NCBI GenBank assembly: GCA_029252265.1
Contig: JAQXBT010000019.1
Location: 1 to 45,158, forward strand
DNA: 45,158 nucleotides
Origin: Flavobacteriaceae bacterium
GTDB lineage: Bacteria; Bacteroidota; Bacteroidia; Flavobacteriales; Flavobacteriaceae
Reading direction: 5' to 3'
A program made the translations under genes and the position numbers. Each line of letters begins with the position of its first letter. Position 1 is the first letter of the stretch. The notes under the pieces were generated by a model. It ran no database searches, was not told the origin of the DNA, and saw nothing but the letters and a program-made list of their open reading frames with translations. Below, one piece after another: positions 1 through 45,158 of the stretch.

Positions 1-78
1 GGAGATGAGTATGTTAGTATCCCAGGATCTGGAAACATTGGATCTTTATACTATGCAGGAGTTAAAGTTGGATTTTAA
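1..78 (+). CDS. C-terminal end of a probable outer-membrane beta-barrel protein (partial)
   Basis: The window opens inside a reading frame that ends at TAA 76-78. The last 25 residues end in YYAGVKVGF. Alternating hydrophobic residues closing on a terminal phenylalanine are the usual last strand (beta-signal) of an outer-membrane barrel. The frame runs off the left edge, so family and length are unknown. A strong terminator follows 25 bp later, so this gene is transcriptionally separate from atpD. Confidence 0.55.
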   Translation, partial: GDEYVSIPGSGNIGSLYYAGVKVGF

Positions 79-102
79 AATCTAATCTTCAAAAATTATA
101 TT

Positions 103-1721
<1,619 letters not shown>

Positions 1722-1732
1722 AAATTAAGACT

Positions 1733-2008
1733 ATGTATTTAGAAATTATAACTCCAGAAACAACCGTATTTAAAGGCGAAGTAGACAGTGTGTCTGTGCC
1801 TGGTGTGAATGGTGATTTTGAAATGCTAAATAATCACGCGGCAGTCGTGTCGATCCTTAAACAAGGATTTGTGAAATTTACTGGGGACATTTCTCTTGAT
1901 AATACAAACAAACAATTGTTTCAGAAAAACGGAAAAAGCTATTTGTATGCGATTGATTCAGGCACGATTGAAATGAACGCTAATGAAATTATTGTTTTAG
2001 CAGACTAG
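1733..2008 (+). CDS. atpC: F1Fo ATP synthase subunit epsilon (short form)
   Basis: Epsilon is the central-stalk subunit that couples rotation and, in many bacteria, inhibits ATP hydrolysis. The protein begins MYLEIITPETTVFKGEV, with the usual VPGVNGDFEMLNNHA segment of the N-terminal beta-sandwich. It is only 91 residues, against about 130-140 in E. coli or Bacillus. It stops where the C-terminal helical hairpin would begin, so the inhibitory arm is absent. Short epsilon subunits are known in Bacteroidota, so this is probably natural. Cotranscribed with atpD and followed by a terminator. Confidence 0.95.
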   Translation: MYLEIITPETTVFKGEVDSVSVPGVNGDFEMLNNHAAVVSILKQGFVKFTGDISLDNTNKQLFQKNGKSYLYAIDSGTIEMNANEIIVLAD

Positions 2009-2036
2009 ACTGATCGTTCTTAATTATATAAAACTT

Positions 2037-2062
2037 AAAGCTCAAACTTCTGTTTGGGCTTT
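2037..2062 (+). terminator. Rho-independent terminator of atpDC
   Basis: AAAGCTCAAAC and GTTTGGGCTTT form a stem (one G-T pair) around TTCT, followed by a T run. It lies between the converging ends of atpC and the crotonase gene and points mainly along the plus strand. Confidence 0.85.
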
Positions 2063-2063
2063 T

Positions 2064-2846
2064 TTATTTTCCCGTAAACTTAGAGTTTCGTTTTTCTAAA
2101 AAAGCAGAAGTTCCTTCTTTGAAATCTTCAGTTCCAAAGCAGTTTCCGAACTCAGAAATTTCGACATCAAAACCATTCACCCCATCCTTATAATTCGCAT
2201 TGACCGCTTTAATAGCGGCACTAATAGCTAAGGATGAGTTTGATTTGATTTTATGGGCTAACTCGATACACTTTGGTAACAATTTGTCTTGAGGAACCAC
2301 ATAATTCACAAGTCCATAGTCAAGTGCTTTTTCGGCATCGATCATACTAGCAGTCATAATCAATTCTAAGGCGCGCCCCTTACCAATCAACTGAGCGAGG
2401 CGTTGTGTGCCGCCGTATCCAGGAATCAACCCTAAAGACACTTCTGGAAGCCCCATACGAGCGTTTGAACTGGCTAATCTAAAGTGTGTGCTCATTGCTA
2501 ATTCTAAACCACCACCCAACGCAAAACCATTGACGGCTGCAATAACCGGCGTTGTAAGGTTTTCTACAAAATCAAACAATAAATCATGGCCTTCTTTGGA
2601 TAAAAAACGACCTGATTCTTCATCAAAATGAGCAAACTCACTAATATCGGCACCCGCTACAAAAGCCTTCTCGCCACTTCCAGTGAGGATAATCACTTTG
2701 GTATCAAAATCGGATTCAGCCATTTTAAATGCTGCATGCAGTTCAAAAATAGTCGCTTTGTTTAAAGCATTTAATTTTGCGGGCCTGTTGATTGTAATGG
2801 TCGTAATCCCATCACTAAAATCACTAATAATGTTGTTATATTGCAT
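2064..2846 (-). CDS. Enoyl-CoA hydratase/isomerase family protein (crotonase)
   Basis: Crotonase-fold enzyme, probably adding water to 2-enoyl-CoA in beta-oxidation or amino-acid breakdown in the cytoplasm. Starting at ATG 2846 gives 260 residues beginning MQYNNIISDF, the family's usual length; the frame is open further upstream but that part lies inside the kinase gene. Both hydratase glutamates are present: E115 in GGGLELAM and E135 in GLPEVSLG, followed by IPGYGGTQRL. The oxyanion-hole segment FVAGADISEF is at 62-71. The start overlaps the end of the upstream kinase gene by 11 bp, so the two are probably translationally coupled. The exact substrate cannot be read from sequence. Confidence 0.9.
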   Translation of the reverse strand: MQYNNIISDFSDGITTITINRPAKLNALNKATIFELHAAFKMAESDFDTKVIILTGSGEKAFVAGADISEFAHFDEESGRFLSKEGHDLLFDFVENLTTPVIAAVNGFALGGGLELAMSTHFRLASSNARMGLPEVSLGLIPGYGGTQRLAQLIGKGRALELIMTASMIDAEKALDYGLVNYVVPQDKLLPKCIELAHKIKSNSSLAISAAIKAVNANYKDGVNGFDVEISEFGNCFGTEDFKEGTSAFLEKRNSKFTGK

Positions 2847-4302
2847 CTGTAGAGTGTTTAGGAAAGCGTAAGGTAAACTGGCTTCCTTCGTCTTTAACTG
2901 AAGAAAACTTAATGCTTCCGTTATACGTTTCAATAATATTTTTGATCATTGGTAATCCAAGTCCCATCCCACTCGTTTTGGTGGTGAACTTTGGCTCAAA
3001 TATTTTATCTTCAATGGTTTCGTTGATCCCGCTTCCATTGTCTTTCACCTCGATAATAACATCGGAATGATTCGAGTGGATAAACACACTAATTTGCGGG
3101 GCACGGTCATCAGGGATCGATTGGATGGCGTTTTTTACTAGGTTAGTGATAATTCTAATCAATTGAGCACGGTCAAATTTAGCGGTAATTTTGGTCACTT
3201 TGGGCCTAAATTCAATATCGCTTTCAGGAAAAATATCTAATGCTAAATCGACTACTTCCACCACATTTAAAAATTCGAGTTTTTGAGCTGGCATTTTAGC
3301 AAAATTAGAAAAGGCAGACGCAATGGAGCTCATCGTATCGATTTGTTGGATCAAGGTTTTTGTGTATTCATCTACTTTTTTGTAAATTTCAGGATCTTTA
3401 GAGTCAAATTTATGTTGAAAACTCTGGACACTCAACCGCATTGGAGTTAGTGGGTTTTTAATTTCATGGGCGACTTGCTTTGCCATTTCTCGCCACGCCT
3501 GTTCACGCTCGCTGGTGGCTAATTTTTTGGCACTCTCCTCTAACTCATCAATCATACTGTTATAGGATTCCACCAATGCAGAAACTTCCAAGCTCGCCCC
3601 AACTAACTCAATTTTTTGATTGCGCTTTTCTAAGCGAGTCTCGTTCATTTTATCTCGTATCGTTTGAAGCGATTTGGTAATATATTTAGATACAAAATAC
3701 GCAAACGCAATGGCCACTAAAATCATAATGATATAGGCGTAACTCAATCGAATTAAAAATTCTCTAAGCTCGCCATAATTTAAAGAATCATCATCAAAAT
3801 AAGGTACATTAAGTACGCCTAATGGTTTGGCACTGTTATCTGTAAACATGATGTATGAAGAGCGATAGTCGCCGCCAAGTTGGTTTATTCTTTCCACAAA
3901 ACGCTTGGAGACACTTCGGTTAATTTGATTTAAAACATCCGCAGACAAACAGGTTTCAATATCATTTTTCTCGAAATTGGGCTTCGACATTTTAATCAGT
4001 CCTCCTTCTAAATCATAGAGGTTAAAATTTACATTATGGATGTTGGCAATCTCATAAATTTTATCTTTGAAAATCATGGGTAAATTCTCTGTTTTAACTT
4101 CCCAAGTCGTTTCTTTTAAAACATAATTAATGCTCGATATGAGTTGAGATTCCTTTCGCTCCAAACGCATTCGGTGGTAATCCTGAGACTGTTCACTATA
4201 TTGATAGATCGTAACCCCTGCAATAAGGACAGAAGCCATCACAACCAACATAATCATGTAGAGAAAGATACGTGACCTTAAAGACAATTTGCGCTTTGCC
4301 AT
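2836..4302 (-). CDS. NtrY-like membrane sensor histidine kinase (orphan)
   Basis: Inner-membrane sensor kinase of 488 residues. It has TM1 at about 13-34, an extracytoplasmic domain 35-184, TM2 at about 185-205, a HAMP linker to about 258, a HisKA domain with phospho-acceptor H279 in VAHEIKNPL, and an ATPase domain with an N box (NLVKNAIQS, 387-395), DNGSG (421-425) and GMGLGL (445-450). The SEREQAWREMAKQVAHEIKNPL run is typical of the NtrY-like group. No response regulator gene is nearby, so the partner must be elsewhere. A terminator after hemJ lies just downstream of the hem operon and 26 bp before this start codon, so the kinase and crotonase may need their own promoter. The signal sensed is unknown. 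Confidence 0.92.
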   Translation of the reverse strand: MAKRKLSLRSRIFLYMIMLVVMASVLIAGVTIYQYSEQSQDYHRMRLERKESQLISSINYVLKETTWEVKTENLPMIFKDKIYEIANIHNVNFNLYDLEGGLIKMSKPNFEKNDIETCLSADVLNQINRSVSKRFVERINQLGGDYRSSYIMFTDNSAKPLGVLNVPYFDDDSLNYGELREFLIRLSYAYIIMILVAIAFAYFVSKYITKSLQTIRDKMNETRLEKRNQKIELVGASLEVSALVESYNSMIDELEESAKKLATSEREQAWREMAKQVAHEIKNPLTPMRLSVQSFQHKFDSKDPEIYKKVDEYTKTLIQQIDTMSSIASAFSNFAKMPAQKLEFLNVVEVVDLALDIFPESDIEFRPKVTKITAKFDRAQLIRIITNLVKNAIQSIPDDRAPQISVFIHSNHSDVIIEVKDNGSGINETIEDKIFEPKFTTKTSGMGLGLPMIKNIIETYNGSIKFSSVKDEGSQFTLRFPKHSTDAI

Positions 4303-4327
4303 AGAAATAGACTTTTGTTAAATATAG

Positions 4328-4347
4328 AAAAAAAAACCTCGCGGTTT
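4328..4347 (-). terminator. Rho-independent terminator after hemJ
   Basis: On the minus strand AAACC pairs with GGTTT around a GCGA (GNRA-type) tetraloop, followed by a run of T. It begins 2 bp after the hemJ stop and so marks the end of the AraC-hemH-MATE-hemJ operon. The stem is only 5 bp, but the loop and T tract are good. Confidence 0.7.
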
Positions 4348-4349
4348 AA

Positions 4350-4886
4350 TTATTCCGAACGCGTTCGTTTGTATAATTTGATTCCCAGCATTAGTAAAAC
4401 CGCTAATCCAACAAGGGCTAGCATTCCATAAGCCATGTTGAGGGTGCTTTTTAACAACACTAAAAACACAACCGCAAAAAGCAGTAAGGTAGCGCCTTCA
4501 TTCCAGATCCGCATAAAATTGGAGGTATACTTGATTTGATCTTTTTGGAGTTGTTTAAAAATAAGGTGTGTTTTGATATGATACATGACTAGAAGTACCA
4601 CAAAACCTAACTTGGCGTGCATCCAAGACTGCTCTAGCCAGTAAGGCGCTAATAGTAACAGCCAGCTACCAAATAAAATAGCGAGAATCGCGGAGGGCCA
4701 TGTGATAATAAACCACAAGCGTCTGGCCATTAATTTTAATTGTGTCCCTAAAATTTCTTTTTCTGGAGTGGCTTTTTTAGAGGCTTCAATATGGTATATG
4801 AAAATCCGCGGAATGTAAAACAGCCCTGCAAACCATGTGATAACAAAGATCAAATGAAGCGATTTAATGTAGTTATAAGAGTCCAT
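4350..4886 (-). CDS. hemJ: Protoporphyrinogen IX oxidase HemJ (UPF0093/CopD-like)
   Basis: HemJ oxidises protoporphyrinogen IX to protoporphyrin IX in the inner membrane, the step before ferrochelatase. ATG 4886 gives 178 residues beginning MDSYNYIKSLHLIFVITWFA, the usual size and start of the family; the longer open frame overlaps the transporter gene. It has four to five hydrophobic segments. The conserved histidine lies in TM1 (LHLIF), and RIWNEGATLL near residue 140 matches the family's conserved R-x-x-NE segment. It starts 2 bp after the MATE stop. The CopD family name is possible, but the neighbouring hemH and the NE motif favour HemJ. No hemG or hemY is in the window. Confidence 0.88.
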   Translation of the reverse strand: MDSYNYIKSLHLIFVITWFAGLFYIPRIFIYHIEASKKATPEKEILGTQLKLMARRLWFIITWPSAILAILFGSWLLLLAPYWLEQSWMHAKLGFVVLLVMYHIKTHLIFKQLQKDQIKYTSNFMRIWNEGATLLLFAVVFLVLLKSTLNMAYGMLALVGLAVLLMLGIKLYKRTRSE

Positions 4887-4888
4887 AA

Positions 4889-6238
4889 TTATGTTTTTGA
4901 TATTAATTTTGTCGACACTTCTCCGTATAAAACATACGCCGTTAGGAGGGTAGAAAGAACATCCGATACCGGAAATGCCATCCATACCCCTAGTTCGCCA
5001 TACCATAAAGGTAATATAAAGATAAGCGGGATAAAGAAAAACCCTTGTCGGGAAAGGGTTAGCAAAAGAGCTGGCACCGCTTTACCAACGGCTTGAAAAT
5101 AAGCCGATCCAACCAATTGAATCGCTATAATTGGCGTGGCTGCAAAAACCCATCGCATCGCTGTTGGTGTTTTTTCAATGACCAAAGGATCGGTGGTAAA
5201 CATGCGGGTGATCAGTCCTGGAAATCCAATCAATAAAATAAAGATTAGAGAGGCCATTACCATTGCGTAAATAATCGCAATTCGGATGGTTTGCTTGACG
5301 CGATCATAGTTATGAGCCCCATAATTATAGCCAGCAATTGGTACAAAACCTTGAGTAATTCCATAAATAGGAAACAATGCAAACATTAACATTCGAGAAA
5401 CAATTGCATAGGCTGTAACCGAGGTTTCTCCTCCTAAATCAAATAAAATATTATTCATTAACAAATACGTCACACTCACAATGGCTTGTCGTGAAAGGGT
5501 CACTAATCCTAAATTACTAATTTCTGAAACAATCGATTTTTGCAGCTTAAAGTGTGGGCATGAAATTTTCATTTCAGAATGCTTCGAGATGAAAAACCAA
5601 AAAATAAATAAAAAGCAAAGCACATAAGATCCCGTTGTTGCCCAAGCGGCTCCCGTCATGCCTAAATCCATGACGTTAATAAATAACACATCCAATACTA
5701 AGTTGGATACGGATGGAATCATCATCGCATACATGGCAAATTTGGGTTTTCCTTCGGCTCTGATGACCGTGTTTCCCATCATAGAAAGTGCCAAAAAAGG
5801 AACGCCATAAAGGACGATTCGGTAGTATATTTTGGCCGGTTCAAAAATAGTGCCTTTGCCTCCAAAAGCAGGAATAATCCCGTCAATATAAAACAACCCA
5901 AAAAACACAAGTACAACTGTCAAGAGTAGGGTCATCGTAATTTGATTCCCAAAGGTTTTTAAGGCTTTTGGGACTTCTTTAGATCCAAGAGCTCTCGAAA
6001 TAATAGAACTTCCTCCAATCCCAATAGACATCCCTAAGGCAGCTATGAAAAAAGAAACGGGCAACACCACATTAATAGCCGCAATTGCCTGCGAACCAAT
6101 CCAGTGTCCCACAAAAATAGTATCCACCAAAATATTGAGCGACATGACTAAAATTCCAATAGAAGCTGGAACAGCCTGTTTAATCAGTAATTTACCAATC
6201 GTTTCAGTCCCAAAATCGTGTGATGTGGATGTAGTCAT
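4889..6238 (-). CDS. MATE-family multidrug/metabolite efflux transporter
   Basis: Inner-membrane exporter of the MATE (NorM/DinF) family, normally driven by H+ or Na+. The 449 residues form about 12 hydrophobic segments in two related halves; the N-terminal PASIGILVMSLNILVDTIFV and the downstream GGSSIISRALG are typical of the first half. It sits between hemH and hemJ with 10 bp and 2 bp gaps, so it is cotranscribed with heme genes. Export of a porphyrin or of a toxic intermediate is a possibility drawn only from position. Family confidence is high, substrate unknown. Confidence 0.92.
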   Translation of the reverse strand: MTTSTSHDFGTETIGKLLIKQAVPASIGILVMSLNILVDTIFVGHWIGSQAIAAINVVLPVSFFIAALGMSIGIGGSSIISRALGSKEVPKALKTFGNQITMTLLLTVVLVFFGLFYIDGIIPAFGGKGTIFEPAKIYYRIVLYGVPFLALSMMGNTVIRAEGKPKFAMYAMMIPSVSNLVLDVLFINVMDLGMTGAAWATTGSYVLCFLFIFWFFISKHSEMKISCPHFKLQKSIVSEISNLGLVTLSRQAIVSVTYLLMNNILFDLGGETSVTAYAIVSRMLMFALFPIYGITQGFVPIAGYNYGAHNYDRVKQTIRIAIIYAMVMASLIFILLIGFPGLITRMFTTDPLVIEKTPTAMRWVFAATPIIAIQLVGSAYFQAVGKAVPALLLTLSRQGFFFIPLIFILPLWYGELGVWMAFPVSDVLSTLLTAYVLYGEVSTKLISKT

Positions 6239-6248
6239 TCAGTCTCTG

Positions 6249-7265
6249 TTATTTAGAATCCCATTCAGTAACCCACTTTGCAAGGAGTGATACCCAAGCT
6301 GGATCGTCATTCAAACAAGGGATCGTGGTAAAGTCTTTTCCACCAACTTCATGAAAAATCTCCTCCCCTTCCATCGCGATTTCCTCAAGTGTTTCGAGAC
6401 AATCACTCACAAAGGCGGGTGTTGCGATGGCCATCGATTTTGTACCTTCTTTTCCTAAGCGTTCAATCGTTCGGTCGGTGTATGGTTGCAACCATGGATC
6501 AAACCCTAAACGCGATTGGAACGACGTGGAGTAAACCGCATCTTCTAGTCCCAACGCTTCGCCAACCAAACGCGTCACTTCCAAACACTGGTGTTTATAG
6601 CAATACGCATGTGCTTCGGATGGAGTCACACAACACGACTTATCAATCTTACAATGCGACTTCGTAATGTCACTTTTTCGAATGTGGCGTTCTGGAATTC
6701 CATGGTAAGAAAACAATAAATGCTCGTAGGTTTTCCCTTTCAAAGAGTCCTTAATCGTATTGGAAAGAACTTTAATATAGTCTGGATTATTATAAAACGG
6801 TGGTAAATCAGACAATTTCAATTGTGGGAAATGTTCGTCTCTTAACTCCTTTGCAAGTACCAAAATTGTTTCGGTAGTGGCCATTGCAAATTGAGGGTAT
6901 AAAGGGACAATTAAAACCTCATCGACGCCTTGATCTACCAGTTTTTGAAACCCTTTTTTCATGGTCATACTGCCGTAACGCATCGCAAGGGCCGTCGGCA
7001 AATTGACTTCTTGTTTTAATTTGTTTTCTAAACGCTCGGACAAAACGATTAACGGAGACCCTTCCTCCCACCATATTTTTTGGTATGCTTTTGCTGAGAT
7101 TTTTGGACGCGTATTAAGGATGATTCCTTTCACTAGCAGGGTTCGGGCCCATAATGGAACATCGATAACGCGCTCATCCATCAAAAATTCGCCTAAATAT
7201 TTTTTTACATCTTTGGGACTGGGACTGTCTGGAGATCCCAGATTGACTAATAAAACGCCTTTCAT
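6249..7265 (-). CDS. hemH: Ferrochelatase
   Basis: Inserts Fe2+ into protoporphyrin IX to give protoheme. ATG 7265 gives 338 residues starting MKGVLLVNLGSPDSP, the family's typical start; the frame extends upstream only through the AraC gene. The catalytic histidine is H188 in SYHGIPERH and the conserved glutamate is E295 in CLETLEEI. A cysteine-rich stretch (C205, C211, C212, C222, C227) follows the active site. Similar internal cysteines ligate a [2Fe-2S] cluster in some bacterial ferrochelatases; whether they do so here is inference. Second gene of the minus-strand heme operon. Confidence 0.97.
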   Translation of the reverse strand: MKGVLLVNLGSPDSPSPKDVKKYLGEFLMDERVIDVPLWARTLLVKGIILNTRPKISAKAYQKIWWEEGSPLIVLSERLENKLKQEVNLPTALAMRYGSMTMKKGFQKLVDQGVDEVLIVPLYPQFAMATTETILVLAKELRDEHFPQLKLSDLPPFYNNPDYIKVLSNTIKDSLKGKTYEHLLFSYHGIPERHIRKSDITKSHCKIDKSCCVTPSEAHAYCYKHQCLEVTRLVGEALGLEDAVYSTSFQSRLGFDPWLQPYTDRTIERLGKEGTKSMAIATPAFVSDCLETLEEIAMEGEEIFHEVGGKDFTTIPCLNDDPAWVSLLAKWVTEWDSK

Positions 7266-7275
7266 ATCAAATTGG

Positions 7276-8196
7276 TTAATTAAGAGATTGAATATATTTT
7301 TTGGGAGTAGTCCCGTACTGTTTTTTAAATGCTGAGATAAAATGACTGGCCGTGCTGTAACCAACCTTAAGACCAACTTCATTCACATTGTGTGCTCCTG
7401 ACTCTAACAATTTTCGAGAAACCTCCATTTTATAATCAAATAAGAAGCCATACACCGTAGTTCCATAAATTTGTTTGAACCCCTCTTTTAGTTTCTTTAA
7501 GCTTAAATCAATCTCAGCCGCTAATTCTGTTAAGGTTGGGGGCTCAGAAATACGATTAATCATAATATCTTTGGCTTGCTTGATTTTGACAACATTTGAG
7601 TCATCGACCAAAAATGGACATTGCTCTATATTTACTTCTTCTCCTCTATTGAAATATAAACTTAGTAACTCATAGGCCTTTCCTTTAAAGTATAACGATT
7701 TTATGGTGGAGTTAAGGTTGTAATTGACCAATTGATTTAAAACAATCGCCATAGACGGAGAAATGTGACCGTCTTTATAGTATTTTTTATCTTGATTGCC
7801 CTCACTTAAAAAAGTGATATAATCAGCTTCATGAGAAAATAACCCATGAAATTTTTTGATTGAAATGAGAACTGAAACCACCCAAGAAGATGGGTCAACT
7901 TCCAAATATATAGGTAAATCTCTTTGAGGATTATATAGTAATAATGAATTTTCTTCCGGGATGTTAAGACTATATGTTCCATTGTTAAACACAAATTTAC
8001 ATTCGCCTTTTGAGCAAAAATGAAATTGTATAAAAGAGCTATCTATTTCCTTTTCAAGGAGTTGAACTACTGATGTTTCATTTTGATACGTCATGACAAT
8101 AAACCCCGACTCAATCGTCGTTTCTAAAAAAGACCCTTGAGCGGTGTTTTTTGACTGAGACTGTCCGTTATGTGATTCGTCTTTATTTAGATTCAT
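7276..8196 (-). CDS. AraC/XylS-family transcriptional regulator
   Basis: Predicted DNA-binding regulator of 306 residues. The C-terminal ~100 residues (202-306) are a complete AraC double helix-turn-helix: PTLTELAAEIDLSLKKLKEGF is the first helix pair, and VNEVGLKVGYSTASHFISAFKKQYGTTPKKY is the classic second one. The N-terminal ~200 residues match no domain I recognise and probably bind a ligand. The gene is the first of the hemH-MATE-hemJ operon and is divergent from hemA across 171 bp. Control of heme synthesis in response to heme, iron or oxygen is a reasonable guess from position only. Confidence 0.93.
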   Translation of the reverse strand: MNLNKDESHNGQSQSKNTAQGSFLETTIESGFIVMTYQNETSVVQLLEKEIDSSFIQFHFCSKGECKFVFNNGTYSLNIPEENSLLLYNPQRDLPIYLEVDPSSWVVSVLISIKKFHGLFSHEADYITFLSEGNQDKKYYKDGHISPSMAIVLNQLVNYNLNSTIKSLYFKGKAYELLSLYFNRGEEVNIEQCPFLVDDSNVVKIKQAKDIMINRISEPPTLTELAAEIDLSLKKLKEGFKQIYGTTVYGFLFDYKMEVSRKLLESGAHNVNEVGLKVGYSTASHFISAFKKQYGTTPKKYIQSLN

Positions 8197-8234
8197 TATA
8201 AATAAAAATTAAAGATTTTATTAGTTTTCATCTG

Positions 8235-8242
8235 CAAAAATA
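8235..8242 (-). promoter_or_regulatory. Candidate -7 element for the AraC-hemH-MATE-hemJ operon
   Basis: Read on the minus strand the bases are TATTTTTG, matching TAnnTTTG, 39 bp before the regulator start. The same octamer recurs at 8253-8260. No TTG is found at 17-23 bp from either copy, so this is only a candidate. Confidence 0.3.
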
Positions 8243-8334
8243 ATAATTTAAACAAAAATAACGAAATAATACATGGAAACCTCTAAACGACATATAAAGT
8301 TCTTCTAGCGTTATTTTTTACAAATCAAAGCCGT

Positions 8335-8342
8335 TATTTTTG
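8335..8342 (+). promoter_or_regulatory. Candidate -7 element of the hemA-hemCD-hemE-hemF-hemB promoter
   Basis: TATTTTTG matches TAnnTTTG and lies 26 bp before the hemA ATG, predicting a leader of about 20 nt. No good -33 TTG is visible, which would suit a promoter needing an activator such as the divergent AraC protein (inference). Confidence 0.45.
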
Positions 8343-8367
8343 TGTCGAAATATTTCCAAATTCATTA

Positions 8368-9627
8368 ATGGAGCAATTTAACAAATCTGAAACAACCTAT
8401 TTCTATGTCATTGGCCTCAGCTATAGAAAAGCAGATGCAAAAATACGTGGAGAGTTTAGCTTAGACCAAAATGCGAAAGCTAATTTGATGCTACAGGCAA
8501 AAGCAAGCGGCATTGAAACCATCGTCGCGACCTCAACCTGTAACCGCACCGAAATATACGGCTTTGCCCGACACCCTTTTGAACTCATAAAGTTGCTTTG
8601 TGACAACACCCATGGGACGGTTGAAGATTTTCAACGTGTAGCCTATGTTTATAAAAACAGTGATGCAATACAACATATGTTTAGAGTTGGTGCAGGGCTG
8701 GATAGTCAAATTTTAGGCGATTTTGAAATTATTAGTCAACTAAAGATCAGTGCAAAACTTTCTAAAAAATACCAGCTACTAAATGCTTACTTAGAACGAT
8801 TGATAAATGCCGTCATTCAAGCGAGTAAACGTATCAAGACAGAAACAGAACTATCTTCTGGAGCGACTTCAGTTTCATTTGCTTCTGTACAATACATTAA
8901 AAAAACAGTCGAAGCGATCTCTTCAAAAAATATTTTACTCTTTGGAACTGGAAAAATTGGACGTAATACCTGTGAAAATCTAATAAAACACACCAAAAAC
9001 GAACATATTACCTTGATAAATCGTACGCGTGATCGTGCAGATAAAATTGCAGGAAAATTTAAACTCTTGGTAAAAGACTACAGTCAATTACAAGAAGAAA
9101 TTGGAAATACGGATATTTTGATTGTGGCAACTGGCGCTCAAAACCCAACGATCGATAAGCATCTGATTCAAAACAAAAAACCGTTGTTGATTCTCGATTT
9201 GTCTATCCCTAAAAATGTGAATGAAAATGTGAAAGAATTACCAATGGTGACCTTGGTTCATTTAGATCATTTATCACAAATGACCGATGAGACTCTCGAA
9301 AAAAGAAAGCAGTTTATCCCTGTCGCTGAAGGGATTATTGCCGAGATAAAAACAGAATTTGACGAATGGGTAGACAATCGAAAGTTTGCACCAACGATCA
9401 AAGCCTTGAAAGAAAAATTACAAGTCTTTGCAACTGCTGAAGTTGATTCGCAACGAAAAAAAATAAATGAATTTAATGAAGCACAAGCTGCATTGATTAG
9501 TACCAATTTAGTTCAAAAAATAACCAACCACTTTGCTCACCATCTGAAGGACGAAACGATCTCAAAAAATGACAGTCTCGAACTCATAAAAAAGGTGTTC
9601 CAATTAGATTCCAAAAAACATGTCTAA
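8368..9627 (+). CDS. hemA: Glutamyl-tRNA reductase
   Basis: Reduces glutamyl-tRNA(Glu) to glutamate-1-semialdehyde with NADPH, the first committed step of C5-pathway tetrapyrrole synthesis. 419 residues. The catalytic cysteine is C58 in ATSTCNRTEIY, the substrate-binding segment GAGLDSQILGDFEI is at about 108-121, and the NADPH P-loop GTGKIG starts at 193. The C-terminal helical dimerisation domain is complete. The stop overlaps hemCD by 8 bp. First gene of the plus-strand heme operon; the next enzyme, HemL, is not in the window. Confidence 0.98.
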   Translation: MEQFNKSETTYFYVIGLSYRKADAKIRGEFSLDQNAKANLMLQAKASGIETIVATSTCNRTEIYGFARHPFELIKLLCDNTHGTVEDFQRVAYVYKNSDAIQHMFRVGAGLDSQILGDFEIISQLKISAKLSKKYQLLNAYLERLINAVIQASKRIKTETELSSGATSVSFASVQYIKKTVEAISSKNILLFGTGKIGRNTCENLIKHTKNEHITLINRTRDRADKIAGKFKLLVKDYSQLQEEIGNTDILIVATGAQNPTIDKHLIQNKKPLLILDLSIPKNVNENVKELPMVTLVHLDHLSQMTDETLEKRKQFIPVAEGIIAEIKTEFDEWVDNRKFAPTIKALKEKLQVFATAEVDSQRKKINEFNEAQAALISTNLVQKITNHFAHHLKDETISKNDSLELIKKVFQLDSKKHV

Positions 9628-11194
9628 AATTATTCGAATCGGTACGCGTGATAGCGCCCTTGCACTCTGGCAAGCCAAAACAGTGCAGTCTCAGCTAGAG
9701 CATTTAGGGCACAAAACAGTGTTGGTTCCTGTAAAATCTACGGGAGATCTGGTCTTAAATAAACCCATTTATGAACTAGGGATTACAGGCGTTTTTACTC
9801 GGACTTTAGACATCGCTTTGATCAATGAAGAAATTGATATTGCCGTTCATTCCTTAAAAGATGTTCCCACTGTTTTACCAGAAGGGGTGGTGCAAGCAGC
9901 TGTTTTAAAGCGAGGGAACATCAGAGATACGCTGGTGTTTAAAACCAATGAAGAGTTTTTGGCACAGAAGGATGCCGTAATTGCAACCGGAAGCCTACGA
10001 CGTAAAGCGCAGTGGCTCAACAGATACCCAACACATAACATTGTCGGTTTAAGAGGGAATGTAAATACGCGCCTCGAAAAATTAGAAAACAGCGATTGGA
10101 ATGGCGCCATTTTTGCCGCTGCGGGCTTGGGACGACTGGACTTAACCCCAGAAGATTCTGTGAATTTGGAGTGGATGGTGCCAGCACCAGCACAAGGCGC
10201 GGTGATGATTGCAAGTCTTAAAACCAACATAGAAGCTCTTGAAGCGTGTGCACCTCTTAATCACGAAGAGACAGACATCTCTACCAAAATCGAACGCGAA
10301 TTTTTAAATAAACTAGAAGGCGGATGTAGCGCCCCAATTGGCGCACTCGCCTATATAAAAGAAGAAGAAATTCATTTCCATGGGATTGTTTTAAGCCCCG
10401 ATGGCACTAAAAAAATTGAGGCTAAACGTACCGCTAAACTTGGAGAACACTACACGCTAGTCGATGATTGTGTAGCGTTTATTTTGAGTCGTGGTGGAAA
10501 AACCCTCATAGGAACCACAGCAAAAGAAGATGGACCCACCACTATTTTTTCTTCTAAATTATTGAGTCCAGGACAAAAAGATTTATTTAATAACACTCTC
10601 AACGTCGAGAGTTCAGACTTTATCAAAACCGCTGCCAACCGTATCAAACCAGTAGTTTTAAAAGCAGCCCATAAAAATGTAGTCATTACGAGCAAAAATG
10701 GTGTAGAAGCCATTTTAAATAATTGTCCTGTTGAAGATTTAAATTTTGAAACCATTTACTGTGTGGGCAGACGTACCAAACGCATGATCGAGCAGAAAAT
10801 TGGCCCTGTCAAACATTCAGAGAAAAATGCCAAAGCCTTGGCAAATCATTTGGTAGATTTTATTGAAGGTTCAGAAGTGACCTATTTTTGTAGTGACATT
10901 CGGATGGATGACTTACCTTCTATTTTGGAGGACAGCAATATCAAGGTTAAAGAAATTGAGGCCTATAGCACCAAGCTTGAAGCTCCAAAATTAGAAAAAT
11001 CTATAGAAGGAGTCCTGTTTTACAGCCCTTCCACAATTCAGAGTTTTTTACAAAAAAACGAACCTACTTGTATTGCGTATTGTATCGGCGAAAGCACTGC
11101 CAAAGTCGCAAGAACCCATTTTCAAGATGTCCGAGTGGCAAAAATCCCAACTGTAGAAAGTGTCATCGAACTCGTTAATCAAAATTATATTTAA
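9620..11194 (+). CDS. hemC-hemD: Porphobilinogen deaminase / uroporphyrinogen-III synthase fusion
   Basis: Two enzymes in one 524-residue chain. Residues 1 to about 300 are hydroxymethylbilane synthase: the catalytic aspartate D81 is in [16 protein letters not shown] is at 123-131, and the dipyrromethane-cofactor cysteine C236 is in [11 protein letters not shown]. Residues from about 305 to the end resemble uroporphyrinogen-III synthase (HemD), with [12 protein letters not shown], a YCVGRRT segment and [10 protein letters not shown] near the end. HemD sequences diverge strongly, so that half is less certain, but position and length fit. The fusion would pass the unstable linear tetrapyrrole directly to the ring-closing domain. 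It overlaps hemA by 8 bp; hemE starts 5 bp after the stop. Confidence 0.93.
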
Positions 11195-11199
11195 ACGTT

Positions 11200-12225
11200 A
11201 TGATCAAAAACGATTTATTTTTAAAAGCACTTAGAGGAGAAACGGTTGAACGTCCTCCTGTTTGGATGATGCGTCAAGCTGGACGTTATTTACCAGAATT
11301 CATCGCTATCAGAGAAAAATATGATTTTTTTACGCGCTGTCGCACCCCTGAATTGGCGAGCGAGATAACGGTTCAGCCCATCCGTCGTTATGGAATGGAT
11401 GCTGCTATTTTGTTTTGTGACATCTTAGTCATCCCACAAGCGATGAATATTGAGGTGGAAATGAAGCCCAATTTTGGGCCTTATTTACCAAATCCGGTGC
11501 GCACCCAAAAAGATGTGGACAATGTGATCGTTCCTGATGTGACTGTCGAATTAGACTATGTCTATCAAGCCATTAAAGCAACCAAAGAATTATTAAATGA
11601 CGACATTCCTTTGATTGGTTTTGCAGGATCGCCGTGGACCATTTTATGTTACTGTGTACAAGGGCAAGGCAGCAAAAACTTTGACAAAGCCAAAGAGTTT
11701 TGTTTTACCAATCCAATGGCAGCACATCAGTTATTACAAAAAATTACAGATACCACCATTGCCTACCTTAAAGAAAAAGTCAAGGCGGGAGTCAATGCCG
11801 TTCAACTATTTGACTCTTGGGGTGGCATGTTGTCTCCGACCGATTATCAAGAATTTTCATGGCAGTATATCAATCAAATCATTGAAGCCCTAAAAGACGA
11901 TGCGCCCGTCATTGCTTTTGGAAAGGGCTGTTGGTTTGCACTGGGCGATATGGCAAAATCCAATGCCTCAGCCCTTGGAATTGACTGGACGTGTTCCGCT
12001 CGAAATGCGCGTTATTTAACCGGTGGAAATGTGACACTTCAAGGGAATTTTGATCCCTCACGATTGTTATCCCCCCCTGCCGAAATCAAAAAGATGGTCC
12101 ATCAAATGATTAATGAATTTGGAAAAGACAAATACATTGTAAATCTTGGACATGGCATTCTTCCAAACATCCCTATCGATCATGCCAAAGCATTTATTGA
12201 TGCTGTAAAAGAATATAAAGTATAA
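11200..12225 (+). CDS. hemE: Uroporphyrinogen decarboxylase
   Basis: Cytoplasmic enzyme that removes four carboxyl groups from uroporphyrinogen III to give coproporphyrinogen III. The 341 residues fit the family. The signature [17 protein letters not shown] (18-34) holds R25 and R29, and the catalytic aspartate is D74 in [12 protein letters not shown]. The C-terminal [14 protein letters not shown] segment is also typical. hemF begins on the base after the hemE stop (TAAATG), so the two are tightly coupled. Confidence 0.98.
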
Positions 12226-13128
12226 ATGAAAGACCTATTTTTTAAATATATTCATGAGCTACAAGACACCATCACTTCAAGACTTGAAACGATTGACGGA
12301 ACAGCCGCTTTCAAAGAAGACGTTTGGGAACGCCCCGAAGGTGGTGGCGGTCGCACCCGTGTGATCGAAAATGGAACTGTTTTTGAAAAAGGCGGTGTTA
12401 ATATTTCAGGTGTACATGGTAAATTACCGGCCTCTATGCAAGCGTATTTTAAAGTAGGTGAGGTTGATTTTTTTGCCTGTGGACTGAGCTTAGTCTTGCA
12501 CCCAAAAAACCCGATGGCTCCAACAGTACATGCCAATTGGCGTTATTTTGAAATGTATAATAAACAAGGAGATATCATTGACCAATGGTTTGGAGGTGGA
12601 CAAGATTTAACCCCCTATTATTTGTTTGATGAGGATGCCATCCATTTTCATCAAACCTGTAAAACCGCCTGTGACAAGCACAGTCCCGATTTTTATGAAA
12701 CCTACAAAAACCGCTGTGATGAATACTTTTACAACAGCCATCGCAACGAAGCGCGAGGCATTGGCGGTCTCTTTTTTGATTACTGCAAAGCGTCCGACGC
12801 CATGAGTATGGCACAATGGTTTGATTTTGTAAGCGAAGTGGGCGATAGCTTTTTAGAAGCCTATGTGCCAATCTTAGAAAAAAGAATACATTTACCTTAT
12901 TCAAGTGAAGAGCGAAACTGGCAAGAGATTAGAAGAGGACGCTATGTCGAGTTTAATTTAGTCCATGACAAAGGCACCCTATTTGGCTTAAAAACAAATG
13001 GAAGAATTGAAAGTATTTTGATGAGCTTGCCTCCCCATGTCCAATGGGTGTATGACCACCATCCAGAGCCGAACAGTAGAGAAGAACAATTAATGCGGGT
13101 GTTAAAAACCCCTAAAAACTGGGTTTAA
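12226..13128 (+). CDS. hemF: Oxygen-dependent coproporphyrinogen III oxidase
   Basis: Converts coproporphyrinogen III to protoporphyrinogen IX using O2 (not the radical-SAM HemN type). 300 residues with the family blocks VWERPEGGGGRTRV (33-46), VHANWRYFEM (101-110), WFGGGQDLTPYY (121-132) and EARGIGGLFFDY (175-186). An O2-using enzyme here fits an aerobic lifestyle. It lies directly between hemE and hemB, with no gap on the hemE side and 1 bp on the hemB side. Confidence 0.98.
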   Translation: MKDLFFKYIHELQDTITSRLETIDGTAAFKEDVWERPEGGGGRTRVIENGTVFEKGGVNISGVHGKLPASMQAYFKVGEVDFFACGLSLVLHPKNPMAPTVHANWRYFEMYNKQGDIIDQWFGGGQDLTPYYLFDEDAIHFHQTCKTACDKHSPDFYETYKNRCDEYFYNSHRNEARGIGGLFFDYCKASDAMSMAQWFDFVSEVGDSFLEAYVPILEKRIHLPYSSEERNWQEIRRGRYVEFNLVHDKGTLFGLKTNGRIESILMSLPPHVQWVYDHHPEPNSREEQLMRVLKTPKNWV

Positions 13129-13129
13129 T

Positions 13130-14119
13130 ATGTATCCTATCAAAAGAAATAGACGGCTGCGATCCAATGAATCGATCCGAAATATCGTACGAGAAACGAT
13201 CCTAACGCCTCATGATTTTTTAGTACCTTTATTTGTCGTAGAAGGCAAAGGGGTGAAATCTGAAATCCCTTCCATGCCCAACTACTTTCGGTATAGTTTA
13301 GACACGCTCGAGTCCGAAGTAAAATTGCTTTGGAGTCTAGGTTTAAAATCGGTGCTGGTCTTTGTCAAAGTCGCGGATTCACTTAAAGACAACAAAGGAA
13401 CCGAAGCCTTAAACCCGAACGGCTTGATGCAACGGGCTGTGAAAACCATCAAAAACGCATGCCCCGAAATGCTTGTGATGACCGACGTCGCTCTGGATCC
13501 GTATTCAATTTATGGACACGACGGTATTGTTTCTGATGGAATTATTCAAAATGATGATACGGTGGAAATTTTGACCGGAATGAGTTTGTCTCATATTGAA
13601 GCTGGTGCCGATTTTGTCGCTCCAAGTGATATGATGGATGGTCGAATTTTAAGTATTCGTGAAGCCTTTGAAGATGATGAGTATGTAGATGCGGGCATCA
13701 TGAGTTACAGTGCCAAGTATGCCTCTTCATTTTATGGCCCTTTTAGAGATGCCTTAGATTCTGCTCCCGTAGACTCGAACGACATCCCAAAAGATAAAAA
13801 AACCTATCAAATGGATTATGCAAACCGTTTTGAAGCCCTCAGAGAAACCGAAATGGACATCGATGAAGGTGCCGATATTGTAATGGTCAAACCCGGCTTG
13901 GCTTACCTAGACATTCTTCGAGAAATTAAAAATGAGTTTGATGTACCAGTAGCAGCCTATCAAGTGAGTGGCGAATACGCGATGATTAAAGCCGCAAGTG
14001 AAAAAGGATGGCTAAATCATGATCAAGCAGTGCTAGAAACTACGATGGCATTTAAGCGGGCTGGCGCCGATATTATTGCCAGTTATTTTGCGAAAGACAT
14101 TGTGAAGCTTATTGGTTAA
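13130..14119 (+). CDS. hemB: Delta-aminolevulinic acid dehydratase (porphobilinogen synthase)
   Basis: Condenses two 5-aminolevulinate molecules to porphobilinogen. 329 residues. The two Schiff-base lysines are K196 (MSYSAKYASSFYGPF) and K254 (VMVKPGLAYLD). The metal loop at 119-132 reads DVALDPYSIYGHDG, where zinc enzymes have three cysteines. The alanine/aspartate form is that of Mg-dependent enzymes such as the Pseudomonas type, so a zinc-independent enzyme is expected. Last heme gene of the plus-strand operon. Its order after hemF rather than in pathway order is common in flavobacteria. Confidence 0.98.
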   Translation: MYPIKRNRRLRSNESIRNIVRETILTPHDFLVPLFVVEGKGVKSEIPSMPNYFRYSLDTLESEVKLLWSLGLKSVLVFVKVADSLKDNKGTEALNPNGLMQRAVKTIKNACPEMLVMTDVALDPYSIYGHDGIVSDGIIQNDDTVEILTGMSLSHIEAGADFVAPSDMMDGRILSIREAFEDDEYVDAGIMSYSAKYASSFYGPFRDALDSAPVDSNDIPKDKKTYQMDYANRFEALRETEMDIDEGADIVMVKPGLAYLDILREIKNEFDVPVAAYQVSGEYAMIKAASEKGWLNHDQAVLETTMAFKRAGADIIASYFAKDIVKLIG

Positions 14120-14124
14120 TTTTG
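14117..14124 (+). promoter_or_regulatory. Weak candidate -7 element for the DM13 lipoprotein gene
   Basis: TAATTTTG matches TAnnTTTG and overlaps the hemB stop codon. The nearest upstream TTG is 15 bp away, closer than usual. No terminator is seen between hemB and the next gene, so read-through from the heme operon is an alternative. Confidence 0.25.
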
Positions 14125-14203
14125 TTTTTTCAACTAATATTTAATGGTTGGTGTCGTTTTTGATGGTTTTTTCCTTAAATTTATTACACCCAAATTATCT
14201 ATT

Positions 14204-14891
14204 ATGAAACAAGCACTCCTATTTGCGACAGCTTTCCTACTGTTCTTTTCCTGCGTGGAAACAGACTATGTCAACGACCGTGTTGATCCTAAAATATTCA
14301 TTTCAAATCCTTTATTCGAGCTTAAAAAAAGGAGGTGATGAATATCCATTTCAAATCGACTATTTCAATTATGTTGGTAAACAAGTTGAAAACCCAAAAG
14401 TAAGCTGGACTAGCAGTGACCCTGCCATTTTAGAGATCACAGAAGATGGACTCGCAACTGGAATAGATTTCGGAACTGCAACCGTAACGGCAACCCTGAT
14501 TACATCTGAAGAAGCTCAGACAATTATTAGCAGGGACGAAGTTATTGTTTCAATGGCTACATTGAAAGAGTCCCTAGAATTCGTAGGGAAAATTATTTCA
14601 ACGAGTTCGTATCAACTGGGAGGAAGCTACGCTTTGACAGCACTTAATAATGGCGGGATAAAGCTTACCCTTAAAGAAGATTACGAAGCCTCTACAAGTT
14701 TGCCTGGACTGTACATTTACCTTGGCAACAATCCAAAATCTATTGCAGATGCGCATGAAATAGGGCCCGTCACTGTTTTTAAAGGCACTCATTTTTACGA
14801 CTTACCGACCCTTGATATTTATGATTATAACTACATCTTGTACTGGTGCAAACCGTTTGGAGTGAAGGTTGGCGAAGGTCAAATAAAATAA
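14204..14891 (+). pseudogene. Frameshifted lipoprotein with Big-2-like and DM13 domains
   Basis: The gene starts at ATG 14204 with a lipoprotein signal (MKQALLFATAFLLFFSC) and runs in frame to TGA 14336-14338. The rest of the protein continues in the +1 frame to TAA 14889-14891. The switch lies at a run of seven A (14324-14330); with six A the frame would read ELKKGGDEYPF without a break. The second part has a Big-2-like stretch (VSWTSSDPAILEI, GTATVTATL). Its C-terminal ~100 residues fit a DM13 domain (GLYIYLG, FYDLPTLDIYDYNYILYWCKPF, then VKVGEGQI), a fold proposed to act in electron transfer. A 12-base complement of the 16S 3' end overlaps the junction. It could be a true mutation, a slippage site or a sequencing error. 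A barrel gene follows 12 bp later. Confidence 0.75.
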
Positions 14892-14903
14892 TCCCCCCCT
14901 ATT

Positions 14904-15767
14904 ATGAAAAAAACAATTCTATTAAGCCTGCTTTTCGTGTTTTCATGTCAATTTATGAGCCATGCACAATGGTTAGAAAAAAAAGGAGATGGGTATTTCA
15001 AGTTAGGTGCTTGGTCGCTTGTAGCGGATCAACATTATACAAATACTGGAGAGATTGACCCCAACGCCACTCGTGGTACTTTTAATTTAAATTTGTATGC
15101 AAAATATGGGCTCTCTGAAAACTGGAATGTCATTACATACATCCCTTTTTATGTAAAGACATATCAAAATCATGTAGTGTCTGAAGTCACAGGTGAAAAA
15201 ATAACGAACGGTGAAGAATTTAGTAGTTTTGGAGACATGGATTTAGGCATAGAATATCGCTTATTTAAAAAATCCAAGCATGCCTTTTCTGCGGTTTTTA
15301 CGTTAGGAATTCCATCAGGAAATAACAACGCGGGAAGCGATGGGAGCTATCAAACGGGGGATGGGGAATTTAATCAAGAAATTAGAATCAATGCTGGAAC
15401 CTCTTTTAAAATTTCTACACTCTCTTTCTACGCTAAAGCCTATCTTGGATTTAACAACAGAACCGAGAATTTTTCAGATGAAATTAGAACTGGGTTCGAA
15501 TTGGGAACGAGCTTTTTTCAAAAAAAACTACTTCTATTAATGCGTTCTAACATTGTGGAATCCTTGAGAAATGGCTCCTTAAATGCCGCCAATAGTAATG
15601 GGAGTATTTTTGCAAATAATGTGGAGTTTGCAGGACTTGGTGGAGAAATCGCTTGGAAATTTACAGAAAACTTGGGCGTCAGTTTTGGGTACGGAGGTGC
15701 CCTCTCTGGAAGACTTATTTATGCGTCACCTAGCTATTCGGCAGGACTCTTTTATTTACTTAAATAA
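14904..15767 (+). CDS. Outer-membrane beta-barrel protein, unknown function
   Basis: 287 residues with a Sec signal peptide (MKKTILLSLLFVF...MSHAQ, cleavage near 22). The rest alternates polar and hydrophobic residues with many aromatic strand ends (FNLNLYAKYGLSENWNVITYIPF), the pattern of a 12- to 14-strand outer-membrane barrel. SFGDMDLGIEYRLF resembles proteins annotated as transporters or MetA-like, but I do not recognise a specific family. It directly follows the DM13 lipoprotein gene and is probably cotranscribed with it, so the two may work together at the envelope (inference). Confidence 0.75.
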   Translation: MKKTILLSLLFVFSCQFMSHAQWLEKKGDGYFKLGAWSLVADQHYTNTGEIDPNATRGTFNLNLYAKYGLSENWNVITYIPFYVKTYQNHVVSEVTGEKITNGEEFSSFGDMDLGIEYRLFKKSKHAFSAVFTLGIPSGNNNAGSDGSYQTGDGEFNQEIRINAGTSFKISTLSFYAKAYLGFNNRTENFSDEIRTGFELGTSFFQKKLLLLMRSNIVESLRNGSLNAANSNGSIFANNVEFAGLGGEIAWKFTENLGVSFGYGGALSGRLIYASPSYSAGLFYLLK

Positions 15768-15823
15768 GAAGTTTGAAGGTGTCTTATTTATGTTTACTTT
15801 TATAAAAACTAAAACACTCATAA

Positions 15824-16981
15824 ATGAAAAAATTCATATCGCGTCTCGTTATCCTAACTGCAGTACTGATCGCCGCACTTTATATTACGGATACAACTTA
15901 TATTATAAAAGCCGTCCGAACAATCTATTTTAATGGCCATACGACCGCATTTCTTGATGACTATACGTTTTCAAAGAATAAGACTGTTAAAACCGGAAAT
16001 TCTAAGGCATGGCCACTCCACAAAAACTACAATAAAATTCCTGCCACACAGAAACTTTTAGACCTTCACAAAACACAAGGAACTGTCGCATATTTAATTA
16101 TTAAAAATGACAGTCTTTTGTATGAGGCGTATTATGATGGCTACAACGAAGACTCGAGAAGTAATTCATTTTCTATGGCAAAAAGCTATGTGAGTGGTCT
16201 TTTAGGAAAGGCAATAATGGAAGGGTTTATAAAAGGTTTAGAGCAGCCAGTAAGTGACTTTTTTCCACAATATAAAGAAGGACTTGGTGCTAAAGTAACT
16301 GTTGGGGATCTTGCGTCCATGGCATCAGGATCGAGTTGGGACGAATCTTACTACTCGCCTTTTTCTATCACAACAAAAGCGTATTATGGAGAAAACTTAG
16401 AAGAACTTACCCTTAGCCTAACAACCGAAATTGAGCCTGGACAGGCCTTCAAATACGCTAGTGGCGACACTCAATTATTGGCGATGGTGATTGAAAAAGC
16501 AACTGGAAAAAAACTATACGATTACTTGTCTGAGAGTTTTTGGATCCCTTTAGAAAGTGAAAACGAAGCCCTTTGGCAGGTAGATAGCGAAACCAATGCG
16601 ATGGTAAAAGCATACTGTTGTATAGCCACCAATGCTAAAGATTTTGCACGCTTTGGAAAACTCTATAAAAACCATGGAAAATGGAATGGGCAACAAGTTT
16701 TAGATTCCACTTTTGTTGCAAAATCTATTCAGCCACGCTTTAAGGAATCTCCTAGATATGGGTACGGATGGTGGTTACGAAAAACAGAAGACAAATCATT
16801 TTTTATGATGGAAGGCCACCTAGGACAATGTGTGGTTGTGGAGCCAAAAGACGATCTTATTGTCGTACGTCTTGGCCATGCAAAAGAATCGTTTGATCAT
16901 GATCCATACAATGGTGACATCAGTGTTTATATTGAAGAAGCCTATAAAATGTTATCCAATGATCCACAAACTCAACCTTGA
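15824..16981 (+). CDS. Serine hydrolase of the class C beta-lactamase / DD-peptidase fold
   Basis: 385-residue protein with an N-terminal hydrophobic anchor or signal (about 7-22), then a beta-lactamase-like serine hydrolase domain. The catalytic SxxK is S117-M-A-K120, the YxS motif is Y211-A-S213, and GHLGQ near residue 335 is at the place of the usual KTG/HxG. YGYGWWLR before it is typical. Such proteins include esterases, peptidases and carboxypeptidases; calling it a true beta-lactamase would not be justified. The 3' end overlaps the exonuclease gene by 23 bp. Confidence 0.88.
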   Translation: MKKFISRLVILTAVLIAALYITDTTYIIKAVRTIYFNGHTTAFLDDYTFSKNKTVKTGNSKAWPLHKNYNKIPATQKLLDLHKTQGTVAYLIIKNDSLLYEAYYDGYNEDSRSNSFSMAKSYVSGLLGKAIMEGFIKGLEQPVSDFFPQYKEGLGAKVTVGDLASMASGSSWDESYYSPFSITTKAYYGENLEELTLSLTTEIEPGQAFKYASGDTQLLAMVIEKATGKKLYDYLSESFWIPLESENEALWQVDSETNAMVKAYCCIATNAKDFARFGKLYKNHGKWNGQQVLDSTFVAKSIQPRFKESPRYGYGWWLRKTEDKSFFMMEGHLGQCVVVEPKDDLIVVRLGHAKESFDHDPYNGDISVYIEEAYKMLSNDPQTQP

Positions 16982-17672
16982 AAATCTACTTTTTTTAGAT
17001 ATTGAAACGGTTCCAGAAACCGGAAATTTTTCTGACCTCTCCAAAGAAAAACAACAACTTTGGGAGCAGAAATCAAAATACCAACGCAAAGAAGACTTCA
17101 GCCCAGAAGCCTTTTATGACCGTGCTGGAATTTGGGCAGAATTTGGGAAAATCGTCTGTGTTTCTGTCGGCTATTTTACCTTTGTAGATTCTGAACGCCA
17201 CTTTAGAGTCACGTCTTTTTATGGAGAGGAACACACACTTCTTTTAGAGTTTAAAACACTGATTGAAACGCATTTCTCAAAACCCAAACACTTACTCTGT
17301 GCTCATAATGGAAAAGAATTTGACTTCCCATACATTGCTCGACGAATGATCATCCACGGCATTGAACTCCCCTTAAAATTAAATTTATTCGGCAAAAAGC
17401 CCTGGGAAGTCCCGCATTTGGACACCCTAGAGTTATGGAAGTTTGGAGACTTTAAACATTATACGTCTCTAAAATTATTAACCAGTGTATTGGGAATCCC
17501 TTCCCCAAAAGATGATATTGACGGCAGTGAAATTTTCCGAGTATATTACGAAGAAAATGATATTGAGCGCATTGTGACCTATTGTCAAAAAGACACCATA
17601 GCAGTTGCACAAATTATACTTCGACTCCGAGGAGAAGCCCTATTAGAAACGGCTGAAATTGCTTATATTTAG
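16959..17672 (+). CDS. DEDDy-type 3'-5' exonuclease (PolB-like exo2 family)
   Basis: RNase H-fold nuclease of 237 residues if started at ATG 16959 (MIHKLNLENLLFLDIETVPE); the longer open frame lies within the hydrolase gene. Acidic residues are in the expected places: D and E in FLDIETVP (Exo I), D in AHNGKEFDFPYIARRM (Exo II), and Y plus D in YCQKDTIAVAQ (Exo III). This matches the predicted DNA polymerase B-like exonuclease family (PF10108). A role in DNA or RNA end processing is likely, but the substrate is unknown. It overlaps the previous gene by 23 bp, and the ABC ATPase gene starts 3 bp after its stop. Confidence 0.87.
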   Translation: MIHKLNLENLLFLDIETVPETGNFSDLSKEKQQLWEQKSKYQRKEDFSPEAFYDRAGIWAEFGKIVCVSVGYFTFVDSERHFRVTSFYGEEHTLLLEFKTLIETHFSKPKHLLCAHNGKEFDFPYIARRMIIHGIELPLKLNLFGKKPWEVPHLDTLELWKFGDFKHYTSLKLLTSVLGIPSPKDDIDGSEIFRVYYEENDIERIVTYCQKDTIAVAQIILRLRGEALLETAEIAYI

Positions 17673-17675
17673 GCA

Positions 17676-19367
17676 ATGAATAAATCGCCTGTTCTTAGTG
17701 TTCAAAACCTTAGGGTCGCTTTTCAATCCAATACAACTTTGAATGAAGTGCTTCATGGCATCTCTTATGATGTTTTTCCAAATGAAATTCTTGGGATTGT
17801 TGGCGAATCTGGGAGTGGAAAATCGGTCGCTTCGCTCGCTGTCATGGGCTTATTACCCCCAAAAAATAGCGTAATTTCTTCGGGAGCGGTTATATTTAAT
17901 AATGAAGATCTTCTTAACTATTCTCAAAAACAACTCGAGGAGCTGCGTGGGCAAAAAATAGCCATGATATTTCAAGAGCCTATGAGTGCTCTAAACCCGT
18001 CAATGAACTGCGGGAAACAAGTGGAAGAAATTTTACTTCAACACACTAACATTTCAAAAAAAGCGGCAAAGGAAGAAGTGATTCGTTTATTTAATGCTGT
18101 TAAAATTCCTGAACCAGAAAGCAGCTCTAAAAAATATCCACATGAGATCTCTGGTGGCCAACAACAGCGAGTCATGATTGCCATGGCCATTGCCTGTAAA
18201 CCGGATATTCTAATCGCTGACGAGCCAACCACCGCTCTAGATGTAACTGTTCAAAAGGATATCATTTCACTGTTAAAGACACTTCAAAAAGAATTCAAAA
18301 TGAGTGTCATTTTTATCAGTCATGATTTGGCCTTAGTTTCTGAAATTGCAGATCGGGTCCTAGTCATGTATAAAGGCTCTATTGTAGAAAAAGGCGAGAC
18401 GAAAACAGTCTTTAAAAACCCCAAAGAAGACTATACAAAAGCATTAATCGGTGCACGCCCAACCTTAAAATCACGCTTAAAACAATTGCCAACCATCAGC
18501 GATTTTTTATCAAACACTATTTCGAAAAACATCATTTCAGAAACAGATCGCGCTAAAAAACACGAAGAAATTTATAGCCAAGTCCCTTTGTTGGAAGTGA
18601 TAAATCTTGAAAAAACATATTTTTCCAAAGCCTCTTTTTTTGGAACAAAAACAGCATTTAAAGCCGTAGATGATGTCAACTTTAAGGTCTACCCTGGCGA
18701 AACACTGGGGCTTGTCGGAGAATCTGGATGTGGTAAATCGACTCTTGGAAAAGCAATTCTTCAACTGGACAAAGCCACTGCTGGAAATCTGAAATACAAG
18801 GGGATCGACATTACCAATCTTTCTAAAAAAGAATTGCGGTCGTTACGTAAAGACATTCAGATTATTTTTCAGGATCCGTATGCATCCCTAAATCCGCGCC
18901 TTACTGTTGGAACTGCCATTATGGAGCCCATGAACGTCCATAAATTATTCTCATCAGATGAAGAACGCAAAGCAAAAACCATAGAAATTTTGGAGAAAGT
19001 GGGCTTAGAAGCGTCTCATTTTGACCGGTACCCTCATGAGTTTTCTGGTGGACAACGGCAGCGTATTGGAATAGCGAGAACCATTGCCGTACAGCCAACC
19101 TTAATTATTTGTGACGAATCGGTGTCTGCCTTGGACATTTCGGTGCAAGCACAAGTGCTAAATTTATTGAATTCTCTTAAAGACGATTATGGATTTACCT
19201 ATATTTTTATCTCCCATGATTTATCGGTTGTAAAATTTATGTCCGATCAATTAATGGTCATGAATCAGGGAAAAATAGAAGAGATTGGAGAGGCAGATAC
19301 TATTTATGAATCGCCTCAAAAGGTGTATACTAAAGCGTTGATCGACGCCATTCCAAAAGGGTTATAG
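17676..19367 (+). CDS. Peptide-type ABC transporter ATPase with two fused nucleotide-binding domains
   Basis: 563 residues with two complete ABC domains, in the style of YejF or of DppD and DppF fused. Domain 1: Walker A GESGSGKS (43-50), signature SGGQQQR (159-165), Walker B ILIADEP with E183. Domain 2: Walker A GESGCGKS (348-355), signature SGGQRQR (457-463), Walker B LIICDES with E481. All catalytic residues are present, so both sites should hydrolyse ATP. The linked permeases and binding protein for di- or oligopeptide uptake are not in the window. The stop codon overlaps the end of scoB on the other strand. Confidence 0.93.
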   Translation: MNKSPVLSVQNLRVAFQSNTTLNEVLHGISYDVFPNEILGIVGESGSGKSVASLAVMGLLPPKNSVISSGAVIFNNEDLLNYSQKQLEELRGQKIAMIFQEPMSALNPSMNCGKQVEEILLQHTNISKKAAKEEVIRLFNAVKIPEPESSSKKYPHEISGGQQQRVMIAMAIACKPDILIADEPTTALDVTVQKDIISLLKTLQKEFKMSVIFISHDLALVSEIADRVLVMYKGSIVEKGETKTVFKNPKEDYTKALIGARPTLKSRLKQLPTISDFLSNTISKNIISETDRAKKHEEIYSQVPLLEVINLEKTYFSKASFFGTKTAFKAVDDVNFKVYPGETLGLVGESGCGKSTLGKAILQLDKATAGNLKYKGIDITNLSKKELRSLRKDIQIIFQDPYASLNPRLTVGTAIMEPMNVHKLFSSDEERKAKTIEILEKVGLEASHFDRYPHEFSGGQRQRIGIARTIAVQPTLIICDESVSALDISVQAQVLNLLNSLKDDYGFTYIFISHDLSVVKFMSDQLMVMNQGKIEEIGEADTIYESPQKVYTKALIDAIPKGL

Positions 19368-20015
19368 TTCCATTTCTGGAACCGGTCCTTCAATAATTAA
19401 ATGACCTTCGGTTGCTTGTTGAATCGTTTCTACAGAAATTCCTGGCGCGCGTTCTAAGAGTTTAAAACCGTCTTTGGTGACTTCCAGAACTGCTAAGTTG
19501 GTGACGACTTTCTTGACACAGTCAACGCCTGTCAACGGCAATGAGCAACGTTTCAAAAGCTTCGATTCTCCTTTTTTATTGGTGTGCATCATGGCGACAA
19601 TAATATTCTCGGCACTAGCAACCAAGTCCATAGCACCTCCCATCCCTTTAACCATATACCCTGGGATTTTCCAATTGGCTATATCACCATTTTCTGAAAC
19701 TTCCATAGCGCCTAAGATTGTGAGATCTACATGCTTGCCACGGATCATAGAGAAGCTAGTAGCGGAGTCAAAATAGCTAGCGCCATTAAGAGCGGTAATG
19801 GTTTGTTTTCCCGCATTTATGAGGTCTGCATCTTCTTCGCCATCCAAGGGGAATGGCCCCATTCCTAAAATCCCGTTTTCGCTTTGAAATTCGACTTCTA
19901 TATCTTGACGAACAAAATTAGCGACGAGCGTCGGAATCCCGATTCCAAGATTGACATAGTAGCCATTTTTGACTTCTTTAGCAATTCGTTTTGCAATTCC
20001 AGTTTTGTCTAACAT
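19362..20015 (-). CDS. scoB: 3-oxoacid CoA-transferase subunit B
   Basis: Beta subunit of a family I CoA transferase, moving CoA between succinyl-CoA (or acetyl-CoA) and a 3-oxoacid. 217 residues. The catalytic glutamate is E46 in the invariant SENGILGMGP, and GIGIPTLV lies at about 24-31. It starts 11 bp after scoA and completes the two-subunit enzyme. Acceptor specificity (acetoacetate, butyrate, acetate) cannot be fixed from sequence; succinyl-CoA:3-ketoacid is the usual assignment. Its last 3 bases directly abut the converging ABC ATPase stop codon, leaving no room for a terminator. Confidence 0.93.
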   Translation of the reverse strand: MLDKTGIAKRIAKEVKNGYYVNLGIGIPTLVANFVRQDIEVEFQSENGILGMGPFPLDGEEDADLINAGKQTITALNGASYFDSATSFSMIRGKHVDLTILGAMEVSENGDIANWKIPGYMVKGMGGAMDLVASAENIIVAMMHTNKKGESKLLKRCSLPLTGVDCVKKVVTNLAVLEVTKDGFKLLERAPGISVETIQQATEGHLIIEGPVPEMEL

Positions 20016-20026
20016 GATTCTAATGT

Positions 20027-20719
20027 TTATCTAACGGTTCGTTTTTCAATGCGCTTCTCGTAATTTTTTCCTTCAAAAATGCGTTGTACAAAGATGCCTG
20101 GAATATGAATTTGGTTGGGGTCAAGCGCACCTACAGGTACTAATTCTTCAACCTCAGCCACCGTAATGGTTGCGGCCCCACACATATTGGGATTAAAATT
20201 TCTTGCTGTACCTTTAAATATTAAATTCCCTGCCGCATCCCCTTTCCATGCTTTCACAAAAGAAAAATCAGCCTTAAACGCCATTTCCAAAACGTACATT
20301 TTACCATCAAACTCGCGTGTTTCTTTTCCTTCTGCTACTTCAGTTCCGTAGCCAGCAGGCGTATAAATAGCGGGAAATCCTGCTTGTGCAGCACGACAAC
20401 GTTCGGCCAGGGTTCCTTGAGGAATCAGTTCGACATCCAATTCCCCCGAAAGCATTTGACGCTCAAACTCGTCATTTTCTCCAACATAAGAGGCGATCAT
20501 TTTTTTAATCTGATGGTTTTGAAGTAATAACCCAAGCCCAAAATCATCGACTCCTGCATTGTTAGAAATACAGGTAAGATTTTTAATACCCATATCAACC
20601 AGTTCAGAAATCGCATTTTCAGGGATCCCACACAGTCCAAAACCACCAAGCATAAAGGTCATTTCGCTAGAAACACCTTTAAGCGCTTCTTTAACATTCG
20701 CCACTTGTTTGTTTATCAT
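20027..20719 (-). CDS. scoA: 3-oxoacid CoA-transferase subunit A
   Basis: Alpha subunit partner of ScoB. 230 residues with the CoA-binding glycine-rich block [13 protein letters not shown] (about 26-38), [22 protein letters not shown] and NPNMCGAAT, all characteristic of the alpha subunit. First gene of the scoA-scoB operon. The 56-bp gap to the PBP1A stop may hold its promoter, but no clear TAnnTTTG was found there. Confidence 0.93.
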
Positions 20720-20775
20720 CGTTTTAATTTAGGATAAAAAAGTACAAAAAAAATCTTATTAATTGGTCGGTTTGA

Positions 20776-23115
20776 CTAGAAATCGAAATCTGGTGTAATC
20801 GTCGTATTATCATTTGGAATGACGTCGCCTTCTTCATTGATGGATTCACAATCAACTTCAATGGTGAGTTCTTCAGGGGCCAAGAATTCTTCTTCTGAAA
20901 TATTCAAGTCCTCAAGTTCATAACAACTTCGCATAAAATTAGCCCAAATAGGAAGTGCCATCGAAGCCCCTTGTCCATACGTAATTGTTTTAAAGTGCGT
21001 CGCGCGGTCTTCACCACCAACCCAAACACCTGTTACCAAGTTAGGAACCATCCCCATAAACCAACCGTCACTTTGGTTTTGTGTGGTTCCTGTTTTTCCA
21101 GCAATTGGATTTTTGAATTCATACGGGTAGCCTGTAACAATTTCTTTATAAACGAGTTGATTTTTAGCGGCACTGTGTCGTAGTCGCTGACCAGAGCCAA
21201 ATTGCGTCACACCTTCCATCAGTTTGACAGTCACATAGGCGACTTCTTTACTGAGAACATCTTTGGTTTCAGGTGAAAATTGATACAGTATGGTGCCACT
21301 TTTATCTTCGATATGCGTGACCATCACTGGTTTTGTATAAACACCTTGATTTGCAAAGCTAGAGTATGCAGCGACCATTTCGTATACACTTAAATCGGGA
21401 GTTCCAAGCGCAATTGATGGGACAGCGGGAATTTTTTGTTGGACGCCTAAACTATGTGCTAGATTAATCACGGGCTGTGGCCCAATTTCATTCATCAGTC
21501 GAGCGGTGATGGTATTTCTAGAATTTGCTAATGCAGATTTTAATGTTTCGAAGCCTCCATAGTTCCCGCCAGAATTTTTGGGAGCCCACGGTTTCATGTT
21601 TCCATGTTTGAGCGCTTCAATGGTAATTTGAGATTTTGGGAAGGTATCACATGGCGATAAATGTAGCTGATCAATGGCTGCGGCATATACAAAAGGTTTA
21701 AAGGTAGAGCCCACTTGTCGCTTTCCTTGTTTGACCATGTCGTATTGAAAATGCTTGTAATTAACGCCACCAACCCAAGCCTTTACATGCCCCGTCTGCG
21801 GCTCCATAGACATCATTCCTGTTCTTAAAAACGTTTTATAATAACGCATCGAATCTAAAGGCGTCATTATGGTATCTATTTCATTGTTTTCTGAAGTCCA
21901 TGAAAATATTTTCATGGGAATTGGCTTTTTAAAGGATGTTCTAATTTCATCCTCTGATTTTTTAAGGTCATACTTCATTTTTCGCCAACGTTCCGAACGT
22001 CGCATACCACTATTTAATAAGCTTGTAATTTCCTTTGGTTTTAAATCTAAAAAGGGGGCGGTTCGATTTCGTTTTGGTGTGTTTTGAACAAAAAATTCTG
22101 CTTGTAAATTGGCCATATGTTCTTTGGAGGCTGTTTCTGCAAAGGTTTGCATCCGCGAATCGATCGTGGTGTAAATTTTTAAACCGTCTTTATAAATATT
22201 ATAAGTATCGCCATTTGGCTTTGTATTTTGAGGGTTTTTAACCCATTCCTTCATAAACCCTCTAAGGTACGCTCTAAAATACGTCGCGATCCCTTCACGA
22301 TGCGATTCTGGTGAATAGTTGAGTCCTAAAGGCAATTGTTGAAGTGAATCTTTGAGCGTTTCATCAATAAAATCGTATTTAGCCATTTGATTTAATACCA
22401 CATTTCGGCGGTTTCTAGTCCCTTCGGGATTTCGTTTTGGTCGCGGGTTGTAAAGCGACGAATTTTTAAACATTCCTACTAGCATCGCCGATTCGTTGAT
22501 ATTTAAATCTTTGGGTTCTTTTCCAAAATAAATTCTGGATGCAGATCGAATGCCATCAGCATTATTTCCAAAATCATAGATATTAAAGTATTGAGCGATA
22601 ATTTCTTCTTTAGTGTATTGGCGCTCTAAACGTGTGGCAATGACCCATTCTTTAATTTTTTGAGTGATTCTACCAAACGTGTTTCGAGAACCTTCTCCGT
22701 GAAAAAGTTGTTTGGCTAATTGTTGGGAAATGGTACTTGCACCCCCGCCTTTACCGAGTTTGACCACTGCTCTCAATGTTCCTCTTGCATCGATTCCTGC
22801 GTGCTCGTAATAACGAACATCTTCAGTGGCAACAAGGGCTTCAACAAGATGCTTTGGAAGTTCGCTATAAGCGACAGGAGTCCGATTGTCTTCGTAATAA
22901 AATTTCCCAAGGGTTTTACCGTCAGATGAAATAATCTCAGTGGCTAAATTGGTGCGAGGATTTTCAAGTGCTGTATGATCTGGCATCGACCCAAAAAGCC
23001 CAAATGATGCTAAAATAAAAACGAAAAAAGCACTCACAAGAAGCGCTAAAAAACCCATCCAAAACCAACGAATTGGTTTTGAAAAATTTGGAGAGGATGT
23101 CTTTTTTTTTGCCAT
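20776..23115 (-). CDS. Penicillin-binding protein 1A (bifunctional transglycosylase/transpeptidase)
   Basis: Class A PBP of 779 residues that polymerises and crosslinks peptidoglycan. It has a short cytoplasmic basic N terminus, one TM segment (about 16-41), a GT51 domain with catalytic E98 (ATEDVRYYEHAGID) and GASTISQQLAKQLF, and then a transpeptidase domain with S470-T-F-K, S532-R-N and K674-T-G. All active residues are present. An acidic tail closes the protein. Upstream are gldH (9 bp gap) and ricT, and the three genes look like one operon. Gene names differ between species (mrcA, pbpF), so none is given. Confidence 0.96.
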   Translation of the reverse strand: MAKKKTSSPNFSKPIRWFWMGFLALLVSAFFVFILASFGLFGSMPDHTALENPRTNLATEIISSDGKTLGKFYYEDNRTPVAYSELPKHLVEALVATEDVRYYEHAGIDARGTLRAVVKLGKGGGASTISQQLAKQLFHGEGSRNTFGRITQKIKEWVIATRLERQYTKEEIIAQYFNIYDFGNNADGIRSASRIYFGKEPKDLNINESAMLVGMFKNSSLYNPRPKRNPEGTRNRRNVVLNQMAKYDFIDETLKDSLQQLPLGLNYSPESHREGIATYFRAYLRGFMKEWVKNPQNTKPNGDTYNIYKDGLKIYTTIDSRMQTFAETASKEHMANLQAEFFVQNTPKRNRTAPFLDLKPKEITSLLNSGMRRSERWRKMKYDLKKSEDEIRTSFKKPIPMKIFSWTSENNEIDTIMTPLDSMRYYKTFLRTGMMSMEPQTGHVKAWVGGVNYKHFQYDMVKQGKRQVGSTFKPFVYAAAIDQLHLSPCDTFPKSQITIEALKHGNMKPWAPKNSGGNYGGFETLKSALANSRNTITARLMNEIGPQPVINLAHSLGVQQKIPAVPSIALGTPDLSVYEMVAAYSSFANQGVYTKPVMVTHIEDKSGTILYQFSPETKDVLSKEVAYVTVKLMEGVTQFGSGQRLRHSAAKNQLVYKEIVTGYPYEFKNPIAGKTGTTQNQSDGWFMGMVPNLVTGVWVGGEDRATHFKTITYGQGASMALPIWANFMRSCYELEDLNISEEEFLAPEELTIEVDCESINEEGDVIPNDNTTITPDFDF

Positions 23116-23124
23116 AATCGCTAG

Positions 23125-23622
23125 TTATTTGTTTGGATATTCAATACTAAAGCCGACATCAATAATACCTTTTAACTGAGCAATCCCTTCAGATTCTCCC
23201 CGAATACGCATTGCTTGTTGGATGTGTAGTTGATAAGATCCTTTTTCTGAAAACACAAAAGGCGTGTCATGACCTTTAATCCAAAGTTTGTGCTCTTTTA
23301 TAGAAGTAAATCCAGTCCCTAGAAGCTCGCCATTAGGTTTGGCCATTTTATATTCTAAAGTATCTTTAGTGACTTTTCCATTCGGGTAATTTAATTCGAT
23401 TACTAAAAATAAATTACTAAACTTATAGTCCATAGTCGTTCTTAAATTAATAAACAAATCATAAGGATTGATGGTATCCGGCGCGATAAAATCGTAGCTA
23501 ATCGTTTGCTGTTTATCCCATCTCTCTGGGATTGACGTATAGCGGTCAAACGGCTTATTTTGTTGGCATGAAAATGCTACAAAAGCAAAAAGAAGGATCC
23601 ATAAAGCAGGTTTACTTTGCAT
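23125..23622 (-). CDS. gldH: Gliding motility lipoprotein GldH
   Basis: GldH is a lipoprotein needed for gliding and for delivery of surface adhesins in Flavobacterium johnsoniae, where the gliding machinery is tied to T9SS. ATG 23622 gives 165 residues with a lipoprotein signal MQSKPALWILLFAFVAFSC (lipidated C19); the open frame upstream lies in ricT. FDRYTSIPERW, NPYDLFINLRTT and the C-terminal IAQLKGIIDVGFSIE are typical of GldH. It overlaps ricT by 11 bp and sits between ricT and PBP1A. Confidence 0.9.
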   Translation of the reverse strand: MQSKPALWILLFAFVAFSCQQNKPFDRYTSIPERWDKQQTISYDFIAPDTINPYDLFINLRTTMDYKFSNLFLVIELNYPNGKVTKDTLEYKMAKPNGELLGTGFTSIKEHKLWIKGHDTPFVFSEKGSYQLHIQQAMRIRGESEGIAQLKGIIDVGFSIEYPNK

Positions 23623-24799
23623 TGTTGTTCTGGGGTCTTGGTTTTTTGTTGTTTCTGTTATTTCTATTATTCTTACGTTTGTTGTTTTTTGAACGACTTT
23701 GATTTTTAGGTTTATCAAATCGAGTTAAGCTATCTTGACCAACAACGTTTTCAAAATCTACTTTAGTATCAACAATTAGTTCAGATGCATACTCTTCTAA
23801 ACTTGCAACCTTTTCCTTTTTAGCGTTTTTTGCAATAATTTCATTAGCTTGTTCTGTGGTAAGAATGTGCCAATTCATCCATTCGCCTTCGTAGGCATAC
23901 CACATATGACCTTTAAAAATATCTGTTTTTTGACAAACTGCGGTGCCTTTTTCTGTTCTTAATTTAACTTCTGTTTTGGGAAAGGATTTTAAAGCATCTA
24001 AATAGGCGTCTAGTTCATAGTTCAAACAACACTTCAGTTTTCCGCATTGACCAGCTAACTTTAACGGGTTTAATGACAATTGCTGGTAACGGGCTGCAGA
24101 GGTGTTTACAGATCTGAAATCGGTCAGCCAAGTAGAACAACACAATTCTCGACCACAAGAACCAATTCCTCCAAGTCGAGCCGCTTCCTGACGCAACCCT
24201 ATTTGTTTCATTTCGATTCGTGTTCTAAATTCTCGAGCAAACAATTTGATGAGCTCTCTAAAATCTACACGCTCATCTGCTGTGTAATAAAACGTTGCTT
24301 TACTCGCATCACCCTGAAACTCAATGTCAGAGATTTTCATTTTCAGCCTTAAATCAATCGCAAATTGTCTTGCTTTGACTTTCATTGGCTCTTCTTTTTC
24401 TCTTGCTTCTATCCAAATATCAATGTCTCTTTGGGAGGCTTTTCTGTAAATCTTAAAAACATCTTCTGGTTTTTCAGAAATTTTTTTGCGTTTCATTTGG
24501 ACTTTAACCAATTCCCCCGAAAGGGTTACCATACCGATATCGTGTCCAGAAGCCGCTTGAGTCGCCACAACATCTCCGATACTTAGAGTTAAATTTTCAG
24601 TGTTTTTGTAATATACTTTTCGGCCGTTTTTAAAACGAACTTCTACCCAATTAAAAGGGGTTGCACCAGTAGGAAGTGTCATGTTTGAAAGCCAGTCAAA
24701 AACAGTGAGTTTGTTACAGCTATCTGTACCACATGTACCATTATTTTTACAGCCTTTAGGTTGGCCATCTTTCCCTGTTGAGCAACTTGTACACCCCAT
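23612..24799 (-). CDS. ricT: PSP1-domain protein, RicT (YaaT) homologue
   Basis: 395 residues with the PSP1/RicT domain. Cysteine motifs GSCGRELCC (C215, C220, C221) and CGKLKCC (C252, C257, C258) match the iron-sulfur ligands of the Bacillus RicT family. In Bacillus, RicT works with RicA and RicF to control RNase Y; here partners and targets are unknown. The N terminus adds six more cysteines in the first 30 residues, and the last ~33 residues are a basic, asparagine-rich disordered tail, probably binding RNA. It appears to be the first gene of the ricT-gldH-PBP1A operon. Only the conserved core is firm; the function is by family. Confidence 0.87.
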   Translation of the reverse strand: MGCTSCSTGKDGQPKGCKNNGTCGTDSCNKLTVFDWLSNMTLPTGATPFNWVEVRFKNGRKVYYKNTENLTLSIGDVVATQAASGHDIGMVTLSGELVKVQMKRKKISEKPEDVFKIYRKASQRDIDIWIEAREKEEPMKVKARQFAIDLRLKMKISDIEFQGDASKATFYYTADERVDFRELIKLFAREFRTRIEMKQIGLRQEAARLGGIGSCGRELCCSTWLTDFRSVNTSAARYQQLSLNPLKLAGQCGKLKCCLNYELDAYLDALKSFPKTEVKLRTEKGTAVCQKTDIFKGHMWYAYEGEWMNWHILTTEQANEIIAKNAKKEKVASLEEYASELIVDTKVDFENVVGQDSLTRFDKPKNQSRSKNNKRKNNRNNRNNKKPRPQNNNAK

Positions 24800-24822
24800 A
24801 ATTTATATATATTGAATTTGTC

Positions 24823-24837
24823 AATGCCACAGGCATT
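24823..24837. promoter_or_regulatory. Perfect inverted repeat upstream of ricT
   Basis: AATGCC-ACA-GGCATT lies 24-38 bp before the ricT start, in the 120-bp gap to trhO. It is compact enough for a dimeric repressor site, or for a small hairpin in the ricT leader. No TAnnTTTG promoter was found beside it. Confidence 0.35.
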
Positions 24838-24919
24838 ACAAATGCGGATTAGTTTTTGATCTAAAACGTAAATATAAGATTATTTTAAGGACTTAAAAAA
24901 TCTATTGTGCTCTCTTAAA

Positions 24920-25996
24920 TTAAGAATGTTTCGGCTTTGCTAAGGTCTCAAAAATATTTCTGAGATCTTTCTTGTATGGCAAGTGATCGGCACGACCTTT
25001 TTTAAAAATATCATTACTATTTCCTTGGCCTTTTCTCAATTTCTTTTGTGCTTCGGGTGACAATTGGCTAACTTCCATACAATTTGTGGAACAGCAGTTT
25101 TCCATTGCTTCCTTACATGTATCGCATTGAATAAATAATAAATGGCAAGCTGCATTGGCACAATTCACATGAATATCCGCAGGTTCTCCGCATTGGTGAC
25201 AATTTGCAATGACATCCTCCGAAATCTTTTCGGCGCGTCTTTGATCAAATACAAAATTTTTCCCAATAAATTTATTTTCAACTCCTAGATTTGCAGTTTG
25301 ACGGGCATAGTTAATAATCCCGCCTTCCAATTGATACACGTTTTTAAATCCTTTATGCTTGTAATAAGCACTGGCTTTTTCACAGCGGATTCCGCCAGTA
25401 CAATACATCACCAATTTTTTGGTTTCTTTATAATCTTTGAGGTCCTCTTCAATTAAATCTAAGGATTCTCTAAAAGTATCTACGTCGGGTGTGACGGCAT
25501 TTTTAAAATGACCTATTTCGCTTTCATAATGGTTTCTCATATCTACCACCACGGCATTTTCATCTTCAATAAGTGCATTAAATTCAGATGCATTAACATG
25601 GATTCCTCTGTTTGACGCATCAAATGTTTTGTCATTCAAACCATCAGAAACAATTTTATCTCGAACCTTTACTTTTAGTTTTAAAAACGAAAATAAATCG
25701 TGCTCAATCGCGATATTAATCCGAACGTTTTCTAAAAAAACAATGGTATCTAAATGATTCTTAAACGCTTCAAAATTATCAGCTGGTACAGAAAGTTGCG
25801 CATTGATCCCTTCGTGCGCAATATAAATACGCCCTAAAACGTCAATGCTATCCCAAAAAAGAAATAAATGGTTTCTTAGCAACTCGGTGTTGCCAATTTT
25901 TGAATACTTATAGAAAGAGATGGTCAAGCGATCTTTGCCTGCCTGTTGGATGAATTCCGCTCTTTCAATATTGCTTAAGGTATTGTACAGTTGCAT
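24920..25996 (-). CDS. trhO: tRNA uridine(34) hydroxylase, rhodanese family (TrhO/YceA)
   Basis: Member of the TrhO family, which hydroxylates wobble uridine-34 of some tRNAs in the presence of O2. 358 residues: an N-terminal acylphosphatase-like half (YIAHEGINAQLS), a rhodanese domain with VVDMRNHYESEIGHFKNA and the catalytic C199 in VMYCTGGIRCEKASA, and a C-terminal extension with cysteine pairs (CHQCGEP, QCDTCKEAMENCC) that suggests a metal site. This order is the TrhO hallmark. A single-gene unit on the minus strand, divergent from recA. Confidence 0.93.
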   Translation of the reverse strand: MQLYNTLSNIERAEFIQQAGKDRLTISFYKYSKIGNTELLRNHLFLFWDSIDVLGRIYIAHEGINAQLSVPADNFEAFKNHLDTIVFLENVRINIAIEHDLFSFLKLKVKVRDKIVSDGLNDKTFDASNRGIHVNASEFNALIEDENAVVVDMRNHYESEIGHFKNAVTPDVDTFRESLDLIEEDLKDYKETKKLVMYCTGGIRCEKASAYYKHKGFKNVYQLEGGIINYARQTANLGVENKFIGKNFVFDQRRAEKISEDVIANCHQCGEPADIHVNCANAACHLLFIQCDTCKEAMENCCSTNCMEVSQLSPEAQKKLRKGQGNSNDIFKKGRADHLPYKKDLRNIFETLAKPKHS

Positions 25997-26031
25997 GCTA
26001 TACTAATTTTAAGTTCATAATGATTGAAGTA

Positions 26032-26039
26032 CAAATGTA
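26032..26039 (-). promoter_or_regulatory. Candidate -7 element of the trhO promoter
   Basis: On the minus strand the bases read TACATTTG (TAnnTTTG), 36 bp before the trhO ATG. No TTG is at the proper upstream distance, so confidence is moderate. The recA side has only TATTTTAG (26137-26144), one base off the consensus. Confidence 0.4.
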
Positions 26040-26174
26040 GCAATTTTTAGAACATACGCTGTAAATGGGTCTAAAAAGCGTTCATAAATAATATAAAAAG
26101 GTTCGTTAAATTTTAAAAACTTTACAAAAGATATGCTATTTTAGCAGGAAGAAAGAATTAGATACAAAAGAACT

Positions 26175-27179
26175 ATGAGCAGCGAAAAAGATGCAAAATT
26201 AAAAGCCCTCAAGCTAACATTAGACAAGCTTGACAAAGCGTACGGAAAAGGCACCGTAATGAGAATGAGTGATGCTCCAGTGGTGGATGTCGAAGTAACC
26301 TCCTCAGGATCTTTAGGATTAGACATCGCCTTGGGCGTTGGAGGTTACCCTAGAGGTCGTGTGATTGAAATATATGGCCCTGAATCTTCAGGAAAAACAA
26401 CCATGACATTACACGCAATTGCCGAAACTCAAAAGGCGGGTGGTATTGCAGCGTTTATTGATGCAGAACATGCTTTTGATCGTTTTTATGCTCAAAACTT
26501 AGGCGTTGATATTGATAACCTTATTATTTCTCAACCTGACAATGGTGAGCAAGCTCTTGAAATCGCGGATAATTTAGTGCGTTCTGGAGCCATTGATATG
26601 GTAGTCATTGATTCTGTAGCTGCACTGACGCCAAAAAGTGAAATTGAAGGCGAAATGGGCGATTCTAAAATGGGTCTTCATGCCCGTTTGATGTCTCAAG
26701 CTTTACGAAAATTGACGGGATCGATCAGTAAAACAAACTGTACGATGATCTTTATTAACCAATTACGTGAAAAGATTGGGGTGATGTTTGGGAATCCAGA
26801 AACAACAACGGGTGGTAACGCCTTAAAGTTTTATGCATCGATCCGTCTAGACATTCGTCGTTCGACTCAAATAAAAGATAGTGACGGCAATGTGCTAGGA
26901 AACAAAACACGTGTGAAAGTTGTAAAAAACAAAGTGGCACCGCCGTTTCGTTTAGCAGAATTTGACATCATGTATGGTCAAGGCGTATCTAAAGTTGGAG
27001 AAATTTTAGATGTGGCCGTCGAGCACGAGATCGTTAAGAAAAGTGGCTCGTGGTTTAGCTATGAAGACACAAAACTGGGTCAAGGTCGCGATGCTGTGAA
27101 GCAAATGATTAAAGACAATCCAGAGTTGATGGATGAACTAGAAGCAAAAATAAAAGTAGTTTTAGAGGTTGAAGCTTAA
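26175..27179 (+). CDS. recA: Recombinase RecA
   Basis: Strand-exchange ATPase for homologous recombination and DNA repair. 334 residues with Walker A GPESSGKT (68-75), Walker [10 protein letters not shown], the L1 region [11 protein letters not shown]2 [25 protein letters not shown] and the basic VKNKVAPPF segment. The chain is on the short side, with an acidic tail ending in VLEVEA. No LexA-type palindrome was found upstream. Followed by a strong terminator. Confidence 0.99.
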
Positions 27180-27196
27180 AAAAAATAAACTTTACT

Positions 27197-27224
27197 AAAA
27201 ATCCCGATTCGTCGGGATTTTTTT
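27197..27224. terminator. Bidirectional Rho-independent terminator between recA and plsC
   Basis: AAAATCCCGA and TCGGGATTTT form a perfect 10-bp stem around a TTCG tetraloop, with T tracts on both strands. It ends recA, and its right arm touches the plsC stop codon from the other side. Confidence 0.9.
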
Positions 27225-27969
27225 ATGCCTTTAAATCCGCTTCCAAAGAATTTGAAATGAGTCTAAAAACTTTTTTGCTTAATTCCCCAGTGTCCTCAAT
27301 TGTCAAGCTTTCAGTAGAGATCGTTGGATGTACTTGTGCGCGCATTTTTCCTGGGCTTCCACTAAAAAACGTATAGGACAAACGTTTTTTGTTATCAAAA
27401 AAAGTAATGGGGACTAATGGAACTTGATGATTGATTGCCAATCGAAACGCGCCTGCTTTAAAGCGGTCTAAAACAACGGACTCTTCTGGCACCCCTCCTT
27501 CTGGAAAAATACAAATGCTAGACCCTTGCTTTATGCGTTTTTGGGCTCTCATAAAAACAGCTTGACGGCTTTTTGCGCTGCTTCTGTCCACCAAGATACA
27601 AGTCCGTTTATAGAAAAATCCGAAAATTGGGATTTTTACCAATTCTTTTTTACCTATAAATACAAACGGATGGTTTTTAAACACCACCAACATCAACATG
27701 ATGTCGGCCATGGAAGTGTGGTTGGCTACAAACACATAGCTTTGTCCTTTAACGAGAGGCTCTGATCGCTTCACAGTCCAATAATGCCCCATTCCGATGA
27801 GGATACACTTGGCCCAAATTCTGGCCAACTTGAAAAAGAAGGGATGCCATTTTTGTTTTAATACGGACAAAAACAATAAAGGAAACATGGTCAGAATTGG
27901 CAGGGCTACAAGCACATAAAACCAAATTCGGTACAAAAGCCACAAGGGATATTTTATAATTTTAATCAC
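27223..27969 (-). CDS. plsC: 1-acyl-sn-glycerol-3-phosphate acyltransferase (PlsC family)
   Basis: Inner-membrane acyltransferase that makes phosphatidic acid from lysophosphatidic acid. About 248 residues with an N-terminal hydrophobic anchor, the HX4D motif in NHTSMAD (near residue 84) and FPEGGVPE (near 155) in place of the usual FPEGTRS. There is no ATG start: GTG 27969 or TTG 27975 are the options. I prefer the GTG because a TAGTTTTG -7 element (27980-27973) would place the transcript start on or next to it, giving a leaderless mRNA. The family is clear; the acyl acceptor is inferred. Confidence 0.9.
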   Translation of the reverse strand: MIKIIKYPLWLLYRIWFYVLVALPILTMFPLLFLSVLKQKWHPFFFKLARIWAKCILIGMGHYWTVKRSEPLVKGQSYVFVANHTSMADIMLMLVVFKNHPFVFIGKKELVKIPIFGFFYKRTCILVDRSSAKSRQAVFMRAQKRIKQGSSICIFPEGGVPEESVVLDRFKAGAFRLAINHQVPLVPITFFDNKKRLSYTFFSGSPGKMRAQVHPTISTESLTIEDTGELSKKVFRLISNSLEADLKA

Positions 27970-28025
27970 ATTCAAAACTACTAAAAAAAAAGGGCTATTG
28001 CCTCAAAAAAAGTACCTTTGCTATT
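27970..28025. repeat. 56-bp direct repeat, copy 1 (plsC side)
   Basis: Aligned without gaps to 29870-29925, exactly 1,900 bp away; by eye 48 of 56 bases agree. The shared core TCAAAAAAAGTACCTTTGCT is identical. In this copy the TTG at -33 of the plus-direction promoter is changed to AAG (27990-27992), while the minus-direction -7 element for plsC is intact. Confidence 0.8.
27973..28006 (-). promoter_or_regulatory. Candidate plsC promoter
   Basis: Minus-strand TAGTTTTG (27980-27973) fits TAnnTTTG. A TTG (28006-28004) lies 23 bp upstream, at the long end of normal spacing. Transcription would begin about 27969, at the proposed GTG start. The segment is inside the 56-bp duplicated block. Confidence 0.45.
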
Positions 28026-28274
28026 GTTTCAGATTAAAAAATAAAAACTGGGTAATTTTTTTTGGGAACGTTTTTAATTAAAATAGTGGCCTTATTTAGC
28101 CGCTATTAAATAATTTTTGTTACTTTTATAAAAGATTTAGATCCCAAATCTGATTCTTCACAAATCAATACAACTTTAAATCAAGATATTAAGACTCTGT
28201 AGTTACACAGCGGTGTACGTGTATGCGTTGTTTTCTAAAACTGACTGATTTATTAGTGCTTATAAATAACAACT
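28026..28274. other. Gene-poor spacer with hairpins, no coding region seen
   Basis: The gap from plsC to the protease gene is 436 bp or more and very AT-rich. Besides copy 1 of the repeat and the zinc-ribbon remnant, it holds a 9-bp imperfect hairpin (28082-28090 with 28099-28107, one G-T pair) followed by a T-rich stretch, and a small inverted repeat TACAC-AGCG-GTGTA (28204-28217). No tRNA or convincing ORF. The first hairpin could end a short transcript from copy 1, but that promoter looks damaged. Confidence 0.4.
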
Positions 28275-28415
28275 ATGACTAACAAAGAATATCAAAAATG
28301 TGATACGCTGAATTCAAGTTTATCAAAATATTGATCTCAATGTGGTAATGAATTACTAAAGAGAAAAAAGATTTTACTTTTAATATTCACTTTTAAAATA
28401 ATTAATAATCTATGA
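28275..28415 (+). pseudogene. Remnant of a small zinc-ribbon plus TM protein
   Basis: From ATG 28275 the frame reads 19 codons to an in-frame TGA (28332-28334) and continues as SQCGNELLKRKKILLLIF to a second TGA at 28413-28415. The layout fits a zinc-ribbon protein of the FCxxCG...FCSQCG type followed by a basic stretch and a membrane helix. The first cysteine of knuckle one is tyrosine (EYQKC) and that of knuckle two is the TGA. Loss of both makes a working zinc site impossible, so this is most likely a dead gene. The match rests on a short motif only. Confidence 0.4.
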
Positions 28416-29743
28416 AAAAAATTAACATTTATTCAACCCTACTACTTTTGTCTCTAATGGCGATTGTAAGTTGTGAAAAAGAAAACTTGAGCACTCCTAA
28501 ACAGTCAATTAACATGATTGAAGAAAATGAGTCCATTAAAATGATTAAAAAGAACGAATTAAGTAAAGAAGCATCAGAATTACTAGATAAAATTAATTTG
28601 AATGATACGGCAGAAAAAGAAGTGTTTAAATTCGATTTGGATAAAATATTATCGGAAGGCGTCATTGATTTAAATGCTGCATCTTCTAAAATACTGTCTG
28701 GTAAATTTACTATTGTGTCGAGTTCAACTAAAGCCTCAGGAAATCAAATATTAAAATTAAAATCTCCACAAAATGAGATAAAACTTCCAGATGGAAGTCT
28801 GCAAGAAGAATTAGAAAAATATACGTATCAAACATTAGTAATTGACGAAGCAAATGGGGCGTTTTATGGGAGTTTGAGAATTGGTGATCAGTATGGCACG
28901 ATCTCTTCTATAGGAAAAGGTGAGGCAGTTCTTATAAAAATAGATGTAGCCAAAATGGGTAATAAAACGTGCGAAACGGTAAAAGAAAATGCACAACGTG
29001 TTAAGTCTAATAATAAACTCAATGAAAATAATAGAGTATCAATATCGCAACCGACTATCAAGGTTTTGATACTTTACTCTGAAGGGACTAATGCAGCGGC
29101 TTTTATGACGGCCGTTTCGTGGTTTGGAAATATGTTAGCTGACTACATGGCAAATGAATTTAATGAAGCGACGAAAGGAGAGGTTAATTTTGTAGTAACT
29201 GCTAATGTTGCTCCAAACACAAATTTTAACGTATATAAAGGAGGAGGTTTTGTTTCGGTTAAAGTATATGCTAATATCGTAAGAGAGGATGCAAATCTTG
29301 TTCAATATGTAGTTCAGAACGCTAACGTTGGCAGCAGTGGAGAACAAGGAGCAGGTGACCTAAATGACTTTTTTTCAGTAATAAGAGAAGGGGCTATGAT
29401 TTCAATTCGTGGAAGTATTCACGAGATTGGACACAATTTTGGGATGCACCACGATTGGAATCAAAATAAAAATGCAGATTGTTTTCATGGAGGTTTAATT
29501 AAGATGTCTTTTTGGGGGAGTCAAAAGATCCCCATTGCTAGAACAATAATGAGTTATCCCCATCTATCTCTCCCTCTTGTAAATAACTTTTCTTCAGCTG
29601 GTAGTCCTATTTTATCTTCTCGGTATTTATCTATGTATAATGGTACGCCATGTACAGCAACAGGTACTACAACAGGAACAGGGCCTGCGAACAATTTTGA
29701 TCGTATCAGAACTCAAAAAAATATCATTGCTAATTGGAAATAA
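28412..29743 (+). CDS. Lipoprotein metzincin metalloprotease (M12-like)
   Basis: 443 residues with a lipoprotein signal ending at C21 (LLLSLMAIVSC), a ~190-residue N-terminal part that may be a propeptide, and a C-terminal zinc protease domain beginning near KVLILYSEGTNAA. The zinc motif HEIGHNFGMHHD has ligands H337, H341 and H347 with catalytic E338. The Met-turn is TIMSYPH (M380). This is the reprolysin-like metzincin pattern. C187 in the N-terminal part could act as a cysteine switch, but that is speculation. The gene is more AT-rich than its neighbours, and a diverged 56-bp repeat flanks it, suggesting later insertion. Natural substrates are unknown. Confidence 0.88.
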   Translation: MKKINIYSTLLLLSLMAIVSCEKENLSTPKQSINMIEENESIKMIKKNELSKEASELLDKINLNDTAEKEVFKFDLDKILSEGVIDLNAASSKILSGKFTIVSSSTKASGNQILKLKSPQNEIKLPDGSLQEELEKYTYQTLVIDEANGAFYGSLRIGDQYGTISSIGKGEAVLIKIDVAKMGNKTCETVKENAQRVKSNNKLNENNRVSISQPTIKVLILYSEGTNAAAFMTAVSWFGNMLADYMANEFNEATKGEVNFVVTANVAPNTNFNVYKGGGFVSVKVYANIVREDANLVQYVVQNANVGSSGEQGAGDLNDFFSVIREGAMISIRGSIHEIGHNFGMHHDWNQNKNADCFHGGLIKMSFWGSQKIPIARTIMSYPHLSLPLVNNFSSAGSPILSSRYLSMYNGTPCTATGTTTGTGPANNFDRIRTQKNIIANWK

Positions 29744-29760
29744 CTAATGCTTGATTTTAT

Positions 29761-29795
29761 AAAAAAGGCTTGAAAAATATTTTCAAGCCTTTTTT
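29761..29795 (+). terminator. Rho-independent terminator after the metalloprotease
   Basis: AAAAGGCTTGAAAA (29763-29776) pairs perfectly with TTTTCAAGCCTTTT (29780-29793) around a 3-nt loop, followed by T. It is 17 bp after the stop codon, and the A run on the far side could make it work in both directions. Confidence 0.85.
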
Positions 29796-29869
29796 ATGGA
29801 TTCCACCCTGCTCCCCCACCAATCTTTTCGTGTGACTTCGATCTTAAGATATTGAAACCACAGCACTGT

Positions 29870-29925
29870 ATTCAAAACTCCTGAAAAAATTGAGTGATTG
29901 CTTCAAAAAAAGTACCTTTGCTATT
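29870..29925. repeat. 56-bp direct repeat, copy 2 (trpS side)
   Basis: Second copy of the block at 27970-28025. Here the plus-direction -33 TTG (29890-29892) is intact. The minus-direction -7 octamer is altered from TAGTTTTG to GAGTTTTG, so it can serve trpS but probably no longer a minus-strand gene. Confidence 0.8.
29890..29920 (+). promoter_or_regulatory. trpS promoter
   Basis: TTG (29890-29892), 20 bp, then TACCTTTG (29913-29920), a full match to the Bacteroidota consensus. The expected start is near 29925, giving a leader of about 20 nt to the trpS ATG. Confidence 0.75.
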
Positions 29926-29946
29926 CATTCGGTAATAAAATAAATA

Positions 29947-30915
29947 ATGGCAAGAATTTTAACAGGCGTACAGAGCACAGGTACTCCGCACCTCGGAAAT
30001 ATTTTAGGGGCAATTGTCCCTGCAATTGAAATGAGTAATGACCCAAAAAATGATTCTTATCTATTTATTGCTGATATGCATTCATTGACTCAAATTAAAG
30101 ACTCAAAAACACTTCGTCAAAACACCTATGCGACTGCGGCTACTTGGTTGGCGTTTGGCTTGGACATCGAAAAAACAGTCTTTTACCGTCAAAGCGATGT
30201 ACCACAGGTGACTGAATTATCTTGGTATTTAAGTTGCTTTTTTCCGTTTTCTCGATTGGAATTAGCCCATAGTTTTAAAGACAAGGCAGACCGGTTGGAA
30301 GATGTGAATGGTGGTTTATTTACGTATCCAATGTTAATGGCTGCAGATATCTTACTGTACGATGCCGATATTATTCCTGTTGGAAAAGATCAACTTCAGC
30401 ATATAGAAATGACGCGTGATGTTGCTTCCAGAGTGCATGCGAAACTGGGGGATGTTTTTGTGATTCCAGAGGCTAAAATTCAAAAAGAAAACATGTTAAT
30501 TCCTGGGCTCGATGGTCAAAAAATGAGCAAGAGTAAAGGCAATGTGATTGATATATTTCAAACCGACAAAGTTTTGCGAAAACAAATCATGTCGATTCAA
30601 ACCGACAGTACACCACTAGAAGATCCGAAAGATTGGGCGAGTTGTAACTGTTTTGCACTTTACAAACTGTTGGCTTCAGAAGCTCAAATAACAGAGATGA
30701 AACAAAACTATGAAGCTGGTAGCTATGGTTATGGCCATGCTAAACAAGCGTTATTTGAATTGGTTTGTGAATTGTTTTCCGAACAGCGAGAGCGTTACTC
30801 TTACTATATGTCAAACCTTGAAGAAATAGACTACGCCTTGGCAGTAGGCGCTAAAAAAGCGGCTACAATCGCCGATGCGGTATTAGGACGTGTTCGTGAA
30901 AAACTAGGCTATTAA
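29947..30915 (+). CDS. trpS: Tryptophanyl-tRNA synthetase
   Basis: Class I aminoacyl-tRNA synthetase charging tRNA(Trp). 322 residues with the HIGH-type motif HLGN (15-18), KMSKS at 192-196, and GKDQLQHIEMTRDVA between them. Length is normal for bacteria. It is a single-gene unit that converges on dprA; the two stop codons overlap by 4 bp. Confidence 0.98.
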   Translation: MARILTGVQSTGTPHLGNILGAIVPAIEMSNDPKNDSYLFIADMHSLTQIKDSKTLRQNTYATAATWLAFGLDIEKTVFYRQSDVPQVTELSWYLSCFFPFSRLELAHSFKDKADRLEDVNGGLFTYPMLMAADILLYDADIIPVGKDQLQHIEMTRDVASRVHAKLGDVFVIPEAKIQKENMLIPGLDGQKMSKSKGNVIDIFQTDKVLRKQIMSIQTDSTPLEDPKDWASCNCFALYKLLASEAQITEMKQNYEAGSYGYGHAKQALFELVCELFSEQRERYSYYMSNLEEIDYALAVGAKKAATIADAVLGRVREKLGY

Positions 30916-32025
30916 ATTAGCTCAAATTGTTTTCCGGGAAGTGGTCTTGTAACCCCTTTCAGTTCCAGATTTAATAATAAATAAGCCGCTTTGGACGTTG
31001 GGAATTCACAAGCGATGGCAATGGTATCTAAAACAGATTTTCCTTCTTTCTTTAAATAGTTGAAAATAATTTTTTCATCGGTATCAAGTTCAACAAACAA
31101 CTTTTTTTGCACCACTTTTTTGGTTGTTTCGAGCGACCAATTTAAAATATACGGAATGTCGGCCGGCGTAGAAACTAAGTGTGCACTTTTTGTTTTAATT
31201 AAATTATTACACCCTTTACTTTGGCTGTCGGTACTTCGACCGGGAAGTGCAAACACCTCTCTGTTGTAATCAAGGGCCATGGAAGCCGTTACCAAGCTTC
31301 CACCTTTTTCGGCAGATTCAATGACAATTGTGGCTTCGCTCAATCCTGCGATAAGCCGATTTCGTCTTAAAAAATTTGAAGGATCCATCACAGCTGTACT
31401 CCAGAAATCAGTCACAAACCCACCTTGATTTTCGATCAAATGTCGGAATTTGAGATGTTGTTTTGGATAGGTGTTTTGGATAGGTGTTTTGAAGGCCTTG
31501 CGCCATACACCCCACGGTTTGAAGCTGATGTTTTAAAGCCGATTTATGGGCCAAAATATCGGTTCCATAAGCAAAACCTGATACAATAATTGGATTGAAC
31601 GCGGCAAGCGTTTCTACTATTTTCTCACATTGCGAGGTGCCATAAGTCGTAATTTTTCGGGTGCCAACAATACTAATAATGGGTGTATGGTCCCATTTAA
31701 TGTTCCCTTTTTGAAACAATACAATGGGGCCATCAATACAGTGTTTTAATTTAAATGGATACTGGGTATCTTCAAAATAAAGCCCTTGAATCTTATGTTT
31801 TTCTATAAAACTAAGCTCTTTTTCGGCCGCTTTAAGATGCTTTGTTTCATGTAGATGTTTGATAGTAAGTGTGCCAATCCCTTCTATTTTTGAAAGGTTG
31901 GCTTTGGTTTCTTTAAAAACAGCTTCGGGGCTTCCACAGTGGTGAATTAGTTTTTTCGCCGTGATGTCGCCAATATTAGGCACGGCCTGCAATGCAAGCG
32001 CATATAGGAGTTGAGATGAGTTCAT
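30912..32025 (-). pseudogene. dprA: DNA-processing protein DprA, frameshifted by a 13-bp tandem duplication
   Basis: DprA loads RecA on incoming single-stranded DNA during transformation. The N-terminal part (from ATG 32025) has the helix-hairpin-like PNIGDITAKKLI and the Rossmann-fold IVGTRKITTYG and SGFAYGTDILAHKSAL. Just after NTYPK the frame is lost. The rest continues in another frame, with ENQGGFVTDFWS, RNRLIAGLSEATIVIESAEKGGSLVTA and a C-terminal winged-helix domain to 30912. The break is two exact copies of TTTTGGATAGGTG (plus strand 31461-31473 and 31474-31486). Removing one copy restores TYPKQHLKFRHLIENQGG, exactly as expected for DprA. The start is ATG 32025; the gene is otherwise complete and not decayed. 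Confidence 0.92.
31461..31491. repeat. 13-bp tandem repeat inside dprA
   Basis: Two perfect head-to-tail copies of TTTTGGATAGGTG plus the first five bases of a third. Because 13 is not a multiple of 3, one copy gives an open dprA frame and two give a frameshift. Confidence 0.95.
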
Positions 32026-32078
32026 AGGGGGCTATGTTTTCTGTAAATATAAGCAACCCTACAAACATAGACCTAAGT

Positions 32079-35000
32079 TTATGGTAACGTTGTAAACTCT
32101 AGCTCATTACCATAGAATACTCCATTACAATCCTCGCCATAGGCTCTAAAATAATAGGTTGTGTTAGGTTGAAGATTATACATATAAGAATCATAAGACC
32201 CATTTAAACTTCCATTTTCAGATGAAAAATCATTAACATCATCAATTGTAGGGTTTGCGGATGTGCTCCAAACAATCCCTCTAGATTTCATTTCAGTGAA
32301 TGAGGTTATTGCACCACCCGATTGTGCTTGTGCTGAAGTGATATTAAATGCAGTAACGGTTTGTATGTCAATTGGTGGAATCAAACTAGGGTCTTGGAAA
32401 CAATAGGTGTCATCTAAATTATTTGACACATTAATATCTCCAAAAGTACAATCAAGACCATCGTTCACTAACACAAAGAGCTTACAAGGGAAGTCATTTA
32501 AATCTAGTTGTTGGTTGTCTTGAACTGTTAGACTTGTATACACCTTAAGTAATGATTCAAAATTAATATCATTTAGAGTTTGATTATAATTTAAATAAAA
32601 GGAATTGGAATTGTAGACTTTATCACCCGTTGTCTCTAGTTTTGGCATATGAACCTTTGAAAGACTGACATTACTTTGAACACTTAAGTTTTTGTAAACT
32701 GTTGTAAGTTCAGGGAATATTACTTCAGAAAGAGATTCATTACTAGCTATGGTTATTTTATAAAAATCTTCTAGACTTGGTGCATTAATTTCCTCCAATA
32801 ATGAGTTATTGTTGATAAAAATATGAGGCTCTCTCCAATCCTGTTTATCTTTTACATAATTTGAAGATTTTAAACTATCAAAATTTATTTTTTTTAATGA
32901 TTGATTATGATGAATTTCAATTTGTCCAGATTGGACATTTGTTAAATTTGTGAAGTTTATTTCCTCTAAATTTTCATTTCTATAAATTCTAATGTATGCT
33001 TCAAAATCAATATCAGCTCCAAAATGAATTATTTTAAGATTTAAATTTTCATAAATACTAAATTGATCATGAAAACCATAATTCCTACGATGTTTATAAA
33101 AGCTATCTAAATTAATTTCAATTAGGCTATCATTATTATAAATTTGAAATGAACCACAACAGCGATCATTATTTCCCTCCAAATTAGATAAATCAAGTTC
33201 ATTTAAATTTTCATTATTACTTATTATTCCAGATTCTCCTCCAACATATTGTAAGTTTGGCAATAAAAATTTCTCGATGTTATTATGGTCAATTCTTAAA
33301 GCAGTACCAACATCCCTTAACTTAGGCGCATTAAATTCCCTTAATGAATATTCATATTTTAAAGTGAAATTTCTCTCAATCCTATCCAAACTAGGGAAAT
33401 TAACTATTACTATATTACTGTAGTTTGGAGAGCCATATTCCCAATTTAAATTTCTTAAAGAGATTATATTTTGAAATGTGATTTCAGAAGTAGTAGTGAT
33501 TGTATAGTTTTCAGGGCTAAAATCTCCTGACTCCGTAGAAAAATTATAAATATGATTTCGGTTTGGGTCTTCGTTAGCTATTGCAATTTGATTACCATAA
33601 ACGGTATCCCCACCAATTGTGGTCACAAAAGGCCTTACAAATAATGAGTCTACAGGAACTCCAACCAAATCCAGCTCAAAAACTGCTGGTACATCTTTCC
33701 AAAATCCGCCATCATAATAGGCTTGCTCTACTTTTGGATCTAAGGTTGTCGGTCCACCAGTAGTATTATAACAAAGTCCAGCGGATGCTATATTTTGAAT
33801 ATTATCAGTTACTATTTCTGCGCCAAAGGTTACATCATTTGCAAAAACTATGGCTTCAATATTGTTAATTAAGGTTACATCAATTGAAGAACAATCAGAA
33901 ATACTTAATACCATAGAATCCTCTAGCTCTTCAAGACTCCCACATGAGTCATTTTGAGCTTTTACAGTAAGGGTTACTGAACCAGAATTAAAATCTTCAT
34001 TTGTTGGGACATATTTAGGATTAGGGGAGTTGGAATTATCAAAAGTTCCATTTCCACTAGTTGTCCAAAAAATATTGGTTGCATTCCCAACATTTCCTGC
34101 TATTTGAAAGATCTCTCCAGAACAAATTGTTGCATCAGCTCCAGCTTCAGCAGTTGGATAACATGTACTACAATCAGTAAAACTTAGGGTTCCAGTGATT
34201 GAAACGGCAGCACAAGTTCCTGGATCGGTCTCGATAGTATAAATGTACGAGGAACCGTCGATTAGAGTGCTGTCGGGGATGCCTTGAATTATGATCCGAT
34301 TTACAACAATCGACGAGGTAATTCCAGAAGGCAAGCCTGTAATCGTTACGCTTGATTGAGAATTTTCGATAAGGTACTCTATGGGTTCTATGGGCTCGAG
34401 AAGGCATGAGCTTAAGTTTTGCTCGCCAAGATCTAGCAGAATTTGAGGAGCTGGTTCGAATGTGATTTTTCCATAGGCAACTCTATTCGGACCATTCGAC
34501 TGTGGCACTTGGACTTGGTACTCAAAAGTACTTGTTTGCAATAGTTGCTGGGTAATTTTTCCAGAGATGACCAATTCATTGTTTGTAAGTTCAAAAGTGA
34601 GTCCTGATGGCAGTCCAATCACCGTTACTCCAGAAACTACTTCGGAAAATGAATAAAAAATTGGTTCAATCTCAACATTGGCACAAACCGATTGATTATT
34701 GGTTCCAGTGGATGAAATTAGAATAATGCTAGTATCATCGGGTGTAATAACAGTAATGTCCCAGCTTGTGCCATTCCATATCCATTGTAGGTAGTCTCCA
34801 TTTTCAACTCCGTCAGGAAGTTCAAAGGCAAAGTCATCACCATCTTCACCATCAGCACCTTTAAGTGAGTCTATAAATTCTTGTTCTGTTCCTGTGTTGC
34901 CAAGATCTAGCCATATCTCATAGGCCGATGGTCCTTCCTCGCCTGAAACACCTGGCTCACCATCTTCGCCATCTTCACCTGGATTACCTGCTTCACCTTG

Positions 35001-35462
35001 AGGCCCTTCAGTTCCAGCTCCTGGCGCATATAATGCAAACGGAACGGCTGTGAGTTGTTGTAAGCTTAATGCTTCGAAAGCGTTGCACTGTCCCGTAATA
35101 TCAAAATCGACTTTTAGGGATTTCATCGCAGCAGACCATTCGATATCGCTCCACTGACTTCCACCAATTGGGGTGCCTGTTCCAATTACCAAATTAACCA
35201 TTCCTTGAGAATCAGTAGTGGTTCTGACATGCTCTATATATTCATAATTCCCTGTTTCGTCAATGAGTGAAAATTGAAGACAGATCTCCTTATTTCTTAA
35301 TGGACTGTCTTTTTGATTGGCGCCTGGGAGTTCTACTTCGCTTGTATTTAGGATCAAAGCCTGATAACTAATTCCGCTGCGTTGGTCTTGAGCCGCTATA
35401 AATGCCGCGTTAAAGAGACATAAAAATAGAACGAATTTTAGAGGTTGAAATATATTCTGCAT
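32079..35462 (-). CDS. Large secreted surface protein: collagen-like segment, Ig-like and repeat regions
   Basis: 1127 residues, third gene of a surface operon (2 bp after the OmpA-family gene). Signal peptide 1-24 (AFIAAQ). Residues about 25-147 are a conserved N-terminal domain starting GISYQALILN. A collagen-like Gly-X-Y run follows (about 150-177, GPQGEAGNPGEDGEDGEPG), then a linker SAYEIWLDLGNTGTEQEF and a second short run at 201-208. The middle has Ig-like stretches and the PKYVPTNEDF segment seen in PKD-like domains. A repeat region (about 640-1010) has leucine/asparagine-rich units of roughly 20-25 residues, resembling receptor L or LRR-type solenoids. A fibronectin-like end (NLQPNTTYYFRAYGEDCNG) closes it. 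No T9SS C-terminal signal is seen. Likely an adhesin; ligand unknown. Confidence 0.8.
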   Translation of the reverse strand: MQNIFQPLKFVLFLCLFNAAFIAAQDQRSGISYQALILNTSEVELPGANQKDSPLRNKEICLQFSLIDETGNYEYIEHVRTTTDSQGMVNLVIGTGTPIGGSQWSDIEWSAAMKSLKVDFDITGQCNAFEALSLQQLTAVPFALYAPGAGTEGPQGEAGNPGEDGEDGEPGVSGEEGPSAYEIWLDLGNTGTEQEFIDSLKGADGEDGDDFAFELPDGVENGDYLQWIWNGTSWDITVITPDDTSIILISSTGTNNQSVCANVEIEPIFYSFSEVVSGVTVIGLPSGLTFELTNNELVISGKITQQLLQTSTFEYQVQVPQSNGPNRVAYGKITFEPAPQILLDLGEQNLSSCLLEPIEPIEYLIENSQSSVTITGLPSGITSSIVVNRIIIQGIPDSTLIDGSSYIYTIETDPGTCAAVSITGTLSFTDCSTCYPTAEAGADATICSGEIFQIAGNVGNATNIFWTTSGNGTFDNSNSPNPKYVPTNEDFNSGSVTLTVKAQNDSCGSLEELEDSMVLSISDCSSIDVTLINNIEAIVFANDVTFGAEIVTDNIQNIASAGLCYNTTGGPTTLDPKVEQAYYDGGFWKDVPAVFELDLVGVPVDSLFVRPFVTTIGGDTVYGNQIAIANEDPNRNHIYNFSTESGDFSPENYTITTTSEITFQNIISLRNLNWEYGSPNYSNIVIVNFPSLDRIERNFTLKYEYSLREFNAPKLRDVGTALRIDHNNIEKFLLPNLQYVGGESGIISNNENLNELDLSNLEGNNDRCCGSFQIYNNDSLIEINLDSFYKHRRNYGFHDQFSIYENLNLKIIHFGADIDFEAYIRIYRNENLEEINFTNLTNVQSGQIEIHHNQSLKKINFDSLKSSNYVKDKQDWREPHIFINNNSLLEEINAPSLEDFYKITIASNESLSEVIFPELTTVYKNLSVQSNVSLSKVHMPKLETTGDKVYNSNSFYLNYNQTLNDINFESLLKVYTSLTVQDNQQLDLNDFPCKLFVLVNDGLDCTFGDINVSNNLDDTYCFQDPSLIPPIDIQTVTAFNITSAQAQSGGAITSFTEMKSRGIVWSTSANPTIDDVNDFSSENGSLNGSYDSYMYNLQPNTTYYFRAYGEDCNGVFYGNELEFTTLP

Positions 35463-35464
35463 GC

Positions 35465-36523
35465 TTACTGTTTTTGCGTTAAAACGATTAGAACCCTTCG
35501 ATTAGAATCATAAATTTTTTGATTGAACTGACTGGTTTCACCTGCCCCTTTGACGGTACATTGTGTTGGGTTTACTTGCTTAGAAATTAAAAATTCCCGA
35601 ACACTTAGCGCCCTGTTGTCAGAGAGTGTTTGATTGGATTCTGTATTTCCTGTCGTGTCATCGGCATACCCAACAAGGGTTGCTGCTGTCGCTGTATTGT
35701 TTCGTAAATAATCGGCGAGAGCTTCCAGTTTTTGATATTGATCTTTATCAATTTTATAAGAATCTAAATTAAAAAAGACCGTGACTTCTGGTATTTGTTT
35801 GGAAGGTTGTTTAAGTGAATTTATAGCCAATTTTAAAGTTTGGATTTCTTGGGCCATGTTTACTTGATTCCCTGAAGCACCAACGTAAGAGTCGTTGTGT
35901 TCATGATCTAGAGCGTCTTGTTTGTTTGTTTTCAAATGAATTCTAAAATAGAGTTGATTGGATACATACGAAAGGGATTCCGATCCTTGATCGTTCGGTT
36001 TTATCGCCATCGAAAAATTATAACCAAGGTCCAGCCCAAAAGTATTTGAATCAATGATTTTGGTGAAAAGCCCTACACTAGGGTTAAGCCAAAAGCCATT
36101 GACTTCTTTTTCATCATTTAGGCTAAATGTTTCGCCTCCAATTTTTTGTTTCCCCGACGCTAAATAAAGGAAGTCTGCACTTACTTGAATCGCTAATACG
36201 TTTTTATAAATTGGTTTTTGATACTGAAGAAACCCTCCTAGATAATTCGTTTTCCAATCATAATTTTCATAACCATCTCCACCCGTTGCATTGAACTGTT
36301 GAAAGCTAATTCCGTAGTTAATTTTTTGTTTAAGCAATCGGAAAGACGCCAGTCCTAAACGAGAATAAAGTCCCGAAGAGGAGGTCACATTTTCGTTGGA
36401 GACACCCATAGAGTTTTCATAGTCGTATGAAGTAAAATTGAGTCCGGTTTCAAGAGAAATTTCTTGTGCTGACCCTGTTGTCCAAATAAGTAAAACACTA
36501 ATAATTGTGATTAAATTTTTCAA
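35465..36523 (-). CDS. Outer-membrane barrel with C-terminal OmpA peptidoglycan-binding domain
   Basis: 352 residues: signal peptide (LIWTTGSAQ), an N-terminal barrel-like part of ~180 residues with alternating strands, a short coiled-coil-like linker (MAQEIQTLKLAINSLKQ), and an OmpA/MotB domain (VTVFFNLDSYKIDKDQ, VGYADDTTGN, LSDNRALSVREFLI, NRRVLIVL). It would anchor the outer membrane to peptidoglycan. The only start is TTG 36523, overlapping the TGA of the upstream gene (TTGA), which suggests translational coupling. Middle gene of the surface operon. Confidence 0.87.
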   Translation of the reverse strand: MKNLITIISVLLIWTTGSAQEISLETGLNFTSYDYENSMGVSNENVTSSSGLYSRLGLASFRLLKQKINYGISFQQFNATGGDGYENYDWKTNYLGGFLQYQKPIYKNVLAIQVSADFLYLASGKQKIGGETFSLNDEKEVNGFWLNPSVGLFTKIIDSNTFGLDLGYNFSMAIKPNDQGSESLSYVSNQLYFRIHLKTNKQDALDHEHNDSYVGASGNQVNMAQEIQTLKLAINSLKQPSKQIPEVTVFFNLDSYKIDKDQYQKLEALADYLRNNTATAATLVGYADDTTGNTESNQTLSDNRALSVREFLISKQVNPTQCTVKGAGETSQFNQKIYDSNRRVLIVLTQKQ

Positions 36524-37044
36524 AGTTTCTTTATGATTTTAGTTTGGAAATTAAGGTTTTGACCAATCAGCGAAATGATGTATTCACTGTCAGAAAGAAA
36601 GGGGAGGTCTAATAAAATAGATTTATTTGAGGTTTGCACTGTGGTTGTCAATACGTTTCGACCAAGGATATCTATAATTGTAATTTGAATGGGATCATAC
36701 TCCGATTGAAACTCAAAGTTGAGTTGAGTTGAAAATGGATTTGGATAAAATTTAATCCCCTCTGAATTTGAAATAGATTGTACTGTATAGTTATTAAACA
36801 TAGGGTGTTGATACCCTTGTATAACAGATGTTGAAGTTAGTTCAGAGGATCCAATGACAGACGATTGCCCGACTGTTTGAAAGATTGAATAATTACCACG
36901 GACTTGGCTGCTTCCTAACGCTCCAATGGATTGATGGTGTAACTGGGCATAGACGGAAGTGGTAAACAAAAACAGCGCTAAAACAAATAGCAGATTTATG
37001 GTGCTGGATAAAAACTTCACTTTAATACGCATGCGTAAATTCAT
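36520..37044 (-). CDS. Small secreted protein with a T9SS type A sorting domain
   Basis: 174 residues: signal peptide to about 33 (TTSVYAQ), a ~50-residue region with GNYSIFQTVGQSSVIGSS and VIQGYQHP, a pattern often found just before the sorting domain, then a type A sorting domain (about 95-174) with IKFYPNPFSTQLNFEF, IDILGRNVL and a final FQTKIIKKL. T9SS would carry it across the outer membrane to the surface. It is short, so it may be a minimal cargo or a small surface anchor. First gene of the operon with the OmpA-family and collagen-like genes. Confidence 0.85.
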   Translation of the reverse strand: MNLRMRIKVKFLSSTINLLFVLALFLFTTSVYAQLHHQSIGALGSSQVRGNYSIFQTVGQSSVIGSSELTSTSVIQGYQHPMFNNYTVQSISNSEGIKFYPNPFSTQLNFEFQSEYDPIQITIIDILGRNVLTTTVQTSNKSILLDLPFLSDSEYIISLIGQNLNFQTKIIKKL

Positions 37045-37061
37045 TTGATTATTGAAAACTG

Positions 37062-37084
37062 AAAAAACGCTTGTATAAAGCGCT
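37062..37084 (-). terminator. Possible attenuator in the leader of the surface operon
   Basis: On the minus strand, AGCGCTT (37084-37078) pairs with AAGCGTT (37072-37066, one G-T pair) around TATAC and runs straight into a T tract. It lies 18 bp upstream of the first ATG and about 75 nt into the predicted transcript, so it would end transcription before the operon unless bypassed. Confidence 0.45.
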
Positions 37085-37166
37085 CAACACATTCGCATAA
37101 ATAAATTAACAAAGAGTATACTTAGGGAGAAAATTGTAATTTAGCACAATAAAAAGTGACGCTACA

Positions 37167-37197
37167 CAAAAATAGAGAAATATAATTGTTTTTACAA
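37167..37197 (-). promoter_or_regulatory. Promoter of the T9SS-OmpA-collagen surface operon
   Basis: Minus strand: TTG (37197-37195), 20 bp, TATTTTTG (37174-37167), a full consensus. It predicts a start near 37162 and a leader of about 115 nt, unusually long for the window. It is interleaved with the plus-strand promoter. Confidence 0.65.
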
Positions 37198-37214
37198 AAA
37201 AAATTATAACTTTG
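37186..37214 (+). promoter_or_regulatory. Promoter of the HU-CCDC81/SPOR gene
   Basis: TTG (37186-37188), 18 bp, TAACTTTG (37207-37214), a full consensus. The ATG follows only 4 bp after the -7 element, so the transcript should begin at or next to the start codon (leaderless). Confidence 0.7.
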
Positions 37215-37218
37215 GTTT

Positions 37219-38157
37219 ATGCAATTAAATCAGTACATAAGCGATTTACTTTACCGTTATGAATGTGTAACACTTCCAAATTTTGGAGCCTTTTTATCGC
37301 ATCCTGTTTCGGCAAAAATTAATGAAGCCACCAATGATTTTTATCCGCCACAAAAACGGTTGTCATTTAATGCACAGCTGCAATCTAACGATGGTCTTTT
37401 AGCCTCCTACATTTCAGATGTTGAAAACATTCCATACGAAGCAGCGACTCGCAAAATTGAAACACAAGTTTCACAACTTAAATCGAGTTTAGAAAATGGG
37501 GAAACCATTGAATTCAAAAACATTGGCGAATTAACCACTTCTAAAGAAGGAAAAGTGATGTTTGCTCCGGCGGATACACTTAATTACTTGACTGAATCTT
37601 TTGGGTTGGCTGGTTTTGTATCGCCCTCAATTGAACGACAAGCACATCAAGCAATTGTTGAAAAATTAGAAGCCACTGGTGCTATCGCCTTGTCTCCAAA
37701 GCGATCTAAATCCAGTCAATACATGAAATATGCCGCTATTGCGGTACTTGCCCTTGGATTGAGTGGTTCAATTGGATCTAATTTGTACCTGACTCAAATT
37801 GAGCGTCAAAATAATTTAGCTATTGATACCGCGACTGCAACTTTAGACAACAAAATACAAGAAGCAACCTTTGTCATTGAAAACCCATTGCCTGCTGTCA
37901 TGGTTAATTTAAAAAAACAACATGGAGATTTTCACGTTGTTGCAGGTGCTTTTAGAATTGAAGCCAACTGTAATAAAAAATTAAGCCAGCTAAAAGCGTT
38001 AGGTTTTAATGCGCGAAAAATCGGGAAAAATAGATTTGGACTACACCAAGTTGTTTACGAAAGTTTCGAAACTCGAAAAGAAGCAGAAAAAGCTCTTTTT
38101 AAAATCAGAAAAGCACAGGATCGTGCGGCATGGATGTTGATCAAAAATATTCCGTAA
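37219..38157 (+). CDS. HU-CCDC81-like and SPOR-domain membrane protein
   Basis: 312 residues with a modular layout. Residues 1 to about 130 are a double HU-like CCDC81 domain (YISDLLYRYECVTLPNFGAFL, then YEAATRKIE, GETIEFKNIGEL). One TM helix follows at about 169-192, and a SPOR domain closes the protein (about 235-308, DFHVVAGAFRIEANCNKKLSQLKALGF). SPOR binds denuded peptidoglycan at division sites, so the HU part would face the cytoplasm and may bind DNA or protein. Linking the chromosome and the cell wall is an attractive but unproven idea. Its predicted transcript is leaderless. Confidence 0.87.
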   Translation: MQLNQYISDLLYRYECVTLPNFGAFLSHPVSAKINEATNDFYPPQKRLSFNAQLQSNDGLLASYISDVENIPYEAATRKIETQVSQLKSSLENGETIEFKNIGELTTSKEGKVMFAPADTLNYLTESFGLAGFVSPSIERQAHQAIVEKLEATGAIALSPKRSKSSQYMKYAAIAVLALGLSGSIGSNLYLTQIERQNNLAIDTATATLDNKIQEATFVIENPLPAVMVNLKKQHGDFHVVAGAFRIEANCNKKLSQLKALGFNARKIGKNRFGLHQVVYESFETRKEAEKALFKIRKAQDRAAWMLIKNIP

Positions 38158-38185
38158 TTCACTTCAATTTTTATCCTATCAACTT

Positions 38186-38203
38186 AGTACAGGTTTCTGT
38201 ACT
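38186..38203 (+). terminator. Hairpin after the HU-CCDC81/SPOR gene
   Basis: AGTACAG-GTTT-CTGTACT is a perfect 7-bp inverted repeat 28 bp after the stop, followed by a T-rich but interrupted tail. It is probably a terminator, or else a regulatory site for the next gene. Confidence 0.45.
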
Positions 38204-38230
38204 CTTTACTTCATTATACATTCTAAATTT

Positions 38231-38740
38231 ATGGAATCTAAACACCCTCAAGACTCAAAAACTACGATGACCGACTCGGTGCTCCCAAGTGAGACCAACG
38301 CCATTCACACCTTGTTTGGTGGTGAATTATTAGCGCGTATGGATCGTGCGGCGAGTATCGCTGCCCAACGTCATTCGGGAAAAATTGTAGTCACTGCATC
38401 GGTGAATCATGTGGCATTTAAACATCCTGTCCCTTTGGGAAGCATCGTTACTGTAGAGGCTAAAGTATCTCGCGCTTTTAAAAGTTCAATGGAAGTTTAT
38501 ATTGATGTTTGGGTCGACAATAAGGTCTCTAAAGGGGCTATTAAAGTTAACGAAGCCATTTACACTTTTGTGGCCGTGGACAAGACTGGGGCTCCTGTAG
38601 TCATTCCTCAATTAGTACCTCAAACAGATGAAGAGATTAAACGGTTTGAAGGTGCCTTGCGTCGCAAACAATTAAGTTTAGTATTGGCTGGAAAAATGAA
38701 GGCTCAAGATGCTACGGAACTAAAAGCGCTTTTTGATTAA
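38231..38740 (+). CDS. Acyl-CoA thioesterase (hotdog fold)
   Basis: 169 residues of the YciA/BACH-type acyl-CoA thioesterase family. The N-terminal NAIHTLFGGELLARMDRAASIAAQRH is the family's helix region with the catalytic-site aspartate (D38), followed by ASVNHVAFKHPVPLGSIV and a C-terminal helical tail (ALRRKQLSLVLAGKM). It hydrolyses acyl-CoA to free acid and CoA; chain length unknown. It ends 3 bp before the stop of the EnvC-like gene on the other strand. Confidence 0.9.
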   Translation: MESKHPQDSKTTMTDSVLPSETNAIHTLFGGELLARMDRAASIAAQRHSGKIVVTASVNHVAFKHPVPLGSIVTVEAKVSRAFKSSMEVYIDVWVDNKVSKGAIKVNEAIYTFVAVDKTGAPVVIPQLVPQTDEEIKRFEGALRRKQLSLVLAGKMKAQDATELKALFD

Positions 38741-38743
38741 TCT

Positions 38744-39973
38744 TTACAATCGATAGATCCAGGTCGAAGGGTCTTGTGTAGAGCTGTCTTTATAAATTCC
38801 AAAACTTAGAATCGACTCGCCAGATGCTTTGTTGGTAATGACTTCGCCGATCGCTTGTTTTGTAGTCACGGTATCGCCTTTATTAACATAAAACTTAGAG
38901 AGGTTTTTGTAAATTGTGATATAATTTCCATGCCGAATCATGATGGTATTGTTCCCGTTTTTAGGCGTCATAATCCCTTGTACCACCCCTTCGAAAACAG
39001 CCCGAACTTGCCCCCCTTTGCTCGTGGCAATACGAACACCGTTACTTTTAATTGTTAACGACGGATCGATTGGAGACGGATTGTTTCCATACCGCAACTT
39101 CACAACACCTTTAGTAACTGGCCATGGAAGTTTTCCTTTGTTGGATGTGAAATTAGCTGCCAAAACTTTCTGTTCTGGAGTTAATGAAAACACTTTACGA
39201 GTTGTTGATTTTCCAGCTTTCTTATTCGAAGCAGCAATTGCAGCCTGGATAATCTTTTTGATTTCTTTATCAATCTTATTCGATTCGCGTTGTTTGGTTT
39301 TTATTTGAGTCGTAAACTGCGATAAATTATTTTTAATTTCTTTTATCAAAGATTCTTGTTGAACACGTTCTTTGTCTAAAATAGATTTTGCTGTTTTATT
39401 GGCATCAATTAGCGCCTGCTTGTTCTTTTTTTGAATCACCAACGCACTGTTTAACTGTTGCATTTTGGTCGTTTCTATTTTAATAAGTTCAGCTTGCAGC
39501 TTTTGATAATTTGCATATTGCTTAATATATTGCAGACGCTTATAGGCTTGTTGAAAATTAGTGGACGACAGTAAAAACATGAGCTTACTCTGGTCCGCTC
39601 GGCTCTTGTAAGACTTTACAATCATCTTCGCATAATCCGCTTTCAATGCTTTGAGCTTGATTCTTAGTTTTGAAATTTTGGTTTGATTGCTATTAATTTC
39701 ACGCGTTAAAAGATTGGTTTGTTGATTGGTAATTCCAATGAGATTTTTTCTGACTTGAATCTTAAAATTCAAATCTTCCACAACGGATATAACCGACTTT
39801 TGTTCTTTTTTCCCTTCAAACAGCAAGCTTCCTATTTGTTTTATTTCGCGTTGTAATTCACGGCGACGTTCCTCCAATTCCTGCTGCTTCTTACTTTGAG
39901 AAAAGCTGCTTATATGCAACATTAACATCAAAAGGAGTATACCAAAGGTGAAACGAGAGTTGCTTAATTTCAT
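38744..39973 (-). CDS. EnvC-like murein hydrolase activator (coiled coil plus degenerate M23 domain)
   Basis: 409 residues: signal peptide (MLHISSFSQ), a long coiled coil (KKQQELEERRRELQREIKQIG, and a second block near 170-240), and a C-terminal LytM/M23 domain. The zinc ligands of active M23 peptidases are missing: NGVRIAT replaces the usual G-x-D, IYKNLS replaces YxHL, and ILSFGIYK replaces HLHFE. This is the EnvC pattern, in which the domain activates an amidase rather than cutting peptidoglycan. Cognate amidase not in the window. It overlaps the DUF4292 gene by 3 bp and is the last gene of the operon. Confidence 0.9.
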   Translation of the reverse strand: MKLSNSRFTFGILLLMLMLHISSFSQSKKQQELEERRRELQREIKQIGSLLFEGKKEQKSVISVVEDLNFKIQVRKNLIGITNQQTNLLTREINSNQTKISKLRIKLKALKADYAKMIVKSYKSRADQSKLMFLLSSTNFQQAYKRLQYIKQYANYQKLQAELIKIETTKMQQLNSALVIQKKNKQALIDANKTAKSILDKERVQQESLIKEIKNNLSQFTTQIKTKQRESNKIDKEIKKIIQAAIAASNKKAGKSTTRKVFSLTPEQKVLAANFTSNKGKLPWPVTKGVVKLRYGNNPSPIDPSLTIKSNGVRIATSKGGQVRAVFEGVVQGIMTPKNGNNTIMIRHGNYITIYKNLSKFYVNKGDTVTTKQAIGEVITNKASGESILSFGIYKDSSTQDPSTWIYRL

Positions 39974-40737
39974 TTTAATTCAATTGCTTTAAACCCTTTT
40001 GGAATGCTAAAAGGAAATCGTATTGGTTGATCCAAATTTACGGATTTTAAATTCAAATTTAATGTGGTTAATTCATTCGCATTGATGGCTGTAATGATCA
40101 TATTTTCAGGAAGCACTAATCCGGTTACTTTCTGATAGGATTGATACTTGATTTTTAGAGTGTTTTGCTTCAGTGATTGAGAGATTTCCTGAGCGTCTAA
40201 CTTAAAGCTGGTTGGATTGATTAAATATAAAAGATCAAAAAGAGCATTGGATCGCTTGGGAATTAATTGATACGAACTAGGATGATCGATTTTTTTGAAT
40301 CCGCTTGATTTTAAATTAAAAAGAGCTTCCCCTAATAATAAGTTTTGTAGGTTTTCAAATTGAAGATCCGTCCCTAAAAACTTATTAATTAGAGCGTAAT
40401 CTCCATCAAAATAGGTGTTGTCTAACTTGTTGTAAAAACGCACCCGATCAGGCGTAATTTTAACTCGTACCATATTCAAAAAGGCATTTACCCAAATGGT
40501 GTTGTCATAACCCATTCGAAGCGTTAAAGTGTGTGATTCAGAACGGTCGCCACGTATGAGCTCTACTTTAAGTCGCCCCTGGAGGGTGTTAAATTTAGAT
40601 TGAAATTCAGCGTAGTTTTTAACGATCTGCTTCACGGACATCTTGGCGTCGAAAGATTCGGAAGCACGAACATTTTGAACACTTTTACATCCTAAAAAAA
40701 GAAGACTGATAACGAGGCTAAGTATGAGTTTTTTCAT
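39970..40737 (-). CDS. DUF4292 lipoprotein
   Basis: 255 residues with a lipobox (LLFLGC) and a LolA/LolB-like beta-rich body, the DUF4292 family common in Bacteroidota. The context (TPR protein upstream, EnvC-like downstream, 4-bp overlaps on both sides) points to envelope assembly. A role in lipoprotein handling has been proposed only from fold similarity. Family call is good, function unknown. Confidence 0.82.
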   Translation of the reverse strand: MKKLILSLVISLLFLGCKSVQNVRASESFDAKMSVKQIVKNYAEFQSKFNTLQGRLKVELIRGDRSESHTLTLRMGYDNTIWVNAFLNMVRVKITPDRVRFYNKLDNTYFDGDYALINKFLGTDLQFENLQNLLLGEALFNLKSSGFKKIDHPSSYQLIPKRSNALFDLLYLINPTSFKLDAQEISQSLKQNTLKIKYQSYQKVTGLVLPENMIITAINANELTTLNLNLKSVNLDQPIRFPFSIPKGFKAIELK

Positions 40738-42092
40738 GGTTTTTGTTCTAATAAGGTGGCTTTTTTAGTAAACGCTTTGGACTCTTGAATATTATCTTTT
40801 AGCAAGTAAGCACTGCTAAGCTGTTTGTAAAAATCGATTTGAAGTGTTTTGTTATCAATTACGAAGTCTAAGCCCATTGATAAAAATTCAATGGCGACAT
40901 CAAGCTTGTTTAAGTGCTTATTGGCGGTACCGTTGACTAAGTATAAAAGAGGTTGTGTGGGGTATAACTCAAGTTGATTATTAGTAAATTCGGCAGCCTT
41001 TTCAAATTGATTTGTTTCTAAATATAAGAACGCAACATTTTTAATAATTTTAAAATTAGCAGGATCAAACTTCAATGCTTTAGTGTAGTATGGCAGTGCT
41101 TTTGAATATGCTTTTTGATTGTAATAATAATCCCCCCACTCTACGTCAGAACGGCTGGGAGTCGTTTCAGCCACTGTGTTTGTGACCTCTAATAACGCGG
41201 ATTTATATTCTGGAAACTGGACAACAAAACTCATAAAATCATTCAGAACTTTTACTTTGATGTCCGAGGAAACGACTGTGCTCGTTGTCACAATTTTCAT
41301 GGACTCAATAGCCTTTTCATAAGCCTTGTCATCTAAATAAAACTTATATAAAGCTACGTGCACCAAATGAGATTTTGGATGATATTTCAGAAATGCTTGT
41401 GCCGTTTCAAACGCTTCTTTTTTTTGATTTAATTGGCTATAGGCATACACTAAATTTAAAAAATTAGTAGGCAGCTCAGGTGCTTCCAATAAGCGGCGTT
41501 TAAGGTCCGTAATTCGGTGGTCATTATTGCCACTTTGGTCATATACTTCATTACGAATACGATCTCTTAAAGCATCGTATCCAAGGGTGGCATCCAAGTC
41601 ATCAAGAACCATTAAGGCTTCGCTATATCGCTTCGCGTTTAGGTATAGATTTGCCAAATCTTGTTTATAATTGGGGTGTCTGGAAAGCAAAGGTTCAACG
41701 GCTAAAATGGCCGCTTCATAGCGATTTTGATCCACGTATAAATGATATAAACTTTCTTTGTACCAAAAATTAGCTTCATCTAACGAAATGGCTTTTTGAA
41801 AATTAAATTCGGCCGAGTCCAATTGCTTTTGATTGAAGTAATTAATTCCTAACTCATGAAAAATAACAGATTCCAATGGGCGTAATGCCTTACAACTTTC
41901 TAATTCTTCGATGGCTTTTGAATAATTCTCAAGCGTTTTTTGTTTTATTGCTTCGTAAAAATGAGTTTGAAATTTAACATGCGTTGAATCATTCGAAACC
42001 AATCCAAAAGCATCAGTTTCAACTTGCGCTTGTCCGCAAATCGAACTGATAAGAAAGCAAATAATCACAAAATGGAATGGTTCTTTTTTCAT
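40734..42092 (-). CDS. Exported TPR-repeat protein
   Basis: 452 residues with a signal peptide (FLISSICGQAQ) followed by a string of helical repeats. Clear TPR units include VIFHELGINYFNQKQLDSAEFN and SDVEWGDYYYNQKAYSKALPYY. It probably serves as a periplasmic or outer-membrane scaffold for protein contacts. Its start shares one base with the dut stop, and its stop overlaps the DUF4292 start by 4 bp, so it lies in the tight envelope operon. Confidence 0.83.
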   Translation of the reverse strand: MKKEPFHFVIICFLISSICGQAQVETDAFGLVSNDSTHVKFQTHFYEAIKQKTLENYSKAIEELESCKALRPLESVIFHELGINYFNQKQLDSAEFNFQKAISLDEANFWYKESLYHLYVDQNRYEAAILAVEPLLSRHPNYKQDLANLYLNAKRYSEALMVLDDLDATLGYDALRDRIRNEVYDQSGNNDHRITDLKRRLLEAPELPTNFLNLVYAYSQLNQKKEAFETAQAFLKYHPKSHLVHVALYKFYLDDKAYEKAIESMKIVTTSTVVSSDIKVKVLNDFMSFVVQFPEYKSALLEVTNTVAETTPSRSDVEWGDYYYNQKAYSKALPYYTKALKFDPANFKIIKNVAFLYLETNQFEKAAEFTNNQLELYPTQPLLYLVNGTANKHLNKLDVAIEFLSMGLDFVIDNKTLQIDFYKQLSSAYLLKDNIQESKAFTKKATLLEQKP

Positions 42093-42523
42093 TATTTTCC
42101 AGTGCTACCAAAGCCGCCTTCCCCTCTAGAAGTTTTGTTGAGTTGCTCAACTTCATTCCATGCGGCTCGTTCGTGTTTTGCAATGACTAGTTGTGCGATC
42201 CGTTCTCCGTTTTCAATTTTAAAATCTGTATTAGACAGGTTCACTAAAATGACCCCTATTTCACCGCGATAATCCGCATCAACCGTGCCAGGACTGTTCA
42301 AAACGGTAAGGCCATGTTTGGCGGCCAAACCACTTCGCGGTCGAACCTGAGCTTCAAATCCAACTGGGAGTTCTATAAACAAACCGGTTTTAATGATTGA
42401 ACGGGCTAATGGTTTTAAAATAACGGCCTCCGAAATATTCGCTCTAAGGTCCATGCCAGCAGACGCTTTTGTTTCATATTCAGGAAGTTGATGACTTGAT
42501 TTATTGATAATGTTAATGGTCAT
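42092..42523 (-). CDS. dut: dUTP pyrophosphatase
   Basis: Hydrolyses dUTP to dUMP, keeping uracil out of DNA and feeding dTMP synthesis. 143 residues with all five trimeric-dUTPase motifs: ASAGMDLRA (20-28), RPRSG (61-65), [13 protein letters not shown] (79-91, with catalytic D82), GERIAQLVI (106-114) and [10 protein letters not shown] (133-142). It overlaps the flippase gene by 11 bp. Presence in an envelope operon is usual in flavobacteria. Confidence 0.97.
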
Positions 42524-43985
42524 GAGAGGGTTTTAAAAATTGTTTAATCGTTGCTTTTTCATTCGTCCAAATAATCAATACTAGGGTTATAACCATCCCA
42601 GATCCTATTAAATACTGCGCTCTAAATTGATAAAATGAAAGCACTGATAAGGAAATAGCGAGCACTAAATACAGTCCTATTTTTTTTAGGTTGTACGGAA
42701 TTGGGTAGTGTTTTCGACCAAAATAATACGATAGTAAGGTCATTGAAAAATAGGCTACTAAGGTGGCTACAGCAGACGCCATATAACTGAACGATGGGAT
42801 AAAAATTAGGTTTATTAAAAGCGTAATTGCAGCGCCAACAACCGAGATATAGGCTCCAAACTTAGTGCGATCAGTGATTTTGTACCAAACGGATAAGTTG
42901 TGATATATACCAAGAAAAAGATACGCTAATAATAGTATTGGCACGACTTTCATGGCTTCCCAATAGGCTTCATTTGGAATGAGAATTAGTTTTAAAACAT
43001 CAATAAAAACAACCACAATTAGCAAAATAAGGGCGCCACAAATCACAAAAAATTCAAGGATTTTTGCATAGTTTTTGGTGGCATCTTTAGTTTTGGATTG
43101 ACTGAAAAAGAAAGGTTCAATTCCCAAACGATACGCCGTTGCAAACAGCATCATAAAAAGAGCTAATTTATAACAGGCCGAATACATACCAATGGACGTT
43201 TTGGCAATAGACTCTGGAAGTAATCGCTCTAACAACACCCGATCAAAAGTTTCATTAATGGAAAAAGCAATCCCTGCGACCAAGACTGGTAATGCATAGC
43301 TCAACATTTTTTTCCAAAGAATAGTATCAATCTTGTACTTGATTTTAAAGTAAAAAGGAAAAAGCAATATCAGAGTTATTCCACTCGCAATTAGATTGGC
43401 AATAAAGATATAATTCACTTCAAAATTGGGGATATAAATTGAATCCCAAATGCTGTTGTGTTCCGACAGTGATTTTAAATAAAGTAATAAAAAGAGATTT
43501 AGACCAAGGTTAACAATCACATTGGTAAGTTTAACAACGGTGTATTTAACAGGCTTCCCTTGTGCTCTCAAGAGGGCAAACGGAATAATGACCAAGGCAT
43601 CTAAAAACAAGGTCCAAATAACTAAGCCAACATAGTTGACATTGATGTGGGTAACTTCCGCTATCTGTTGCTGGAATACCAACCCAAGTCCTAAAAACCC
43701 TAAGGAGGTTGTTAAAATAGACATGGCAACAGTACTCAGAACTTTTGTTTGGTTCGAATTTTTATTGAAAAAACGAAAAAAAGCAGTTTCCATACCGTAA
43801 GCAATCACGACATTAAAGAGTACAAAATAAGAGTAAACTAGAGACACATCTCCATAATCCGATACGTTTTCAAGCACTGATTTATCCGTATGTAAACGCA
43901 CCAAAAGGAAACTTAACATGCGGGGAACCACTGTTGCCAAGCCGTAAATGAAAGTTTGTTTGTATAGTGTTTTTAGGACGCTCAA
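42513..43985 (-). CDS. Wzx-type lipid/oligosaccharide flippase (MOP superfamily)
   Basis: Polytopic protein of about 490 residues with 12-14 hydrophobic segments, of the polysaccharide biosynthesis flippase group. It moves lipid-linked sugars across the inner membrane. I place the start at TTG 43985 ([23 protein letters not shown]), which matches the usual start of close flavobacterial homologues; an in-frame ATG at 44015 would add 10 residues. A basic loop ([10 protein letters not shown]-like, here [11 protein letters not shown]) and the GMETAFFRF stretch are typical. Sugar substrate unknown. Confidence 0.85.
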
Positions 43986-44043
43986 ATGAATCTCTTTTAT
44001 CCTATAAAAATACACATTTTAACGAACAAACTATAATTGAAGT

Positions 44044-44550
44044 TTATTGCTTTTGGGGGCGCGCCGAAGGGTAGGCAATCTCTCGAAGACTTTTAAGGTT
44101 TAGAACTTTATAGTAGAGCCGTTTGTCATTGACTCTATAGCTAATCACACACTGGTTATTTACCAACTTAAAGGGAGATTGGTCTGTTTTTGATGGCAAT
44201 GTATTGCCGTATTCTTCGTGTGGGTTGGAGCTCATATTAAGTTTTTTTGGATGTGCCCTTGAATATTTGAAGCGTCCAATAAGCAATTGATCTCTTTTAA
44301 AGACCGCAGATTTTTCACCCCTAAAATGAATGCTATCAACCTTCACGCTACCAAGATCCTCTTTTAAAGGTAAAAACACATTGACTCCAGAACCTGCACT
44401 TTCAATCCCTCCAACCCATGCGTTGTAATACGGTTCAACTAATTCGAATGGGGCGGTTGATTGAAACTCTAAAATCGGTTTTTTCGAGGTTTTACAACTG
44501 AAAATACTTAAAAATATAATTCCTAAAATAAGACGTTGATTTTGCTTCAT
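44044..44550 (-). CDS. Lipoprotein of unknown function
   Basis: 168 residues with a good lipobox (MKQNQRLILGIIFLSIFSC, lipidated C19). The mature part begins KTSKKPILEFQSTAPFELVEPYYNAWVGGIESAGSG and has no motif I recognise. It precedes the flippase gene by 58 bp (28 bp from the alternative ATG) and may be its first cotranscribed partner. Its genuine start and reading frame are clear; function cannot be said. Confidence 0.75.
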   Translation of the reverse strand: MKQNQRLILGIIFLSIFSCKTSKKPILEFQSTAPFELVEPYYNAWVGGIESAGSGVNVFLPLKEDLGSVKVDSIHFRGEKSAVFKRDQLLIGRFKYSRAHPKKLNMSSNPHEEYGNTLPSKTDQSPFKLVNNQCVISYRVNDKRLYYKVLNLKSLREIAYPSARPQKQ

Positions 44551-44590
44551 TTGGGGTTGTGTTTTATATTAGTATAAATTTACGTATTTT

Positions 44591-45158
44591 TTAATTGAGT
44601 TTAAAATTAAAGCCTAAAAATACAGCAATACCTGCAGAAGAGGATTCGTTGATAGTGATGTTTTGAGCATTGAAATATGGCAAATGGAGCTGTAAATGTA
44701 ACTTGTTATTTAATTTATAATTAACTCCCGCACCCACGCTAAAAACAGTCAATGCGCTATTCTCAATAGCACCAAAATTTCGTGTCAAATCTTCAAAACC
44801 AAAACCGTAGCCCAATTGCCCAAAAAGAGTAAACTTTGGTTTATTGATGAAATAATATTGAACGGTTGGTACAAACCCATAAGAGCTGATGCTAACGCCA
44901 CTGTCATCCTTAAAAAGCACGTTGTTGAATGTGAAAAAACTGCCTTGAAAAGAAATTTTTTCGGAGACATGAAACTCTAAGCCTGCCTTGGCTATAATGC
45001 CAAAATCATGGTTGCCAGAATAGGTTGTTGGGAACGGAGAGGCCCAAGTGCATCGTCTGGGTTTCCACATGGGCCGTCGCTTGTCCAACCAGTTCCTGGG
45101 GGTGGAGTGTTACGCCAATAGCTGGCGGTATAATTGATTCCACTTAGTGACGCTTTTT
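44591..45158 (-). pseudogene. C-terminal part of an outer-membrane barrel, frameshifted, open at the window edge
   Basis: From the right edge a minus-strand frame reads GINYTASYWRNTPPPGTGWT and then DDALG, but is lost at a G run (plus strand CCC 45043-45045). The barrel continues in another frame as SPFPTTYSGNHDFGIIAKAG to FLGFNFKLN at 44591. One extra G in the run would join them. The downstream part has the alternating strands and C-terminal ending of an outer-membrane barrel. The only in-frame start near the break is TTG 45088, in a stretch with no barrel character, so I do not treat it as the real start. It may be a homopolymer error or a real mutation. Confidence 0.65.

Follow-up and report, generated by a model that had tools for sequence, protein, structure and literature searches.

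The JUMPstart/ops leaders are short conserved leaders that precede horizontally acquired operons. In integrons, which comprise attI, attC, IntI and cassettes, a promoter and a fixed left end are followed by oriented, exchangeable genes, and with mobile promoters and mobile attenuators, unrelated genes are preceded by copies of one 5′ regulatory sequence (for the attenuators, see PMC2965389). Subfunctionalisation proceeds through duplication, degeneration and complementation, so that each of two copies loses what the other keeps. The Bacteroidota primary-sigma promoter comprises a -33 TTG and a -7 TAnnTTTG; in one mapped Flavobacterium, variants of this -7 element were the commonest motif, with the box positioned at -12 to -5 (PMC9723704).

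The locus described here, located between the essential genes plsC and trpS in a stretch of 45,158 nucleotides from a member of the Flavobacteriaceae (the window), shares some features with each of these systems. Comparison of sequences established a duplication of the intergenic region, single-copy alleles in relatives, complementary decay of the two copies, variable contents between them, a dispersed leader element and breakpoints near this leader. The history that best accounts for the locus, to which we assign a probability of about 0.85, comprises an ancestral shared promoter region, one insertion that doubled it, complementary decay of the copies, and variable genes placed behind the leader, in which a protease gene is the current occupant. 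The locus provides a clear example, in many species, of an overlapping divergent gene pair accepting an insertion with the loss of neither gene, its control region being doubled and then divided.

Two Copies of the plsC–trpS Intergenic Region

The gene plsC (27223..27969, minus strand; Pfam PF01553, E = 4e-27) encodes a 1-acyl-glycerol-3-phosphate acyltransferase, and trpS (29947..30915, plus strand; Pfam PF00579, E = 3e-56) encodes a tryptophanyl-tRNA synthetase. A repeat search of the window returned, as its top direct repeat family, the segments 27970-28047 and 29870-29947, which align ungapped over 78 nt with 77% identity at a spacing of exactly 1900. A preliminary description had reported a gapless match of 48/56 bases between segments 1,900 bp apart; BLAST recovered it (27970-28025, 86% identity, 48/56), and the repeat search extended it to its true length of 78 nt. 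The repeat therefore exceeds 56 bp and spans the whole intergenic region, reaching from the start codon of plsC (CAC at 27967-27969) almost to the ATG of trpS. According to these searches and to an alignment with eight congeners and four single-copy alleles, the first segment (copy 1) now serves plsC only and the second (copy 2) trpS only.

In a search of the whole genome, copy 1 matched only itself and copy 2 (E = 1.7e-12). Its core, CAAAAAAAGTACCTTTGC, had exact matches only in the two copies across 1.89 Mb, with one extra site at two mismatches, and shuffled sequences gave 0.18 matches per window. The core is thus not a promoter motif scattered through the genome; such scattering is what the preliminary description had named as contrary to its proposal.

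That description had also held that a single divergent promoter region once served both plsC and trpS, and had suggested comparing their spacing in relatives. Most genomes used in the comparisons are incomplete MAGs. Among 78 named genomes in which both genes were readable, the spacing was below 150 bp in 47, and 45 of these carried -7 boxes in both directions, so that in relatives the two genes do share a compact divergent region, which bears the proposal out. Spacings above 1.5 kb were found, among the same 78, only in the genus of the window. Within this genus, nine genomes carry an insert and four carry one copy (G003, G005, G011 and G015, with 73 bp between plsC and trpS), so that the anticipated empty-site allele does exist. 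Both copies were found in the filled alleles of G000, G001, G002, G004, G006, G008, G009 and G012, and in the alignment both resemble the single-copy allele of the relatives.

It could be argued that two unrelated promoters became alike through the common flavobacterial consensus, given that TTG-20-TAnnTTTG is a general promoter form and that the TAnnTTTG variants are the commonest -7 motif in one mapped Flavobacterium (PMC9723704). However, the similarity extends over 78 bp that include non-promoter sequence, there is no third copy in the genome, and the single-copy alleles, which both copies match, contradict this explanation, making it very improbable. An assembly or binning artefact is also very improbable: the window belongs to a MAG, and contigs end at several of the leader copies, but the same arrangement was found in independently assembled genomes, including G009, where it lies in one 2.7-Mb contig.

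In a tree of trpS, plsC and recA, G015 and the outgroups, all single-copy, fell outside a well-supported group (99/99) that holds the filled genomes together with the single-copy G003, G005 and G011; three changes in total are needed, and the inner branches are open. Since these three genomes are nested among filled ones, the empty state is not simply ancestral in the genus, and either loss or import must be assumed. Their alleles have the copy-1 state where they adjoin plsC and a copy-2 state (GATTGC) further right, a pattern that comprises very few bases, and the single copy is probably the product of recombination between the repeats. Alternatively, an empty allele may have been imported.

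Complementary Decay of the Two Promoters

The decay was followed in an alignment of copy 1 from eight genomes, copy 2 from nine and single-copy alleles from four. The plsC -7 box, TAGTTTTG (of the form TAnnTTTG; 27973..27980, minus strand), was kept in copy 1 of all eight readable filled genomes (8/8) and lost in copy 2 of all nine (9/9), where the window reads GAGTTTTG. In most of them the loss is the same ACTACT to ACTCCT substitution, which a single old event would produce. From the box position of -12 to -5 (PMC9723704), the plsC transcript is predicted to start at or adjoining the GTG start codon (27967-27969).

In the opposite direction, copy 2 carries the trpS promoter TTG-20-TACCTTTG (29890..29920, plus strand), whose -7 element was intact in 9/9 genomes. 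The corresponding promoter of copy 1 (27990..28020, plus strand) is dead: its -33 TTG has become AAG (27990-27992), while the -7 element TACCTTTG remains at 28013-28020. In copy 1, this -7 element was intact only in G000, where the -33 was lost; it reads AACCTTTG in G008 and was lost in the remaining genomes. The retention and loss that the preliminary description had assigned to each copy (the minus-strand -7 kept without the plus-strand -33 in copy 1, and the reverse division in copy 2) agree with the sequence, and its view that each copy lost its unused half extends to every readable filled genome.

The trpS direction in copy 2 thus matches the Bacteroidota primary-sigma promoter fully, and the plsC direction matches it at -7, with no clear -33 established. 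The locus differs from an ordinary promoter of this class in that two of them occupy a common ~50 bp and were later shared out, one to each copy. The likeness to subfunctionalisation lies in these reciprocal losses; the difference is that what was duplicated is not a gene but a divergent intergenic region, now parted by inserted DNA.

Contents of the Insert

The filled alleles share ~250 bp after copy 1, and this common left part, together with copy 2, implies one founding insertion. In the window, the shared part includes an extended promoter-plus-leader element (28107..28234, plus strand), conserved in filled congeners and dispersed in the genus. It is followed by a degenerate zinc-ribbon-like frame (28275..28366, plus strand) broken by a stop (QKCDTLNSSLSKY, stop, SQCGNEL), recognised by reading the sequence and possibly a remnant of an earlier occupant. 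The present occupant is a predicted lipoprotein metalloprotease (HEIGHNFGMHHD; 28412..29743, plus strand), which carries an HExxHxxGxxHD motif and matches Reprolysin_4 with E = 5e-4, below the Pfam cut-off. The unit is closed by an intrinsic terminator with a perfect 18-bp stem and a T-run (29759..29797, plus strand), and the right tail of the insert (29812..29869) is common to G008 and G013 and partly to G001 and G002.

No relative of the protease was found at the plsC–trpS site or elsewhere in 59 related genomes. The insert of G002 encodes an alpha/beta hydrolase and a DinB protein, that of G009 a DUF4143 ATPase and others, that of G012 a DUF1016 nuclease and a Por-tail protein, and that of G004 a Por-tail protein; the inserts of G001 and G006 encode proteins without assignment, and G008 has no gene in its insert. 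A short gene-less insert like that of G008 was also observed, as far as the contig reaches, in G013, whose trpS is 99% identical to that of the window. It had been proposed that the zinc-ribbon/protease segment caused the duplication; this part of the preliminary description does not hold, because congeners with the same duplication carry other genes or none, which makes the protease a late occupant. The duplication predates the protease and is part of an insert that opens with the genus-specific leader.

The signs expected of transposon insertion with target-site duplication were not found. No transposase-like protein was detected among the ten insert proteins scanned or in the protease (small ORFs lay outside the scan), the two ends of the insert in the window are not linked by an inverted repeat, and the duplication, at ~78 bp, is not a short target duplication.

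A Leader Element Dispersed in the Genus

The leader core, AGATTTAGATCCCAAATCTGATTCTTCA, comprises ~28 nt (28133..28160, plus strand) and is preceded by its own -7 box, TACTTTTA (28121..28128, plus strand). Such a box was found at nearly constant spacing in 88 of 90 leader copies, versus ~6% of random positions with any spacing tried. As the box occupies -12 to -5 (PMC9723704), the transcript, here that of the inserted gene, would begin with the core itself, and the leader is presumably transcribed. Of the 82 copies whose surroundings are not truncated by the end of a contig, 80 have an ORF on the same strand within 500 bp.

A strict pattern of the leader was present in 15 of the 18 genomes of the genus, with up to 29 copies (G009), and its reversed control had no match in the genus. 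Among 297 genomes of other genera, only two single matches with three mismatches were obtained. A sequence model detected 46 copies in the complete genome of G009 and ~25 in the genome of the window, and at most four weak matches in each genome outside the genus. The leader family is restricted to this genus.

The leader belongs to no RNA family in Rfam, a candidate identity that was rejected: the only matches were far below gathering scores, and none was at the leader. RNAalifold predicted no base pairs in 40 leader copies, with no covariation support; hairpins seen by eye (AGATTT..AAATCT and CTGTA..TACAG) were not counted as evidence. Literature searches on the sequence of the leader and on the mechanism found nothing relevant. 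A near-palindrome, GTTCAACAATACACGCCAATTTGGGATGTATTGTTGAAC, recurs downstream of many long-form leaders.

Compared with the mobile promoters and attenuators, the leader differs in being conserved from the predicted +1, in having no conserved fold found, in not being traced to an insertion sequence and in its location at loci of gene swapping. It resembles the JUMPstart/ops leaders in being short and conserved, and differs from them in sequence and phylum; no NusG was detected in the genome of the window, which is incomplete. The locus also brings to light a dispersed leader family, absent from Rfam and from the literature searched, that borders accessory genes on their left side in a group of marine flavobacteria, and makes the uptake and expression of new genes by these small genomes directly testable.

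Probable Gene Exchange behind the Leaders

At a dozen or so loci, the sequences compared place the leader family on the left boundary of variable genes. Genomes that share a locus retain the gene upstream of the leader and usually differ in the one downstream, although at some of these loci several species share the downstream gene. Between copies at the same locus, the similarity ends before +130 from the leader start in 68/92 pairs, with breaks ranging from about +20 to +125. Between copies at different loci, it begins mostly at about -40 to -10, in 193/229 pairs with similarity past +90. The pairs are not independent, so that these counts describe a pattern and do not constitute a significance test, and breakpoints near the leaders follow in part from the leaders being alike everywhere. 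G008 and G013 carry one DinB cassette behind different leaders, with 94% identity from -19 to +659 and unrelated DNA upstream. At a second locus, the flanking genes are 71 and 41 bp apart in the leader-less G016 and G017, whereas leader-bearing genomes have the leader and variable genes, or, in G002, the leader with no gene behind it. The exchange of genes at leaders is well supported by these comparisons.

Some further observations were made at the secA locus and at cassette edges. In G008, three leader-led units follow secA in a row, including a type I restriction-modification set, and near-identical promoter regions precede the second and third units. At the secA end, G013 and G001 are 99.7% identical although their trpS proteins differ by ~8%, which points to recent exchange between species. 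A palindromic REP-like repeat, AAAGTTTGACTGCGTCGAATCTTTGATTTCCCGACTTT, recurs at some cassette edges in the plsC–trpS inserts of G001, G002, G006 and G009.

The proposed history can be outlined as follows. In the ancestor, plsC and trpS would have diverged from one ~73-bp region with overlapping promoters, and one early insertion, probably a single founding event, would have left the entire region on both flanks of the new DNA. Each copy being redundant in one direction, decay would have removed the plsC -7 from copy 2 and, by several routes, the trpS promoter from copy 1. The inserted unit would open with its own promoter and the genus-specific leader, behind which accessory genes vary from species to species at this and other loci, probably through recombination at or near the leaders. 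The comparisons identified no recombinase and no precise crossover site, which weighs against this history. The two copies would also permit loss, as recombination between them may recreate a single compact promoter, probably the case in G003, G005 and G011.

How the accessory genes move can be explained in more than one way. The leader could be only a regulatory 5′ element without a role in the swapping of accessory genes, which would proceed through ordinary homologous recombination between core genes on either side; this is a real possibility in view of the nearly fixed spacing of the -7 box (88/90), the same-strand ORF within 500 bp (80/82 uncut copies) and the high identity across species at some flanks, such as the 99.7% at secA. 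However, the same cassette behind leaders at different loci, with unrelated upstream DNA, is hard to obtain from recombination in core genes alone. The leader could instead be the attachment site of some recombinase, with cassettes moving as circles in an integron-like manner at many sites; leaders that sit in a set orientation to the left of variable genes, the tandem units at the G008 secA locus and the movement of cassettes between leaders would suit this idea. We consider it unlikely, since the breaks are spread over about +20 to +125 and not at one point, no recombinase was noted beside leaders at the loci that were read, the two better integrase-like genes that were inspected sit in other islands, and the integron integrase model had no match above its cut-off in 18 genomes. 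Such a spread of break positions speaks more for homologous recombination than for a site-specific recombinase.

An integron was itself rejected, as the IntI-type integrase model TIGR02249 scored above cut-off in 0/18 genomes of the genus. The loci resemble integrons in that oriented genes open to exchange stand behind a promoter and a fixed left end, and differ in their many sites per genome, fuzzy junctions, lack of an integron integrase and lack of a shown attC; a check for attC-like sequences found palindromic repeats recurring at some cassette edges, not all. We tentatively suggest that the ~28-nt genus-specific element at transcript starts may serve as a docking point at many loci, forming an integron-like capture platform without integron integrase. 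Accessory genes exchanged just behind the element would then come under resident promoters.

Elsewhere in the window, dprA appears split into two overlapping minus-strand ORFs (30912-31439 and 31408-32025), as if frameshifted, possibly through an assembly error. Finally, positions 32079-35462 encode a secreted-type protein of 1127 aa with a collagen-like GPQGEAG... stretch.
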